Translations under genes and position numbers: made by a program
Notes under the pieces: generated by a model
What the model was told of the DNA's origin: nothing
Seen by the model: only the letters and a program-made list of their open reading frames with translations
Database searches by the model: none
Shown: piece after piece, positions 1 to 64,000 of the stretch
Layout of the letters: each line of letters begins with the position of its first letter
How positions within the stretch are numbered: position 1 is the first letter of the stretch
Source: Phycisphaeraceae bacterium D3-23
GTDB taxonomy: Bacteria; Planctomycetota; Phycisphaerae; Phycisphaerales; Phycisphaeraceae
NCBI GenBank assembly: GCA_039555135.1
Contig: CP114179.1
Location: forward strand, 3,100,001-3,164,000
Direction of reading: 5' to 3'
Length of the DNA: 64,000 nt

Positions 1-249
1 ACGCTGACCGAAGACGACTGGGACAAGCTCATCGACGCGGCCGAGGGCCACGGGTGGGAGCCGGTCGATCGGCCCGACCACGGGCACGCGTTGAGCGCCG
101 ACGATGCGCAACACCTGGCCGAGGCGCTGCACACGGCGCTGGACTCGGGCGACGCGGTGCCGCACCAGTTGATTGATGATCCGGACGCCGAGGAGGTGCT
201 CGAACACTTCCTGGAGATCTGCGAGGCCGGGGCGGTCGCGGAGCGGTAG
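1..249 (+). CDS. C-terminal fragment of an unidentified acidic protein
   Basis: An open frame enters from the left edge and ends at TAG 247-249, leaving 82 residues. The fragment is acidic and helical in character (for example DAQHLAEALHTALDSGD) with no cysteine pair, membrane segment or catalytic motif that I recognise. The start lies outside the window. It converges on the PEP-CTERM-like gene at 475-1185, with a repeat pair and a hairpin between them. No function can be assigned. Confidence 0.6.
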   Translation, partial: TLTEDDWDKLIDAAEGHGWEPVDRPDHGHALSADDAQHLAEALHTALDSGDAVPHQLIDDPDAEEVLEHFLEICEAGAVAER

Positions 250-258
250 GGGGCAATC

Positions 259-368
259 GTGGGGCAGACATCCCTGTCTGCCACCAGCCGTTGGCTGGTT
301 CTACGCGCCCGTAATGCAAGTGAGATCGCTCGGCTGCGCCGGTTGGCAGACAGGAATGTCTGCCCCAC
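259..368. repeat. Inverted pair of the GGGGCAGACA palindromic repeat
   Basis: Two copies of a short repeat face each other: GTGGGGCAGACATCCCTGTC at 259 and the reverse-oriented copy ending in TGTCTGCCCCAC at 368. Each copy is itself a small hairpin (CAGACA..TGTCTG). Related copies occur at 3869-3915, 4058-4083 equivalents near 24058, and 25485-25509, so this is a dispersed genomic family rather than a local duplication. Confidence 0.8.
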
Positions 369-404
369 GGTGGGCTGTACCGGCGCGCGAACACTCCCCA
401 ACCA

Positions 405-433
405 ACAAGCCCCGCGATGTGGCGCGGGGCTTG
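405..433. terminator. Bidirectional hairpin terminator
   Basis: A GC-rich stem (AAGCCCCGC pairing with GCGGGGCTT) is flanked by T/G-rich sequence on both strands. It sits between two convergent genes, so it probably ends both transcripts. The T-tracts are interrupted, so termination strength is uncertain. Confidence 0.5.
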
Positions 434-474
434 TCGTTGAGGCGTGAACCCGACATCTGATTGGATTGTTGTGA

Positions 475-1185
475 TTAGCTGTCGTTGCCGCGCCGTCGTC
501 GGCGGAGCGTCATGCCCAAGAGCGCGAGGCCGGCCGCGGCCGCGCCGGGCGTGGGGACGTCGGTGATCTGGTCCTGCTTCCAGCTGTTGGACAGCGTGCG
601 GAGGTTCGCGCTGGGCCCGTTGAGGTCCAGGTCGTTGAGCCACTGGTTGGCGATGCCGCGTGTGTCGGCGTAGTACGAGTGGCCCGACACGGCGAAGTTG
701 CCGTTGCCGTAGCCGATGTCGAGCGCGTCGTCGCCGTCATAGACGATCTCCCAGATGCCGACCTGGAAGGCCGAGGCGGTGTCGGAGTCGACGACGAGGT
801 CGCGGAATTGGCCCCAGAAGGCACCGAGCAGGTCGGCCTTGTTGTCGGTGATCACGACGCCGTCGGTTCGTGGGGCGGCGGTGATGTCGTCGTGCATCTG
901 GTACTCGGCGACCTGGTCGTGGCTGATGTACTGGGTCAGCTCGATGCAGAATGTGTCGAAGTCGTCGCCGGTGTCGAGGTTGGTCCAGTTCATGACGCCG
1001 GCGGTGATTTTCTTGTTGTAGTCGTACGTGCCGTTGCCGTCGGTGTCGAGGTAGACGCGGACGCGTTCGCCGGGGTTGACGCCGTCGAACCGGACGTCGA
1101 CCGAGTCGGCCGAGGCGGTGCCTGCCGCGAGGAGTGCCGCGCTACAGGCGGCGAGCTGGATCGTGTGTTTGCTGCGCGAAATCAT
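475..1185 (-). CDS. PEP-CTERM-like surface protein, thioester-domain-like
   Basis: This 236-residue protein has an N-terminal signal peptide (ISRSKHTIQLAACSAALLAAG) and a C-terminal sorting signal made of VPTPGAAAAG, a short hydrophobic stretch and an Arg-rich tail, the layout of PEP-CTERM substrates cut by an exosortase. The start at 1185 is preceded by a strong ribosome site (TGGAGGGG), so the longer frame to 1272 is not used. The core has FCIEL and AFQVGIWEI, which resemble the Cys and Gln motifs of bacterial thioester adhesion domains; that similarity is an inference. Probably exported and anchored at the cell surface or in an extracellular matrix. It is transcribed toward the left edge. 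Confidence 0.8.
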   Translation of the reverse strand: MISRSKHTIQLAACSAALLAAGTASADSVDVRFDGVNPGERVRVYLDTDGNGTYDYNKKITAGVMNWTNLDTGDDFDTFCIELTQYISHDQVAEYQMHDDITAAPRTDGVVITDNKADLLGAFWGQFRDLVVDSDTASAFQVGIWEIVYDGDDALDIGYGNGNFAVSGHSYYADTRGIANQWLNDLDLNGPSANLRTLSNSWKQDQITDVPTPGAAAAGLALLGMTLRRRRRGNDS

Positions 1186-1544
1186 GGTGCCCCTCCAGGG
1201 TGGTTGATTGAGTGCCCCAGCAGTTTTGCGGGGCGGACAACACAACCATGCGCTTGCAAAACGTGGGGGCAAGGCGGGGCATGCGTTTATGCAGTGGCGC
1301 GCGCACGGATCGCGCCGGGCTGTAACGGTTATGCCGATTGTGATGGGATCAAACGCGCGTCAAACGCATTTCAATTCGAACGCGCGCGTCCCCTGCGTGG
1401 GTGCCACACAACTGGCCTGTCCGCAGGCCTGCTGTGTACCGCGTCCATAAACAACAAGGTGATGTCACACACAGCAGCCCCGAGGACGGGGCAGTTGTGT
1501 GGCACCCGTAGTCACCACATGCCAACCAAGTCGCGCGTCCGGCG
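1186..1544. other. Intergenic region with a dispersed repeat
   Basis: No gene is supported here. The left part is the leader of the PEP-CTERM-like gene, and most of the rest is the GGGTGCCACACAACTG repeat pair at 1399-1508. I see no convincing promoter. Confidence 0.5.
1399..1508. repeat. GGGTGCCACACAACTG two-hairpin repeat element
   Basis: The element starts GGGTGCCACACAACTGGCC and ends with the reverse-oriented CAGTTGTGTGGCACCC. Each half contains its own hairpin (GGCCTGTCCGCAGGCC on the left). A closely related full-length copy lies at 59315-59410 and a single-hairpin copy at 38906-38961. Confidence 0.8.
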
Positions 1545-2169
1545 CTACACCTTCCCCCGCGGCACCACCCCCAGCACCACACCGACCAGCGCGACGAACG
1601 CGCTCAGAAGCGTGATCGGCGGCATCCCCCCGGGCCAATCGGCCGGCGCGAACCAACCCGGCCAGCCCATGAACCCGACATGCCCCAGCGAGAGCGCGAG
1701 CACGCCAAGGCCCAGGGCACGCCGATGCGCCGCCGCGCGGTTGGGCACGCCCGGCTCACTCGGCGCTGCGATGCGCGACTGCCACACGAGCAGCGCCATT
1801 GCCACCGCCCCCGCGAGCATCGCCCATTCGCCCGCCGCCGTCATCTGGCCCGTCGCCGTGTAGAACTTGCCGAAGTACGCCGGGCCTAGGAGTATGAGCG
1901 ACAAGACCGCATGCACCGCGCTGAACGCGAGCCCGGCCATGCCCAGCGCCCGCCGGTCCTGCCTGAGCCAGCCCGCCATGGGCAGTAGGGCCGTGATCGG
2001 CCGAGCCCCGACGGCGAGGGCGATCAGCACCAGCCCCGCCAGCGACAGGGCCTTGTTGGCGACAAAGACCGGCAGCTGGGCGGGCAGGACGTCCCCAAAC
2101 ACGACGTAGCGCCGCCGCGTAGGCGAAGCAGAGCAGGAAGACCCCGGAGCTGACGATGGCCGAGCGCAT
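1545..2169 (-). pseudogene. Frameshifted multi-pass membrane protein, ferric-reductase-like
   Basis: Two minus-strand frames together make one protein. The first begins at ATG 2169 with a membrane segment (SSGVFLLCFAYAAA). The second continues with YVVFGDVLPAQLPVFVANK and about five more membrane helices to 1545. The frames meet near 2100-2116 in a GCGGCGGCGC run, so a single-base indel separates them. Histidines in AVHAVL and LGHVGF within helices recall ferric reductase/MsrQ-type heme-binding membrane domains, but this is tentative. The gene is divergent from ogt. It may be a real pseudogene or a sequencing error. Confidence 0.55.
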
Positions 2170-2247
2170 GGGGCGTATGATAGATAGATGCCAATCGCCT
2201 GCTGCCTTCTTTGCAGCGCCAGCACACAGCCGACCCCGGAGCACACG

Positions 2248-2733
2248 ATGCACTACTGCCACCACGACAGCCCCGTCGGTCGATTGATGCTCGCCGGCGA
2301 CGACGCGGCGCTCTGTGGCGTGTACTTCCCCAACAGCCGATACCCCGCGAACCTCGCGCCCGACTGGCTTGAGCGCGACGCGCCGTTCGACGAAGTCAGA
2401 CGCCAGCTCGACGCCTACTTCGCCGGCGAACTCCAGGCCTTCGACCTCCCGCTCGCGCCCCAAGGCACCGACTTCCAGCAGCGCGTCTGGCAAGAACTAC
2501 GAAAAATCCCCTACGGCGAAACGATCTCCTACGGCCAGCTCGCCCAGCGCACCGGCGACCCCAACGCCTCACGCGCCGTCGGAAACGCCAACGGCAAAAA
2601 CCCACTCTCCATCATCGTCCCCTGCCACCGCGTCATCGGCGCGAACGGCCAACTCACCGGCTTCGGCGGCGGACTCGACACCAAACGCAAACTCCTCGCA
2701 CTCGAACAGCAACACGCCACACTCTTCGCGTGA
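2248..2733 (+). CDS. ogt: Methylated-DNA--protein-cysteine methyltransferase
   Basis: This 161-residue protein repairs O6-alkylguanine (and O4-alkylthymine) by moving the alkyl group to its own cysteine. The signature VPCHRVIG is present with the acceptor Cys at residue 126. It is preceded by the winged-helix DNA-binding part (FQQRVWQELRKIPYGETISYG) and followed by the GFGGGLDTKRKLL segment. Length and order match Ogt/MGMT enzymes without an Ada domain. I chose ATG 2248, where homology begins (MHYCHHDSPVGRL). An in-frame ATG at 2188 lies 7 bases after a TATGAT element and could give a 20-residue extension. It is divergent from the frameshifted membrane gene. Confidence 0.93.
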   Translation: MHYCHHDSPVGRLMLAGDDAALCGVYFPNSRYPANLAPDWLERDAPFDEVRRQLDAYFAGELQAFDLPLAPQGTDFQQRVWQELRKIPYGETISYGQLAQRTGDPNASRAVGNANGKNPLSIIVPCHRVIGANGQLTGFGGGLDTKRKLLALEQQHATLFA

Positions 2734-2790
2734 AGACGCCGCCGCTTGCGGCTTAGCGCATCACACCCAACACCCCGCCCAGGCAAGACC

Positions 2791-3486
2791 ATGAACACAT
2801 CAACCCCTCTCGCGCTCCTCACCGCCCTCGCCCTCACCGCCGCGCTGGGCTGCAACGAATCGCGCCTCCCCGAAACCGCGACCACCGAGACCTCGGCGAC
2901 CGACGGCAGCGATTCGCACGTCCCCGCAGACGAAGCGCTCGGCACCGATGCGGACGACAGCCCCGGCTTAGGTGGCGACGCCGCAACGCCCACCCCCGCC
3001 GCGCTCGACTTCGAGCTGCCCTCACTCGCCGGCCAGCCCACCCACCTCGCGCAGTACCACGGCCAAGTCGTCCTCATCGTCAACACCGCCTCGCAATGCG
3101 GCCTCACACCGCAGTACGAACAGCTCCAGCAACTCCACGAAACCTACGCCGACCAGGGCCTCGCCGTACTCGGCTTCCCCGCCAACAACTTCGGCGCACA
3201 AGAGCCCGGCACCGACGAAGAGATCGCAACCTTCTGCGAAGAAAACTTCGGCGTCGGCTTCGACATGTTCGCCAAGCTCTCGGTCAAGGGCGACGACCAG
3301 CACCCGCTCTACGCCTACCTCACCGGCGAAGACACCAACCCCGACTTCGCGGGCGACATCGCGTGGAACTTCGAGAAGTTCCTCCTGAACCGCGAGGGCC
3401 AGGTCGTCGCCCGCTTCGACCCCCGCACCCGCCCCGACGCCCCCGAGGTTGTATCTGCCATCGAAGCCGAGCTCGCCCGCAACTAA
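2791..3486 (+). CDS. Glutathione/thioredoxin peroxidase family lipoprotein
   Basis: A lipoprotein signal (LTAALGC, lipid Cys at residue 21) is followed by an acidic linker of about 50 residues and then a complete glutathione-peroxidase fold. The peroxidatic Cys103 is in NTASQCGLTPQYE. The rest of the tetrad is present: Gln137 in FGAQEPG, and Trp192 and Asn193 in AWNFEKF. Cys149 in ATFCEENFG is placed like the resolving cysteine of thioredoxin-dependent enzymes, so reduction by thioredoxin is more likely than by glutathione. FPANNF replaces the usual FPCNQF. It reduces hydroperoxides, here at the outer face of a membrane. It lies 57 bases after ogt and may be co-transcribed with it. Confidence 0.88.
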   Translation: MNTSTPLALLTALALTAALGCNESRLPETATTETSATDGSDSHVPADEALGTDADDSPGLGGDAATPTPAALDFELPSLAGQPTHLAQYHGQVVLIVNTASQCGLTPQYEQLQQLHETYADQGLAVLGFPANNFGAQEPGTDEEIATFCEENFGVGFDMFAKLSVKGDDQHPLYAYLTGEDTNPDFAGDIAWNFEKFLLNREGQVVARFDPRTRPDAPEVVSAIEAELARN

Positions 3487-3621
3487 AACCCATACGCCGA
3501 GGGCTGAGTCCACGAAGCCCCGGATCGCCCCCATGGAATAGAACACCCCCGCACCCCGTTTCACCGATACACAGCCGGGCGGTTGGTCCGCCTCGCCTTC
3601 ATCCAACGATTGGAGCTTCCC

Positions 3622-3867
3622 ATGATCCTCAAGCCACTCTTAGGACTCGCCATCGGTGGGGCGATCGGGGCCGCCATCGGCTACTCCCAGATCCTCTGCG
3701 CCAACGGCACGTGAACGATCACCGGGTCGTGGTACGGCGGCGCCTTTGTCGGCGCGTTCGCCGGGTTTATGTTTACCGGCGCAGCCGTCAAGGCCGCTCA
3801 AGACAGCAAAGCCCGCAAAAACCACAACGACCCCCAGGCCCGTGAGGCCGAGCAAGACGACGAGTAG
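3622..3867 (+). CDS. DUF6132-like small membrane protein with in-frame TGA (possible selenocysteine)
   Basis: ATG 3622 has a GGAG site six bases upstream. The frame reads MILKPLLGLAIGGAIGAAIG, then YSQILCANGT, then TGA at 3712-3714, and resumes TITGSWYGGAFVGAFAGFMF to a charged tail and TAG at 3865. Read through, it is 81 residues with two membrane helices. From memory, DUF6132-type proteins carry C-x4-C followed by x-I-T between the helices. Here Cys26 and the TGA at codon 31 have the same spacing, so the TGA replaces the second conserved cysteine. A GC hairpin with nine pairs and a UUUGUC loop lies at 3736-3762. Either this is selenocysteine or a point nonsense mutation of a Cys codon. Confidence 0.55.
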
Positions 3868-3868
3868 T

Positions 3869-3915
3869 TTGGGGCAGATTTTCTGCCTTCGGTGGGGCCG
3901 ACATTCCTGTCTGCC
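3869..3915. repeat. Degenerate GGGGCAGA/GACATTCCTGTCTGCC repeat
   Basis: A degenerate copy of the same family as 259-368: GGGGCAGATTTTCTGCC followed by GGGGCCGACATTCCTGTCTG. It lies between the small membrane gene and the terminator at 3950. Confidence 0.65.
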
Positions 3916-3949
3916 GTTCGGCGAAGCCGAAACAATGATCCTTATGAAT

Positions 3950-3978
3950 AAAGACAGGCGCACCGCGCCTGTCTTTTT
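3950..3978. terminator. Bidirectional rho-independent terminator
   Basis: AAGACAGGCGC pairs with GCGCCTGTCTT around an ACC loop. A run of five T follows on the plus strand and an A-rich flank serves the minus strand. It separates the plus-strand small membrane gene from the convergent lipid kinase, whose stop codon overlaps its right edge. Confidence 0.85.
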
Positions 3979-4907
3979 CATGCGCCCCCCTCAATCACCC
4001 GCAGCATGCCCGGCAGCACCCTGACCTCCATCGCTGTCGCGCCCGCCGGGTCGCCGTCCGCCTGGACGGGCACCGGCTCGTCCGCGGTGAGTTTGATGCA
4101 AGCCGATCGGCCGTGGTGGACATCGGCGCGGTCCAGGTGCTTGCCACGCAAGACCGCCAGCCCGTACCCCGCCAACGCGACGACGCCCGCCTTCTCAAAC
4201 ACGACCCAGTCGAGCAGCCCGTCGCCCGGGTCGGCATCGCGCGCAAAGCCGAGGTTGAAACCGTACTGCCCGATGTTGAACACAAACGCGTGCGCGCCGG
4301 TCACACTTCGCCCCTCCGCCTCCAGCGTCACCGGCGGGTACTTGTACCCCGTCACCGCGCCGACGATCTTGGGCGCATACGTGATCCGGCTGACCCGCTT
4401 GAGCGGCTCGCCCTCCGCCCCGGTCACACGCCAGTCGTCGACACGCCGCACGACGTCCGAGTCGAGCCCCGCGCTCGCCATCAGCGTAAACAGCCGTCCG
4501 CCCGCATCGCCCGCGTCGATCGTCTTCGTCTCGCCCCGCGCGATCGCCTCGGCCAGCGCGTCGGTCCCGCGGTTGTGCCCGAACGCGATCGCGAAGAGGT
4601 TCTCGTTGCCCGCCGGCAGCATCGCGATCGGCAGCCGCGTCACTTCGTCTTCCTTCGAGAGCCCGGCCCGCAGGTCGTTCACCGCCGCCGCGATCGACCC
4701 GTCCCCGCCCGCCGACACCAGGCAGCGGTAGCGCGCGTGGATGCCCGACTGCGCAAGCATCGCCCTGCGTTCACTGAGGTCCCAGACCGATTCGCTCGGG
4801 ATGCCGCGCGATTCGAGCGCCGCCGCCAGCGCCGCGACGCGCTCGCGGTTTTCCCCCTTCCCGCTGAACGGGTTCGCAGTAATCAGTACGGGGAGCGACG
4901 CGGCCAT
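3978..4907 (-). CDS. Diacylglycerol kinase family lipid kinase
   Basis: This 309-residue protein belongs to the DAGK/YegS/sphingosine-kinase-like family, which phosphorylates a lipid hydroxyl with ATP. It shows the nucleotide-binding GGDGS motif at residues 67-71, the LPAGNENLFA motif (a planctomycete-style variant of GTxND) and QADGDPAG near the C-terminus in the place of the DGE motif. I chose ATG 4907 because TACGAT lies exactly seven bases upstream, a pattern of leaderless promoters; an ATG three codons earlier at 4916 is also open. It is divergent from ppiC. Lipid substrate not predictable from sequence. Confidence 0.85.
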   Translation of the reverse strand: MAASLPVLITANPFSGKGENRERVAALAAALESRGIPSESVWDLSERRAMLAQSGIHARYRCLVSAGGDGSIAAAVNDLRAGLSKEDEVTRLPIAMLPAGNENLFAIAFGHNRGTDALAEAIARGETKTIDAGDAGGRLFTLMASAGLDSDVVRRVDDWRVTGAEGEPLKRVSRITYAPKIVGAVTGYKYPPVTLEAEGRSVTGAHAFVFNIGQYGFNLGFARDADPGDGLLDWVVFEKAGVVALAGYGLAVLRGKHLDRADVHHGRSACIKLTADEPVPVQADGDPAGATAMEVRVLPGMLRVIEGGA

Positions 4908-5002
4908 GCCCCACATCGTAGAAACCCGCTATCATCCGTGCCCAATCCCAAGCCCCCGGACTCGAATCCCCAGACCCGAAACCCCCGACCCGAGACCCGA
5001 CC

Positions 5003-5287
5003 ATGCCCCAAGCCGTCGCCAGCCACATCCTCGTCGACACCGAAGCCCAGGCCACCGACCTCAAGTCGCGCTGCGTCGCCGGCGAAGACTTCGCCGACCT
5101 CGCGAAGGAGCACTCGGGCTGCCCCTCGGGCAAGGCCGGCGGCTCGCTGGGCCAGTTCAGCCAGGGCCAGATGGTCCCGGAGTTCGACGCCGTGATCTTC
5201 AGCGATCTCCCCATCGGCGAAGTCAGCGACCCGGTCAAGACCCAGTTCGGCTACCACCTCATCGTCGTCGAACAACGGATGGACTAA
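5003..5287 (+). CDS. ppiC: Parvulin-type peptidyl-prolyl cis-trans isomerase
   Basis: A stand-alone parvulin domain of 94 residues, like E. coli PpiC in length. It contains ASHILV at the N-terminus, EHSGCPSGKAGGSLGQF, GQMVPEFD and the C-terminal TQFGYHLIVV, with the catalytic-site histidines and cysteine in the expected places. There is no signal peptide, so it should act in the cytoplasm as a folding helper at proline bonds. It stands alone, divergent from the lipid kinase. Confidence 0.93.
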   Translation: MPQAVASHILVDTEAQATDLKSRCVAGEDFADLAKEHSGCPSGKAGGSLGQFSQGQMVPEFDAVIFSDLPIGEVSDPVKTQFGYHLIVVEQRMD

Positions 5288-5335
5288 ACCGACGCGGTCG
5301 GCCATGTTCCGCCTTGTACGGGCGTGAACGAGTAC

Positions 5336-5356
5336 CCGCCGCGTCACACGCGGCGG
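5336..5356. repeat. CCGCCGCGTCACACGCGGCGG hairpin repeat
   Basis: A short perfect hairpin (CCGCCGCG, TCACA loop side, CGCGGCGG). Related copies occur at 6167-6189 (inverted), 38818-38837 and 52065-52083, always in intergenic DNA next to a gene start or end. Confidence 0.75.
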
Positions 5357-5413
5357 AGTGTCGAATCACGAAAACCATTTCGTCTTGCACGCCTCGCAAG
5401 GTACGATGGCGGT

Positions 5414-5890
5414 GTGTTGCGCCCTACCTGCTACCGTTCATCGCCGATTGGTTGTACGCCCTATCTAAAACGTCGGGCGATACTGCTCAGGCCCGCTTGT
5501 CTATTGCTGTGTCTGCTTTGGCTCGGCGTGCCGGGGTGCGAAGAGAAGCAGACGGTTCTTACCGATGCCGAACTGACCCGGATCGCGGTGGATTGGGCGG
5601 AGGATCACGGCGTCTTCGAGGATGGGCGGCTCGATTTCCCGATCCCGCCTGACCCCTGGCTGATTCGGCACGGCAACGTCTGCGGGGCTCATTTCGCACA
5701 GGATTTTCCACCAGACGTGATCGGCGATTTTTCGTTGTGCGTGTTTATTGATTGCACTACGGGCGAGGTGCTCGGTGTCTTTGGGCGCGACACCGATCGT
5801 TTAGGGCTGAGAGATTTCTCGATGCCCGTGGTCGAGATTGAGCAATGGTTTGAAGCTGAGTATGAACGCCGGCAGCAGATCTGGGAGTAG
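5414..5890 (+). CDS. Hypothetical lipoprotein
   Basis: The frame carries a lipoprotein signal with lipobox LGVPGC after a hydrophobic run (ILLRPACLLLCLLWLG), then about 110 residues of exported domain. The frame is open from 5324, but that upstream part is the hairpin repeat at 5336. A GTG at 5414 or a TTG at 5417 is therefore a more likely start; this choice is uncertain. The mature part (LTRIAVDWAEDHGVF ... VEIEQWFEAEYERRQQIWE) matches no family I recognise. It ends four bases before the start of the next gene, so the two are probably one operon. Confidence 0.65.
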   Translation: MLRPTCYRSSPIGCTPYLKRRAILLRPACLLLCLLWLGVPGCEEKQTVLTDAELTRIAVDWAEDHGVFEDGRLDFPIPPDPWLIRHGNVCGAHFAQDFPPDVIGDFSLCVFIDCTTGEVLGVFGRDTDRLGLRDFSMPVVEIEQWFEAEYERRQQIWE

Positions 5891-5894
5891 CAAA

Positions 5895-6158
5895 ATGGCC
5901 GACTTCAACAACCCGCGGGTGATTTACTTTAAGGGGTTGTTGTTCCTCGTGGCCGGGCTGCTGGCGTCGGCGGGTTTGTTGCTTGAGGCGTTGTCGTGGA
6001 AGGTGGCGCTGCTGCTGGCGATCGCGGTGTGGTCGTTTTGCCGGTGCTACTACTTCGCGTTCTATGTGATCGAGCACTACGTCGATGATGGGCAGAAGTA
6101 TGCGGGGCTGTGGGACTTCGTGAAGCGGCGGGCCGGGACGCGGGGTGGCGGGGCGTGA
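5895..6158 (+). CDS. Small two-helix membrane protein
   Basis: This 87-residue protein has two adjacent hydrophobic segments (FKGLLFLVAGLLASAGLLLEAL and WKVALLLAIAVWSFC, split by a short polar turn). A soluble C-terminal part follows (YVIEHYVDDGQKYAGLWDF) and ends in a basic, Gly-rich tail. It begins four bases after the lipoprotein stop. Family unknown; a role beside the lipoprotein is inferred only from spacing. Confidence 0.7.
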   Translation: MADFNNPRVIYFKGLLFLVAGLLASAGLLLEALSWKVALLLAIAVWSFCRCYYFAFYVIEHYVDDGQKYAGLWDFVKRRAGTRGGGA

Positions 6159-6166
6159 GGTGGGGG

Positions 6167-6189
6167 GCCGCCGCGTGTGACGCGGCGGC
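6167..6189. repeat. GCCGCCGCGTGTGACGCGG hairpin repeat
   Basis: Inverted-orientation copy of the repeat at 5336, just after the small membrane gene and before the ECF promoter. It could also act as a transcript end, though no T-run follows. Confidence 0.7.
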
Positions 6190-6234
6190 TGATCTTGAGT
6201 AGTCGTGTGTTTTTCGGTGTGGCGGGCCTGACTT

Positions 6235-6259
6235 GGAACCGTTGGGCGGTCGCCGCGTC
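6235..6259 (+). promoter_or_regulatory. ECF (sigma-E-like) promoter upstream of the sigma gene
   Basis: GGAACC at 6235-6240 is followed by a 15-base spacer and CGTCGAAA starting at 6256. This is close to the sigma-E/ECF pattern of GGAAC, 15-16 bases, then a CGTC/TCnAA element. It lies about 95 bases before the start of the ECF sigma factor, suggesting autoregulation. The match is visible in sequence; the regulator is inferred. Confidence 0.55.
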
Positions 6260-6353
6260 GAAAATGTGAAAGAACTTCTAAGGGTGTTCGGCCCTGGTTC
6301 GTCTACCTTTCTGAACCCGCCGACGATTCTGCGGCGGGCATACAGGGATCGAC

Positions 6354-6950
6354 ATGCCCCCGATGGTGCCGACCGACACGGACGACGCTCGCCTCGACGC
6401 TGTGGTGCGCGTGTACCGCGGCCCGCTCGAACGCTACGCCACGCATTTGCTGGGCGGGGACCACGCCCGGGGGCAGGACGCCGTGCAAGACACGTTTCAA
6501 CGCCTGCTGCAGCAGCCCCAAGCGACCCGCGACACCCTGATGCACGACTTCACCCCCGCCAACACGACCCGCCTGACCCGGCCCGACCGCACGGCAGAAA
6601 CTTCCGGGGGAGGGGGTCGGTTGAAGGCGTGGCTGTTTACGGTTTGCCGAAACCGGGCCCTCGACATCCGACGCAAGGAGCGACGCATGACCCCACTGAC
6701 CGCCCCCCTCGCCGACGCCCAGACCGAACGTGCGCCCGGCCCCGCCGAGCAGGCGCAGCAGCACGACGCCCACGCGGCGGTGCTGCGGCACATGGCCGGG
6801 CTCCCCGACAACCAGCAGGAGGTGCTGCGGCTGCGGTTTCACGGCGAGCTCACCTACAGCCAGATCGCCGAGGTCACCGGGCTCACGACCGGCAACGTCG
6901 GCTACCTCCTGCACCACGCGCTCAAGACCCTGCGCCAGCAGCTTGTGTAG
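6354..6950 (+). CDS. ECF RNA polymerase sigma factor (first module)
   Basis: This 198-residue sigma70-family protein has region 2 (YATHLLGGDHARGQDAVQDTF and LKAWLFTVCRNRALDIRR) and region 4 (LPDNQQEVLRLRFHGELTYS, then QIAEVTGLTTGNVGYLLHHA). Regions 1.1 and 3 are missing, as in ECF factors. About 28 extra residues rich in Thr and Gly interrupt region 2 compared with the second sigma factor at 14714. It directs RNA polymerase to a small regulon. A sigma-E-like promoter lies upstream, and the next gene begins 106 bases later with the N-terminal type of an anti-sigma factor, so the two probably form a sigma/anti-sigma pair. Confidence 0.9.
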   Translation: MPPMVPTDTDDARLDAVVRVYRGPLERYATHLLGGDHARGQDAVQDTFQRLLQQPQATRDTLMHDFTPANTTRLTRPDRTAETSGGGGRLKAWLFTVCRNRALDIRRKERRMTPLTAPLADAQTERAPGPAEQAQQHDAHAAVLRHMAGLPDNQQEVLRLRFHGELTYSQIAEVTGLTTGNVGYLLHHALKTLRQQLV

Positions 6951-6997
6951 CGCCCCCCGCTCGGCGGAGGCCGCTTAAGCGGCCGGCTCAACTCATC

Positions 6998-7018
6998 GAC
7001 AGGCAGGAATGCCTGTCC
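6998..7018. repeat. GACAGGCAGGAATGCCTGTCC hairpin
   Basis: A short palindromic repeat, related in form to the GGGGCAGACA family, in the 106-base gap between the sigma factor and its vWA partner. Confidence 0.6.
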
Positions 7019-7056
7019 TACTCCATCCATCCGCCCCTAACCCAAGAGGCAACCCT

Positions 7057-10000
7057 ATGACCACCGACCCCACCCCCAACCCCTTCGACGACCAAGACCT
7101 CACCGCCTTCGCGCTGGGCGAACTCGACCCGGCGAGCGATGCGCATCAGGCGATCGCGGCCGCGCTGGCCCAGGACCCCGCGATCCGCGCGGAGATCGAC
7201 GCGATCAAGGCGAGCGGCGACACCGTGCGCGCGGCGCTGGCGCATGAACCGCTCGCGGCCGCGCCGCAGGGTGGGACGGGCGTCCCGCCCGTCGAGGCCG
7301 GTACGCGTCACGGACGAGACGGCCGCGCCACTGTTGCAACTGGATCCCATGGCAAACATGCTCGCACGCCGCTGTTCGCCCGTCCCGCGCTGCTCGCCGC
7401 AGGATTCGCGCTCGCGGCGGGTGCCGCGGTGGCGGTGGTCTCGATGATGCAGACGAGTCAGCCGACGACGCCGCATCATGCCGGCCACGTTGTGCCGCAG
7501 GGCGTGAGCGCGATCCGCACGGCCCTCGACACGCCCGTCACGCGTTCGTTCCGGGGCGAGTCGATCGAGCAGGTCTTCGCGGCGGTGGAAGACGCGACGC
7601 ATGCCGAGATCGAGGTCGACTGGGACGCGCTCGAAGCGCGCGGGCTGACGAAAGAAACCACGCTGACCTATGACGCGGAAGCGATCCCCGCGCGGGATTT
7701 GTTGACGCTGACGCTGGGCGCGGCGTGGGAGCAGGTGCCCCACCCCGACCCGGTGGTGTGGTCGGTCACGGCCGAGCAGGTGCGGATCGAGGCGCGCTCG
7801 GCCGCGGTGCAGCGGTCGCTTGATCAGGCGCAGCAGGTGCTGGCGCAGGTGAACGCGACGCACGCGCGGATGTCGCCCGACCAGCTCGCGCTGGCGGGCA
7901 GCGGCGCGTGGCAGCAGCCGGGCGAATGGACGCAGGCGTACTGGGCGTTTACGACGGAGTCGCGCGCGGTGAACGAAATGCAGCAGGCGATGCAGTCACA
8001 GCAGGATGATTTTGAACGGCCCGATGGGGAACCTCCTGCTTCTGTGGTCGATCATCTCTCGGCGGGTGAATTGTCCCCTGGCCAGGTCGGCGGCGTCGCG
8101 GGCTCGATCGCCACCCTCCAGCCGGCGGCCCCCGCCCGCTCCAGCCGGGGCGGGCGCCTTTCGGCGGGCCAGCAGATGCAGCAGCAGCAGGCCCAGACGC
8201 GCAGCCGAGGACGCGGCGTGCAGGCCCCGGCCCAGCATTTCTACGCCGAGACAGCCACCGCCCACGACCGCTCGCTCGGGGATGTCCGGCGCATGTCGAG
8301 TACCTTGAGCCGCCCGATGGACCCGAGCGCGGGCTACACCACCCTCGGCCTGGCTGCGGGTGATCAAGGTGTTGTCAGCGTCAACGGGCGGGTGATGATC
8401 GATGAGTCGCTGGGCCGATCTCTCGACGGGGTTGTTGCCTTGCAGGAGATGGAATTCGAGGACAAGGCCGAGCTCGGCGAAGCGCCTGCCCAGCAGCAAG
8501 GCCAACAAGACCCGCGGGGTGAACAGCTCGAACGGCTGCGTGATGCGCAGGATCGACTGGCCGAGCTCGGACGTTTTGGTGAGCCCTACACCCCTCGCGA
8601 CAACTACGCGCTGGTCCACGACAACCCGTTCCGCACGGGCATAAACGACCCACTCTCGACGTTCTCTGTCGATGTCGATACCGCCGCGTACTCGATCGTG
8701 CGCCGCCAGCTCATGCAGCAGCACGTCGCCCCGATCCCCGAGGCGGTGCGCATCGAAGAGCTCATCAACTACTTCGGCTACGACTACGCCGCGCCCAAGG
8801 TCGAGCCCGAGCTGCTCGACAACGGCGTGGTGACGCAGGCCTCGCTCGAACGCCTCGCGGGAGATGACGACACCTTCGCGCCGTTCGCGACGCACATCGA
8901 AGTGACCGACTGCCCCTGGGCGGATGGGCATCGGCTCGTGCGCATCGGCATCAAGGGCATGGAGGTCGAGCAGGAAGACCGCCCGGCCGCGCACCTCACG
9001 TTCCTGCTCGACGTCTCGGGCTCGATGAACAGCGCCAACAAGCTGCCGCTGGTCAAGGAGTCGCTCAAGATGCTGCTCACCCAGCTCAACGCCGCCGACC
9101 ACGTCAGCATCGTCGTCTACGCCGGCGCGGCCGGGCTCGTGCTCGAACACGCCTCGGCCGCGGACATCCCGACCATCGAGGCCGCGTTCGACAAGCTCAG
9201 TGCCGGCGGCTCGACCGCGGGCGGCGCGGGGATCGAACTCGCCTACGACATCGCCCAGCGGCACTACGTCGACGGCGGCGTCAACCGCGTCATCCTCTGC
9301 ACCGACGGCGACTTCAACGTCGGCATCTCCGACCGCGGCGCACTGGTTGACCTCATCAAAGAAAAAGCCAACCCCCAAGCGGGCGACGACGGCCAAACGC
9401 GCGGCGTCTACCTCAGTGTCATGGGCTTTGGCTTTGGCAACCTCAACGACAACATGATGGAGCCGCTCACCAACGCGGGCAACGGCAACTACGCCTACAT
9501 CGATACCGCCGACGAGGCGCACAAGGTCATGGTCGAGCAGGTCGGCGGGACGCTCGTGACGATCGCCAAGGACGTGAAGATCCAGGTCGAGTTCAACCCG
9601 TCGCAGGTGCTCGCCTACCGTTTGATCGGCTACGAAAACCGCATCCTCGCGGCCGAGGACTTTGCGAACGACACGGTCGACGCGGGCGACATCGGCGCGG
9701 GTCACACCGTGACCGCGCTCTACGAGGTCGTGCCCTTCCCCGACGACGGGCTGGGGGATGAGGAGTCGCTGCGCATGGTCAAAGAGCAGATCGAGGCGCT
9801 CGACGAGGCCTTGGCCTTCAGCGCATCGGTCCTGGAGAACACGCCGCTGACGGCGGAGCAGTACGACAAGCTGGTCGGCTCGGTCCGCATGATGCAGCAG
9901 CAGCGCGAAGTCGTGGCGGCGATGGAGACCCGGGCCAAGCGACGCCCACTAGAAGCGCTGACGAACGGCATCGACATGCGGTACCGCGACGGGCGTGAAT

Positions 10001-10398
10001 TTGTGGATGGGCTCGATGAACTCGATGAGCTGCTGGTAGTGAACCTCCGCTACAAGCCCGTGGATGCCCCGGCCGAGCAGGGCACGAGTCGGCTGATCCA
10101 GACGCCGGTGGGTATGCAAAGTGTGCCGTTCAACGACGCGAGCGAGGACACGCGCTTCGCCGCAGCCGTCGCGGGCTTCGGGATGGTGCTGCGTCACTCG
10201 CCCCACCGCGGCGAGGCCGACATGCAGTGGGTGCTCGATACCGTCAACGGGGCGATGGGCAGCGACGCCCACGGCTACCGCGCGGGGTTCGTCTCCCTCG
10301 TCGAGCGCGCGGCCGAGCTGGTTCCCGAAGATGCCGAGAAAGAAGAGAATGCGATCGCCCCGCGCGAGATGCGCCAGCCAATGGGGGCAAGGGAGTAG
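7057..10398 (+). CDS. Membrane-anchored YfbK-like vWA protein with anti-sigma-type N-terminus
   Basis: This 1113-residue protein has a short cytosolic part with an anti-sigma-like start (DQDLTAFALGELDPASD) and one membrane helix (about 107-128). An STN/secretin-like domain follows (about 150-215, SFRGESIEQVFAAVEDATHA). After a Gln-rich linker comes a YfbK-type region (YALVHDNPF, STFSVDVDTAAYSIVRRQL; about 515-590), then a von Willebrand A domain with metal site DVSGS (about 651) and TDGDFNVG, and a DUF3520-type C-terminus (about 895-1100). No zinc-binding anti-sigma cysteines are seen. A likely role is holding the upstream sigma factor at the membrane in response to an envelope signal. Residues about 71-97 (GGTGVPPV ... 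GRDGRAT) are a translated repeat. Start set by AGAGG before ATG 7057. Confidence 0.88.
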   Translation: MTTDPTPNPFDDQDLTAFALGELDPASDAHQAIAAALAQDPAIRAEIDAIKASGDTVRAALAHEPLAAAPQGGTGVPPVEAGTRHGRDGRATVATGSHGKHARTPLFARPALLAAGFALAAGAAVAVVSMMQTSQPTTPHHAGHVVPQGVSAIRTALDTPVTRSFRGESIEQVFAAVEDATHAEIEVDWDALEARGLTKETTLTYDAEAIPARDLLTLTLGAAWEQVPHPDPVVWSVTAEQVRIEARSAAVQRSLDQAQQVLAQVNATHARMSPDQLALAGSGAWQQPGEWTQAYWAFTTESRAVNEMQQAMQSQQDDFERPDGEPPASVVDHLSAGELSPGQVGGVAGSIATLQPAAPARSSRGGRLSAGQQMQQQQAQTRSRGRGVQAPAQHFYAETATAHDRSLGDVRRMSSTLSRPMDPSAGYTTLGLAAGDQGVVSVNGRVMIDESLGRSLDGVVALQEMEFEDKAELGEAPAQQQGQQDPRGEQLERLRDAQDRLAELGRFGEPYTPRDNYALVHDNPFRTGINDPLSTFSVDVDTAAYSIVRRQLMQQHVAPIPEAVRIEELINYFGYDYAAPKVEPELLDNGVVTQASLERLAGDDDTFAPFATHIEVTDCPWADGHRLVRIGIKGMEVEQEDRPAAHLTFLLDVSGSMNSANKLPLVKESLKMLLTQLNAADHVSIVVYAGAAGLVLEHASAADIPTIEAAFDKLSAGGSTAGGAGIELAYDIAQRHYVDGGVNRVILCTDGDFNVGISDRGALVDLIKEKANPQAGDDGQTRGVYLSVMGFGFGNLNDNMMEPLTNAGNGNYAYIDTADEAHKVMVEQVGGTLVTIAKDVKIQVEFNPSQVLAYRLIGYENRILAAEDFANDTVDAGDIGAGHTVTALYEVVPFPDDGLGDEESLRMVKEQIEALDEALAFSASVLENTPLTAEQYDKLVGSVRMMQQQREVVAAMETRAKRRPLEALTNGIDMRYRDGREFVDGLDELDELLVVNLRYKPVDAPAEQGTSRLIQTPVGMQSVPFNDASEDTRFAAAVAGFGMVLRHSPHRGEADMQWVLDTVNGAMGSDAHGYRAGFVSLVERAAELVPEDAEKEENAIAPREMRQPMGARE
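7268..7345. repeat. Dispersed repeat translated inside the vWA gene
   Basis: GGGTGGGACGGGCGTCCCGC is a hairpin-forming sequence read in frame as GGTGVPPV, followed by a segment read as GRDGRAT. From memory, these peptide strings recur in unrelated planctomycete proteins where such repeats enter genes. It lies in the linker before the membrane helix. Confidence 0.5.
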
Positions 10399-10535
10399 CA
10401 TGGGCGAGGCAGGCATGACCGCCCGCGAACCGCCCTCAACGACTCGTATCCCACAGATTCACCCTCCGATATACTTTCAGCGCTGCGGGCGAATCCCGCG
10501 GCGCTGATTTTCTATCAACCACAAGGAGATCCCTG

Positions 10536-11252
10536 ATGATCACGACCACCCAACTGTTCAAGGCCGGCGCCTGCTTCGCCGTCGCGCTGGCCGCCGCAAC
10601 AGCAAACGCCGAGACGATCGAGGGCGAGCTCACCGACGACGACGCGGTGGACGACACGTTCGGGGGCTACGCCGACACCTACGAGATCGATGTGGAAGAG
10701 GGCCAGCTCCTGGTCATCGAGCTGGGCTCCGACGACTTCGACACCTACCTCATCCTCACCGCGCCCGACGGCACGACCTACCGCAACGACGACGACAACA
10801 GCACGCCCGGCTTCAACACCGACTCCCGCCTCGTCGCCTACGCCCATGAAGGCGGGGCGTGGACGATCACCGCGACCAGCTTCGGCGAAGAGGGCGTCGG
10901 CGACTACACGCTGGACCACACGACCGCCGCGGTCGAGACGCTGCTCACCGAAGAGGGCGAGCTGACCGAAGACGACGACCGCTCGGTCAAGCGCGGCGAG
11001 TTCTACGACGCGTACGTCTTCGAAGCCGAGGCGGGGCAGACCCTGCTGATCGCGCTGGACTCCGAAGACTTCGACGCCTACCTCACGGTGTACCTGCCCG
11101 ACGGCACGATCCTCACCAACGACGACGCCGTCGACTTCAATGCTCAGGTCATCGCCACGGTCGGTGAAGCCGGTGAAGTCACGATCATCGCGACGTCGAA
11201 TGGCTCGGGCGAGGTCGGGGCTTACGAGCTCAACGTGCGCGGTTCGGAGTAG
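10536..11252 (+). CDS. Secreted protein with two PPC-like domains
   Basis: This 238-residue protein has a signal peptide (cleavage near TANAETIEG) and two similar halves. Each carries the pattern YEIDVEEGQLLVIELGSDDFDTYL, then PDGTTYRNDDD, of bacterial pre-peptidase C-terminal (PPC) beta-sandwich domains; the second half has YVFEAEAGQTLLIALDSEDF split the same way. It is strongly acidic with no catalytic motif. A strong AAGGAG site precedes ATG 10536. It lies 138 bases after the first vWA gene and in the same direction, so it may belong to that sigma factor's regulon or operon. Function outside the cell is unknown. Confidence 0.8.
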   Translation: MITTTQLFKAGACFAVALAAATANAETIEGELTDDDAVDDTFGGYADTYEIDVEEGQLLVIELGSDDFDTYLILTAPDGTTYRNDDDNSTPGFNTDSRLVAYAHEGGAWTITATSFGEEGVGDYTLDHTTAAVETLLTEEGELTEDDDRSVKRGEFYDAYVFEAEAGQTLLIALDSEDFDAYLTVYLPDGTILTNDDAVDFNAQVIATVGEAGEVTIIATSNGSGEVGAYELNVRGSE

Positions 11253-11264
11253 CCTGGCCGGGAT

Positions 11265-11343
11265 GTTTAGCCGCCGCCCAACGGGCGGCGCGTTAGACAC
11301 ACCCGCAGCACCGACGCGCCGCCCGTTGGGCGGTCGGCTAAAC
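11265..11343. repeat. TTTAGCCGCCGCCCAACGGG inverted repeat pair
   Basis: GTTTAGCCGCCGCCCAACGG at the left faces CCGTTGGGCGGTCGGCTAAA at the right, with about 20 bases between the inner arms. Homologous pairs (TTTAGCCC..CGCCCAACGGGCG) lie at 52093-52175 and 54409-54513. Confidence 0.8.
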
Positions 11344-11365
11344 GAGTGGCGCACAAGTATTCATC

Positions 11366-11402
11366 AAACAGCCGCCGCGCATCGCGCGGCGGCTGTTGTT
11401 TT
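11366..11402. terminator. Bidirectional terminator between convergent modules
   Basis: ACAGCCGCCGCGC pairs with GCGCGGCGGCTGT around a 2-4 base loop, with TTGTTTT on the plus side and AAACA on the other. It lies between the PPC gene and the convergent second vWA gene. Confidence 0.8.
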
Positions 11403-11408
11403 GCGCGT

Positions 11409-14400
11409 TTACTCCCCGGCCGCGCCGGGCTCCATGATCCTGCGGGCCTGCTCGGCGACGCTGATGAATTCTGCGCGGTGGCCGTGCGGGTCGTGCTCGC
11501 GGGCCGCGTCGGCGGTGGCGACAACCCACGCCAGGTCGGCCGTGCCGCGGTGGGGCGAGCCCCGCAGCGTCATCCCCAGCGCCGCGACGGCCGCGGCGAA
11601 ACGGGTGTCCTCGCTCGCGGCATCGAACGCCACACGCCCGGCCGGGACATGCACCGCGATCCGCCGACTGGTCCCCTGCGTCGCCGCCGCATCGACCGGC
11701 TTGAAACGCAGCGCGACCGTCAGCAGCTCGGGCAGCTCGGCCGCATCGGTCAGCACGCTCGGCCGCTGGTAACGCAAGGGATCGACATCGCGGTTGCCGT
11801 CGCCCGCCTCTTGCGTGTTGCTCTCTGCGTTCGCCGCCGCCTGGGCCGCCGGGACGATCTCGTACAGCGCGGTGACGGTGTGGCCCGCGCCGATGTCGCC
11901 CGCATCGACCGTGTCGTCGTTGAAGTCTTCATCTTGCAGGATGCGGTTCTCGTAGCCGATCAGGCGGTAGGCCGCGACCTGTGCGGGGTTGAACTCGACC
12001 TGGAGCTTGACGTCCTTGGCGATGGTGACGAGCGTGCCGTTGACCTGGTCGCTCAGCGCACGGGCGGCCTCGTCGAGCCCGTCGAGGTAGCCGTAGTTGC
12101 CGTTGCCCGCGTTGGTGAGCTTCTCCATCATCGCGTCGTTGAGGTTGCCCGTGCCCACGCCGAAGGCGCTGAGGTACACGGCAGGCGCGGGGCCGCCGCC
12201 GATCGGCGGGTCGGGGTTGGCCTTCTGCTGGATGAGTTCGACCAGGGCGTCGGTGTCGGAGATGCCGACGTTGAAGTCGCCATCCGTGCAGAGGACGACG
12301 CGGTTGACCCCGCCGGGCACGTAGTAGCGCTCGGCCAGCTCGTAGGCGAGCTCGATCCCCGCCGCGCCGTTGGTCCCGCCGCTGGACTGCAGCCCATCGA
12401 TCGCGTCGCGGATGTGTTCGTAGTCGGCCGCAGAGACGCCCTCGATCACGCTGCCGGTCGCGCCGGCGTACACGACGATGCTCACGCGGTCGTCGTCGCG
12501 GAGCTGGTCGAGCAGCATCACCATCGCGTCCTTGATCAGGCCGAGCTTGTCGGCGTTGTTCATCGAGCCCGACACGTCGAGCAGGAACGTCAGGTGCGCC
12601 GCCGGCCGATCCTCGAACGTGACCTCCATCCCCTTGATGCCGATGCGCACAAGCCGGTGCCCATCCGCCCAGGGGCAGTCGGTCACTTCGACGTGCGTCG
12701 CAAAGGGCGTAAATGATTCGTCCTCGGCTTCGAGGCGAGCCAGCGCGGCGGAGGTGAGCACGCCGTCGTCGAGCCGGCCGATCGGCACGTTCGGGGCGGC
12801 GTAGTCGTACTGGAAGTAGTTGATGAACTCCTCGATGCGGATCGTGTCGGGCCCGGGCAGCCCGTGTGATTGCACCAGCGTCCGCCGGGCGATCGTGTAC
12901 GACGCGGTATCGACATCGACCGAGAACGTCGAGAGCGGGGCTTCGCCGGTGGTGTGGAACGGGTTGTCGTGGACGTTCGCGAATTGCTCGTTCCACTGTT
13001 CGATGGCTTCGCGCTGGGCCTCGCGCTCGCGGACTTCGACGAGCCGCTGCTCGAGGTCGTGCGCAAACAGCGCGGCGAGCTCGGCGATCCGGTCCGGGTC
13101 CTCGGCGAGCCCCTCAATATCGCTGGTCGGGCGCTCGGTGTTTTCGAGCAATGCCAGCAGCGCTTCGATCTGTTCGTGGTTTTCCGGCGTGGTCTTGATG
13201 ACAAAGCGCGCCGCCCTGCTCGAAGACCGTCGAGTCGTCGTCGAGCCATTCGTCGTACTCCCCCACGGTGCCGTAGATCATGTCGATGACTTCTTCGACG
13301 AGTTCGTCGCGGACGTAGGCCTCTTCGTCAAAGTCGTTGCTGTCGTCGCCGAAGAGCCCGCCGCCTCCGCCGCCGCCGCCCGTGCTTCCCGGGGCGTTGC
13401 TGCCGCCGCTGTTGATGCGCGGCTCGGGGTGTGCCTCGGCCAGGCGTGGCGTGGCGGGCGCTGCGGGCAGCGCGGGCCCGGTGGCCGCGTGTGTACCGCG
13501 CGGCCTGTGGTTGAGCCGGTCGGTCGGGGCCGCGGTGGCGGGGGTGCCCACGGGCGGAGCGATCCCAAACGACAGGTGATCGCTGTCGTCGGCGAAAAGC
13601 CCGCCACCACCGCCGCCGCTGCGTCGGTTGGCGCGGGCCATACGGACCAAACGTGACTCGAACTGCGCGAGCAGCGACTCGGTCGGGCCCAGCGCCGCGC
13701 TGATGTCGTAGACCCGCACCTCGGTCTGGCTCTTAAGCTCGGCCAGGGTCGTGACCTCCAGCAGCTCGTCACCCACGCGGTAGCCGGCCTTGTCGTCTTC
13801 GAACACATTACCGCTGACGAGTTGCAGCGTGTAGTCGAGGACGGTGCGTGCCGGGACATCGTCCAGCCGGAGCGTGACGCCGGTGAACGGGTCGATGCCG
13901 GGGACCTCGAGGGCAAGCCAGTCGACCGTCAGGTTGATGCCTGATTTTTCACGGAGGTCGGCGAAGACCTCTTCGAGCGGTGTGTTGCGGTAGTCCACCG
14001 AGACGGGCGCGTCGAGCGCGAGCGCCATCTGTTCGCGCGGGCTGAGCGCGTCCGCCGGTGTTGCCTCGTCCTCATGCCCATCGACGGGGTTGTCGGCCGC
14101 ATCGCTTGGTTCATTCACCGCGCCCGGTTGCGTCTGCGACGGGCGGGTGACGACGACTTCGGGCGAAGGTGGGGTGAGCGGTGTGTTGCCGCCTGGCCCC
14201 TGCAGCGTGACGAAACCGATCGCGGTGGCCCCGGCCGCGCAGGCGGCGACGGCGGCGTAAGGGAGCAGCCGGGCGAGCGGGCTCGTGGGTTGCGTCGTTT
14301 GCTTTTGGGTCGCGTCGGACGCGATGGCCGATGCTGCATCGGTGTGCGCATTCGTAGTCGCAGCCGCGCTCCCAGGCGAGGTGCCCGCCGCGAGGGGCAA

Positions 14401-14642
14401 GGCGCGCGCAGCGCCGCGTCGGGCAGGCCCGTCTGGGCCGAGCGTTCGTAGCCCGACTCAAGCTGCCGCGCGAGCTGCGCGATCGCCGCGGCCTGCTCGC
14501 GCAGCGCAGGGTCCTGGGCCAGCCGTGCCTCAACTGCGGCGCGCTCCTGGGCGAATGCGTCGCCTTCGAGTTCGCCCAGCGCGTAGGCGGTGAGCTGCGG
14601 GTCGTCGTGGTCGGGTCGTGGGGTGTCGTTCGGGGTGGTCAT
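11409..14642 (-). pseudogene. Second YfbK-like vWA protein with two apparent frameshifts
   Basis: Three minus-strand frames join into one protein of about 1075 residues, parallel to the gene at 7057. The first, from ATG 14642, has the anti-sigma-like start (DPQLTAYALGELEGD). The second, from about 14400, holds the membrane helix (LLPYAAVAACAAGATAIGF), an STN-like domain and Gly-rich linkers. The third, from about 13205, begins FVIKTTPENHEQIEALL and contains the YfbK region, a vWA domain (DVSGSMNN, TDGDFNVG) and the C-terminal domain. The frames meet in GC runs near 14400 and 13205, where one-base changes would restore the gene. Gene order with the sigma factor at 14714 mirrors the first module. 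Assembly errors are as likely as true decay. Confidence 0.7.
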
Positions 14643-14713
14643 GTCGGACCTCCAGGGGGCAAGTCGTGGTGGGTGTGGAATGGCGTAGGGCGGTCGCGGG
14701 TCGGCTTGGCGCG

Positions 14714-15304
14714 TCAGGCGGTGAGCCGGGTCATCTCGCGACGCAGGGTCTTGAGGGCTTCATGGAGCAGGACGCCGACGTGGCTGACGCTGTGCCCGGT
14801 GACATCGGCGATCTGTCGGTAGGCGAGTTGGCCGTGGAACCGGAGCTGGACCACTTCGCGCTGGCGTTCGGGGAGCGTGTCGACGAGCCCCATGAGGGTG
14901 TCGATGCTGTCGCGCTGCTCGACATGCTGGCTGGGCCCGCCGGAAGCGCCGCCCCCGGCCCCCGGAACGCCGGCTCCCCCGGAAAGGGCCGGGCGCTCAG
15001 GCGCGGCGTGTCGGTCCATCGCGGCGGGTTCGGTGGATTGCATGCGTTGCTCCTTGCGCAGGACGTCGATCGCGCGGTTCCGGCAGACGGTGAAGAGCCA
15101 GGCCGCCAGCCGGGGCTCGAGGTCGCGGGCGAACACATCCGCGGGCTGGAGGCACATCTTGAGCAGGGTGTCCTGCGCGATGTCTCGTGCGCGTTCGGTG
15201 TCGCCCACCAGGTGCCGGGCGTAGCCCACCAGCGGCCGGTGGTAGCGGTGGACCGCGGCGGTGAGGCGCTGGGTGTGGTCGGCGGGTGAGTCGGGTTCAG
15301 GCAT
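14714..15304 (-). CDS. ECF RNA polymerase sigma factor (second module)
   Basis: This 196-residue ECF sigma factor has region 2 (YARHLVGDTERARDIAQDTL and AAWLFTVCRNRAIDVLRK) and region 4 (LPERQREVVQLRFHGQLAYR, QIADVTGHSVSHVGVLLHEA). The two regions are joined by a Gly-rich linker of about 45 residues. I chose ATG 15304, seven bases after AAGG; an in-frame GTG at 15358 is possible. The next gene on the same strand, 71 bases on, is the second vWA/anti-sigma-like protein. The sequence is clearly paralogous to the sigma factor at 6354 (shared LFTVCRNRA and LRFHG). Its start is divergent from rpoB. Confidence 0.88.
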   Translation of the reverse strand: MPEPDSPADHTQRLTAAVHRYHRPLVGYARHLVGDTERARDIAQDTLLKMCLQPADVFARDLEPRLAAWLFTVCRNRAIDVLRKEQRMQSTEPAAMDRHAAPERPALSGGAGVPGAGGGASGGPSQHVEQRDSIDTLMGLVDTLPERQREVVQLRFHGQLAYRQIADVTGHSVSHVGVLLHEALKTLRREMTRLTA

Positions 15305-15519
15305 GGTGGGCCTTGGCGGTCGTGGTGTGGGGCGTGCCACGATCGTATGGCCCACCACGCGAACAACGGCCGGGTGGGCGGTTTCTTAGTTGACCGTTGA
15401 AAAAGACATAAGTCAATAGAAAATATAGAATTACGCGGGATGGCGGGCGATGGGGCGGGGTTGTTTTGCAAAATCCGGGCCAAATCGTTCCTTGACCGAG
15501 AAAAACTAAGATGGGCAGG

Positions 15520-15548
15520 TTGATAAGCCCACCGAGATCGGATACACT
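15520..15548 (+). promoter_or_regulatory. Sigma70-type promoter for rpoBC
   Basis: TTGATA at 15520-15525 and TACACT at 15543-15548 are separated by exactly 17 bases. The predicted transcript start near 15555 leaves a leader of about 97 bases before rpoB. A second TTGACC at 15492 and an AT-rich stretch at 15410-15432 lie upstream and may hold further promoters, including one for the divergent sigma factor. Confidence 0.6.
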
Positions 15549-15651
15549 GATGCGTTCGACGTAGCGGATGCCCTAACGCCCGGACTCGGTGGTCCCCAGC
15601 CCAACGCCCGCCAAACCACGCCCAATCACCCAAGCGAAGTCGAGGAAATCG

Positions 15652-18600
15652 ATGCAGCTGACTTCTGTGCGCGACTACTCCAAGCGCGGAGACGCTCTTC
15701 CCATCCCCAATCTCGTTCAAGTCCAGCAACTGGCATACGAACGATTCATCCAGCTAGACAAGCCGCATGACCAGCGCGAGGCCCGCATGGGACTCGAAGG
15801 GCTGTTGCATGAGGTCTTCCCGATCGTCTCGTACGACGGGAATATGCAGCTGGACTACCTGTACTACAAGCTCGATGAGCCGAGGTACACGCCCGACGAA
15901 TGCCGCGAGCTGCGCCTGACGTACGGCATGCCGTTCCGCATCGGCGTGCGCTTCGTCCGCAAGGACGTCAGTGAAGTGCCCGAGGAAGAGATCTACCTCG
16001 GCGAAGTCCCCATCCTCATGGGCGGCGGCGAGTACATCATCAACGGTGCCGAGCGCGTCATCGTCAACCAGCTCCACCGCTCGCCCGGCGTGGACTTCTC
16101 GATCGCGTCGTCCGAAGGCGACCGGCCGCTGCACTCGGCCCGCATCATCCCCGAGCGCGGCTCGTGGATCGAGCTGGAGGTCTCCAAAAAAGACGTCCTG
16201 CAGATGCGCATCGACCAGTCAACCAAGATCCCGGCGACGACGTTCCTCCGCGCGCTCGACGACAAGTTCGCGACCAACGATGCGCTCCTCAAGACCTTCT
16301 ACCAGGTCGAAGATATCAAGGTTAAGGACCTCAAGGCCGAGCACTACGTCGCCGCCGCGGTCATCGACACCGACTCGGGCGAAGAGCTCCTGCCCATCGG
16401 CGCGATGGTCGGCGAGAAGCTCGACGAGGTCATCGCCTCGCCGCTCAAGAAGGTCAGCGTCATCGCCAACCCCGGCGACATGCTGATCCTCAACACGATC
16501 GCCGACGAGAAGCAGGCCCACCTCCCCGAGGGTATGCAGGTCAGCGAACACGAGGCCGCGCTGCTCGCGCTCTACGCCCGCCTTCGCCCCGGCAACCCGC
16601 CGCAGGTCGACAAGGCCCGCGCGCTCTTCGAAGAAAAGTTCTACGACGAGAACCGCTACCGCCTGGGCAAGGTCGGCCGGTTCCGCATCAACCGCAAGTT
16701 CGAGAAGATCCAGGCCCCCGAAGACCTGATGCACATCCGTGCCGAAGACTTCCTCGCCGTGATCGAGTACATCCTCGACCTGCGCAACAACCGCAACAAG
16801 GCCCACATCGACGACATCGACCACCTCGGCAACCGCCGTCTGCGGACGCTCGACGAGTTGGCGGTCGAGGAACTCCGCAAGGGCTTCCTCAAGCTCCGTC
16901 GTACCGTGCAGGAGCGCATGTCGGTCAAAGACCCCGACGAGCTCTCCAAGATCGCCGACCTGGTGAACTCCAAGTCCATCAGCAGCGCGATCGACCACTT
17001 CTTCGGCCGTGGCGAGCTGTCGCAGGTCGTCGACCAGACCAATCCGCTCTCGATGCTCACGCACGAGCGACGACTCTCCGCGCTGGGCCCCGGCGGCCTG
17101 AACCGCAAACGCGCGGGCTTCGAAGTCCGCGACGTCCACATCTCGCACTACGGCCGCGTCTGCCCCATCGAGACGCCCGAAGGCACGAACATCGGGCTCA
17201 TCTGCTCGCTGGGCATCTACTCCGAGATCGACGAGTACGGCTTCCTCCAGACCCCGTACCGCAAGGTCAGCGGCGGCAAGGCGCTCAGCGGCAAGAAGGG
17301 CATCACCTACCTCCGCGCCGATGAGGAAATGCTCCTCACCCTCGGGCCGGCCGACACGGTCCAGCCCGACGGCACGGTCGAAGAAGGCCTCGTCCTCGCA
17401 CGTGTCGATGGCGACCTCGCGCAGGTGCCCTCGGAGCAGCTCGACTACGTCGACTCCAGCCCCAAGCAGATCGTCGGCGTCTCCGCCGCGCTGATCCCGT
17501 TCCTCGAGCACGACGACGCGAACCGCGCGCTGATGGGCTCGAACATGCAGCGACAGGCCGTGCCCCTGATCAAGACCGATCCGCCCTGCGTGGCGACGGG
17601 CATGGAAAAAGAAATCCCCCAGCACTCAGGCATGCTGGTCCGCGCCAAACGCGACGGCGTCGTGACCTACGTCGACGCCCAGCGCATCATCATCGACAAC
17701 GCCGACGAGTACGAGCTTCGCAAGTTTGTCGGCCTCAACGAGCGCACGTGCCTCAATCAGAAGCCGATCATCGCGCTGGGCGACAAGGTCAAGAAGAACC
17801 AGATCATGGCCGACGGCGCCGCGACGCTGCAGGGCGAGCTCGCCCTGGGCAAGAGCGTCATGGTCGCGTTCAACACGTTCGACGGCTACAACTTTGAAGA
17901 CGCGATCGTCATCAGCGAACGCCTCGTCAAGGAAGATGTCTTCACCTCGATCCACATCGACGAGTTCGACGTGGAGATCCGCGAGACGAAGCTCGGCCGA
18001 GAAGAGTTCACCCGCGACATCCCCAACGTCTCTGAGAAGATGCTCGGCCAGCTCGACGAGAACGGCGTCATCCGCATCGGTGCGTACGTCCGGCCCGGCG
18101 ACATCCTCGTCGGCAAGGTCTCGCCCAAGAGCAAGTCCGAGCTCACGCCCGAGGAAAAACTCCTCCACGCGATCTTCGGCCGCGCGGGCGAAGACGTCAA
18201 AAACGACTCGCTCGAAGTCCCCTCGGGCTCGGAAGGCATCGTCATCGGCGCGAAGCGATTCAGCCGACGTATGCACCTCAACGACGAGCAGAAGTCCGAG
18301 CTTCGCCGCGAGATGCGCCTCTACGAAGCCGAGATGGATCAGAAGCGGACCGAACTGTTTACGCAGTTCATCCAGATGGTCAACGAGCTGACCGGCACGG
18401 AGATGGTCGACCCTTCGACCCGCCAGAAGGTCGCCCAGTCCGACATGGCCGAGATCGTCGTCGAACAGATCGAGTCGTTCAACACCAAGTGGATCAAGGG
18501 CAGCAAGGAAGTCAAAGAACAGGGCATGGACCTGTACAACCAGTTCTGGCCCCGCATCGAAGCGCTCGAAAAAGAAAAGCAGCGCAAGCTCGCGCACATG

Positions 18601-19452
18601 AAGCGCGGCGACGAGCTGCAGTCGGGCGTCCTCGAGATGGTCAAGGTCTACATGGCGACCAAGCGGCCGCTGAGTGTGGGCGACAAGATGGCCGGCCGGC
18701 ACGGCAACAAGGGCGTCATCGCCCGGATCGTCCCGGTCGAAGATATGCCCTTCCTCGAAGACGGCACGGCCGTCGACGTGCTGCTCAACCCGCTGGGTGT
18801 TCCCTCGCGCATGAACGTCGGGCAGATCCTCGAGACCCACCTCGGGTGGGCCTGTCAGGTGCTCGGCTTCCAGGCCGTCACTCCCGTGTTCGACGGCGCC
18901 ACCGAGGACGAGATCCACGACGCCATCGAAGAGGCCAACGCCCACTGCGACAAACGCCTCGAAGAAACCCAGGGCGCGCACGGCGACCGCGAGCTACTCG
19001 CCAAGATGCCGCGCGGCGGCAAGGTCCAGCTCTACGACGGCCGAACCGGCGACCCGTTCGACCAGAAGACGACCGTCGGCTTCATGTACATCATCAAGCT
19101 GCACCACCTCGTCGACGACAAGATCCACGCCCGAGCCACCGGCCCGTACTCCCTTATCACCCAGCAGCCGCTGGGCGGCAAGGCACGCACCGGCGGGCAG
19201 CGCTTTGGCGAGATGGAAGTCTGGGCGCTCGAGGCCTACGGCGCGGCGTACATCCTCCAGGAACTGCTGACCGTCAAGTCCGACGACGTCGAAGGGCGTA
19301 CCAAGATCTACGAGTCGATGGTCAAGGGCACCAACGCGTTAGAGGCCGGCATGCCCGTTGCCTTCGATGTGTTGTGCAACGAAGTCAAGGGGCTCGGTCT
19401 TAACCTCACGCTCGAAAAAGCGGAGTCCGAAGGCACCGGCTCGATCCTGTAA
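15652..19452 (+). CDS. rpoB: DNA-directed RNA polymerase subunit beta
   Basis: This 1266-residue protein is the beta subunit of RNA polymerase and forms the catalytic cleft with beta-prime. The start at 15652 follows a GAGGAA site; the open frame upstream is leader. It contains the rifampicin-pocket region ([20 protein letters not shown], then [20 protein letters not shown]) with the Asp, His and Ser positions linked to sensitivity unchanged. It also has [18 protein letters not shown], the lysine-rich [12 protein letters not shown] segment, and the C-terminal [19 protein letters not shown]. It is followed by rpoC after 88 bases, which include a 26-base perfect palindrome. The usual rplJ-rplL genes are not just upstream; a sigma factor gene is there instead. 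Confidence 0.98.
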
Positions 19453-19461
19453 TGCTTCCCC

Positions 19462-19487
19462 GGACTGGTTGCTTAAGCAACCAGTCC
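19462..19487. promoter_or_regulatory. Perfect 26-base palindrome between rpoB and rpoC
   Basis: GGACTGGTTGCTT is followed directly by its reverse complement. As RNA it would form a 13-pair hairpin (minus the tight turn). There is no T-run after it, so it is more likely an RNA processing, stability or pausing element than a terminator. It could also be a short dispersed repeat. Confidence 0.5.
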
Positions 19488-19540
19488 AAGTCTCCTTGAA
19501 CGAACAGATACCCACACGCCCTTTACGGAGCGTCCCCGAT

Positions 19541-22500
19541 ATGGCTGAACAACTCTTTGATCGTGTCAACGACTACGCCTCGGTTAAAATCAACCTCGCC
19601 AGCCCCAACGACATCCGGTCGTGGTCGTTCGGCGAAGTCAAGAAGCCCGAGACCATCAACTACCGCACCTACCGCCCCGAAAAGGACGGCCTGTTCTGCG
19701 AGCGTATCTTCGGCCCCGAGCGCGACTACGAATGCGCCTGCGGCAAGTACAAAGGCACGAAGTTCAAGGGCATCATCTGCGACCGCTGCGGCGTCAAGGT
19801 GACGCACTCCCGCGTCCGCCGCAAGCGCATGGGCCACATCAACCTCGCCGCGCCCATCATCCACATCTGGTTCTTCAAGGCCATCCCCAGCCACATGGGC
19901 AACCTCCTGGGCATGAAGACCAGCGACCTCGAGAAGGTGATCTACTTCCAGGACTACGCCGTCGTCGATCCCGGCGACACGCCGCTTAAGGAAAAGCAGG
20001 TCCTCACCGAAGACGAGTACCGCCAGGCGATCAACGAGTACGGCACCGCCGCGTTCCAGGCGATGATGGGCGCCGAGGCCGTGAAGGAACTCCTCCACCG
20101 CATGGACCTCGACGCGACCGCGCTCGAGCTGCGCGACGGGCTTGGCGCAACTAAATCCAAGCAGAAGATCAAGGACCTCTCCAAGCGGCTCAAGATCATC
20201 GAGCAGATCCGCGGCAGCGAAAACGACCCGTCGTGGATGGTGATGGACGTCGTCCCCGTCATCCCGCCGGACCTGCGCCCGCTGGTCCTGCTCGAATCGG
20301 GCAACTTCGCCACAAGCGACCTCAACGACCTCTACCGCCGCATCATCAACCGAAACAACCGGCTCAAGAAGCTGATGGACCTCAACGCGCCCGAGGTCAT
20401 CATCCGAAACGAAAAACGGATGCTCCAGCAGTCGGTCGATGCGCTCTTCGACAACGGCCGATGCCGACGCCCCGTGCTCGGCTCGTCCAACCGCCCGCTC
20501 AAGTCGCTCACCGACATGATCAAGGGCAAGCAGGGACGCTTCCGCGAAAACCTCCTGGGCAAGCGCGTCGACTACTCGGCACGCTCCGTCATCGTCGTGG
20601 GACCGAACCTCAAGCTCCACCAGTGCGGGCTCCCCAAGAAAATCGCGCTCGAGCTCTACCAACCGTTCATCATCCGCAAGCTCAAAGAGCACGGCCTGGT
20701 CGACACGATCAAGTCCGCGAAGAAGATGCTCGAACGCCGTGACCCCGAGGTATGGGACATCCTCGAAGAGGTGATCTACCAGCACCCGGTCATGCTCAAC
20801 CGCGCACCCACGCTCCACCGCATGGGTATCCAGGCCTTCGAGCCCGTGCTCGTCGAGGGCAACGCGATCCGCATCCACCCGCTGGTCTGCACCGGCTTTA
20901 ACGCGGACTTTGACGGTGACCAGATGGCCGTCCACCTGCCGCTGTCCGTCGAGGCGCAGGCCGAGGCGTCGGTACTGATGCTCTCGCCGCATAACATCTT
21001 CTCGCCCGCCAACGGCAGCCCGATTATCTCGCCCTCGCAGGACATCGTGCTCGGTGTGTACTTCATCACTGTCATGCCCGAGCCGATCGAAGAGAACCTC
21101 GCCGACGCACTGCTGAACGGCAGCGCGGAACTGTCCGACGCCGAACTCAAGCAGCTGCGCACCTACCGCGAGTTCAAGGACGTCGCCGAGGTCATGATGG
21201 CGCACGACATGCACAAGATCGGCATCCACGAACCGATCGTGGTACGCCTGCCCAAGGGCCGATACGCCGGGCTGGTCAACAGCCAGAACGGCGAAGTCGA
21301 AAAGATGCCCGAGAACGAGCGTGTCATCACGACCGTCGGCCGGCTGATCTTCAACGACATCCTCGATGAAGGCATGCCTTACTACAACTGCGCCCTGGGC
21401 AAGAAGGGCTGCTCCCGCGTCATCGACGACACCTACGCACAGGCCGGCCGACCCGCGACGATCACGCTGCTCGACGCGATGAAGGAAGTCGGGTTCAAGC
21501 AATCGACCGTGTCCGGGCTGTCGTTCGGCATCACCGACCTACGCATCCCCGCGAAGAAGCAGGAGCTGCTCGACAAGACGCAGAAGAAAGTCGACCGCAT
21601 CGAGAAGGCCTACCATGCCGGAGCCATCACCGAGCGCGAGCGCTACAACCAGCTGCTCGACCTCTGGACTCACTGCCGCGAAGCCGTCAAGGACGAGCTG
21701 CTTGACGAGCTCAAGAACGACCGCCGCGACGAGAACGGCGACCTCGTGCCCATCAACACGGACGAGGGGTTCAAGTACCTCAACCCCGTGTGGATGATGT
21801 CCGACTCTGGCGCGCGTGGTAACGTCAGCCAGATCCAGCAGCTCGCCGGCATGCGTGGCCTAATGGCCAAGCCCTCGGGCGAGATCATCGAAACCCCCAT
21901 CCGCGCGAACGCACGCGAGGGCATGACCGTCCTCGAGTACTTCTCCTCCACCCACGGTGCGCGTAAAGGCCTGGCCGACACCGCGCTGAAGACCGCAGAC
22001 TCTGGATATCTAACTCGCAAACTTTGCGATGTCGCTCAGAACGTGTTTGTCACTGATCACGACTGTGGAAGCAAGCGTGGAATCACGAAACGCGCCCTCT
22101 ACAAAGGCGAAGAAGTCGACGTGCCCCTGCGCGACCGTATCTTTGGCCGGGTCGCACGCGAGCGGATCGTCAACCCGATCACCGACGAAGTGATCGTCAG
22201 CGAGAATGAGCTCATCACCCTCGAAGCCGCACGCAAGATCGAAGACCTCGGTATCGACGCCGTCGTCGTCCGATCTCCGCTCACCACCGAAGCCGGCCAC
22301 GGCATCTCCGTGCTCGACTACGGCATGGACCTCTCCACCGGCAAGCTCGCAGAACGCGGACTCGCCGTCGGCATAATCGCCGCACAGTCCATCGGCGAGC
22401 CCGGCACGCAGCTCACCATGCGGACGTTCCACACCGGCGGCGTCGCCACCACCGATACCATCGACACCCAGTTCGTCGCCACCGCGCCGGGCCAGATCGA

Positions 22501-24043
22501 AATCCGCGACGCCAACGAGGTCCCCAACACCGACGAAGACGGCAAGGACTGCCTCGTCCCCCTCAAACGCTCGGGCGAACTCCTCATCCTCGACGACAAG
22601 GGACGCGAGCTCGAAAAGTTCCCCATCCAGTACGGCTCCTACATCCGCGTCAAGCCGGGCCAGACCGTCAAGCGCGGCGACCTGCTCGTCAACTGGGACC
22701 CACACCGTACCCCGATCCTCGCCGAAAAAGAAGGCAAGATCCGCTTCGAAGACGTCGTCGTCGGCGAAACGGTCCGCCCCGAGGCCGAAGGCCAGGCCAA
22801 GGCCGGCAAGAAGGCCACCGGCGGGGGCGGCACCGCACTCGTCGTCACCGAGCACAAGGGCGAGATGCACCCGCGCCTCGTTGTCGAAGACGACGAAGGC
22901 AAGATCCTCGACTTCCACTACCTCCCCGCCAAGGCACGCATCGACGTCGCCGAGGGCACACCCGTCAAGGCCGGCGACATGATCGCCCGCCAGCCCCGCG
23001 AAGCGTCCGGCTCGGCCGACATCGTCGGCGGCCTCCCACGCGTCACCGAAATCTTCGAGGCACGCAAGCCCAAAGACTCGTCCATCATGGCCGAGATCTC
23101 CGGCATCATCGAGCTGCGAAGCGACAAACGCAAGGGCAAGATGACCGTCATCGTCAAGTCCGACTCCGGCCTCGAAGTCGACCACCACGTCCCCCAGGAC
23201 CGCCACCTCTCCGTCCACACCGGCGACTTTGTCACCGCGGGCGACCGGCTGATCCAGGGCCCAATGGTCCCGCAGGACATCCTCCGCGTGAAGGGCGAAG
23301 AGTCCCTCTTCAACTACCTCCTCGAAGAGGTCCAGAACGTCTACCGCGCCCAGGGCGTGACCATCGACGACAAACACATCGAAGTCATCCTCGCACAGAT
23401 GCTCCGCAAGATCCGCATCGACGGCCCGGGCGACACCGGCTTCCTCCCCAACGAGGTCGTCGACAAGTTCCGCTTCCGCGAGGCCAACAAACTCGCCGCC
23501 GTGTCCCTCAAGATCAAGGACCCCGGCGAGTCCAACCTCCCGATCGGCCACGTCCTCACCAAGCAAGAGCTCAAGGAAACCAACGCCAAGCTCGAAGCCG
23601 ATGGCAAGGAGATCGCCAAGGGCACCAAGTGCAAGCCCGCCGTGGGCCAGACCCTGCTGCTGGGCATCACCAAGGCCTCGCTCCAGTCCGAGTCGTTCCT
23701 CTCGGGCGCGTCGTTCCAGGAGACGACCAAGGTCCTGACCGAGGCCTCGCTCGCCGGCAAGTCCGACCCGCTCGTCGGGCTCAAGGAAAACGTCCTGCTG
23801 GGCCACCTCATCCCCGTGGGCACCGGCTTCCGCGAGTACCAGAAGATGACCGTCAAGTACCTCGCCGAGCCAAGCCAGCCCGAGGCCCTCACGGTCGAAG
23901 AAGAGATCGCCGCCGCCGCCGAGCTCGCCGAAGCCGCCGGCGCCCTGGCCCCCGAAGAGATCGACGAGGGCTCGACCGTCGGCGAATCCAAACTCGTCGC
24001 CCAACTCCTCGGCGACGAAACCAACGGCAAGCCGCCGAAGTAA
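19541..24043 (+). CDS. rpoC: DNA-directed RNA polymerase subunit beta-prime
   Basis: This 1500-residue protein is the catalytic beta-prime subunit. The start at 19541 follows GGAG. The N-terminal zinc site is intact (Cys65, Cys67, Cys80, Cys83), and the Mg-binding loop NADFDGDQ is at about 454-461. The bridge/trigger region is recognisable ([40 protein letters not shown]). The second zinc site is not intact: Cys842 (DCGSKRG) is kept, but where the family has three more Cys (pattern LTCE..GVC..CYG) this protein reads [15 protein letters not shown], with Thr916, Ser923 and Asp926. There is a C-terminal extension rich in Ala and Glu. It ends the rpoBC unit, followed by repeats and a terminator at 24148. 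Confidence 0.98.
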
Positions 24044-24057
24044 CTGCCGTCTTTATC

Positions 24058-24120
24058 GTGGGGCGGACATTCCTGTCTGCCTCCAAATGTAGGGCGGGTG
24101 GAGCGAGTCCGCGAGCGATA
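24058..24120. repeat. Two adjacent dispersed repeats after rpoC
   Basis: GGGGCGGACATTCCTGTCTG (the family seen at 259) is followed at 24089 by GTAGGGCGGGTGGAGCGAGT and CCGCGAGCGATA. The latter belongs to a family also found at 30368-30527 and 55997-56034. Confidence 0.75.
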
Positions 24121-24147
24121 CTCACCATTCACAACCAGTCCCTCCTA

Positions 24148-24177
24148 AGCCCCCGCGCCAACGCGCGGGGCTTTTTC
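24148..24177 (+). terminator. Rho-independent terminator of rpoBC
   Basis: AAGCCCCCGCG and CGCGGGGCTT form a stable stem with a short CCAA loop, followed by five T. It lies about 105 bases after the rpoC stop and just before the insertion sequence. Confidence 0.85.
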
Positions 24178-24190
24178 ATACCCACCCCGA

Positions 24191-25246
24191 AAACGGTGTC
24201 GGATAGGCTCTGTTGCGACCCTCCGGATGTTCGGCGCTTGTTCGACTTGCGCTCCCGGCTTCGAGCGGTTACATGATACGGGATGGAAACCTGCCGATCG
24301 CCATGGACGGTGATGCGGGTGGCGCATGACGTGGCGACGCGGACGCTGCCCGAATACGCCTCGCCGTTCAGCCGACACGACTTCACACTGGCGCAGTTGT
24401 TCGCGTGCCTGGTGGCGCGGGAGATGATGAAGCTCAGCTACCGCAAGGCGGAGGCGTTGCTCAACGACACCGACTGGTGCGCCCGGCTGGGGATGGCGAA
24501 GGTGCCCGATGCCTCGACGCTCTGCCGCGCGTTCGAGACGATCGTTGGATTGACGCAAGCCAACCGCATGCTCGACCTGATCATCGGCGTGATGAAGACG
24601 CGCGGCTTCACCGGCGACACGCTGGCGCTCGACTCGACGATGTTCGATACCCACCCGCGCAGCCGGCACTACGAGCGGCGGTGTCGTCGCCACGCGTCTG
24701 ACGACAAAAACACTATCAGACAAAGGCGATCCGACACCGCCAAACGCCTGCCCAAACTGGCGGTCGGTATCGACACGCGGACGCACCTGATCGCCTCGGC
24801 GGTCGCGAAGACCGGCCTGGGCAGTGATGCGCCCGACTTTGTGCCGCTGCTGGTCGACGGCGACCGGCGTCTGCTCGTGACGCACGTGCTGGCCGACGCG
24901 GGCTATGACTCGGGGCGTAACCACTACCTCGCGCGGGACCGGCTGGGCGTGCGTTCATGGATCAAGGCCAAGGTCGGCCGGCCCGCCCGGCCCCGATGGC
25001 CCGCGACCGACCCGTACCGCCGATCCATGCAGCGCGAACTCGCCGGGACACAACAAGGCAGACGCTACGGCCAACGGGCGCAGGTCGAGACGGTGATGAG
25101 CATGCTCAAACGCAACCTCGGCGACGCCCCGCGCGCCCGAACCCGTCACGCCCGGGAGATGGCCCTGCTGCTCAAAGTCCTCGTCCACAACCTGATGATC
25201 GTCCGGCGAAGGAGAGGGTCGCAACAGAGCCTATCCGACACCGTTT
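24191..25246 (+). mobile_element. Insertion sequence of 1056 bp with 33-bp perfect terminal inverted repeats
   Basis: The left end (24191-24223, beginning AAACGGTGTCGGATAGGCTC) and the right end (25214-25246, ending GAGCCTATCCGACACCGTTT) are exact reverse complements over 33 bases. They enclose one transposase gene. No clear target duplication is visible: left flank CACCCCGA, right flank AGCTCT. The right end is followed by two further partial copies of its last bases (CCGACACCGTTTAGCTCT), making three in tandem to 25287. Intact termini and an intact gene suggest recent activity. Confidence 0.92.
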
Positions 25247-25248
25247 AG
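24283..25248 (+). CDS. IS4/IS5-type DDE transposase
   Basis: This 321-residue DDE transposase catalyses excision and insertion of the element. The N-terminal part (FTLAQLFACLVAREMMKLSY, RKAEALLNDTDW) is the DNA-binding type seen in IS5-like enzymes. The likely catalytic residues are Asp in LALDSTMFD, Asp in VLADAGYDSG and Glu in QVETVMSMLKRN. The gene runs through the right terminal repeat: its last residues (QQSLSDTV) are encoded there, and the TAG stop at 25246-25248 is completed only by flanking DNA. An ATG at 24313 (MRVAHDVATR) is an alternative start. No frameshift or truncation is seen. Confidence 0.92.
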   Translation: METCRSPWTVMRVAHDVATRTLPEYASPFSRHDFTLAQLFACLVAREMMKLSYRKAEALLNDTDWCARLGMAKVPDASTLCRAFETIVGLTQANRMLDLIIGVMKTRGFTGDTLALDSTMFDTHPRSRHYERRCRRHASDDKNTIRQRRSDTAKRLPKLAVGIDTRTHLIASAVAKTGLGSDAPDFVPLLVDGDRRLLVTHVLADAGYDSGRNHYLARDRLGVRSWIKAKVGRPARPRWPATDPYRRSMQRELAGTQQGRRYGQRAQVETVMSMLKRNLGDAPRARTRHAREMALLLKVLVHNLMIVRRRRGSQQSLSDTV

Positions 25249-25287
25249 CTCTCCGACACCGTTTAGCTCTCGACACCGTTTAGCTCT
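25235..25287. repeat. Triplicated IS end sequence
   Basis: CCGACACCGTTTAGCTCT occurs at 25235 and 25253 and again, minus its first base, at 25271. The first copy is part of the IS right terminus; the other two lie outside it. This looks like a short tandem amplification or repeated imprecise transposition at one site. Confidence 0.85.
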
Positions 25288-25565
25288 GTGTGCGCACAGG
25301 TGGCGATGCGGTTGCGGGCGGGGCATTCACTCGTTTTTCTGGGGTTGGCCGCGCGTTTTGTGATGCGCGGGGTTAGTTGTGCGCGCGCAGTCGGTTGTGG
25401 GCTTGAGGGTGGGTGTGTGATGTGGGGTAGGTTGGTCGCGCGTGGTGGGTATCGCTTGCGGATGCGCTTCACCCACTTCACACGAGACAGACAGGAATGT
25501 CTGCCCCACGGTTTGCACTCGCGCCTCACACCTCAAGCCCTTCACTTCTTTCCCGGAGTTTTGCG
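25288..25565. other. G+T-rich intergenic region with one dispersed repeat
   Basis: No gene is supported between the IS and the HTH protein. The plus strand is unusually rich in G and T. A copy of the GGGGCAGACA family (AGACAGACAGGAATGTCTGC) is at 25485-25509, shortly before the next gene. Confidence 0.5.
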
Positions 25566-26591
25566 ATGCCGTTGGAACAGTTGGACCTGAATTTGATCGA
25601 AGCGTATGACCGGGTGCGGGCGGAGTTGGGGAAGGACCCGGCTCGGTTGGGGCGGCGGGTGGAGCGGACTTTGCGGGCGTCGCTGCGTCGGCCGATGCGG
25701 GCGTGGTGTGTCGGGGTGCGGGCGGGGGATGCGCGATTTACGTGGGGGGATATGGCGGATGAAAACGATGGGCTGATCGCGTGCAAGGGGTATGGGCACA
25801 CGGTCATGCTGCGGAGCCGTCGGCTGGCGGAGCTTTGTGCGCCGGTGGCGCTGCGCTACCCCGGCAAGCCGATCGCGGAGGCGGCGTTGATGCTGGGGCG
25901 TCCCGAGCGTGCGCTGTATCACTGGGTGGAGCGCGGGGTGCTATCGAGTCGGACGGAGCACACGCCGGGCCGGCGTGGCAAGCCGACGCGGTGGGTGTGG
26001 TCTGCTTATGCGCTGGACCCGACGGCGGATGATGGTCGGCCGCCGTGGTCGGTGTGGGGGACGCTCTGGCAGTCTTTGGGGAAGCGTTTGCCGGAGGATG
26101 CGTCGTGGGCGCTTCGCCGGGTGCCACGGATGCGGAAGGGTGTTCGGCACGGGGGCGATGTGAGTTCGGCGTGGCCCGGGTTGTTTGTCGGGTGGGATTG
26201 GGAGTGTCCGGGCCGGGTGTTGGCGGACGGTCGGTTGCACGAGTGTGGGCGGGTGTGCAAGAAGCTGTGGCTGCCGCTGCCGGTGTGGACGGTGGGGAAG
26301 TACCTGGCGGGCCGGGGCGATGCGGACGAGGAGGTTTGGAAGCACGACCCGGTGTGGGACGCGGGGCGTTGTCGGCCGGCGTGTGCGAAGTGTTTGGGGA
26401 TGCGTTACGACAATCCGCGTTCGGGTCGTGACGAGGCGTGGAACCGTTTTGTGACGGGGATCAGCGGCGGGCTGTTGTACGGCCGAGAGGTCGCGCGGCC
26501 GGCGGGGGTGATGGGGAGCCGAGAGGGCGGCGGGGATGTGGCCGGTGCGGCGTGCGGCGGATCGGGGGACGGGGGAAGAGCGATTGCGTAA
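25566..26591 (+). CDS. Putative HTH and zinc-ribbon-like protein of unknown function
   Basis: This 341-residue protein starts at ATG 25566 after a GGAG site. A helix-turn-helix-like segment (PIAEAALMLGRPERALYHWV) is near residue 100-120. Around residues 215-285 two cysteine groups occur (WECPGRV ... HECGRVCKKLW and GRCRPACAKCLGMRY), which could bind zinc. The C-terminus is Gly-rich. Codon use differs from neighbours: many GGG, GTG and TTG codons give a G+T-rich coding strand. It follows directly after an insertion sequence. I do not recognise the family; DNA or RNA binding is an inference from the two motifs. A transposase or integron origin is not supported. Confidence 0.6.
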   Translation: MPLEQLDLNLIEAYDRVRAELGKDPARLGRRVERTLRASLRRPMRAWCVGVRAGDARFTWGDMADENDGLIACKGYGHTVMLRSRRLAELCAPVALRYPGKPIAEAALMLGRPERALYHWVERGVLSSRTEHTPGRRGKPTRWVWSAYALDPTADDGRPPWSVWGTLWQSLGKRLPEDASWALRRVPRMRKGVRHGGDVSSAWPGLFVGWDWECPGRVLADGRLHECGRVCKKLWLPLPVWTVGKYLAGRGDADEEVWKHDPVWDAGRCRPACAKCLGMRYDNPRSGRDEAWNRFVTGISGGLLYGREVARPAGVMGSREGGGDVAGAACGGSGDGGRAIA

Positions 26592-26680
26592 ACTGCCTGG
26601 TGGGCGGGTGTTCCGTGTGTAATGCGTAACGCTGTGAGTGGTCTGTTTAGGGTTGGAGCGACGCTTCGAAAGGGCTGGAT

Positions 26681-29600
26681 TTGCGAGCGAAACGAGCGAT
26701 GCGGGACGGTCGGCGGGGCGTTGGGTTGTCCGGTGTGCTTTGGGCGCTGCTGGTGGTGGGTTTGGTGTTTGCGTTGCCGGGCGTGCTGGCGGCGCAGGAC
26801 GGCGAGGCCGACGCGGAAGGCGACGGGGCGCATGGCGAAGCCGCGCAAGTCGACGGCGAGCACGGCGGCGAGGGCCAGCCCGCGCCGGCGGACCCGGCCG
26901 ACCCGACGCAGCGCACCGAGCGCATCTGGGCGGCGGTCGGCCTGACGCAGAACCCGGTCGCGTTCTGTATCGATCCGCAGGGCAATATCTATGTCGCCGA
27001 GTCCGAGCGTGCGGGGAAGGCCGTGAGCGATACGCGGCAGTTGGGCCAGCTCAACGGCGTCGAAGAAGACCTGCAGATGACGCATGTCGAGGACCGCCTC
27101 GCGCAGATCAACCGCTGGACGGCCAACGGCGACTTCGACGCCGACTACTTCACGCGCACCGAAGACCGCGTGCGGGTCGTGCGCGACACCGATGGGGATG
27201 GTGTCGCGGACGACTCCGCCGTGTTCGCCGGGGGGTTCAACGACCCGCTTGATGGGATCGGCGCGGGCTTGCTCTGGCTCGACGGCGGGCTGTACTACAC
27301 CTGCATCCCGCACGTCTGGTGGCTCGAAGACCGCGACGGCGATGGCGACGCCGACGAAGAGACCGCCGGTGAACGCGCGTCGCTGTCCTACGGCTACGGC
27401 ATCCGCTGGGCGTTCTACGGCCACGACCTGCACGGGCTCACGATGGGGCCCGACGGCCGAATCTATTTCAGCATGGGCGACCGCGGGTTCAACGTCACCA
27501 ACCAAGAGGGTGAAAACCTCTACGCCCCCGAGCGTGGCGCGGTCCTGCGCATGTGGCCGGACGGCAGCGAACTCGAAGTGTTCCACGTGGGCTTGCGCAA
27601 CCCGCAGGAACTCGCGTTCGACAACTTCGGCAACCTCTACACCGGCGACAACAACTGCGACGCCGGCGACAAGGCACGCTTCATCCACCTCGTCGAGGGC
27701 GGCGACTCGGGCTGGCATCAGGATGTGCAGTCCCTGCCCGACCGCGGGCCCTGGCTGCGCGAAAAGATGTGGGAGCTTCGCCGCGGCAACGGCGACCCAA
27801 CCCAGCCCGCGTGGATCATCCCGCCCATCGCCCACATCGGCCACGGCCCGTCCGGGCTCGCGCACTACCCCGGCACGGGCGACAGCTACCCCATGAACGG
27901 CTCGTTCCTCATGGCCGACTTCCCCGGCGGCGTGCGGCACATCGTCGTCGAGCCCGACGGCGCATGGTCCCGCGTCGCGTCGGTCGATATGGCGGTGTCG
28001 GGAAAGGACGTGACGGATGTGTGCTGGGGCTACGACGGCCGGGCCTACATGAGCGAGTGGGGCGGCGGCTGGGGGCCCAACCCCAACGGCTACATCTTTA
28101 CGATGACGAACGAGGCGGTGCACGCGGACGCCGACGCCGCAGCATTGATCGCGGAGGTGAGCACGCTGTTTGCTGAAGGTTTTGAGCAACGCAGTGACGA
28201 CGAACTCATCGCGCTGCTGGGCCACGCCGACCAGCGTGTCCGGCTGCATGCGCAGTACGAAGTGGCGAAGCGTGACGGTGTTGCCGACCCGCTTGGAACG
28301 ATTGCGCAAGATGAAAACGCCCTGTTGATGCAGCGCATCCATTCAATCTGGACGCTGGGCATGATCGCACGGCGTGAGGTGGGCGTTGCCGACGCGATCG
28401 CGCCGCTGTTGATGGACCTCGACCCGGACATCCGGACCCAGGCCGCGAAGACGCTGGGCGGCCTGAGGTATGAGGCGACCGAACAGTACACCACGATGTT
28501 GGAAGACGATCACGCGCAGGCCCGGTTCTACGCGGCGATCGCGTTAGGGCGGTCCGATGCCGCGGAGGCGATCCCCGCGATGCTGGCGATGCTTCATGCC
28601 AACGACAACGAAGACCCGATGCTGCGCCATGCGGGCAGCTACGCGCTTGCGTTGATCGACGATACGCAGGCGATGCTGGAAGACCTTCGACGGTTCGAGC
28701 CCGACGAAAGGCCTGGTGCAACGCTGGGTATCGTGCTTGCATTGCGTCGCAATGCCGACCCTGCCTTGTCGGTCTTCGCCGGGTCGGGCGACTTGCTGGT
28801 TTCGGTCGAGGCCTGCCGAGCGATTTACGATATGCAGGTCGAAGAGGCCTATGGAGCGCTGACGTTCCACGGCTTGCACGGCCCGGAAGAACGCAGGATC
28901 GAACCTGTGCTTCGACGTGCGATTGAGGCGTGCGCCCAGTTCGGCGACTTCAGTTCTGCGCAGAGTCTCCTTCACGTTGTCACGAGCGACGACTACCCAA
29001 TGGCGTTTCGCGAACTGGCGATGCAGGAACTGGTCGGGTGGAGCGAGATCAAAAACCGCGAAGGTGTATGGGGCCACTGGCGTCCGCGCCCCGCGTTACT
29101 CCCCGAACACGTCGCGATGGCGCTCGGCGATGCGGTGAACCGGGAACGCATCCTCGCCATCTGCAACGACTCCGGTAGCGAGATGCTTGCGACAAACGCG
29201 GGTGTGATCGACCTACGCTACCGCCCTGACGACCTGCCCGCCGACTACAACGCTGTGGTGTTTGATGAGACCCAGCCCGACACGGTCCGCATACAGGCCC
29301 TCGACAGTGTCCGCTATCAGGATGAAACCAAGGCCTTAGAGAATTGTCAGGCACTGCTTGCATCGCCCGGCAGCAGCGAAGCGTTACGTCTGTATGTGCG
29401 GCGGATGCTTGTCAGTCTCGATCGTGAGGCCGGCGTCGCATCTTGTCTCGAAGCGATGGAATCGGGCTCACTTGCCGAACAGCAGCAGGCGATCAAGATG
29501 TTTGCAGGGCATCCCTACTACGACCCCGCCGATAACGCGATCGCCGACCTCTCGCTCCAGCTCAAAGACGGCTCGCTCGACCCGGCCCTCCGGCTTGAAA

Positions 29601-30355
29601 CTTACAACGCCGTGCGAGCCAGCCCCGACCCGCAGGTTGCGGGGCGGGCGGTCAGCTACCACGCCGCGAACACCCGGCCCGGCGACACGATGATCGCCGA
29701 CACGCTGCTCGCCGGCGGCGACATCGAGCGTGGTCGAACACTCGCGTACGAAGACGAAAACGCCAACTGCCTGCGCTGCCACACCTTCGCCAACGCCGAC
29801 GGCGGGGGGCCCGTCGGCCCGCCGCTGCACCACATCGGCTCGCTGCGCCCGCCGACGTACCTGCTCGAATCGATGCTCGACCCCAACGCGAAGATCGCCG
29901 AGGGCTTCCAGACCACGGCCCTCACACTGATCGACGGCAGCATTCGATCTGGCCGGATCGTCGAGGAGAACGCGGCGGTCGTGATGCTTGCTGACAGCGA
30001 GGGCGAGATCAGCGAAGTCCCCGTCATCAACATCGAGAAGCGCACGCCGCAGACGATCTCGATGATGAACGCGATGGGCGATCGGTTGAGCGAGCACCAG
30101 CTGCGCGACCTCGTCGCATTCCTTGCTTCGCTGCAGGATGAACGCGGCCCTGCGCCGCTCACGGCAGCCGTCGTAGCCGGCGGCGCGAACTCGGCCGGCG
30201 GCGCAGGCGGTGCGCACGGCGACCGCCGCCCCGGCATCTATAACCCGATGGTCAAGGTCGATACCGCCATGATCCTCCCGCTGATGCTCCTGGGTATCGC
30301 GGTCGGCTTCGGCGGGTTTACACTGTTGACGTACTGGCTGAATACGAGGGCGTGA
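26681..30355 (+). CDS. PVC-type membrane-bound cytochrome with beta-propeller and CxxCH heme site
   Basis: This large (1224 aa) protein fits the planctomycete family of membrane-bound dehydrogenase/c-type cytochromes. A signal sequence (LLVVGLVFALPGVLAAQ) is followed by an acidic linker, then a sugar-dehydrogenase-like beta-propeller (about 80-460; GRIYFSMGDRGFNVTNQEG, YTGDNNCDAGDKARFIHL). HEAT-like helical repeats occupy about 480-960, and a cytochrome c domain has the heme motif NCLRCHTF at about 1028. A C-terminal membrane helix ends the protein. It would oxidise a sugar or similar substrate in the periplasm and pass electrons to heme. AAAGGG lies 7 bases before a TTG start at 26681; ATG 26699 is the alternative. 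Confidence 0.82.
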   Translation: MRAKRAMRDGRRGVGLSGVLWALLVVGLVFALPGVLAAQDGEADAEGDGAHGEAAQVDGEHGGEGQPAPADPADPTQRTERIWAAVGLTQNPVAFCIDPQGNIYVAESERAGKAVSDTRQLGQLNGVEEDLQMTHVEDRLAQINRWTANGDFDADYFTRTEDRVRVVRDTDGDGVADDSAVFAGGFNDPLDGIGAGLLWLDGGLYYTCIPHVWWLEDRDGDGDADEETAGERASLSYGYGIRWAFYGHDLHGLTMGPDGRIYFSMGDRGFNVTNQEGENLYAPERGAVLRMWPDGSELEVFHVGLRNPQELAFDNFGNLYTGDNNCDAGDKARFIHLVEGGDSGWHQDVQSLPDRGPWLREKMWELRRGNGDPTQPAWIIPPIAHIGHGPSGLAHYPGTGDSYPMNGSFLMADFPGGVRHIVVEPDGAWSRVASVDMAVSGKDVTDVCWGYDGRAYMSEWGGGWGPNPNGYIFTMTNEAVHADADAAALIAEVSTLFAEGFEQRSDDELIALLGHADQRVRLHAQYEVAKRDGVADPLGTIAQDENALLMQRIHSIWTLGMIARREVGVADAIAPLLMDLDPDIRTQAAKTLGGLRYEATEQYTTMLEDDHAQARFYAAIALGRSDAAEAIPAMLAMLHANDNEDPMLRHAGSYALALIDDTQAMLEDLRRFEPDERPGATLGIVLALRRNADPALSVFAGSGDLLVSVEACRAIYDMQVEEAYGALTFHGLHGPEERRIEPVLRRAIEACAQFGDFSSAQSLLHVVTSDDYPMAFRELAMQELVGWSEIKNREGVWGHWRPRPALLPEHVAMALGDAVNRERILAICNDSGSEMLATNAGVIDLRYRPDDLPADYNAVVFDETQPDTVRIQALDSVRYQDETKALENCQALLASPGSSEALRLYVRRMLVSLDREAGVASCLEAMESGSLAEQQQAIKMFAGHPYYDPADNAIADLSLQLKDGSLDPALRLETYNAVRASPDPQVAGRAVSYHAANTRPGDTMIADTLLAGGDIERGRTLAYEDENANCLRCHTFANADGGGPVGPPLHHIGSLRPPTYLLESMLDPNAKIAEGFQTTALTLIDGSIRSGRIVEENAAVVMLADSEGEISEVPVINIEKRTPQTISMMNAMGDRLSEHQLRDLVAFLASLQDERGPAPLTAAVVAGGANSAGGAGGAHGDRRPGIYNPMVKVDTAMILPLMLLGIAVGFGGFTLLTYWLNTRA

Positions 30356-30367
30356 GCAACTGGCAAG

Positions 30368-30527
30368 TAGGGTGGGTGGAGTGAGTCCGCGAGCGATACC
30401 CGCCAAGGCGCTGCCATGCATCTGCCAGAGAGCGAGGGATGGATTCGTCCACTGCCCGATCACTCGTTTACGCTTCATGCTCCGATCGTGGTGGGTTGTG
30501 CTCGCGGACTCGCTCCACCCGCCCTAC
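30368..30527. repeat. Inverted pair of the GGAG(C/T)GAGTCCGCGAGCG repeat
   Basis: GTAGGGTGGGTGGAGTGAGT with CCGCGAGCG on the left faces CTCGCGGACTCGCTCCACCC on the right, about 90 bases apart. The whole element lies between the cytochrome gene and the DUF1080 gene. Single copies are at 24089 and 55997. Confidence 0.8.
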
Positions 30528-30572
30528 GCGGGCACCGCCCCGATACGACACTCGAACCCCCAAGGAAACACC

Positions 30573-31277
30573 ATGAAACCCTACCTCCCCCTGACCGCTC
30601 TCGCCGCGCTTGTCTTCACACTGACCCTCACCGCGGCGCTTACTCCGACCCACGCCGACCCGCCCGAGGGTGAGGGCTGGGTCGCGTTGTTTGATGGCCA
30701 GTCGATCGACGACTGGGCCGTCCTCTCGGGCAAGGCGACCTACACCGTCGAGGACGGCGCGATCGTCGGCACCACCGAGCCCGGCAGCCCCAACACCTTC
30801 CTCTGCACGCCCGACACCTACGGCGACTTCGAGCTGCGCTTCGAGGTCAAGGTCGACCACAACCCGCTCAACTCCGGCGTGATGATCCGCAGCAAAACCA
30901 ACGGCAACCCCGACGAGGCCTTCGGCGGGCGACTCCGCGGGCCCCAGGTCGAGATCGAGGCGGGCCCGGGCCAGTCCGGGTTCATCTACGGCGAGGCGTC
31001 GGGCGGCTGGCTCTCCCCCGAGCCCGGCAGCAACGACCCGGACGTCAACCAGCACGACCACTTCCGAAACGGCGAGTGGAACGACTACCGCGTCCTGGCC
31101 GAGGGCCCGCGCATCCGCACGTGGATCAACGGCCACCTGATCGCCGACCTCACCGTCGAAGACGATTACCACGAACGCTTCCCCGAAGGCGTCATCGGCC
31201 TGCAGGTCCACGGCGTGGGGCGTAACGGCCCGTACAGCGTGCGCTGGCGCGAGCTGTATGTACGCGAGATTGAGTAG
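30573..31277 (+). CDS. Secreted DUF1080 (3-keto-disaccharide hydrolase family) protein
   Basis: This 234-residue protein has a signal peptide ending near PTHADPPEG and a single concanavalin-like DUF1080 domain. Its hallmarks are present: EGWVALFDGQSIDDW, VEDGAIVGTTEPGS, TPDTYGDFELRFEVKVDH, NSGVMIRSK, GPQVEIE, NGEWNDYRVLAEGPRI, TWINGHLIADLT and GVIGLQVHG. Family members act on beta-glycosidic bonds of oxidised disaccharides or bind polysaccharide. The start at 30573 follows AAGGAA. It lies downstream of the sugar-dehydrogenase-like cytochrome, so a shared role in carbohydrate use is plausible, but a repeat pair separates the two genes. Confidence 0.88.
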   Translation: MKPYLPLTALAALVFTLTLTAALTPTHADPPEGEGWVALFDGQSIDDWAVLSGKATYTVEDGAIVGTTEPGSPNTFLCTPDTYGDFELRFEVKVDHNPLNSGVMIRSKTNGNPDEAFGGRLRGPQVEIEAGPGQSGFIYGEASGGWLSPEPGSNDPDVNQHDHFRNGEWNDYRVLAEGPRIRTWINGHLIADLTVEDDYHERFPEGVIGLQVHGVGRNGPYSVRWRELYVREIE

Positions 31278-31327
31278 GGGTGCACCAGACGCTTCGCCGA
31301 CTCAGCGTCGGCGTACGACAGACGTTG

Positions 31328-31711
31328 TTACGCGTCGGTGTTGGAGTGCAGGGCGATGCGGTTGCCTTCGCTGTCTTTGACCAGCGCGCGGTAGCCGTGG
31401 GGGCCGATGGCTTTGACGGGTTCAAGGACCGTGCCGCCGTGGGACTCGGCTTGCTTGACGGCGTCGTGGATGCGGCCGTCGGCGTTGAAGTAGACGATGA
31501 GCCCTTTGTCGCTGACCTGGTCGGGCATTTCGGCGAGGCAGCCGCCGTTGCCGTCCTGGTGTTCGATGACGGCGAACTTGTAGCCGTTGAACTCTTCGGC
31601 GTCGACCTTGCAGCCGAGCACGGCGGCGTAGAAGGTGCAGGCGCGTTCGAGATCGACGACGGGGATGTCGAGCCAGACGGCACGGTTGTTTTGGCTGTTG
31701 TAGTCGGACAT
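31328..31711 (-). CDS. VOC (glyoxalase/bleomycin resistance) family protein
   Basis: This 127-residue protein has the two-beta-alpha-beta-beta-beta-module layout of VOC proteins: VWLDIPVVDLERACTFYAAV LGC at the start and GYRALVKDSEGNRIALHSN at the end. The Glu in FAVIEH and the His in IALHSN are at places where metal ligands often lie. There is no signal peptide. The start is ATG 31711; the frame upstream to 31789 includes unlikely sequence. The substrate cannot be predicted; many members of this short type are uncharacterised. It is convergent with the DUF1080 gene. Confidence 0.85.
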   Translation of the reverse strand: MSDYNSQNNRAVWLDIPVVDLERACTFYAAVLGCKVDAEEFNGYKFAVIEHQDGNGGCLAEMPDQVSDKGLIVYFNADGRIHDAVKQAESHGGTVLEPVKAIGPHGYRALVKDSEGNRIALHSNTDA

Positions 31712-31844
31712 GGGTAAGTTGCCAGGAGAAAGGAGTGAGGAGTGAGGCGTTTCGCAGGTTATTGTTTCATGGGGGGTGGTCGGCTGCAAGGGGGTAGTGG
31801 TGAGAAGGGAAACCCGGGGAGAGAATACCTCGGGTCAAAGAAAA

Positions 31845-31873
31845 CCCACGGCATTGCTGCGCAACGCCATGGG
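31845..31873 (-). terminator. Terminator of the FHA/vWA gene
   Basis: On the minus strand CCCATGGCGTTGC pairs with GCAATGCCGTGGG (two mismatches) around a GCA loop, followed by TTTTCTTT. It lies about 80 bases after the stop of the gene ending at 31955. Confidence 0.65.
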
Positions 31874-31912
31874 CATGGTTTAGTTTGACTACTTCTTTTC
31901 TTCTTCTAGCTT

Positions 31913-31947
<35 letters not shown>

Positions 31948-31954
31948 CTTCCCC

Positions 31955-34900
31955 TCACGGGTTCCGGTTTTCGAGTTCTTCGAGCAGGTCGATGGGGTCA
32001 CGGTCGGGGTGGCGGGTCTCGGCGACGAACTCGTAGCTGCCGTCGAACTGTTCGGCCAGGGCCTGGAGGGTGGAGTCGCCCGAGTCGTAGAAGAACTGGA
32101 CGCCGTGTAGCCGGACGTCGGCGTCGCCGAGGGTTTCGGTGACGAACGTGGCGGCCTCTTCGGGGGTGGTGTCGCCCGCGCGCTGGGCGAAGGATTCGTC
32201 GGAGAGGAGGTAGATGTCGGAGGGGTCGTAGGTGAGCGCGAGCTCGAAGGCGGCGGCGGGGTCGGATCGGCCGGCGGGGAGGATGGGCGAGGCGTTGGGG
32301 TTGAGCCATTCGCGGTCGAGGTCGGCGAGGTAGGCGCGGGTGAGTGGTTTGAGCCCTGGGGGTGTGGGCTCGAAGGCCTCGTCCTTCTTGAAGAAGATGA
32401 TGGTAAAGGTCTCGCCGGGCTGGAGGGTGGCGATCGCGTCGTGGAGCCAGAGCAGCATCTGCGGGAGCGAGTCGACGAGCGAGCCCGAGCAGTCGACGAG
32501 GAAGACGAGGCGGTCGCCGTCGATGGGGGCGGTGGGGTCGATGTTGGTGTCGGTTGTCTCGTTGGGCGGGGTGTCGTTGCCGCCGGCGAGGTCGGGGTTG
32601 GGGTTGGTGTTGCCGGGGTCGATGGGGTTGGGCGGGTTCGTGTTGCCGCCGGGGAGGGGGATGATGAGGGGGGGGATGGGTCTTGGGCCGGGGCTGAGTA
32701 GGTTTTCGTCGGGGGGCGGGGTGCCGGGGCGAGTGACGGTGGGGTCGTCGGTGGTTCGGCCGGCGAGCGCGTCGCCGCCGATGACGCGGGGGGTGTTGTC
32801 GAAGGGGTTCGGTGTGCGTGCGATCCCGGCGACGTGGCCCGGAGACTCGATTGGGGCCGTCGGGCCGTCGGGGAGGTTGGGCAGGGGGTCGGCGGGTTCG
32901 ATGTTGCCGGGCGTGTCGGGGACGCCGGGGATGTTTCGGTTGGTTTGTGCGTCTGGGTTTGTGCGGTCCGGGGTGTTGTTGCCTGGGGCGACGGGTTGGG
33001 GGTCGGTGGGTCGGTTGGTTTTGCCGGTGATGATGCCGGGGTTGATGACGCCGAAGTAGAGTGCGGCGCCCAGGCCCAGGACGAAGAGAATGGCGGCGGC
33101 GAATCCGAGGCGTTTGCGGGTTTGGCCCTGGCTGGAGGGCGGGCCCATGCTGCGGTAGGAGGACTTGGGCTCGACGGGTGCGAGGGTGGTGGTCGGGTTT
33201 TGGCCGTGGGGCGGCTGTGCGGTGAGTGGGGCGTCGGCTTGACCGTCGGTGTCGTCCTCTACCTTCTCGATGATGGTGCCGAAAGCGTCGAGCGGGAGCG
33301 CGGTTTCGTCGATGAGCGCGGCGTGTTCTTCGTTGGCGTCGGCGTCGAGTTCCCGGCCGACGGCGGACGCGCTGCCGGCGTTGGGCCCGAAAGACGCGGG
33401 GAGGGGGGCGTCGTAGTCGGTCTCGCTGGGGTCGAGCTCGGCTTGGGCGGCGGTGTCGATGTCGTCGATCCGTTCGAGGTCCGCGTCGTCTTCCGACACG
33501 GGTAGTTCAGGGGACGCCTCGTTAACGGGGGTATTATCGGTAGTCTGGGGGGAGTGGCTTGAGCCCTCATCGGTACCGGGCTCGATGTCGTCCGCCAGCG
33601 CGGCCGCGATCTCGGCGTCGGCCGCGTCGTCGGCCTGGTCGAACGCATCGTCGTCGTCGCCACGAGCGGCGTCTTCCGTATCGCGGGTTGCGAAATCAAT
33701 CGCGCGACCGACTGCGTCGTCGGGCGTGTCGACTCCCGCGTCGGCCTCGTCGATCACCTCGGCCTCGTCGACAATCACAGACTCTTCGACATCGGTATCT
33801 CTGGGGGTCGATTCTGTATCGCAGGCCGGGCCGTCTTCATCCACGAGCTGCGCCAACGCCGCGCGGAGCGCATCGACATCTTCCGAGTCGCCGACGTCTT
33901 GCGCCTCCGGGTCAGCGGTGTCGCTAACCGCTGCGGGAGTGGTGATCTCGAGATCGGTCTCGGCGTCCACGTTGTCGATGGCGTCGGGTTCGGCGGTCTT
34001 TGCTTCGGTCTTGGCCTGTTCGTCGTCAGGCACCGAGCGTTCTTCATCGACCGCTTCGGGTTCATCGACGGTGCCTGTAGACAATGCGTCAGCTGCATCC
34101 TCCGTGGCTAGATCGTCTTCAGCATCAACGTCCTGAACAACGTATTCATGGTCGTCACGGGTGTCGTCCTGTTCTGCCTCTGCTTCGTCCGCCACGGCCA
34201 ACTCGTCTGGCGCGGCCTCGAGCGTCGGCATCGGCAGGGCATCCGGCTCCGCCTGCGACGAATCCTCCGGCAACGGCTGATCTGTCTTCGCCTTGGCATC
34301 CGTGGGTTCTTCGGGCGCTGGTTCGCGCACGATGGGCGTGTCGTCGCCGATACGGATCAGGTCTTCCTGCGTGTCGATCGCCTCGTCCGCCGCCGTCGGC
34401 GCGTCGGCGGCCGGCTCCTCGGTTGCGCGGTCGAACACCGAGGGCTTGGGCTCGTCGTCCGCCAAGCCGATCGAGTCGTCCTCTTCAAACTCGTACGCGT
34501 CGGACTGGTTCGCCAGCGCGGCCGACCGGTCGTCCCCCGCCGCGGCCGCGAGCGTCTCGCTGGGCAGTACATGCGTGGTGCCCGGCATCTTGCCTTCGTC
34601 GGGCAGTTCGTCGTCGATCAGCACCTGGTCGGACAGGTCGCCTGCGGGCGGCTCCTCATCTGCCGTGACAGCGGACGCATCCGCCTCTCCAGTTGTTTCG
34701 ATGCCGTCTTCGGTAGCGGCTGCCTGGCCAACCGATTCACCGTCAACCGCCGCGTCTTCGGCGGCCTGCTCGGCGGCATCCGCAACATCATCCGTCTGGG
34801 CGCGGAGCGCGTCGATCACTTCGCCGGTGCCGACTGCCGCCGCGTCGTCGGGGGCCGCGTCGATTGGCGCGTCGGCGTCGGAATCTACCCGCTCGACTGC

Positions 34901-35714
34901 CTCGTCGTCGGCCTCAACTTCAACGCCTTCGTACGCACCGGCGTTCTCGGGCGTCCCGGGCCCCCAGCCCGCCTCGCCGGGCACGGGGTCGAAGATGCCC
35001 GACTCGATCAAAATGTCGCCCGGCGCGTCCGCATCCTCTGCCGCGTCGTCGATCCGCTCGGCGTCGGCCTCTGCCGTGTGTTCGGTGGCCGGCGGTTCAA
35101 CCCCGGGCTCGGCCACGAAGTCGTCCACCACCGCGGCGGTCGGCGCCATCTCGATCGGAACATCAACCGCCTCTTCCACCCGCGGCGGCGATTCGATCGG
35201 CCCCCCGTCGTCTTCGTCGTCCGCCCCGGCGTTGTAGCCGTCCGCACGGTCCGCCTCCTCGAACAGCGCATCGAGGTCGACCTCGTCGCCCGCCGCATCG
35301 GCCGTGGCCGTCGTGGTGCCCTGCGTGTTCGTATAGCCGGCGTCGGACTCCGCGTCGTCCATGTCCACGCCCGGCTCCGCGAGCCCGACCGCAGGTCCGG
35401 CGTCCGACGCCATCCCCTCCGCGTCCGCCTGGGCGCACGCGCATCGCGATCCGGCCGCACTGGATCACATCGCCGCGCTCGAGTTCTGCGAGCCCGCTTA
35501 GCTTTTCTTTATTCAGGAACGTCCCGTTCGACGAGCCCGCGTCGCGCAGGATCCACGACCCGCTGACGTACGTGACCTCGGCGTGCCGCTTCGAGCAGCG
35601 CGAGTCGTTGAGGCGCAGCCGACCCCGGTCACGCCCGATCGTGAGCGGCTGCGCGTCTTGCACACGCACGTTTCGGCCCGTGTCGGGCCCGGTGATCATG
35701 ACCAGCTTCAGCAA
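31955..35714 (-). CDS. Large FHA, acidic-linker and vWA membrane protein with one apparent frameshift
   Basis: The gene probably starts at TTG 35714 after AGGGA. The first about 90 residues are an FHA domain (phosphothreonine binding): IGRDRGRLRLNDSRCSKRHA, then LRDAGSSNGTFLN. Near 35430-35463 the frame must change by one base to continue. The rest, open from ATG 35413 for 1152 residues, is about 780 residues of Asp/Glu/Ala-rich low-complexity sequence, a membrane helix (FAAAILFVLGLGAALYFGVI), a Pro/Asn-rich linker and a vWA-like domain (DRLVFLVDCSGSL, IYLLSDESF). This suggests a cytosolic phosphopeptide sensor joined to an extracytoplasmic adhesion domain. If no real frameshift exists, ATG 35413 starts a separate protein lacking FHA. 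Confidence 0.72.
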
Positions 35715-36273
35715 CGGTGAATCCCTGTTCTTTCGATCCGGTCTCGAACCCCTCGGCCCCCGGCAGGCGCACCACAGCACCTGCTCCCGCCGCGCCGCAA
35801 CACGCGGCGCACCACTTGGCCAGGCCCACCGGGCCCGGCGACAGACAACGCGCCTGCCTAACTCCGGCAGACGCCCCTATTCTAACCCTGAATTGTAGAC
35901 CATCCCCCCCGTCCAACGAGCCAAACACGCCCCAACGCCCGAGATCGCTCACGAATCCGCCCCACAGCCCCTACGACCCGCCTAACTTCCGGCGTGGGGC
36001 ATGGTTAGCGGCTGCGGGCGACCTACCCTCGCCCCGGAGTTCTGCCGCCGGGGCCAACGAGACGGACCGATTGCCGGGTCCGGTAAGAGCCCACTCCATG
36101 CGCACCGCGTCGGTCAAGATAGATCGCTTGCACCTCCGAAAAAAATCTTCCGATAGTGGCCTCGGCGCTATTGCGTTGGGGGAAGAAACGGATATCTTTT
36201 GCGCGCCGGGTGCATTCGTCACCCAAACTCAAACGTAGGGACCGGGCACAAACGCCCAGAAAGTAAGAACATC
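35715..36273. other. Divergent intergenic region, 559 bases
   Basis: No gene is supported. On the minus side TAGAAT (35879-35884) could be a -10 element for the FHA/vWA gene. On the plus side TTGCGT, 16 bases, TATCTT (36171-36198) could serve the PEP-CTERM-like gene. A run of seven A at about 36140 and a GC-rich first half are the only other marks. Confidence 0.35.
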
Positions 36274-37071
36274 ATGGCTACCCTGTGGACCCGTTCATCG
36301 GCCGCGGCAGCGATCGCGGTCGCACTCCCGCACACCGCCTTCGCCGGCACCACTGTCCTCGACTTCGAGAACGTCAGCCACGGCGACGTTGTCACCACCC
36401 AGAACGCCGGCGTCACGATCTCGGCCGACAACGCGACCAACGACGTCGATGTCGCCGTCGCCTTCGACTCCGAGTTGTTCCCCTCGTTCGACCCCGACCA
36501 GACCTTCCCGTGGTCCGGCGGCAACCTCCCGTCCAACACCTCGCTGGGCAACATCCTCGTGATCCAGGCCGACGGCCCGATCTCCGGCGGCACGGTCGGC
36601 CCGGGCGTCGAGCCCCACAACGAAGGCGCTCGCCCCGCAGGCGACCTCATCTTCGACTTCGATGAAAACATCACCTTCTTCGGCCTCGACGTCACCGATG
36701 TCGACGGCCCCGAAGAGTTCCAGACCAACTCCGGCTTCAACATCCAGTTCTTCCTCAACGGTATCGAAGTCGCCGACGTCGCCTTCGGTGAGCTGATCAC
36801 CCCCGGCAACAACTTCTACGACCCGTCGATCGAGTTCGGCGACAACACCGCCAACCGCATCAGCCCGCTCACCGCAGAGCAGCTCCGTGACCACGGCTTC
36901 GGCGACGCCGTCGAGTTCGACCGCGTGATCGTCTCGCTCGGCGGCTCGGGCGCTGTCGACAACATCGTCTTCGGCACCGACGACCCCCCGACGGGCGTCC
37001 CCAGCCCCTCGGCCGCGCTCGCGGGCCTGGCCCTGCTGGGCCTCACGATCCGCCGCCGACGCAGCGCGTAA
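36274..37071 (+). CDS. PEP-CTERM-like surface protein
   Basis: This 265-residue protein has a signal peptide (SSAAAAIAVALPHTAFA) and a C-terminal sorting signal: VPSPSAALAGLALLGLTIRR followed by a basic end. The middle is a beta-rich domain (TTVLDFENVSHGDVVTTQNA, then FDFDENITFFGLDVTDVDG) of the kind often found in PEP-CTERM proteins with unknown ligand. The motif here is VPSP rather than VPEP, the same kind of variant as in the gene at 475. Export and exosortase processing are inferred. The start at 36274 has only a weak upstream ribosome site. Confidence 0.8.
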   Translation: MATLWTRSSAAAAIAVALPHTAFAGTTVLDFENVSHGDVVTTQNAGVTISADNATNDVDVAVAFDSELFPSFDPDQTFPWSGGNLPSNTSLGNILVIQADGPISGGTVGPGVEPHNEGARPAGDLIFDFDENITFFGLDVTDVDGPEEFQTNSGFNIQFFLNGIEVADVAFGELITPGNNFYDPSIEFGDNTANRISPLTAEQLRDHGFGDAVEFDRVIVSLGGSGAVDNIVFGTDDPPTGVPSPSAALAGLALLGLTIRRRRSA

Positions 37072-37094
37072 GCGGCGCTCCGAACACCATGCAG

Positions 37095-37128
37095 AACACC
37101 CGCCCGGCCAACGCCGAGCGGGTGTTTT
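37095..37128 (+). terminator. Terminator after the PEP-CTERM-like gene
   Basis: AACACCCGC pairs with GCGGGTGTT across a 14-base loop that itself contains GGCC, followed by TTTT. It lies 24 bases after the stop codon. Confidence 0.7.
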
Positions 37129-37180
37129 CATTTAGGTCAACCCGATTGGGCTAAGCGTTGTCGGGGATGAGCCGCAGGGC

Positions 37181-37837
37181 TCAGCGCCGCCGACGGAGGG
37201 CCGCCATCGCCCCAAACCCCAGCAGCGCGAGTGAGCCGGGCTCGGGCAGATGGCCGACGGTTTCCGAACCGGCGTTGAAGACGTCGGCGCTCTGGAAGTG
37301 GACGGCGAAGAAGGTGTCGGGTGTGTTGTTGTTGCTCGAGAGTTCGGTGAGGAAGTCGCCGACCAGCAGCCCGCCGGTGGCGGTGAGCGAGAAGGTCGCG
37401 GTCGTGAGTGTGCCGTTGCCGGGAGGCCCCCCGCCGTTGCCGAAGCCGACGCCGGTGTCGAAGGAGGCGCCCGCGCCGCCGGTGATGGAGGGGTTGGCCC
37501 CGAGCAGGGTGAACGTGCCGATGGCCTGGTTGCTGACGCCGCCCGAGTCGCTCAGCACGAGGGTGTTGACATCGACCGCGCCGGGCAGGTTGAAGTAGAA
37601 CTCGTGGATATCGCCGCCGACGAGGTTCGTGGTGTTCGCGGTGATTGTGACATCGACCGCCGCGCCGTCCTGCACGAGGTCGACCGTGCCGAAGCTGGTC
37701 AGCCCGTCGTTGGCGTTGCCATCAAACTCGTAGAGGAGGTCGAGGGTCACCGCCGACGCGGAGCCGGCCAAGGCAAGACCCATTGCCGACGCCACCAGTG
37801 TGCGCGTGTGATGCCTGAAAGAAGTAACAGCGTGCAT
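37181..37837 (-). CDS. PEP-CTERM surface protein
   Basis: This 218-residue protein has a signal peptide (LVASAMGLALAGSASA) and a textbook PEP-CTERM tail (LPEPGSLALLGFGAMAAL followed by four Arg). The body is Gly/Thr/Asn-rich and beta-type (LDLLYEFDGNANDGLTSFG). It would be exported, anchored in the membrane by the tail helix and cut by an exosortase. The start at 37837 follows GGGGACAAG; ATG 37852 five codons earlier is possible. It is convergent with the gene at 36274, which has the same architecture but a different body. Confidence 0.83.
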   Translation of the reverse strand: MHAVTSFRHHTRTLVASAMGLALAGSASAVTLDLLYEFDGNANDGLTSFGTVDLVQDGAAVDVTITANTTNLVGGDIHEFYFNLPGAVDVNTLVLSDSGGVSNQAIGTFTLLGANPSITGGAGASFDTGVGFGNGGGPPGNGTLTTATFSLTATGGLLVGDFLTELSSNNNTPDTFFAVHFQSADVFNAGSETVGHLPEPGSLALLGFGAMAALRRRR

Positions 37838-37921
37838 ATCTTGTCCCCACATAAAAAAGGTGTTCGGAAGAACCAGTGAATCCCGCAGAATCAACAAGGA
37901 GGTGTGTCCCGGTTGCACGTT

Positions 37922-37950
37922 ATGTTATCACGGACACACACTGTCACCAA
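37922..37950 (-). promoter_or_regulatory. Possible promoter of the PEP-CTERM gene
   Basis: Read on the minus strand, TTGGTG, 17 bases, then TAACAT with a TG one base before it (extended -10 form). It lies about 85 bases before the start at 37837. The -35 match is weak. Confidence 0.35.
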
Positions 37951-38092
37951 GCAAAAAGCAGTAGGAAACAACGCTTAGTGCTATCGGATTACGCGCGATG
38001 ATGTCCCTGAGTTAGCATCTCTGTTTCTATTGTCGCTAGACGCTTCAGACTACCTATTGTGAAAGAAAAGCATGGGTTCACGATGAAAATGT

Positions 38093-38186
38093 AGAGCGGG
38101 CGTCTTGCCCGCCATCGTGGCACAGCCCAGAGAGCAGCGCGTTGTCTGGCCTGCGGCCTGATGGCGGGCGGAGAGCCCGGGCCACC
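38093..38186. repeat. GAGCGGGCGTCTTGCCCGCC repeat pair
   Basis: Two GC-rich hairpins in opposite sense (GCGGGCGTCTTGCCCGC and GCGGGCGGAGAGCCCGGGCC) about 50 bases apart. Same style as the other dispersed pairs but a different sequence family. Confidence 0.55.
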
Positions 38187-38213
38187 TGATTCAGAGTCAA
38201 TCACGACCTTCTT

Positions 38214-38777
38214 CTATCGGGCCTTCTTCACGGCGGTCTTCTTTGTCGTTTTCTTCGCCGCCTTTTTTGTGGTCTTCTTCTTGGCCGCCTTCTTCTTGGT
38301 CACCTTCTTCTTCGCGGGCTTGGCGCTCTTGACGTACGCATCCTCGTACAGCTGGATGTACTGCTTGACATCAACCTTCGTGAATAGCTCGCCGACGACA
38401 TCGAGCGGGATGTCTTCGATTTTCTTGAAGCGGATGCAGGACTTGCCCATGTCGAGTTTGTGGCCCGCGTCCTTCCAGGCCTTGGTGAACCACTTGTGGA
38501 TCTTCGGGTCGCTGTAGACCGTCATGGTGTACAGGGCCATGTGGTTTTTCTGCGACGCGAGCGAGGCGAAGGGGAGGGGCTGTTTCGGGTCGCAGTGGTA
38601 GCCGTTGGGGTAGAGCTTGTGCGGGACGTAGTACCCGATCATGCCGTACTGCATGCCTTCGACGAATCCCTTGGGCAGGTTCTTCTTGATGACGCTGCGG
38701 ATCTTCGAGATCGCTTTACGCCTGTCATCGGGCAGTTCGCGGAGATACTGGGCGACGGTGTCGGCTTTGGATTGCAT
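38214..38777 (-). CDS. DUF1801-type protein with histone-H1-like Lys/Ala tail
   Basis: The 187-residue protein has an N-terminal DUF1801/YdhG-type fold (TVAQYLRELPDDRRKAISKI, FVEGMQYGMIGYYVPHKLYP, and CIRFKKIEDIPLDVVGEL). About 40 C-terminal residues are almost only Lys, Ala and Thr (AKKKVTKKKAAKKKTTKKAA), like the tails of bacterial histone-H1-like proteins. Such tails bind nucleic acid non-specifically. I chose ATG 38777 because the upstream start at 38819 abuts a hairpin repeat and lacks a ribosome site. The domain's biochemical function is unknown; the tail suggests nucleoid or RNA association. Confidence 0.8.
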   Translation of the reverse strand: MQSKADTVAQYLRELPDDRRKAISKIRSVIKKNLPKGFVEGMQYGMIGYYVPHKLYPNGYHCDPKQPLPFASLASQKNHMALYTMTVYSDPKIHKWFTKAWKDAGHKLDMGKSCIRFKKIEDIPLDVVGELFTKVDVKQYIQLYEDAYVKSAKPAKKKVTKKKAAKKKTTKKAAKKTTKKTAVKKAR

Positions 38778-38817
38778 GGGGTCGGCCTGCTGGATGTGAA
38801 GAGGTGTGAAAGGTGCC

Positions 38818-38837
38818 ATCGCGTCACACGCGGTGGC
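38818..38837. repeat. CGCGTCACACGCGG hairpin repeat
   Basis: Copy of the repeat at 5336, in the leader of the DUF1801 gene. A TTGGGA, 17 bases, TAGGAT promoter-like pair lies upstream on the minus strand (about 38845-38875). Confidence 0.6.
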
Positions 38838-38905
38838 GAGTCTCTATCCTAACGATCGCCCGTGTCTTTCCCAAGCGGAAGCTTCCGCCGGGTTCCGGGC
38901 GTGGG

Positions 38906-38961
38906 GTTCCGGGTGCCACACAACTGCCCTGCTCGGAGGGCTGCTGTGTGGCACCCGGAAC
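38906..38961. repeat. Single-hairpin copy of the GGGTGCCACACAACTG repeat
   Basis: A nearly perfect palindrome: GGTTCCGGGTGCCACACAAC faces CTGTGTGGCACCCGGAAC. It contains one hairpin, half of the longer elements at 1399 and 59315. It lies between the divergent DUF1801 and endonuclease genes. Confidence 0.8.
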
Positions 38962-39017
38962 GGTTCGCGGCACGCCGCTACGATGAGTCCTCAAGCCGAC
39001 TGTATCAACACGTTGCC

Positions 39018-39920
39018 ATGCCCCCGCGAACCACCCCAGCCCGACGCCGTCTTAGCCCGCTGTGGATCGTGGCCCTCGTCGCGTTCGTGCTGCTGGTCGT
39101 CGTGGGCCTGGTCGTGGGTGTCGCGGTGGCGGTCATGCTGTGGACGATGCAGCCCGCGCCGGCGGGCCCGACCGGGCAACTCGATACGCAGGCGGGGCAG
39201 AGTGTCGATGCGGCGGCCGATACCTCGGCCTACTACGACGCGATCGACCCGGGGGCCGACGCGCAAACGCTCCGCGCACAGCTGCATGAACGGGTCGCGG
39301 GGCACACGACGCTCCACTACCGCGAGCTCTGGGAGGCGCTGGCCTACACCGACGCCGACCCGCAGCGCGATGGGGCAGTCGTACTGTTCTACACCGGCTG
39401 GTCACGGCCTGCCGAGGCCCACGGCGGTCGGCCCGAGCAGTGGAACCGCGAACACGTCTGGGCCAAGTCACGCGGCCAGTTTGGCACCGCGCCCCCGGCC
39501 GGGACCGACCTGCACCACGTCCGCCCGACGGACGTCTCGGTTAACCAGGCCCGCGCGAATCTTGCGTTTGACGTCGGCGGCGATCTCTACATCGATGCAG
39601 ACGGCGCGACCGAGTGCCGATACGACCACGACTCGTGGGAGCCGCGCGACGCGGTGAAGGGCGATGTCGCGCGGATGCTTTTCTACATGGCGGTGCGGTA
39701 CGAGTCGTCGGTGATGGATATGGAACTGGCCGATGCTGCGCTGCCGCAGGACGACCGCCGACCGCTGCACGGCGTGCTGGCGACGTTGCTCGACTGGCAC
39801 GACGCGGACCCGCCCGACGATTTCGAGCGGCGACGCAACGACCGCGTCTACGAGCTCCAAGGCAACCGAAACCCGTTCATCGACCACCCGGAGTGGGTCC
39901 AAGCGATCTGGGGCGGTTGA
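39018..39920 (+). CDS. Endonuclease I family secreted/membrane-anchored nuclease
   Basis: This 300-residue protein has an N-terminal membrane anchor or signal (LWIVALVAFVLLVVVGLVVG) and an EndA/NucM-type nuclease domain. The metal-finger motifs are present: WNREHVWAKSRG, LHHVRPTD (catalytic His region), and later ELQGNRNPFIDHPEWVQ, the standard C-terminal signature. Family enzymes cut DNA and RNA non-specifically, usually in the periplasm or outside the cell, for nutrition or defence against foreign DNA. The start at 39018 is the first ATG after the palindromic repeat region. It is monocistronic by context. Confidence 0.9.
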   Translation: MPPRTTPARRRLSPLWIVALVAFVLLVVVGLVVGVAVAVMLWTMQPAPAGPTGQLDTQAGQSVDAAADTSAYYDAIDPGADAQTLRAQLHERVAGHTTLHYRELWEALAYTDADPQRDGAVVLFYTGWSRPAEAHGGRPEQWNREHVWAKSRGQFGTAPPAGTDLHHVRPTDVSVNQARANLAFDVGGDLYIDADGATECRYDHDSWEPRDAVKGDVARMLFYMAVRYESSVMDMELADAALPQDDRRPLHGVLATLLDWHDADPPDDFERRRNDRVYELQGNRNPFIDHPEWVQAIWGG

Positions 39921-40017
39921 TAGGCCCGCAAAACACGCGATGGTGTAATCTCAGGGCGGCTACGCGTGTCCGTTCCGTATCGAACCACACCCAAAAACAC
40001 TCACCAGGAGTTTGACG

Positions 40018-41400
40018 ATGTCTGACCTCACCCGACGTGACTTTGTGAAGACCACCGGCCTGGCGCTGGGCGCGGCAGGGCTGCCCGCCACCGCGGCGTT
40101 CGCGATGCAGGATGGCGGCGAGGCGAACGCACTGGAAGAGCTGCGTGTCCTGGCGATCGGCGTCGAGGGCATCGGCAACCTCGACCGCAGGCAGGTCAAC
40201 AGCCACCCCCGCGCCCGCATCGTCGGGCTGTGCGACATCGACACCGGCCGGATCGAGAGCGCAAAGAAGGACCACCCCGACGCGTTCACCGACACCGACT
40301 ACCGCCGCATCTTTGCGGACCGCGGCGACGAGTTCGACGCCGTCATCGTCTCCACGCCCGACCACCACCACGCGCCGATGATGTTGACGGCCCTCGCGCA
40401 CGACAAGCACTGCTACGGCCAGAAGCCGCTGGTCCACCAGCTCGAAGAGCTCGTCATGATGGAGCGCGCGATGGCGGCCAAGCCCCACCTCATGACACAG
40501 GTCGGCAACCAGCGGATGGTCGAGCGCGGCCGACGCGCCGCGGTCGAGATCCTCCGCATGGGGCAGCTGGGCAAGGCGATCGAGGCGCACGTCTGGACCG
40601 GCTCGGTGCAGGGGCGTTTCACCGGCGGGCAGATGGGGGATGTCAAAGACCCGCCCGCGAACATCGACTGGGACCTCTGGCTCGGGCCGTGTGAGGCCAA
40701 GCCCTACCGCGACGGGATGGCGCACTACAACTGGCGCAAGTGGTGGGACCACGGCAGCGCGGGGATGGGCGACTGGGGCGTCCACCTGCTGGACATCATC
40801 ATGTACAGCTACGACGAACTGATGTCGCCGATCTCCGTCAAGACGCACACCCCGCGTGCCGCCGACTGGTTCCACGCCGCGCACTGCAAGTCGACGCTGA
40901 CCTATGCCGTCGCCGGCGACATGTTCGCGCACGACCGCTTCCCCATCCACTACAGCGACTCGAACCTCTCGGTCTCCCGCGCCGCGCTGGGTATCCCCGG
41001 CGACGCCTGGCCCGACTCGAATATGACGGTCGTCGTCTGCGAGGAGGGCACCCTCGCGCTCACCGCCGGCGGCGGGCTTGAGATCTGGCGCGGCGGCGAG
41101 ATGACCGAGGGCTGGCGCATGCCCGACCTGCCCGACTTCCCCCGGCTCAACCACTGGCACGCCTGGGTCGACAACTGCCTGGGCGGCGACACGGAGCTTC
41201 GTACCCCGTTTGTCGACGGCATCCGCATCACCGAGCCGGCGATCCTCGCCGCCAAGGCCACACGCTACCCCGGCCAGGAGCTGCTGTGGGACAAGGCCAA
41301 CCTCGCCTTCACGAACCACGCCGAAGCGACCGACACGATCGTCCGACGAGCCTACCGCGACGGCTTCGCGCCGCCTGCGGTGGGCGGGGCGTTGAATTAG
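40018..41400 (+). CDS. Gfo/Idh/MocA family oxidoreductase with Tat signal
   Basis: This 460-residue protein starts with a twin-arginine signal (TRRDFVKTTGLALGAAG) and continues as an NAD(P)-dependent Gfo/Idh/MocA enzyme. The Rossmann start LRVLAIGVEGIGNLDRRQVN is followed by IVGLCDID and DAVIVSTPDHHHAPM. CYGQKPLVHQLEE holds the lysine of the planctomycete-type EKP motif. The C-terminal catalytic domain has HYNWRKWWDHGSAGMGDWGV HLLDI. It probably oxidises or isomerises a sugar-type substrate after export. A GGAG site precedes ATG 40018. No operon partner is present. Confidence 0.9.
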   Translation: MSDLTRRDFVKTTGLALGAAGLPATAAFAMQDGGEANALEELRVLAIGVEGIGNLDRRQVNSHPRARIVGLCDIDTGRIESAKKDHPDAFTDTDYRRIFADRGDEFDAVIVSTPDHHHAPMMLTALAHDKHCYGQKPLVHQLEELVMMERAMAAKPHLMTQVGNQRMVERGRRAAVEILRMGQLGKAIEAHVWTGSVQGRFTGGQMGDVKDPPANIDWDLWLGPCEAKPYRDGMAHYNWRKWWDHGSAGMGDWGVHLLDIIMYSYDELMSPISVKTHTPRAADWFHAAHCKSTLTYAVAGDMFAHDRFPIHYSDSNLSVSRAALGIPGDAWPDSNMTVVVCEEGTLALTAGGGLEIWRGGEMTEGWRMPDLPDFPRLNHWHAWVDNCLGGDTELRTPFVDGIRITEPAILAAKATRYPGQELLWDKANLAFTNHAEATDTIVRRAYRDGFAPPAVGGALN

Positions 41401-41477
41401 GCTTACGGGCGGCTGATTTAGTGATAGTGATTGGTGATGTTCTGGTGGAAACGTGTCTGGAACGGGGTTTGTGCTTG

Positions 41478-41837
41478 TTATGTTGCGCAAACCAGAACTG
41501 AAAAGATGAAAGCTGCAATCGCTATTGAAGAGGTAAACGCGATTACGCCCCAGAATGAAGGGACAGTGCTATCGACCTTGTCTTCATCTAAGAGGTGCTT
41601 CCAATGGATGCGCCCGATGAAGCCGACCCACGCGACAGAGATGATGGACTGGCAGGTGAGTAGAAAAATGGATCGCCTCCCATACGCGAGATCCGCATCA
41701 GTAGTCCACCATGGCTCGAATTTGTCCCCCTGTGAGATGCACCATCCAAGAAGGATCACCACGAAAGTGATGCCCCATGTAATGGCCTTGACCTCAATGT
41801 CACGCCAATACCGTATCACTTCTTTCTCGTCTTTCAC
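41478..41837 (-). CDS. Hypothetical membrane protein with three predicted helices
   Basis: The frame begins at GTG 41837 with AGGAG seven bases upstream and gives 119 residues. Hydrophobic segments are AITWGITFVVILLGWCI, SIFLLTCQSIISVAWVGFIG and FWGVIAFTSSIAIAAFIFSV. The overlapping plus-strand frame (41431-42012) lacks a good start and has improbable composition. The DNA here has clearly lower GC than the rest, so the gene may be acquired. No family recognised. Confidence 0.65.
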   Translation of the reverse strand: MKDEKEVIRYWRDIEVKAITWGITFVVILLGWCISQGDKFEPWWTTDADLAYGRRSIFLLTCQSIISVAWVGFIGRIHWKHLLDEDKVDSTVPSFWGVIAFTSSIAIAAFIFSVLVCAT

Positions 41838-42276
41838 GTGTTGCTCCTGGGGTTTGAATTCGAGGCACTTGATTCGCGGTCAACAGTTTTTGGGTGACCC
41901 GTTGCTGTTGACTGTGCTGGCGATTCTGTCCTATCTGGCCGCCGTACAGCGGTCACGTTTCATTCGGTCAGACGTAAGGATCACGTATGGGGTGTTTCTC
42001 TCGGAATACTAGTCCGCGATGAATACTGGTCGGTCATCTGAGTCGGATATAGGGTTCAATCTGGGGCCGCGATCAGAAGAAGTCGTGCAAGTTTATGCAT
42101 CAGGATGATACTCGATTGCAAACTCAATATCCACGCTCTTGTTAGGGAATCGTATTGGCGAGTATGGGCGGGCCGCATCAGGCGAATCACATGGCAAGAG
42201 GGGATTGTTTTTCTCGCGCGGCCGTCATGCACTCTCGGCTTGTGCGGCATGGGCCGGTCGCTATGATGTTCGGCCT
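41838..42276. other. AT-richer intergenic region before the ATP synthase operon
   Basis: About 440 bases without a supported gene. Base composition is lower in GC than the surroundings up to about 42170. The last part holds a promoter-like pair for atpG. No inverted repeats or tRNA are seen. Confidence 0.45.
42240..42267 (+). promoter_or_regulatory. Possible promoter of the ATP synthase operon
   Basis: TTGTGC at 42240-42245, 16 bases, then TATGAT at 42262-42267 (five of six bases match). The predicted transcript start is only about three bases before ATG 42277, which would make the atpG message nearly leaderless. No ribosome site is visible before atpG. Confidence 0.4.
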
Positions 42277-43215
42277 ATGCCAGCGAATATCCGAGAGATC
42301 AAGGGCCGGATCAAGGCCGTGGGCAACATCAAGCGCATCACGCACACGATGCAGCTCATTGCCTCGGCCAAGTTCCAGCAGATGCAGAAGCGCGCGACCG
42401 ATGCGCAGGCCTATACCCACAAGGTCGCCGAGGTCGTCGGCGAGGTCGCGTCGACCATGAGCCCGGGCGAGGTGGACCTGCCGCTGATCAGCCCGCCGGC
42501 CCAAAAAGTCGGCAAGGAGCTGCTGCTCGTGCTGACGTCCAGCCGGGGCTTGTGCGGGGCGTACAACGGCAACGTGATGCGCAAGGCGCTCGCCCACCTC
42601 AACGCCCAGGGCCAGCAGAACATCGACCTCGAAGTCGTCGGCAAGAAGGGCGTGGGGATGTTCAAGTTCTCGCGTGTGCCGGTGGATGTGGTCCACGACA
42701 CGATCAGCGACACGCCGGGCTACGACGAGGTCGCCGCGATCGCGCAGACGTATATGGATGCGTACATCGACGGCAACTACGACGCGGTGCGGGTGTGCTA
42801 TATGGCGTTTCGCTCGATGTCCAAGCAGGAGCCGGTGCTGCAGACGCTGTTGCCGCTGGAGCCGCCGGACGGGGGAAGTGGCCCAGTGGCCGAGCGGTCT
42901 AGTGGTCAAGTGAAAGACTCGGCCACTGGGCCACAGGACCACTCGACCACTTCCGCCGTCAACTACGAGTTCTCGCCCGGCCCGGAAGAGCTGCTGGGTG
43001 AGCTTTTGCCGATCACGGTGAAGTCGACGCTGTTCCAGTGCTTCAACGAGGCGATCGTGAGCGAGCAGATCGCGCGGATGGTCGCGATGAAGTCGGCGAC
43101 CGATGCGGCGGGCAAGATGGGGAAATCGCTCAAGCGGCAGTTCAACCGCGCCCGCCAGGCGGCGATCACGACCGAGCTGTCGGAGATCATCGCCGGTGCG
43201 GCGGCATTGGAATAG
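42277..43215 (+). CDS. atpG: ATP synthase F1 subunit gamma, with an in-frame repeat insertion
   Basis: This 312-residue central-stalk subunit couples rotation of the c-ring to the alpha/beta catalytic sites. The N-terminal helix (ANIREIKGRIKAVGNIKRIT HTMQLIASAKF), the Rossmann core (LLLVLTSSRGLCGAYNGNVM) and the C-terminal helix (NEAIVSEQIARMVAMKSATD) are all present. Codons 200-226 (42874-42954) are an 81-base GTGGCC-type repeat with inverted arms, inserted exactly between codons and read as GSGPVAERSSGQVKDSATGP plus seven more residues. They lie in the surface-variable loop between the Rossmann core and the C-terminal helix, so function should survive. The gene opens the operon, an unusual place for gamma. 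Confidence 0.96.
   Translation: MPANIREIKGRIKAVGNIKRITHTMQLIASAKFQQMQKRATDAQAYTHKVAEVVGEVASTMSPGEVDLPLISPPAQKVGKELLLVLTSSRGLCGAYNGNVMRKALAHLNAQGQQNIDLEVVGKKGVGMFKFSRVPVDVVHDTISDTPGYDEVAAIAQTYMDAYIDGNYDAVRVCYMAFRSMSKQEPVLQTLLPLEPPDGGSGPVAERSSGQVKDSATGPQDHSTTSAVNYEFSPGPEELLGELLPITVKSTLFQCFNEAIVSEQIARMVAMKSATDAAGKMGKSLKRQFNRARQAAITTELSEIIAGAAALE
42874..42954. repeat. 81-base GTGGCC-type repeat inside atpG
   Basis: The left arm is built of 8-base units (GTGGCCCA, GTGGCCGA, GCGGTCTA, GTGGTCAA). The right arm is the inverse (GGCCACTGGGCCAC..GACCACTTCC), and both ends read GGAAGTGG/CCACTTCC. Same family as the arms around the four-helix-bundle gene at 47218 and 47632. Confidence 0.85.
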
Positions 43216-43293
43216 ACCCCCGGAATACTGGGCAGGCGCTCGGGCCTGTCTTTGCGGGAATGGAAGGCGGGCCGGCGGTCGGTCCCACGGCGT

Positions 43294-43614
43294 ATGAAAA
43301 ACAAACGCCCCGGCAAGCTGATGTTGGGGCTCAAGCCCCAGGACCTAAGGGCCCTGGGCATCGGGCTCGAACTCGCGGCGGTGATCGGCGGGGCCGCGTG
43401 GCTGGGCCACTGGGCCGACGGCAAGTTCGGCACCTCCCCCTGGCTGGCGTTTACAGGCGTCGTCTTCGGGCTCACCGGCGGCTGCTGGCACGCCCTGAAG
43501 ATGGCCAACCACGGCAAGACGCCCGACATCCCCGGCATCACGGCGAAGAAAAAGAACACGACCCGCAAACCAAACGACACGCAAGCCGACAAGACAGACG
43601 ACCCCGACCGATGA
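43294..43614 (+). CDS. atpZ: AtpZ/AtpI-like ATP synthase accessory membrane protein
   Basis: This 106-residue protein has two membrane helices (IGLELAAVIGGAAWLGHWAD and SPWLAFTGVVFGLTGGCWHA) and a basic, Lys/Thr-rich tail. It fits the AtpZ (DUF/AtpI-like) proteins at the head of many atp operons, with the usual G..LG...D and G...G pattern. Members help assembly of the c-ring and are linked to Mg/Ca movement. Its TGA stop overlaps the ATG of the next gene (ATGA), showing translational coupling. Start at ATG 43294. Confidence 0.75.
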   Translation: MKNKRPGKLMLGLKPQDLRALGIGLELAAVIGGAAWLGHWADGKFGTSPWLAFTGVVFGLTGGCWHALKMANHGKTPDIPGITAKKKNTTRKPNDTQADKTDDPDR

Positions 43615-44102
43615 GCACACCGACCGCCACCAACCCGCACACCCGCGTCGCCCGCGCCGCCGTCCTGGCCGGCGTGCTGAGCGCGCTCGCGGTGGGCGCG
43701 GCGTATGGCGTGGCCCGGCTGGCCGGCGCGGAACTCGTCGCCAAGGACATCGCGATGGTGGGGGGGCTCTTGCTCCTGGCCGGTGTGCCCGGGCTCGTGT
43801 TCGCGGCCCTCGCGGCCGGCCGGATGCGCGGCGGCGCGGTCTACGGCTTTCTGGGCGGGATGCTCGTCCGCATGCCCGCCGGCGCAGCCCTCGCGCTGTG
43901 GGGCGCGAAGTGGGGGCTCGCGAGTTCGCCTGCGTTTACCCAGTGCATCGCCGCGGGCTACCTCGTCCTGCTTGTGATTGAAGTCCTCATCCTTGCCCCG
44001 GCCGTCAAGGCCACCGCGGGGATCGCGCCGGACACGACCCGACCCGAAACTGACACGACCGGCTTCGCTGCGACGCCGACACTCCCCAAGGAGTCCTGCT
44101 GA
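43611..44102 (+). CDS. AtpI-like membrane protein of the ATP synthase operon
   Basis: This 163-residue protein has four hydrophobic segments (AAVLAGVLSALAVGAAYGVA, IAMVGGLLLLAGVPGLVFAA, MPAGAALALWGAKWGLA and AAGYLVLLVIEVLILAPAV) and a Thr/Pro-rich tail. Size, helix number and place between atpZ and atpB fit an AtpI/ATP-synthase-I-like assembly factor, but the sequence is divergent. The start overlaps the atpZ stop (ATGA), and its TGA overlaps the atpB start (TGATG), so the three genes are translationally coupled. Confidence 0.7.
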   Translation: MSTPTATNPHTRVARAAVLAGVLSALAVGAAYGVARLAGAELVAKDIAMVGGLLLLAGVPGLVFAALAAGRMRGGAVYGFLGGMLVRMPAGAALALWGAKWGLASSPAFTQCIAAGYLVLLVIEVLILAPAVKATAGIAPDTTRPETDTTGFAATPTLPKESC

Positions 44103-45094
44103 TGTTCACGACACTCGCCGCCGAGGGCGGCAAGCTCAGCGCCGAAAGCCACATCGAACGCCACGGCTTCTTCCAGATCGTCGGCGGCGAGGAGGGCGGC
44201 TTCTGGTCGCTCTGGTTCAACAACCACCTGCTCATGAGCTTGGTCGCCTCGGCGATCGCGCTGTTCGTGCTCTGGCTCGTCGCCAAGAAGATGCAGCCCC
44301 GCCCCGAAGAGGGCGCCAAGGGCTACGTCACCCGCGGCGGGCTCGCCGGGTTCTTCGAGATGATCCTCGTCTACCTCCGCGACGAGACCGTCAGGCCCCT
44401 GCTCCACGGCAAGACCGACAAGTACATCGGCTTCCTCTGGTCGCTCTTCTTCTTCATCCTCTTTGGCAACCTCGTCGGCATGCTCCCCATCGGGCCCGTC
44501 CTCGGCCTGATCGCGGGCAAAGACTGGTCGCACACCGGCGGGACGTTCACCGGCAACTGGAACTTCACGATCGCCCTGGCCGTGATCGCCTGCATCGTCT
44601 GGCTCGTCGCGGGGCTTAAAGAAGGCGGCATGGGCTACATCAAGCACTACTGGGTCGTGCCGCTGGGCGACCAGCCCAAGGCGCTCTGGCCGCTGCTCAT
44701 CGTCGTGGGCATCATGATCGCGATCCTCGAAGTCGCGGGCAACGTCCTCATCAAGCCCTTCGCGCTGTGCGTGCGTCTGGTCGCCAACATGATGGCCGGC
44801 CACATGGTGCTCGGCTCGATCGTCATCATCTCCGTCGTCGCCTTCGACAGCGGCAGCTACGCCGGGTCGGTCATCGCCTTCCTCGGCTCGCTGGCGATCT
44901 TCTTCCTCGAACTCTTCGTCGCCTTCCTCCAGGCCTACATCTTTATGTTCCTGACCGCGATCTTTATCTCGCTGGGCATGCCCCACGAGCACGACCATGA
45001 ACACGCCGGCCACGACGAGCACGGCCACGAACTGATCGACGGCCCCCACGGCATGAACCCGCCCGCCGGGCAAGAACTCCCCGCGTCCAGCTAA
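44102..45094 (+). CDS. atpB: ATP synthase F0 subunit a
   Basis: This 330-residue membrane subunit forms the proton half-channels against the c-ring. The essential Arg is Arg225 in FALCVRLVANMMAGH. Other hallmarks are FLWSLFFFILFGNLVGMLP and the C-terminal ELFVAFLQAYIFMFLTAIFI. The C-terminus carries a His-rich tail (HEHDHEHAGHDEHGHE) that could bind metal and is not part of the standard subunit. The start overlaps the upstream stop codon. A gap of 120 bases follows before atpE. Confidence 0.95.
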   Translation: MFTTLAAEGGKLSAESHIERHGFFQIVGGEEGGFWSLWFNNHLLMSLVASAIALFVLWLVAKKMQPRPEEGAKGYVTRGGLAGFFEMILVYLRDETVRPLLHGKTDKYIGFLWSLFFFILFGNLVGMLPIGPVLGLIAGKDWSHTGGTFTGNWNFTIALAVIACIVWLVAGLKEGGMGYIKHYWVVPLGDQPKALWPLLIVVGIMIAILEVAGNVLIKPFALCVRLVANMMAGHMVLGSIVIISVVAFDSGSYAGSVIAFLGSLAIFFLELFVAFLQAYIFMFLTAIFISLGMPHEHDHEHAGHDEHGHELIDGPHGMNPPAGQELPASS

Positions 45095-45214
45095 ACACAC
45101 AATAGACCGGGCTTCTTGTAAGCCCTCCCGAACACGGGCCCGCCGGTGTACCGCCCCCCAAAGACCGGCAAGTGATCCTTCCTTCCCCATTCCCCCTTTT
45201 ATTCGGAGTTTCTC

Positions 45215-45556
45215 ATGTTGAACGTTCTTGCAAGTCTCGACGCCGCCGGCTGGGCCGCGGGTCTCGCCGGCGTCGGTGTCGGCCTCTGTGTCCTCGGTGC
45301 CGGCATCGGCATCGGCAACATCGGCGGCAACGCCACCCAGGCGACCGCCCGCCAGCCCGAGGCCTCGGGCCAGGTCTTCCTCCAGATGCTGATCGCCGCC
45401 GCGCTGATCGAAGGCGTCGCGTTCTTCGGCATCCTCCAGGCCAGCGGTGGCGGCGCCGCCGCGATCGAAGCCGCCGAGGGCATGAACGACGAGACCGCCC
45501 TGGTCGCGCCCGCCGACGACACCGTCTACATCATCGAAGAAGACGAAGTCCACTAA
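45215..45556 (+). CDS. atpE: ATP synthase F0 subunit c
   Basis: This 113-residue ring subunit has two membrane helices, the Gly-rich first helix (VLGAGIGIGNIGGNATQATA) with the ARQP loop (45-48), and the proton-carrying Glu66 in AAALIEGVAFFGIL. No Ser/Thr follows the Glu, so the Na+-type site is absent and protons are the likely ion. Usual c subunits have about 75-85 residues. Here about 37 extra C-terminal residues, strongly acidic (ETALVAPADDTVYIIEEDEV), extend beyond the second helix toward the outer side of the membrane. Confidence 0.94.
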   Translation: MLNVLASLDAAGWAAGLAGVGVGLCVLGAGIGIGNIGGNATQATARQPEASGQVFLQMLIAAALIEGVAFFGILQASGGGAAAIEAAEGMNDETALVAPADDTVYIIEEDEVH

Positions 45557-45685
45557 GCGATATCGCTCAGGCGGCCGCCCGCCTGGCACACGTTTTCCAC
45601 CCCGCCGGGCCCAAACGCCCGGCGGGGCATTGCGCCGCGATCCCTGTATATTGTTAGCCCCCTTTTGCACGCCAGGCCTACCGCC

Positions 45686-46291
45686 ATGAAGCACACGCTA
45701 CGACTCTCCGCCCTCCTCACCGCGCTGCTGGTCTCTCTGCCGACCTTCGCCGCCGAGACCGACGAAGCGCACGGCGAACACGCCCACGTCGAGGGCGACC
45801 CGATGGGTCTCTTCGGCCTGGAGATGATCTGGGCGACCGTCCTCTTCCTGCTCTTCGCGGGCATCCTCGGCTTCTTCGTCTGGCCCAAGATCCTCAAGGC
45901 CCTGCAGGACCGCGAGCAGAAGCTCGAAGGCGACCTCGTCGGCGCCGAGCAGGCGCGTAAGGACGCCGACGCCGCGCTGGCCGAGTACAAACTGAAGATC
46001 GCCGAAGCGCAAAAAGAGGCCGGCCAGGTCGTCGCCGAGGCCCGCGCCGCCGCGACGCAGAGCGCCGCCAAGATCATCGCCGACGCCGAAGCCCAGGCGA
46101 CGCAGCGCAACGAACGCAACCTCGCCGAGATCGCCGCCGCCAAGGAGCAGGCGATCAGCGACATCCACAGCCAGACCGCCGAGCTCGCGACGCTGGTCGC
46201 GTCGAAGATCCTCAAGCGCGAGATCAACGCCCAGGACCAGCAGCAACTCGTCGACGACTCGCTCGCCGAACTCACCGCCGCGAACAACTAA
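45686..46291 (+). CDS. atpF: ATP synthase F0 subunit b
   Basis: This 201-residue peripheral-stalk subunit has one membrane helix (about 46-68; MIWATVLFLLFAGILGFFVW) followed by a long charged coiled coil (DREQKLEGDLVGAEQARKDA and on). Before the membrane helix lies an extra N-terminal hydrophobic stretch with a plausible signal-peptidase site (LLVSLPTFAAETDEA), so it may be made with a cleaved signal. A single b gene is present (no b-prime). It starts at ATG 45686; the TTG at 45665 is less likely. Confidence 0.93.
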   Translation: MKHTLRLSALLTALLVSLPTFAAETDEAHGEHAHVEGDPMGLFGLEMIWATVLFLLFAGILGFFVWPKILKALQDREQKLEGDLVGAEQARKDADAALAEYKLKIAEAQKEAGQVVAEARAAATQSAAKIIADAEAQATQRNERNLAEIAAAKEQAISDIHSQTAELATLVASKILKREINAQDQQQLVDDSLAELTAANN

Positions 46292-46336
46292 ACCTGACGC
46301 CCCCGACCGCGCAGGCCAACCCGCAGGCGAAACACG

Positions 46337-47218
46337 ATGGCCCGCAAAGGATTCTGGAACAAGCTCTTCGGCGGCGACGAACCCCCGGAAGACCGGCCCA
46401 AAGAAACGCCGCCCCGGCCAGAACCCCAAGCCGAACCCGACCCGCCAGCGCAGCCGGAACCCAGTGACCCCCCGGCCGGCCAAGACGGCACCCCCCAAGA
46501 CCCCGCCGAAGAGATTGAAGACGACCGCGACCTCATCGACATCGACACAGAGACAGACACAGACGCCGTATCGACACCGCCGCAAACGCCCGAAGTGACC
46601 GACACGCCCGAAGCGCCCGCCGACCCCGACCCCGTTCCCGGAGACGTCCCCTTGCCCCAGACCGCCGAACTCAAGACCGACGCCGTGGGCCGGGTGTATG
46701 CCGGGGCGCTGCTGGACCTCGCGCGTGAAGCGGGCGAGCAGGACGCGGTCGCCCAGGAAGTCGGCGAGCTGCTCCCGCTGGTCGAGTCGGGCAGCGACCT
46801 GCACCGGCTGTTGACCAACCCCGTCATCAGCGCCGACGAGCGGTCGAAGATCATCGGCCGCGTCTTCGAGGGCAAGGTCAGCGACCTGCTGCTGCGGTTC
46901 CTGAAAGTCGTGGCCGACAAAGACCGCCTGGGCAGTCTGGGGCCGATCCTCTCGGGCTACCTGCTCGCGATCGCGGAGTCGGGCGGCAAGGTCACGGTCG
47001 ACGCCTACGTCGCCGCCGCGATGGACGACGCCACCGCCAGCCGCGTCGCCGAACGCATCGGCCAGTCGCTGGGCAAAGAAGTCGCGCTGCGCCAGCACGT
47101 CGACGAATCCCTCATCGGCGGGCTGAAGATCAAGGTCGGCGACAAACTGATCGACGCGAGCGTCGCGTCGCAGCTCCGGGCGATGAAGAACAAGATGATT
47201 GCGGGGAAGCAGCAGTAG
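46337..47218 (+). CDS. atpH: ATP synthase F1 subunit delta with long N-terminal extension
   Basis: The C-terminal about 180 residues are a normal delta (OSCP) subunit, which joins the peripheral stalk to the F1 head: VGRVYAGALLDLAREAGEQD at the start of the domain, LTNPVISADERSKIIGRVF, and GLKIKVGDKLIDASVASQL at the end. The first about 110 residues are a Pro/Asp/Glu/Thr-rich disordered extension (GGDEPPEDRPKETPPRPEP) absent from typical delta subunits. Its TAG stop (47216-47218) overlaps the first base of the repeat array that begins the inserted cassette. Confidence 0.93.
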   Translation: MARKGFWNKLFGGDEPPEDRPKETPPRPEPQAEPDPPAQPEPSDPPAGQDGTPQDPAEEIEDDRDLIDIDTETDTDAVSTPPQTPEVTDTPEAPADPDPVPGDVPLPQTAELKTDAVGRVYAGALLDLAREAGEQDAVAQEVGELLPLVESGSDLHRLLTNPVISADERSKIIGRVFEGKVSDLLLRFLKVVADKDRLGSLGPILSGYLLAIAESGGKVTVDAYVAAAMDDATASRVAERIGQSLGKEVALRQHVDESLIGGLKIKVGDKLIDASVASQLRAMKNKMIAGKQQ

Positions 47219-47264
47219 TGGCCAAGCGGCCAAGTGGTCCAGTGGCCGAGTAAAGAGGGCGGTT

Positions 47265-47642
47265 GTGGCCAAGGTAAAACGGTATGAAGACTTGGTCGTG
47301 TGGCAGAAGGCGTATGAGTTAGTTCTTCAGATCTACACGCGAACGAAGATGTTCCCCGCAGACGAGAGATTCGGGTTGACACAGCAGATGAGGCGGGCCG
47401 CCGTAAGCGTCGTCTCAAACATCGCGGAAGGGTTTGGTCGCCGTACGACCGCCGACTTCCTCCGGTTCCTCGATATGTCTCGGGGCTCCGTCAACGAGTT
47501 GGAAACACAGACAAGGATCGCCATCGGATTGAAGTACATCGAGCCTGACGAGCAACTCAGGCAACTGATCGGCGATGTGGAACGCCTCCTCGCCGGCCTA
47601 ATCCGCTCACTCGAACGTAAACAACAGAACTCCGGCCACTAG
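47265..47642 (+). CDS. Four-helix-bundle (S23/IVP-like) protein inserted in the atp operon
   Basis: This 125-residue protein belongs to the family first seen in intervening sequences of 23S rRNA genes. The motifs are [59 protein letters not shown] and [19 protein letters not shown]. The most likely start is GTG 47265 after AGAGGG; this GTG is itself one 8-base repeat unit (GTGGCCAA), and the TAG stop at 47640 lies inside the right repeat array. It sits between atpH and atpA in the same direction. Its molecular role is not known; these proteins form oligomers and some bind nucleic acid. An operon-regulatory role is only speculation. Confidence 0.88.
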
Positions 47643-47671
47643 GCCACTCGACCACTAGGCCACTTGGCCAC
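47632..47671. repeat. Right 8-base-periodic array of the cassette
   Basis: Reads CCACTAGGCCACTCGACCAC and on; as its reverse complement it is five units of the GTGGCC(A/T)A type. It contains the stop codon of the four-helix-bundle gene and ends 21 bases before atpA. Confidence 0.8.
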
Positions 47672-47692
47672 AAAGTTGCGGAGCAACCTCCC

Positions 47693-49237
47693 ATGAAAAT
47701 CAACACCGACGAAATCACCAGCGTCATCAAGCAGGAAGTCGCGAACTACAACACCCAGCTCGACGTGAGCCAGGTCGGCACCGTGGTCGAGGTCGGCGAC
47801 GGGATCGCGCGGATCTACGGCCTGTCGAAAGCCATGGCCGGCGAGATGCTCGAGTTTGAGACCAAGGACGGCTCCACGGTCTCGGGCCAGGTGATGAACC
47901 TCGAAGAGGACATCGTCGGCGCGGTCATCTTCGGCGACTACCTCGGCGTGAGCGAGGGCATGACCGTCAAGAGCACGGGCCAGCTGCTCAGCGTGCCGAC
48001 CGGTGAAGGGCTCCTGGGCCGAGTCGTCAACGCGCTGGGCGAGCCGATCGACGGCAAGGGCCCGGTCGCCGGCGACGTCGAGATGCGGAAGATGGACATC
48101 ATCGCGCCGGGCATCGCCGCCCGCCAGCCCGTCAGCCAGCCGATGCAGTTCGGTGTCAAGGCCGTCGACTCGATGATCCCCGTGGGCCGGGGCCAGCGCG
48201 AGCTGATCATCGGCGACCGCAAGACGGGTAAGACCGCCGTCGCCATCGACGCGATCATCAACCAGAAGTACACGCACGAAGAAGAGGGCGAAGAGCCCGT
48301 CTACTGCTTCTACGTCGCGGTGGGCCAGAAGGACTCGACCGTCGCGGGCGTCGTCGATGCACTCCGCGAGAACGGCGCGATGGACTACACCACGGTCATC
48401 GTCGCCTCCGCCTCCGAGGCCGCGCCGATGCAGTACATCGCGCCCTACGCGGGCACGTCGATGGCCGAGCACTTCATGTGGAAGGGCAAGCACGCCCTGA
48501 TCGTCTACGACGACCTTTCGAAGCAGGCCGTCGCCTACCGCCAGCTCTCCCTGCTGCTGCGACGCCCCCCGGGCCGTGAGGCCTACCCCGGCGACGTGTT
48601 CTACCTCCACTCCCGCCTGCTCGAACGCTCGACCAAACTCAGCGACGCCAACGGCGGCGGCTCGCTCACCTCGCTCCCCATCATCGAGACCCAGGAAGGC
48701 GACGTCTCGGCCTACATCCCGACCAACGTCATCTCCATCACCGACGGCCAGATCTATCTCGAACCCGACCTGTTCTTCGCCGGCGTCCGCCCCGCGATTA
48801 ACGTCGGCATCTCCGTCTCCCGCGTCGGCGGCGCCGCACAGATCAAGGCGATGAAGAAGGTCGCCGGCTCGCTCCGCCTCCAGCTCGCCGCCTACCGCGA
48901 GCTCGAAGCGTTCGCGCAGCTCGGCACCGACCTGGACGCCTCGACCCAGAAAGAACTCGACCGCGGGGCCCGCATGGTCGAGCTGCTCAAGCAGCCCCAG
49001 TACCAGCCCATGCCCGCCGTCGACCAGGTCATCCAGATCTGGGCCGCCAGCAACGGCTACATGGACAAGATCAAGGTCGAACAGGTCCAGGACTACGCCG
49101 CGAAACTCGTCGAGTACTTCAAGACCCAGGGCAGCGCGACCTATGATGCGCTCAACGACTCCAAGGCCCTGGGTGACGACATCGTCGACGGGCTCAAGAA
49201 GGGCGCCGAGGCCTTCACCGCCGGGTACACCGGCTAA
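47693..49237 (+). CDS. atpA: ATP synthase F1 subunit alpha
   Basis: This 514-residue alpha subunit holds the non-catalytic nucleotide sites of the F1 head. Walker A is [12 protein letters not shown] at about 170-181. [41 protein letters not shown] and the signature [20 protein letters not shown] are all typical. The C-terminal helical domain is complete. The gene ends the visible operon; atpD and atpC, normally downstream, are not here. The gene start is separated from the repeat array of the cassette by 21 bases, with GGAG close to the ATG. Confidence 0.98.
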
Positions 49238-49271
49238 ACACGCCGCGTTTGAAGATTGAACAACGATCCAG

Positions 49272-49304
49272 AAGCCCACGCCCTTTGAGCGTGGGCTTTT
49301 TTTA
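49272..49304 (+). terminator. Terminator of the ATP synthase operon
   Basis: AAGCCCACG pairs with CGTGGGCTT around a 9-base loop, followed by seven T. It lies 34 bases after atpA and closes the operon. Confidence 0.9.
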
Positions 49305-49373
49305 CTTTCCCCTAGGCATATTCCGCACCATCGGTATCATGGCTTCATCGTTGTTCTATTCAGGGGCCAATCG

Positions 49374-51506
49374 ATGCGCATCAAGTGGGCCGGTTTGTGG
49401 GTGCTGTTTCTCGCCCTTGCCGTCGGCTCCGCCGTGTTCCCCGCTGCGGCTCAAGACGGCACGATCGAGCCGACACCCGACCCGGTCTACCTGTCGGGAC
49501 GGGTCGTCGATTCCGAGGGCGAGCCGATCGCGGGGGTCGAGCTCTACGCCATGCCGTGCGGGGTGCCGGGTCGGCTGGCGTCTGTGCTGATCCCGGGGTC
49601 GCGATACGAGAACGCGTTGTGGGGCGCGTCGACCGACGATCAGGGCGCGTTCTCGATTGCCGTCGCGTTCCCCGGCGTGATTTACCGGGTCGGGTGTCGC
49701 TATGACTCGACGGCCAGCTTCAGTACGCAAGAAGTGATCGCGGACCCCGGCGTGTCGGTGGAGATTGTTGCGTACCCGTTCGACCCCCAGCCCGTCATCG
49801 AAGGCCAGGTCGTTCGCAGCGACGGGACGTTCGCCGCGGGCGCGACGGTCGAGCTACTGGGACGCTACGCCGGGCAGCGATGGACCCGGCGGTGCGATGC
49901 GATGGGGCGGTTCTGCTTTGACGACATCTACGCACGGTCGTGGAATGGCGGGACGATCTACGCGAAACTTGATGGCGAAGTCTCGATACCCTACACCCCC
50001 GTCCAGATGCGGGCGTCGGGTGGACGGGTCGTGCTCGGCCTGCCGGGGATGGCGGTCGGCGTGCTGCGCGACCTGAAGACGGGTGAGCCGATCGTTGGGG
50101 CGACCATCATCGTCGAGCCAAGGCGTTACCCGCAGATCCGCTGGACCGCGACGACACATGACGACGGCTGGTTCCAGGTGCTCGACCTGCCGCCGGGCGA
50201 GTACCAGTACCGCGCGGTGTGTGAGTCGCACGCGGACCGGCCCCCGTCGTTGCGGCGTTGGGACTCGCGCCGGGTCCGTGTGCGCGCGGGCGAGACGGCC
50301 GAGTTGGCGGGCTTCCAGATGAGCGAGCGCGCCCTGCTCGGGGGCCGGGTGCTCGACGCCGATGGCCAGCCGGTGGCCGGCGCGCTGGTGGGCTGCATCT
50401 GCCACGCGGGCGCGTACGCCGACGGGGTCGACGCGGTCTACACCGACGCGGCGGGGCGGTACGAGCTGCACCCGGGCGCGTTCGACGAGGGCAATCTGCG
50501 CGAGATCCACGCCTACCACCCGGCGATGGGGAGCGGCTCGACGCGCATCGAGGTGTTCCTGCCCGACCCCCAGCGCAACAAGCTCGAGCCGGGCATGGCG
50601 ATGACCCACTTCGATATCGTGCTGGGCGGCGCGACCCGGCTGCGCGGCCGAGTGACCGGGCCCGATGGTGAACCCCTCGCCGGCATCCGCTGCGGTTACT
50701 CGGGGTGGAATGTCCACGCGGCGACCGACGATGACGGCCGCTACGACCTGGGCATGGTCTCGCTTGCGACAGACCCGGGCGGCACCCGTCTGCGGCCCGT
50801 GCAAGCGATGCCGCGCGGCGTGATCACCGAGGGGTCCTACGCCCGCTGGCCCGACCGGGTGCGCCAGCCCGAGGAACGCCACTACATCGCGGGCAACGCG
50901 CAGGGCGAGCCGGGCCCGGGCGGGGAATCGACCGTCGATATCCAGCTCGAAGCGACCGACGTGTTGACCTTCGGCGGGCGGGTCAATCGGCCCGTGGCGT
51001 GGGGAGATCGCGGCCCGAAGGTCTACCTCATCCACGGCCGGGTCGAGGGCGAGCAAGTCCGCGACAGCGTGCTCAATTTCCTCAAACTCCTGCGGCGACA
51101 AGAAGAGCAAATCCGCATGCATGGCCATGTCTCTCAGCTGCCGATCGACCACGACCTCTGCGTCTTCCGATCCATCCGTTCGGACAAAGACGGCCTGTGG
51201 TCGGCGCACTACACCCGGCACGACCTGGAAACATGGGCGCAGTACGCCGACCGCCTCCGCCAGACCGGGCTGACCCAGGAGGAGCGGATGCTGGCGGAGC
51301 TGGGTGTCGATGTCGTGCGCGTTTTCGAGGATGACCGCGAGACTGAAACGCAAGACTTGGCGGAAGATGACGTAGAAGCCGAGCCCGCGATTCGGTGGGT
51401 GACGGTGCTGGTGGTGTTGGGCGAGATGGAGTACGAGCTGCATGAGCCCTTCGAGCTACGCATGGACAAAGTGGACTACACCGACCCGGCGGCGGTGCTG
51501 CCTTAG
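49374..51506 (+). CDS. Secreted protein with several carboxypeptidase-regulatory-like domains
   Basis: This 710-residue protein has a signal peptide (WVLFLALAVGSAVFPAAAQ) and repeated beta-sandwich domains of the CarboxypepD_reg type. Each is marked by G-x-V-x-D-x-x-G-x-P-(I/V)-A-G-A/V: YLSGRVVDSEGEPIAGVELY (about 39), VIEGQVVRSDGTFAAGATVE (about 140), LGGRVLDADGQPVAGALVGC (about 325) and RLRGRVTGPDGEPLAGIRCG (about 425). These act as structural or binding modules outside the cell. No enzymatic motif is seen. The last about 130 residues are helical and charged, ending in a Glu-rich part. Transcribed alone between two terminators. Confidence 0.8.
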   Translation: MRIKWAGLWVLFLALAVGSAVFPAAAQDGTIEPTPDPVYLSGRVVDSEGEPIAGVELYAMPCGVPGRLASVLIPGSRYENALWGASTDDQGAFSIAVAFPGVIYRVGCRYDSTASFSTQEVIADPGVSVEIVAYPFDPQPVIEGQVVRSDGTFAAGATVELLGRYAGQRWTRRCDAMGRFCFDDIYARSWNGGTIYAKLDGEVSIPYTPVQMRASGGRVVLGLPGMAVGVLRDLKTGEPIVGATIIVEPRRYPQIRWTATTHDDGWFQVLDLPPGEYQYRAVCESHADRPPSLRRWDSRRVRVRAGETAELAGFQMSERALLGGRVLDADGQPVAGALVGCICHAGAYADGVDAVYTDAAGRYELHPGAFDEGNLREIHAYHPAMGSGSTRIEVFLPDPQRNKLEPGMAMTHFDIVLGGATRLRGRVTGPDGEPLAGIRCGYSGWNVHAATDDDGRYDLGMVSLATDPGGTRLRPVQAMPRGVITEGSYARWPDRVRQPEERHYIAGNAQGEPGPGGESTVDIQLEATDVLTFGGRVNRPVAWGDRGPKVYLIHGRVEGEQVRDSVLNFLKLLRRQEEQIRMHGHVSQLPIDHDLCVFRSIRSDKDGLWSAHYTRHDLETWAQYADRLRQTGLTQEERMLAELGVDVVRVFEDDRETETQDLAEDDVEAEPAIRWVTVLVVLGEMEYELHEPFELRMDKVDYTDPAAVLP

Positions 51507-51519
51507 AGGTTCTTGCGCT

Positions 51520-51550
51520 AAAGCCCGGCCGAGGCCTCGGCCGGGCTTTA
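51520..51550 (+). terminator. Terminator, hairpin with A/T flanks
   Basis: AAAGCCCGGCCGAG and CTCGGCCGGGCTTT make a 14-pair stem with a minimal loop, followed by ATATAT. It lies 13 bases after the CarboxypepD-type gene. Confidence 0.85.
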
Positions 51551-51586
51551 TATATCCACGTTTGCGTGGCCGCTACACTGAGGGCG

Positions 51587-52051
51587 ATGCCACAAACCAG
51601 TCCCGTCTTGATTAAGCCCTTTGATGCGATGTCCCTGCGCGAGCTGCACGCCGTGTTCAAGCTGCGGGGCGAGGTGTTTGTGGTGGGTCAGCAGATCTGT
51701 GCCGTGCCGGATGTCGATGAGTACGACCCGCTTTGTCACCACGCGCTGCTGTGGGTCGGGGACGAGCTCGCGGGCACGGCTCGGCTACTGCCCAAGGACG
51801 CTGGCCAAACGATAAAGGTCGGCCGGGTCGCGGTGGGTAAGCCGTGGCGGGGTTGCGGGATGGGCGTGACGCTGATGCGCGGCGTGCAGGCGTGGATCGG
51901 TACGGAGCCCGGCCGGGTCGGCGTCATGTCGGCGCAGGCGTATCTTGAGCGCTGGTACATCGCGCTGGGCTGGACCACGGTCGGCGCGGTCTACGAAGAA
52001 GCCGGGATCGACCACGTCGAGATGCGGTGGGGGGAAGCAGGCGCTGAGTAA
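51587..52051 (+). CDS. GNAT family N-acetyltransferase, ElaA-like
   Basis: This 154-residue protein has the ElaA-type layout: LRELHAVFKLRGEVFVVGQQ followed by PDVDEYD, then LLWVGDELAGTARLLP and the acetyl-CoA loop KVGRVAVGKPWRGCGMGVTL. It moves an acetyl group from acetyl-CoA to an amine; the substrate is unknown for the family. There is no ribosome site. TACACT stands exactly seven bases before ATG 51587, which suggests a leaderless transcript. Confidence 0.88.
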   Translation: MPQTSPVLIKPFDAMSLRELHAVFKLRGEVFVVGQQICAVPDVDEYDPLCHHALLWVGDELAGTARLLPKDAGQTIKVGRVAVGKPWRGCGMGVTLMRGVQAWIGTEPGRVGVMSAQAYLERWYIALGWTTVGAVYEEAGIDHVEMRWGEAGAE

Positions 52052-52064
52052 ACGTGAACCCCAA

Positions 52065-52083
52065 CCGCCGCGTCACACGCGGG
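52065..52083. repeat. CCGCCGCGTCACACGCGGG hairpin repeat
   Basis: Copy of the repeat at 5336, placed 14 bases after the GNAT gene and next to another repeat pair. Confidence 0.65.
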
Positions 52084-52092
52084 ATCGCCCGA

Positions 52093-52175
52093 TTAGCCCT
52101 ACGCCCAGAGGGCGTGGCGCATCGGACTGACGAGTTGTTATCCAACGCCACGCCCGTTGGGCGTAGGGCTAAACG
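52093..52175. repeat. TTAGCCCTACGCCC inverted repeat pair
   Basis: TTAGCCCTACGCCCAGAGGG faces CCCGTTGGGCGTAGGGCTAA. Same family as 11265-11343 and 54409-54513. Together with 54409 it brackets the esterase gene. Confidence 0.8.
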
Positions 52176-52210
52176 AGCGTAGGCCTAAACAAGTCGGCTA
52201 CAGTGACATC

Positions 52211-54397
52211 ATGAAACACCTCCCCCGCGCGCTGCTCATCCTCTTCGCACTGGCGCTGCCGATCCACGCGCAAGACGCCGACACCGAACGGCCCGACCTC
52301 CCGGTCCGCGTCGCGTGCGTCGGCGACGGCATCACCTACGGCACCGGTCTGCCCGAACGCGAACGCTGGTGCTACCCCGCGCTGCTGCAGGATATGCTCG
52401 GCGACGGATACGACGTACAAAACTTTGGGGTTGAGCAAGCAACGACGATCGCGGCGGGCGACCACCCGTATAGCGAGACACAGGCGTACCGCGACGCACT
52501 GGACTTCGAGCCGGACGTCGTCATCATCATGCTCGGGACTCACGACACACAGCCGGACAACTGGGAGCATTACGAGGACTTCATCTTCGACTACGAAGAC
52601 ATGGTCGCCGCATTCCGTGAGCACGCCGAGGCCCCCAGGGTGCTGCTGTGTGTGCCGCCGCCGACATGGACCGAGGAGCGAGCGGAGGCGGACCGGCTGC
52701 ACCGGTCTCCGGTGAATGAGCGTGTGAGGTTGCTTGGTTCTCGCACATCAAGCGAGCAGATTAACCTGCACGATCTGTTGATCCAGCGGCGGGACTGGTT
52801 CCCCGATGGGGTCCACCCCAATTCGTTCGGGGCGGAACTCATCGCCAAGCGAGTCTACGAACAACTCATGCTGCGGCAGGATGTAGAGTTTGACATCTCG
52901 CAGTCGCTCGAAGGCCTGCTTGAAGAGGATGTTGATTGGCTGCCGTTTTACGCGTTTGCTCAAGGCGACATCAGAAGCTGGCATTTCTCTGCAACGATCC
53001 TGCGGCCGCGGGTCGTTGCGGAAGGCCGGCCCTGGGTCTGGCGGGCGCGATTCTGGCGTCACGAACCGCAGGCAGACTACGCCATGCTCGAACGCGGTTG
53101 GCATGTGGTGTACTGCGATGTGTCGAATCTGTACGGCAACCCCGAGGCGGTCGAACGCTGGGATACGTTCTATCAACTCATGCGGGATGCTGGGCTTGGC
53201 GAAGACCTCGTGCTCGAAGGCATGAGCCGGGGCGGGCTGATCATCTACAACTGGGCCAAGGCGAACCCGGAAAAAGTCTGCGCGATCTACGGCGACGCGC
53301 CGGTCTGCGATATCCGGAGCTGGCCCGGGGGGCTGGGCGTGGGGCGAGGATCAACTGAGGGCCAGTTCGATGGACCTCTGGAATACATCCCCAGCGACTG
53401 GGAGACCGCACTAGACGCCTACGGCCTCACCGAAGATGACATCGCCAACTTCACCGGCAACCCGATCGACGGCCTTGAACCGCTGGCGGAGCATGGCGTA
53501 CCGCTGCTGCATGTCGTCGGCGAGGCGGACGACGTCGTGCCCGTCAGCGAAAACACCGCCATCCTCGAAGAACGATATCGCGCACTCGGCGGCGACATCA
53601 CCGTCATCCGCAAGCCCGGCGTCGGGCACCACCCGCACGCGCTGTCCGACCCCACGCCGATCGTCGACTTCTTCCTTGAAGCGACCGGCCGGAAGGTCAA
53701 CTTCGCGACAGTGGCCCGGCCCAGTGTCGAGTTCCGCGCGGGCGCGGGCTGGGGCAACGGCACATGGTGGACCCAGCATGAACACTTCAATGCGTTGGGC
53801 GAGCAGCACGACCTCGACGTCGTCTTCATCGGCGACTCGATCACGCAGAGCTTTACGGGTGTGGCGGATCGGCTTGGGCATGAAGGCGGCGGCCGAACCT
53901 TTGACCGCGCGTTTGGCGACCTCCGGGCCGCGGGGTTTGGGCTCGCCGGCGACCGCACCGAGCACCTGCTCTACCGCATCGCCAACGGCAACTTCGACCA
54001 CATCGACCCGAAGGTCGTCGTCCTGATGATCGGCGTCAACAACATCAACGCCGCGGGCAACACCGGCGAACAGACGGCGCAGGGCACCCGCGCGGTCGTC
54101 GCCGCGTTGCGCGAAAAAGTGCCGGGGGCGCATGTCATCGTGCTGGGTTGTTTCCCGACCGGGCCCCGGGCCGACAGCCCGAACCGGCGGGCGGTCGATG
54201 TGCTGCACGACAACATCGCGGACATCGGTGATGCAGATGACCAGGTCACCTACCTCGACCTGCGGCCGCTGTTCCTGAACGAGGACGGCACGCTCAACGG
54301 CAACATGCGCGGCGACGCGATCCACCTCACCGGCGCCGGCTACGTGGCCTGGGCGGACGCGATCGGGCCCGTGATCCGCGAGCTGCTGGCGGAGTAG
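52211..54397 (+). CDS. Three-domain esterase: SGNH-like, alpha/beta hydrolase, SGNH hydrolase
   Basis: This 728-residue secreted protein (signal LLILFALALPIHAQ) joins three hydrolase folds. Domain 1 (about 30-225) is SGNH-like, but its first block reads VGDGITYG where the nucleophile Ser of GDS is expected. The later FPDGVHPN block is kept, so this domain is probably inactive or binding. Domain 2 (about 250-500) is an alpha/beta hydrolase with nucleophile elbow LEGMSRGG, Asp in GEADDVVPV and His in GVGHHPHA. Domain 3 (about 540-728) is an intact SGNH hydrolase (VVFIGDSITQSF, GVNNI, GDAIHLTGAGY). The likely substrate is an ester-decorated polysaccharide. The start at 52211 is six bases after TACAGT. 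Confidence 0.85.
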   Translation: MKHLPRALLILFALALPIHAQDADTERPDLPVRVACVGDGITYGTGLPERERWCYPALLQDMLGDGYDVQNFGVEQATTIAAGDHPYSETQAYRDALDFEPDVVIIMLGTHDTQPDNWEHYEDFIFDYEDMVAAFREHAEAPRVLLCVPPPTWTEERAEADRLHRSPVNERVRLLGSRTSSEQINLHDLLIQRRDWFPDGVHPNSFGAELIAKRVYEQLMLRQDVEFDISQSLEGLLEEDVDWLPFYAFAQGDIRSWHFSATILRPRVVAEGRPWVWRARFWRHEPQADYAMLERGWHVVYCDVSNLYGNPEAVERWDTFYQLMRDAGLGEDLVLEGMSRGGLIIYNWAKANPEKVCAIYGDAPVCDIRSWPGGLGVGRGSTEGQFDGPLEYIPSDWETALDAYGLTEDDIANFTGNPIDGLEPLAEHGVPLLHVVGEADDVVPVSENTAILEERYRALGGDITVIRKPGVGHHPHALSDPTPIVDFFLEATGRKVNFATVARPSVEFRAGAGWGNGTWWTQHEHFNALGEQHDLDVVFIGDSITQSFTGVADRLGHEGGGRTFDRAFGDLRAAGFGLAGDRTEHLLYRIANGNFDHIDPKVVVLMIGVNNINAAGNTGEQTAQGTRAVVAALREKVPGAHVIVLGCFPTGPRADSPNRRAVDVLHDNIADIGDADDQVTYLDLRPLFLNEDGTLNGNMRGDAIHLTGAGYVAWADAIGPVIRELLAE

Positions 54398-54408
54398 GGA
54401 TTCGACTT

Positions 54409-54513
54409 GTTTAGCCCGACGCCCAACGGGCGTGGCGTTGTCATGCGGTGGCGTGGGTGCCCGGTGTGTGTAGGGGGCGTGGACGCCGGCCCCGTTGGGG
54501 CCTGGGCTAAACG
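54409..54513. repeat. TTTAGCCCGACGCCCAACGG inverted repeat pair
   Basis: TTTAGCCCGACGCCCAACGG faces CCCGTTGGGGCCTGGGCTAA about 45 bases away. It follows the esterase stop by about 12 bases. Confidence 0.8.
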
Positions 54514-54688
54514 TGGCGTGGTCTGAGGTGGGGTTTGCCCGCTGGCGGGGGAGCGTTGCACCCCCTAAAATGAAGATTCGCACACATGAGGCGGCCGGCC
54601 CGGCTGACCCACGCGGTCCACCACTTCGGCGGACACACGCGTGGCCAGCGACGCCGACCCGCCTCAACCACATACAGGGCAAGATGTT

Positions 54689-55984
<1,296 letters not shown>

Positions 55985-55996
55985 GCGACGCTCCCC

Positions 55997-56034
55997 GTCG
56001 GGTGGGTGCAGCGAGTCCGCGAGCGCAACCCGCC
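55997..56034. repeat. GGTGGGTGCAGCGAGTCCGC repeat, single copy
   Basis: Single copy of the family at 24089 and 30368, placed 13 bases after citrate synthase. Confidence 0.7.
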
Positions 56035-56280
56035 ACGCGCTACCATTTGTTAGACAACACCCCCTCAAGCCCACGGCTTGCCGTCTGCGGTACGCCGCAG
56101 GATCGCGGCGTCCTGTGGCTCTCGCGACCCGGGCCCTCCCCGCGCACACCTTTCCACCCCCTTGGCGTCCCCCGCACCGCTTGGTAGGATGCTACCGTGC
56201 CTGCTACGCGGCGGGCCGTGTACCGTCTCAATCCCGACCGTCTTGGATCAAGTCCGATCCCACCCTTGAGGGGCCAAACC

Positions 56281-57477
56281 ATGAAACGATTCTCTCTATC
56301 ACTGCTCGCGCTGATGCTGATGACGTCGCTCGTCGGCTGTGGCGGCTCGTCCGTCTCGCTGCCCGAGTCCGCCATCACCGAAGACTGCTACGCCATCCAG
56401 TGGTTCGACACCAAGGCGATGAGCCCCGACATGGCCAAGGACATGATCCGTGGCATCGCCGACGACATGTCCGACGACCAGCCCAAGGCCCGTCTTTGGA
56501 TGTCCGCCCGCGCCGACATGGTCGAGTCCAGCTACGAAGAACGCTGGGACGCCTTTACCGAGGCCGGCGGCATCGGCTTCCTTCGCCTGCACTACGTCCT
56601 CGAGAAAAAGGGCGAAGGCGACGACGCCGACCCCACCACGCACTACCGCACCTACGTCCTGATCCGCGTCAAGAAGAGCGCGGACATCGGCGACCTCGAA
56701 AAAGCCATCAAAGACTACGTCGCCGATGACAACGGCAACCGTGAGGACAACGAAGTCAAGCTCGAGAAAGTCGACGGCGAAGAGGAGTGGTACTGGCTCA
56801 CGACCGAAGGCCGGCCCGAGGGCTTCAAGCTCCCCGAAAAGAAGGACGAGGACGCGCTCAAAGCATTTAACAAGCTCATCGGCCAGACCGGCGGCGCACC
56901 GGCGTACTCCGTCTGGCGCACCAATGAAAAACTGATCGAGTCGCTCGAAAAGCGTCTCGACGACGACGAAGTCGATCTCACCGACGACGAGGAAGCCCGC
57001 CTCAAGGAAGCCGTCCACCTGCAGTCGGTCGTCATGGCGATCACGCCCGGCCCGAGCCCGAGCGTCGAGGTTTCCGTCACATTCGACGACAAGGAATACG
57101 CCAAGACCTTCGCCGAGGAACACAACGACGGCCTCTCCCAGCGGCGTGCGATGCTCAAGCAGGTCCTGATGGGCGCCGAGAACCCGCCACACCCCTCCGT
57201 CGTCGACCGATTGGTGGAGCAGATGGAAGTCAAGCCCTCGGGCGCGACCGTCTCGATCAGCATGAACGCCCGCAACGTCAAGGACGGCCTCGCCATCCGC
57301 GCGTCGCAACTCGACAACGGCGGCATCGACACGACGACCCCCGGCGGGATCTTCGCCATGTTCGACATGGGCCAGCCCGCGTCGCGCCAGTTCTCTGTGC
57401 TGCGGGTCCCGTCGATGCCCGGCTCAATGGGCGTCTTCGGCCTCAGCTTCAACGACCCCAGCGGCCGGGACCGCTGA
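56281..57477 (+). CDS. Hypothetical lipoprotein
   Basis: This 398-residue protein has a lipoprotein signal (LALMLMTSLVGC, lipid Cys at residue 20) and a soluble, highly charged body (DDDEVDLTDDEEARLKEAVH; EKKDEDALKAFNKLIGQTGG). The last third contains several beta-type segments (SPSVEVSVTFDDKEYAKTFA). The start at 56281 follows GAGGGG. I recognise no family. Gene context (citrate synthase before, asparaginase-like hydrolase after) gives no functional hint. It has its own terminator. Confidence 0.8.
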   Translation: MKRFSLSLLALMLMTSLVGCGGSSVSLPESAITEDCYAIQWFDTKAMSPDMAKDMIRGIADDMSDDQPKARLWMSARADMVESSYEERWDAFTEAGGIGFLRLHYVLEKKGEGDDADPTTHYRTYVLIRVKKSADIGDLEKAIKDYVADDNGNREDNEVKLEKVDGEEEWYWLTTEGRPEGFKLPEKKDEDALKAFNKLIGQTGGAPAYSVWRTNEKLIESLEKRLDDDEVDLTDDEEARLKEAVHLQSVVMAITPGPSPSVEVSVTFDDKEYAKTFAEEHNDGLSQRRAMLKQVLMGAENPPHPSVVDRLVEQMEVKPSGATVSISMNARNVKDGLAIRASQLDNGGIDTTTPGGIFAMFDMGQPASRQFSVLRVPSMPGSMGVFGLSFNDPSGRDR

Positions 57478-57498
57478 CCGGGCGACCCGCGTCCCCAC

Positions 57499-57525
57499 GC
57501 CCCCGATTGTCGGGGGCTTTTTTTT
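57499..57525 (+). terminator. Terminator after the lipoprotein gene
   Basis: GCCCCCGA and TCGGGGGC form an 8-pair stem with a TTG loop, followed by eight T. It lies 21 bases after the stop codon. Confidence 0.92.
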
Positions 57526-57556
57526 GAGAATCACACCCGCACACTGAGTGCAACCG

Positions 57557-58468
57557 ATGCCTGACACCGTCTTCGTATCTACCTGGTCCTTCGGCGAGTC
57601 TGCGGTCCGCACTTGCTGGGCATGGTGGCAGGCCGAGCACGACCTCGAACGTGCCGCCGTCGCGGGTACCGCGGCCGTCGAGATCGATCCGACGATCCCC
57701 ACCGTCGGCCGGGGGGGCTTGCCCAACCGCGACGGCGTCATGGAACTCGACGCCGCCTTCATGCGCGGCAGCGACCTGCGCTGCGGCGCGGTCGCCGCGC
57801 TACGCAAGACGCTGCCCGCCATTGATGTCGCCTACAAGGTCGCCACCCGCACCGACCACGTCCTCCTCGCGGGCCAGGGCGCCGACGACTTCGCCATGGC
57901 CAACGGCTTCACGCCGCAGTCGCTGCTGACCGACAAGTCGCGCAAGGCCTACGAAGACTGGCAGGCCAAAGTCCGGGCAGGCGAGATCGACCCCGACCGC
58001 ATGGTCGGCCACGACACCGTCGGCGTCTTGGGCTGGCACCGCGACTCGCTGGCCGTGGACGACACGCCCGGCGAGACCGTCGCCTGTGTCGCCACCAGCG
58101 GGCTGGGCTGGAAACGCGCGGGCCGGGTGGGCGACTCGCCGATCGTCGGCGCGGGGCTCTACGCCGACGACCACGCCGGCGCGGTCGTCTGCACCGGCGT
58201 GGGCGAATCGATCTTCAAACACGCCCTGGCCATCCGTATCACCGATGCGATGGCCCGCGGCCAAAGCGCCGATGCCGCTTGCCACGAAGCCCTCGCCGCC
58301 ATACTCAAACGCGACCCCCAAACCGCCAAGCAAGGCATCAGCGCCCTCGCCATCCGAAACGACGGCCAGGTCGGCGCCGCCACTACCCGCACCGACAGCC
58401 ACATCTTCGAGTACCACCTCTGCGCGGACGGCCAGTTCGACAAGGTCGTGCCCGACCCCGTGGGGTAA
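57557..58468 (+). CDS. Ntn-type asparaginase / glycosylasparaginase
   Basis: This 303-residue protein belongs to the isoaspartyl peptidase/N4-(beta-N-acetylglucosaminyl)-L-asparaginase family. The precursor cleaves itself before a Thr that becomes the nucleophile: here Thr in GHDTVGVLGWH. The downstream loop GRVGDSPIVGAGLYADD is the family signature for substrate binding. No signal peptide is seen at this start (57557), unlike secreted family members. The enzyme would release aspartate from glycosyl-asparagine or isoaspartyl peptides. The gene is convergent with cutC, with a repeat between their stops. Confidence 0.9.
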   Translation: MPDTVFVSTWSFGESAVRTCWAWWQAEHDLERAAVAGTAAVEIDPTIPTVGRGGLPNRDGVMELDAAFMRGSDLRCGAVAALRKTLPAIDVAYKVATRTDHVLLAGQGADDFAMANGFTPQSLLTDKSRKAYEDWQAKVRAGEIDPDRMVGHDTVGVLGWHRDSLAVDDTPGETVACVATSGLGWKRAGRVGDSPIVGAGLYADDHAGAVVCTGVGESIFKHALAIRITDAMARGQSADAACHEALAAILKRDPQTAKQGISALAIRNDGQVGAATTRTDSHIFEYHLCADGQFDKVVPDPVG

Positions 58469-58472
58469 GGAT

Positions 58473-58531
58473 AGGCCAAGGGAGCCGCGCGATTCACTCG
58501 CCCCCTTGGCCCCTTGGCCCCTTGGCCCCCA
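58473..58531. repeat. GGGGCCAA 8-base-periodic repeat overlapping the end of cutC
   Basis: Three direct CTTGGCCC units at 58505-58528 face an inverse GGCCAAGGGAG at 58474. On the minus strand the units read GGGGCCAA and encode the last residues of CutC. This is a variant of the GTGGCCAA arrays around 47218-47671. Confidence 0.65.
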
Positions 58532-59297
58532 TCCCCGCCTCCCGCATCGCCTCGACCACCCGCGCGACCAGGTGCTGGTCGGTCGCGCCGTACTGCGACT
58601 CGGGCGGGAGGTTCGCGACGCTGAAACGCAGGTCGGGGTTGTTGCGGTTGGACCGGTCCTGCAGCGCGCCGCGCAGCGAGCCGTGCATCTGGGTACAGCC
58701 GGTGAACTGCATGAGCTGCGCGACGTTGTCGGGACGGACCCCGCCGCCGGGGAGCAGCTCGATCCGGCCCGCCGCCTTCTTCGTGAGCGCACCGATCGTC
58801 CCGGCCCCGGCAAAGGCGGTGCTCGCCTGCCCGCTGGTCAGTACCCGGCAAAAGCCAAGCTCAATCAGCGTCTCGATCGCATCCATCGGCGCGGGCGTCA
58901 GGTCAAACGCGCGGTGGAATACCGCCTGCTTGCCCGCTTCGAGAATCGGCGCGATGAGTTCCGCACAGCGCTCGCGGTCGATCTTGCCCAGCTCCGTCAG
59001 CACCCCCAGCGCGACGCCGTCCGCGCCGAGCTTGAGCGCCAGTGCGATGTCGCGCTGCATCACCCGCAGGTCGGACTTGTGGTAGCAGAACCCGCCCGGG
59101 CGCGGCCGAATCATCGCGACCACCGTCGCGGGTGTCGCGCTGAGCGCCTCGACGACTTCGAGCAGCAGCCCGGCCGAGGGCGTCAGCCCGCCCAGCTCCA
59201 ACGCGCTGTTGAGCTCGACACGCCCTGCGCCGCCGTCGACCGCGGCGAGCGCATCGGCCAACGACGCGACACAGACTTCAAGCAGAGGTAAAGACAT
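58494..59297 (-). CDS. cutC: CutC-type protein (copper homeostasis family)
   Basis: This 267-residue TIM-barrel protein has the family signatures LEVCVASLADALAAVDGGAG, RVELNSALELGGLTPS, IRPRPGGFCYHKSDL, GVALGVLTELGKID, VFHRAFDLTP, VLTSGQ and LPGGGVRPDNV. The family was linked to copper tolerance, but later work suggests a role that is not strictly copper export; the biochemical function remains open. The start at 59297 lies next to a two-hairpin repeat. The final about ten residues (AKGPRGQGGE) are encoded by the 8-base repeat at 58501-58530 and are not expected in homologs. Confidence 0.92.
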   Translation of the reverse strand: MSLPLLEVCVASLADALAAVDGGAGRVELNSALELGGLTPSAGLLLEVVEALSATPATVVAMIRPRPGGFCYHKSDLRVMQRDIALALKLGADGVALGVLTELGKIDRERCAELIAPILEAGKQAVFHRAFDLTPAPMDAIETLIELGFCRVLTSGQASTAFAGAGTIGALTKKAAGRIELLPGGGVRPDNVAQLMQFTGCTQMHGSLRGALQDRSNRNNPDLRFSVANLPPESQYGATDQHLVARVVEAMREAGMGAKGPRGQGGE

Positions 59298-59314
59298 GGT
59301 GATCCCTGGGTCTG

Positions 59315-59410
59315 GGTGCCATACAACTGGCCTGTCCGCAGGCCTGTGGTGTGCTTGTCCACAAAAAACGAAATCACACACGGGAGCCCTTCGGGCAGTG
59401 GTGTGGCACC
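59315..59410. repeat. GGGTGCCATACAACTG two-hairpin repeat element
   Basis: GGGTGCCATACAACTGGCCT faces CAGTGGTGTGGCACCCC, with an A-rich centre (ACAAAAAACGAAATC). Closely parallel to 1399-1508, which has the same two hairpins and the same spacing. Confidence 0.82.
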
Positions 59411-59423
59411 CCGATGCGCCATC

Positions 59424-62400
59424 CTACGTCGCTGACGGCAGCGCGACATTCCCGTTCTCATCGATCACGCACCGCCCGCTATCGAGCAGCCGCTGCACCG
59501 CCGCGTCCACCGCCGGCTGGACCCGGCTGGTCACGCGCGAAAAACCGAACAGGTCCGCCACCGCGCGGTCCAGTTCGGCGCGCGGCAGCGCGACCATCTG
59601 CGCGAGCACCGCCAACGCCGCGTTGCCCAGCTCCTCGGGCGCGACCTCTTCGATATGGCGAAGCGGCTCGGCCCCCTCCGCCGGCACACGGAAACCCTCG
59701 AACGAATCGGGCGGCACCGACGCGTCCCACACAAACTCGCCGTGCAGCATCGCGTCCTTAGCCATCACGCGGCGCATGAGCAGTTGGTCTACACGCCGCT
59801 GCGCCTTGCCGGTGAGTCGGCCGATCCCCCACCGCGCCGTCACCCGCCGCGAGAGCAGCTCGCGGTGGATCGGGCCCTCGCGTTCGATGACCTTCATCAG
59901 CGACTTGGCCGCGCGGGACTGCTTGGCGTCGTCGTAGAAGTCCTCGCTGGTCCCCGCCGGCCGGGACGCGACGTACGGCTTGTACACCGTTAGGCCGGGG
60001 ATCGTGCGCGGGCTCGCGTGGCGCTGTTTTGTGGGCTGCGATGCGCCGCTCGACTTTGCCTTGGGCTTGTCGGGCTCGCCGCGCTGCGCCTGCTCGATCG
60101 CCTCGCGTAGGCGCTCGGCCTCGCGGGCCGGGTCGTGCCACCAGTCGGCCGACCACACCCGGTGCAGCCGCCAGCCCAGCCCACCCATGACGCCGGGCCG
60201 GGTCCGGTCGCGGTCGCGCGCGGCCGGGGCGTTCGCGTAAAACGGCCCGTCGCACTCGATGCCCAGAAGATACCGCCCTTCGTCCTCCGGGTCGCGCACA
60301 CCGAGTACCACCCGGTAGCCCGACGCGCCCACATGCCGATCGACGTCGAACCCAAGTTCGCGCACCGCCGACTCGATCGCCTGCTCAAACGGCATCACCG
60401 CGCGCAGCTTGCGGTCGAGCGTGACCGCCTCGCCGATCGCCGCCGCGCCGCGCTGCGCGTAGTCCAGGAAGCTCCGCATGTGCTTCACGCCGACCTGCTG
60501 CGTGCGCGACAGGTCGATCTGGTCGGCCCGCAGCGAGGAGAACACGACGACCCGCCGCCGGGCCCGTGTGATCGCGACGTTCAGCCGGCGCTCGCCGCCC
60601 TCGCGGTTAAGCGGGCCGAAGTTCATCGAGACCTTGCCGCTGGCGTCGGGCCCGTAGCACACGGAGAAGAAGATCTCGGCGCGTTCGTCGCCCTGCACGT
60701 TTTCGAGGTTCTTGACGAAGACGGGTTCTTCGACCGTGCCGCCAAAGAACACGTCGATCTCCGGGTGGTCACGCCGGGCAACGTCGAGCAGGTCTTCGAT
60801 CAGCACCTGCTGCGCCATCGAGAACGTGACGACGCCGATGCTCTGGTAGCTGTCCGTGTCGTAGTGCTGGAGGCGTGACACAAGTTCGTCGACGAGGGCC
60901 TGCGCTTCCTTGGGGTTGGTGCAGGTTCGGCCGCGGTCGTACTCGCCGTCTTCGATGTGGCGCATCATCACGCCCATCTCGTCGGAAGACGCGACCGGGC
61001 TGGGGAAGGTGAATAGCCCATTGTTGTAGTAGTGGTAGTTGCTGAAGGTGATGAGCGATTCGTGGCGCGAGCGGTAGTGCCACAGCAGCCGCATCGACGG
61101 GAGCCCGGCCGCGCTGCACTCGTCGAGGATGCTCTCGAGTTCCTCGAAGTCGTTCTCGTCGGGCACCGCGTCGTCGCTCTCGAGCTTGTGGAAGAACGAG
61201 GTCGGGGGGAGCTGTTTGCTGTCGCCCACGACGACGCAGGTGGTCCCCCGCGCGATCGCGCCGACCGCGTCCCACACCGGGATCTGCGAGGCCTCATCGA
61301 ACACGACGATGTCGAACGGCGGGTAGTCCGCATCCAGGTACTGCGCGACCGACAGCGGGCTCATCAACAGGCACGGCTTCAATCTCGGCAGCAGGTTCGG
61401 CACCGCCTGCATGAGCTTGCGCACCGGCATGTGTCGGCGTTTGAGCTTCATCTGCCGCTTGAGGATGCCGACCTCGGAGTTCGCGCTGGGCTCGGAGATC
61501 ACGAGCGGGACCTTCTGCGCGAGCTTGGCGTAGACGACCTGGCCTGCGGTCTGGAGGTGGCGCTTGTCCAGGTCGCGGAAGAGGTCGAGCTGGCGTTCGT
61601 GCTCGCTGCTGGCGAACTGGCCCAGGGTGGGGTCGGCGTCGGAGAGCGTCGCGTGCCACTGGGTGAGGACGCTTCGCGTGAGCACGTCGTCGAACTGCTG
61701 TGGGCCGATGAGGCGGGTTTCGTAGGCCTGGATCAGCGGGCCCAAGTGGTGCGCGACGGCCTGTTCACGCACCGCGCGGTAGTGGCACCAGTCGCGCAGG
61801 GCGAGGGTGTTGTCGCGCCAGGCGTCGAGGGTTGCGTGGAGAATGGGTAGCCGATCGCTGTCGTCGGGCGCACCCCACGCGGCGTCGGGGTCGGTGTGCA
61901 TCAGCGTGTTGAGCGGGTCGAGTGTTGCCGTGAGTTTTGATTCAGCGCGGTCCAGCGCGTCGGTGGCGCGTCGGGCTTCGCTCTGGGGTTCGATGAAACG
62001 TTCGCGCTGGTTGACCGCGAGATCGATAGCGCGGCGTTGGGCATCGGCGGGTTCGCCGATCGCGCTGACGGCGGGCTGGGCGATATGGTCGCGGTAGCGC
62101 TGGGCCCAGTCGATCTGCTGCGTGAGCGTGTCCCAATCGGCTTCGCCGTCACGCCATGCCGGGCCAAACGCTGTCGCGGCGGGGCGTGCGGGGTCGGCGA
62201 GCTTTGCGGTGAGGGTCTTGAGCTTGCGGAGCGCATCGAGGTCTTCGATGAGCTGCGTGTTGCCGGGCAGTTTGCCGCCGATGAGGACGAGCTTGAGGCG
62301 TTTGCGTGGGCCGCGGCACTTGAACCAGGAGATGATCGGCAGCGCGGTCATCCCGGCCGCGAGCTGGTTGCGCAGCGTATCGAGGTCTTCGTTCAGCACG

Positions 62401-64000
62401 GCATCGCGGTAGCGGGCAAAGAGGCGTTTGCGTTCAGCGTCGCGCTGCTTGCCCAGCTCGATGGCTTCGTTGAGCACGGGCTTGAGCGTTGTCCAGTCCG
62501 CTGCGCGCAGCAGCGCCTCGCTCGGGCGCGGTGGCTCGGTGAGCAGCCGGCCCAGCCCGATGAGCCATTGCGACTCGTCCGCGCTCAGCGACTGCGCGTT
62601 TTGCGTATCGCTGGCTTCGAGGCCGAAGGCCTTGAGCATGTCGGTCAGCGCGATGGCGAGCGCATCGGCCGCGTCGCTCGCGGGGTCGATCAACGCGCGG
62701 AGCTGGTCGGGCAGGGCGGTGTGGTACGCGGTGACACCCGCGGCGTGGTAGGGGTGGCCGGCACCCGTCTGGTCGCGCTGGGTCGCGGTCGCGGCGGTGG
62801 CGAGCTTGTCAGCCGCGTCGCGCATGGCCTTGAGTGTCGTCGCTTCGAGCCCAGTGACATCGGCGAGGTCGAGGTCCAGGGCGGGCACGTCGCGCAGGCC
62901 GATCAGCGTCGCGGTGGCCTGGTAGTAGCTCAGCCCGATCGGGTGTGCTTCGTGCAGCGCGGCGACGAGCGCGTTGATGCCGTCGCGCGTCGTCTGCAGT
63001 TGCTCGGCCTGCTGCTCCCAGCCCTCGGGGTCCAGCGCGCCGGCGGCCTCGAGCGCTTCGTTGATCTGCTCCAGGACCTGGCGCTTGTTCGCCTTGTTGG
63101 AGTGCAGCTCGAGGCAGAACGGGCCCAGCCCGATCTGCGTCATGCGCTTATGGACGACGCTGAGCGCCGCCATTTTCTCTGAGACGAACAGGACGCGCTT
63201 GCCGTGCGCGAGCATCTGCGCCATGAGGTTGGTGATGGTCTGCGACTTGCCCGTGCCCGGCGGGCCTTCGAGGACGAAGCTTTGGCCGTCGTGCGCGGCG
63301 AACACGGCCGCGAGCTGGGACGAGTCCGCGTCTTTGGCGCAGAACGTCTCGGCGACTTTGCGCGTCGCGTCGAGCTCCTTGGGGTCGGGGAGCGGCGTGT
63401 CGCCTGCGAGGGATTCGCCGTTCTTCTCGACGAGGTGTCGGACGACCTTGCTGGTGAGCAGGGCCTGCGAGCGGTCTTCGAGGTCGCGCCACATGAGGAA
63501 CTTGGTGAAGCTGAACAGCCCGAGGTCGGCGCGATCGACGATGTCCCATCGCGGGATATCCACGACGACCTCGCGGAAGCGGCGGAGGATCTTGGGGACG
63601 TCGAGCCCGGCGTCGTCGGTGGTGAGTTCGTCGAGCCCCGCGACGTCGAGGTCGTACTCGGTGCGCAGCTTTTCGAGGAGGGTGACATTGATGCGGGGCT
63701 CATCGTCGAGGATGGACAGCCGATACCCGCGCTGGGCGGAGAGGCGTTCGAGCGCGACGGGGACGAGGAGGACGGGCGCGAGGCGTGGCTTGGTGTGGCT
63801 GGGCGATTCGTACCATTCCAGGAATCCGAGCGCGAGGTAGAGGGTGTTCGCGCCGGACTCCTCGAACATGAGGCGTGCGGCGCGGTAGATTTCGAGCAGG
63901 CGTTTGTCGAGCTCGCCGTCGGCGAGGTCGGCGTAGGTTCGGCCGTGTTTGAGTTCTGCGGTCAGGTAGGTCTGGACGCGGTCTTCGCCGGTTCGTTCGG
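59424..64000 (-). CDS. DUF4011-type superfamily 1 helicase with nuclease domain (N-terminus outside window)
   Basis: The open frame runs from the right edge to 59424, giving at least 1525 residues; the true start is outside. The order fits large DUF4011/AAA_11/AAA_12 proteins. Walker A is GPPGTGKSQT (about 63235-63265), and Walker B with the SF1 DEASQ box is in FDIVVFDEASQIPVWDAVGA (about 61280-61320). The C-terminal helicase motifs include NVQGDERAEIFFS and NREGGERRLNVAITRARRRV. An MTES_1575/Vsr-like nuclease segment follows (ESAVRELGFDVD, YLLGIECDG, WRLHRVWSADW), then a DUF3320-type C-terminus. It probably unwinds and cuts nucleic acid; such proteins are often proposed to act in defence or repair. 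Confidence 0.88.
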   Translation of the reverse strand, partial: ERTGEDRVQTYLTAELKHGRTYADLADGELDKRLLEIYRAARLMFEESGANTLYLALGFLEWYESPSHTKPRLAPVLLVPVALERLSAQRGYRLSILDDEPRINVTLLEKLRTEYDLDVAGLDELTTDDAGLDVPKILRRFREVVVDIPRWDIVDRADLGLFSFTKFLMWRDLEDRSQALLTSKVVRHLVEKNGESLAGDTPLPDPKELDATRKVAETFCAKDADSSQLAAVFAAHDGQSFVLEGPPGTGKSQTITNLMAQMLAHGKRVLFVSEKMAALSVVHKRMTQIGLGPFCLELHSNKANKRQVLEQINEALEAAGALDPEGWEQQAEQLQTTRDGINALVAALHEAHPIGLSYYQATATLIGLRDVPALDLDLADVTGLEATTLKAMRDAADKLATAATATQRDQTGAGHPYHAAGVTAYHTALPDQLRALIDPASDAADALAIALTDMLKAFGLEASDTQNAQSLSADESQWLIGLGRLLTEPPRPSEALLRAADWTTLKPVLNEAIELGKQRDAERKRLFARYRDAVLNEDLDTLRNQLAAGMTALPIISWFKCRGPRKRLKLVLIGGKLPGNTQLIEDLDALRKLKTLTAKLADPARPAATAFGPAWRDGEADWDTLTQQIDWAQRYRDHIAQPAVSAIGEPADAQRRAIDLAVNQRERFIEPQSEARRATDALDRAESKLTATLDPLNTLMHTDPDAAWGAPDDSDRLPILHATLDAWRDNTLALRDWCHYRAVREQAVAHHLGPLIQAYETRLIGPQQFDDVLTRSVLTQWHATLSDADPTLGQFASSEHERQLDLFRDLDKRHLQTAGQVVYAKLAQKVPLVISEPSANSEVGILKRQMKLKRRHMPVRKLMQAVPNLLPRLKPCLLMSPLSVAQYLDADYPPFDIVVFDEASQIPVWDAVGAIARGTTCVVVGDSKQLPPTSFFHKLESDDAVPDENDFEELESILDECSAAGLPSMRLLWHYRSRHESLITFSNYHYYNNGLFTFPSPVASSDEMGVMMRHIEDGEYDRGRTCTNPKEAQALVDELVSRLQHYDTDSYQSIGVVTFSMAQQVLIEDLLDVARRDHPEIDVFFGGTVEEPVFVKNLENVQGDERAEIFFSVCYGPDASGKVSMNFGPLNREGGERRLNVAITRARRRVVVFSSLRADQIDLSRTQQVGVKHMRSFLDYAQRGAAAIGEAVTLDRKLRAVMPFEQAIESAVRELGFDVDRHVGASGYRVVLGVRDPEDEGRYLLGIECDGPFYANAPAARDRDRTRPGVMGGLGWRLHRVWSADWWHDPAREAERLREAIEQAQRGEPDKPKAKSSGASQPTKQRHASPRTIPGLTVYKPYVASRPAGTSEDFYDDAKQSRAAKSLMKVIEREGPIHRELLSRRVTARWGIGRLTGKAQRRVDQLLMRRVMAKDAMLHGEFVWDASVPPDSFEGFRVPAEGAEPLRHIEEVAPEELGNAALAVLAQMVALPRAELDRAVADLFGFSRVTSRVQPAVDAAVQRLLDSGRCVIDENGNVALPSAT

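Follow-up and report, generated by a model that had tools for sequence, protein, structure and literature searches.

The gene and repeat arrays between atpH and atpA

The window, a 64-kb stretch of DNA covering bases 3100001 to 3164000 of a 4.62-Mb single-contig genome, probably of a planctomycete of the class Phycisphaerae, carries an ATP synthase operon in which a small gene enclosed by repeats separates atpH from atpA. The upstream gene, atpH (46337 to 47218, plus strand), encodes an OSCP domain with an N-terminal extension, and the downstream gene, atpA (47693 to 49237, plus strand), is intact. Between them, a left array, a four-helix-bundle (4HB) gene and an inverted right array make up a cassette of ~430 bp. 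The left arm (47218 to 47251, plus strand) is a tandem array of ~4 AGTGGYCN-type 8-mers, and the right arm (47638 to 47671, minus strand) is an inverted copy of the array. Both arms are 34 nt long and align with a score of 23.6 (p = 0.0004 against 5,700 cross-locus pairs), which confirms the arrangement described in the initial annotation. The 4HB gene (47265 to 47642, plus strand; 125 amino acids) starts with GTG and ends with a TAG at positions 47640 to 47642, inside the right arm, and the TAG stop of atpH (47216 to 47218) adjoins the cassette, with its G at 47218 also being the first base of the left arm; both overlaps had been claimed previously, and the coordinates agree. The GTG start had been taken as a repeat unit as well. 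Its sequence does match the unit exactly, but it is located outside the left arm, at a distance of 13 nt. The start of atpA follows 21 nt past the right arm. AtpH itself has an acidic, proline-rich extension of ~117 residues ahead of its OSCP domain (46337 to 46687).

The repeat unit is better written AGTGGYCN, with one position free. Exact copies of the 8-mer GTGGCCAA are not in excess in the window (4 seen versus 1.68 expected, with 9 of 100 shuffles reaching 4), but the unit is enriched as an array, with 88 genome matches to a 15-mer (≤2 mismatches) versus 14 for the reversed control. In the predicted RNA fold, the right arm pairs with the left arm around the whole gene (z = -3.2), placing the open reading frame in a loop closed by complementary termini. 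No Rfam match was found in the 64-kb window, and the cassette does not lie inside an rRNA gene.

The encoded protein is a clear member of its family, with scores above the curated cutoffs for both PF05635 (E = 3.3e-36; 124.2 bits versus 33.8) and TIGR02436 (E = 9.2e-35; 119.2 bits versus 24). A profile built from 16 relatives matched PDB entry 2gsc (XCC0516; E = 9e-38) as well as 2rld, and from these matches the protein appears to be a homologue of the XCC0516 structure, which consists of five four-helix bundles, and more distantly of Avd, a protein of diversity-generating retroelements (DGRs). The homology to Avd is weak (PF22296 [bAvd], E = 4e-6; PHROG "Avd," E = 2e-13); the window protein falls below the bAvd and DivGenRetAVD cutoffs, and the window genome has no PF00078 match. 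Apart from PF05635 and the weak bAvd match, the Pfam search of the cassette returned nothing, and hence no transposase, including a Y1 tyrosine transposase, was found; nor is there a catalytic domain among its Pfam and TIGRFAM-type profile matches. The protein also had no PADLOC match as a known defense family and no match among the phage records of INPHARED.

Gene-specific arrays around PF05635 genes

The window genome contains seven PF05635 genes, six of which have inverted flanking arrays at p ≤ 0.02. Each of these six genes has a different unit, namely, AGTGGCCN in the window and TGAGGCC, AGGAGAT, GGGTTTC, GAATGTC, and AATGTCC types at the other loci, and the seventh, which is part of a 497-amino-acid frame, has no arrays. 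The expectation that the 4HB genes of this genome would be bounded by arrays therefore held for six of the seven and failed for one. The assumption that GTGGCCAA would be their common repeat was wrong, as it is the unit of this copy only and nearly every gene has its own 7- or 8-mer, mostly of 7 nt.

A search of 41 genomes (the same genome, genus, family, and order) yielded 87 PF05635 matches in 27 of them. Array counts cover 76 of these matches, and 59 of the 76 genes have gene-specific inverted arms at p ≤ 0.02, where ~1.5 would be expected. Among the 17 genes without arms, 13 belong to two types when their translations are compared by eye, one being a coherent subfamily (L071, L073, L074, L075, and L094) and the other degenerate (L007, L078, L079, L096, L100, L102, L111, and L120); L063, L077, L095, and L109 belong to neither. 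In a scan of species genomes, 64 of 80 loci had arms, the other 16 failing the array test, and the record titles place these loci in at least 12 phyla; as the 80 loci are the best of 583, they are biased toward relatives of the query. No Rfam rRNA match was seen in these best 80 of 583 loci (the match plus up to 1.5 kb per side), the sole hit being one SAM riboswitch. Arms were likewise found for 27 of 30 genes in eight of the scanned genomes (8 of the 30 genes are also among the 80 loci) and, at a score of ≥13, for 27 of 33 scored loci on viral contigs (30 distinct genes; 4 short matches of 37 were left out). All 14 plasmid loci, taken from the first 14 of 41 records, reached the same score, yet only 6 of them also passed p ≤ 0.02 in the cross-pair test of this set, as it contains duplicate loci and loci with common units. 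Inverted arrays were absent from all 52 atpA and atpG genes used as negative controls and were present in 47 of 3,000 random segments (1.6%). When the loci were pooled, both flanks matched in a gene-specific manner in 123 of 156 cases, compared with ~3 expected at p ≤ 0.02. Thus, the arms bound the gene and are specific to it.

In the 123 positive loci, the dominant period was 7 nt in 96 cases and 8 nt in 21, compared to ~10 to 12% per period in shuffled arms. Read on the inward strand, the left arm is G-rich (1,440 G versus 499 C). Stop triplets occur at 63 per kb in left arms versus 39 per kb in right arms and exceed the shuffled expectation in both (255 versus 213 and 158 versus 105, respectively). 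All three frames are closed in 30 of 123 left arms, compared with 20 right arms and 214 of 2,460 shuffled left arms, and another 30 of the 123 left arms contain no stop at all. As stops are also in excess in right arms and 30 left arms close no frame, a role of the arrays in supplying stops is only partly supported.

The array covaries with the protein. Similarity between arms rises from 0.20 for proteins with <20% identity to 0.66 for those with >70% identity (Mantel r = 0.26, with 0 of 1,000 permutations, for 129 loci and with host base composition uncontrolled; the set excludes 6 loci whose matched stretch contained a stop), and the protein tree requires 11 changes of unit length between 7 and 8 nt, compared to a minimum of 15 changes in 300 shuffles. 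In five close plasmid pairs whose DNA similarity ends at the cassette (L252/L256, L252/L259, L256/L259, L248/L257, and L253/L255), the arms are similar at 0.63 to 0.93, against a background near 0.2. Four other pairs occupy matching junctions in different genomes (L004/L091, L002/L092, L054/L058, and L068/L070, two of which cross families), and hence part of the covariation reflects shared descent. Purifying selection acts on the 4HB protein, with dN/dS values of 0.10 to 0.14 among three copies taken from different sites; of seven further pairs, three gave values of 0.06 to 0.20 and four were saturated (the values are approximate, with dS near or above 1).

A second, parallel class of cassettes carries genes of the GxxExxY (PDDEXK_3) family (PF13366/TIGR04256). 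Scored against the flanks of 4HB genes, 26 of 30 such loci (L207 to L236; the count covers 30 of 50 matches) have inverted arrays, 24 of them with units of 8 to 10 nt, such as ACCACAGAGGCACAGAG. The units are common to several loci, and many of these loci therefore do not stand out against each other.

Insertion at stop codons and within genes

Cassettes sit at the stop codons of upstream genes and in the sense direction. Neighbors could be called on both sides in 53 of the 123 loci; relative to the 4HB gene, both neighbors were in the sense orientation in 45, both were antisense in 1, and 7 were mixed. An upstream stop was located at -12 to +25 nt from the arm in 37 of 55 cases, with a median of -2, which bears out the earlier proposal that the unit lands at stop codons. 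The related proposal that the element supplies the stop is suggestive at most, with TAG used by 19 of 37 upstream genes at cassettes versus 42 of 134 other genes at the same loci.

Relatives of the window genome differ at the atpH-atpA junction. As the initial annotation had anticipated, empty sites exist: the junction is bare in G003 and G004, both of the same genus, where atpH ends in TAA. By eye, G001 and G018 have a different gene-less inverted array there, of the CACAGATG and CACAAA types, G002 has a single arm of a gene-less array, and G029, from another family, has its own 4HB cassette with AGCCATCG units. These empty, gene-less, and own-cassette states indicate that the junction has been used repeatedly. 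The cassette is nevertheless not peculiar to the ATP synthase operon and is one case of a general pattern. In two genomes from different families (L068 and L070), a 4HB cassette lies within dnaE, the gene for the DNA polymerase III alpha subunit, between the Pfam domains DNA_pol3_alpha and DNA_pol3_finger. There, the polymerase frame stays open across the full 454 to 517 nt, and the 4HB gene overlaps it in another frame. Among 59 positive cassettes, these two are the only ones that are open end to end in a nongene frame, and three are open in the frame of the gene itself. The preservation of the host frame argues that the dnaE insert is translated rather than excised. Such cassettes show a route by which DNA can become part of densely packed operons, and even of a DNA polymerase gene, with no visible break in either neighbor.

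Plasmids that are nearly identical with and without a cassette show insertion, and the gene and its arrays form one insertable unit, as had been suggested from the window. Plasmid C of Trichormus variabilis is filled where the plasmids of Nostoc linckia NIES-25 and Aulosira laxa, ~98% identical around the site, are empty; the insertion is 428 bp long and is accompanied by an exact 5-bp duplication, GTAAT, which contains the upstream stop TAA. From the sequences, the insertion at this site in Scytonema NIES-4073 is shorter by 14 nt, equal to two units, and Nostoc C052 retains a decayed cassette copy at the same site. In Nostoc ATCC 53789, pNsp_a is filled and pNsp_c is empty at one junction, with a duplication of TTCTA and a missing adjoining G. 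A weaker case is that of pNsp_c, which carries a cassette at an overlapping stop-start, TAATG, that has none in Nostoc C052; the flanks read TAATG and TTATG, a duplication with one substitution, 32 nt of nonarray sequence separate the right array from the downstream start, and both neighbors retain their stop and start. A target duplication of 5 bp fits three of six filled and empty sites, exactly in one and with a single change in two. No clean duplication was found at the filled and empty sites L259, L261, and L255, and target bases were lost at some. Across loci without an empty partner, target duplications were not in excess (4 of 37 versus 3.1 by cross-pairing). The cassettes have terminal inverted repeats and empty sites, as DNA transposons do. 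One gap in the tra operon of Nostoc plasmids (L255, L266 to L269, and L271) varies from plasmid to plasmid, being free of arrays, filled with a 4HB cassette, or occupied by one of two gene-less structures, a GGGAACT array or a AATTCAAA element.

Gene-less relatives, related elements, and a possible mechanism

In the window genome, the AGTGGCC array occurs on both strands in 14 clusters, in one inverted order throughout; these are the cassette and 13 gene-less clusters, one of which holds two hairpins. One gene-less hairpin with the AGTGGYCN unit (42871 to 42957) lies in frame within a variable linker of atpG. AtpG is 17 codons longer than its nearest relative, and aligning it with 13 other AtpG proteins shows nothing equivalent to the hairpin. 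GAATGNC and AATGNCC arrays are also dispersed in this genome, many as hairpins, with 24 matches versus 0 in the control. At L239 and L241 to L244, GAATGNC outer arrays surround AATGNCC inner arrays as nested hairpins, as though one element had entered another.

Similar heptamer arrays have been described, namely, GGGAATC in Xanthomonas and GGGGATT in Nostoc (PMC4692102) and TAACTGA in Beggiatoaceae (PMC4679880). Rehm 2015 and MacGregor 2015 present the arrays without a linked protein family, and a term search of the text of both papers found neither "four-helix" or "four helix" nor "intervening" (PMC4692102, PMC4679880). We searched for GGGAATC in 369 genomes sampled across the class to which an Alcanivorax genome belongs, which we take to be the Gammaproteobacteria. 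Arrays of this heptamer were present in one genome (G415), and the reversed control was also present in one (G203, with 6 matches). The single PF05635 match of G415 is frameshifted and, from a reading of its flanks, lies between accB and accC; it is flanked by inverted GGGAATC arrays, the left one exact and the right one with one mismatch. Hence, a published orphan heptamer matches the arms of the sole cassette found in G415. Orphan 7-mer repeats, among them the short heptamer-type repeats of cyanobacteria known as STRR, have been known for decades. They resemble cassette ends in being tandem arrays of 7 nt, often in inverted pairs and mostly intergenic. The control pattern found in G203 also has the form of a heptamer array and may represent a further repeat of this kind.

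Proteins of this family, designated IVP, are known to occur in rRNA intervening sequences. The origin of these sequences is described as unsettled, and the proposals include a remnant of transposition and a mobile element whose open reading frame is needed for mobility (PMC4990558). The initial comparison of the window cassette with these sequences was apt: those of 23S rRNA that encode an S23/IVP open reading frame have the same protein family, a size of ~430 nt, hairpin ends with the frame in the loop of a terminal inverted repeat, and a sporadic distribution. Unlike them, the cassettes lie in protein operons and plasmids, with no rRNA match beside any of the best 80 of 583 loci, and they have ends made of tandem 7- or 8-mer arrays, empty sites at the DNA level, one exact 5-bp duplication, and, from the G-U and A-C counts discussed below, no sign of conserved RNA pairing. 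Other element types share some features. REP/RAYT systems consist of one gene flanked by its own repeat, with gene-less copies dispersed and with repeat and protein related to each other. The cassette is alike in layout, but its protein is a four-helix bundle and not a Y1 transposase, and its repeat is a tandem 7- or 8-mer array. MITE-like elements resemble the relatives of the cassette that are gene-less hairpins with inverted ends, including the one in frame in atpG; they differ from the cassettes, whose ends are degenerate arrays and whose gene-bearing form has no recognized transposase. To our knowledge, the end structure and gene content of the cassette fit no known kind of element, and we therefore rate the class as new. 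Among the top-ranked results of a search of the open-access literature, no published link between PF05635 genes and flanking heptamer arrays was found. The protein, the idea of a hairpin, and some of the repeats were already known, each on its own, and on a stricter reading, the cassettes could be considered a variant of the rRNA intervening sequence.

We consider it probable, at roughly 65%, that the feature in the window is a one-gene mobile cassette composed of a left array, a 4HB gene, and an inverted right array and that it belongs to a class of such elements. The 4HB protein would recognize its own arrays as the ends of the element through putative binding and would help to move or protect it. 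Expression of the gene may depend on the host operon, which would account for the sense bias; the dN/dS values, the sense orientation, and the position at stop codons fit with such expression. As the period of 7 or 8 nt is not a multiple of 3, stop-bearing arrays could close the upstream frame, and stop-free units such as that of the window could sit in frame inside genes. The cassette encodes no recombinase or nuclease, and thus it does not by itself explain its movement; a strand-cutting enzyme would presumably be supplied in trans. A reverse transcriptase was considered as a universal partner and was rejected, since 5 of 13 cassette-bearing genomes lack a PF00078 match, one of these being the window genome with its six array-bounded copies. 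Y1_Tnp matches, mostly weak, were present in 12 of the 13, which leaves a Y1 transposase as a candidate partner.

The last count also suits a different explanation, in which the cassette is a passive, MITE-like hairpin moved in trans by an unrelated enzyme (a Y1 transposase, a reverse transcriptase, or another) and the 4HB protein is carried as cargo, with a function in the host or in regulation. The lack of a catalytic domain and the equally dispersed gene-less hairpins point in the same direction. We nevertheless regard this explanation as unlikely, if worth keeping in view, because covariation between protein and array would not be expected of cargo and because PF00078 is missing from the five genomes mentioned, including the single-contig window genome; G415 also has no Y1 match, although its sole 4HB gene is broken. 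It is also conceivable that the arms are maintained for their pairing in the transcript and their cleavage there by RNase III, as happens in 23S rRNA. The predicted fold around the whole gene and the sense orientation would suit such an RNA-level intervening sequence, and the Coxiella rRNA element is similar in family, size (428 nt), and hairpin (PMC4990558). This reading is improbable in light of the mismatches between arms, which have no G-U bias on the sense strand (39 G-U versus 44 A-C in 59 loci); in 123 loci, the counts are 84 versus 127 (binomial p = 0.004), a deviation opposite to the one that pairing on the sense strand would give. Moreover, excision would not require the two dnaE cassettes to keep the host frame open end to end, and the best 80 of 583 loci lack an rRNA match.

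The remaining explanations can be given little weight. That some cassettes persist at one junction across genomes might suggest an ordinary resident gene with autoregulatory repeats and vertical inheritance, but this is contradicted by presence and absence at plasmid sites that are ~98% identical, by the decayed copy at one site, and by the other elements found at the atpH-atpA junction of relatives, which together make it very improbable. Chance low-complexity flanks, to which the lack of enrichment of the exact GTGGCCAA in the window might point, are refuted by the gene-specific flank matches in 123 of 156 loci and by the controls (0 of 52 and 1.6%), and we assign this explanation next to no probability.

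The mobile-cassette reading can be extended, more tentatively and at somewhat less than even odds, to a nearly pan-bacterial class of elements in which a 4HB protein recognizes evolving 7- or 8-mer end arrays of its own and drives insertion at stop codons. In this extended form, the orphan heptamers of cyanobacteria, Xanthomonas, and Beggiatoa would be gene-less offspring of the class, the 23S rRNA intervening sequences would be its ribosomal branch, and the GxxExxY cassettes would run parallel to it. A family annotated only as "four helix bundle protein" would thereby gain a genetic context and a testable function, an origin is offered for orphan 7-mer repeats, and the origin of rRNA intervening sequences, a long-open question, becomes directly testable. 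Cassettes may thus explain both scattered short repeats and rRNA inserts.

In CRISPR-associated (cas) loci, eighteen IVP genes were reported in 2013 (PMC3936711). We found plasmid cassettes at a cas6-cas4 junction and at a cas10-cmr3 junction, the latter in Picosynechococcus PCC 7003, with PCC 7002 lacking a cassette at that position; these loci suggest that the IVP genes in cas loci are cassette insertions. On plasmids of Synechocystis PCC 7338 and 7339, the annotation places a gene for a Uma2 family endonuclease at the cas10-cmr3 junction, perhaps as another passenger.
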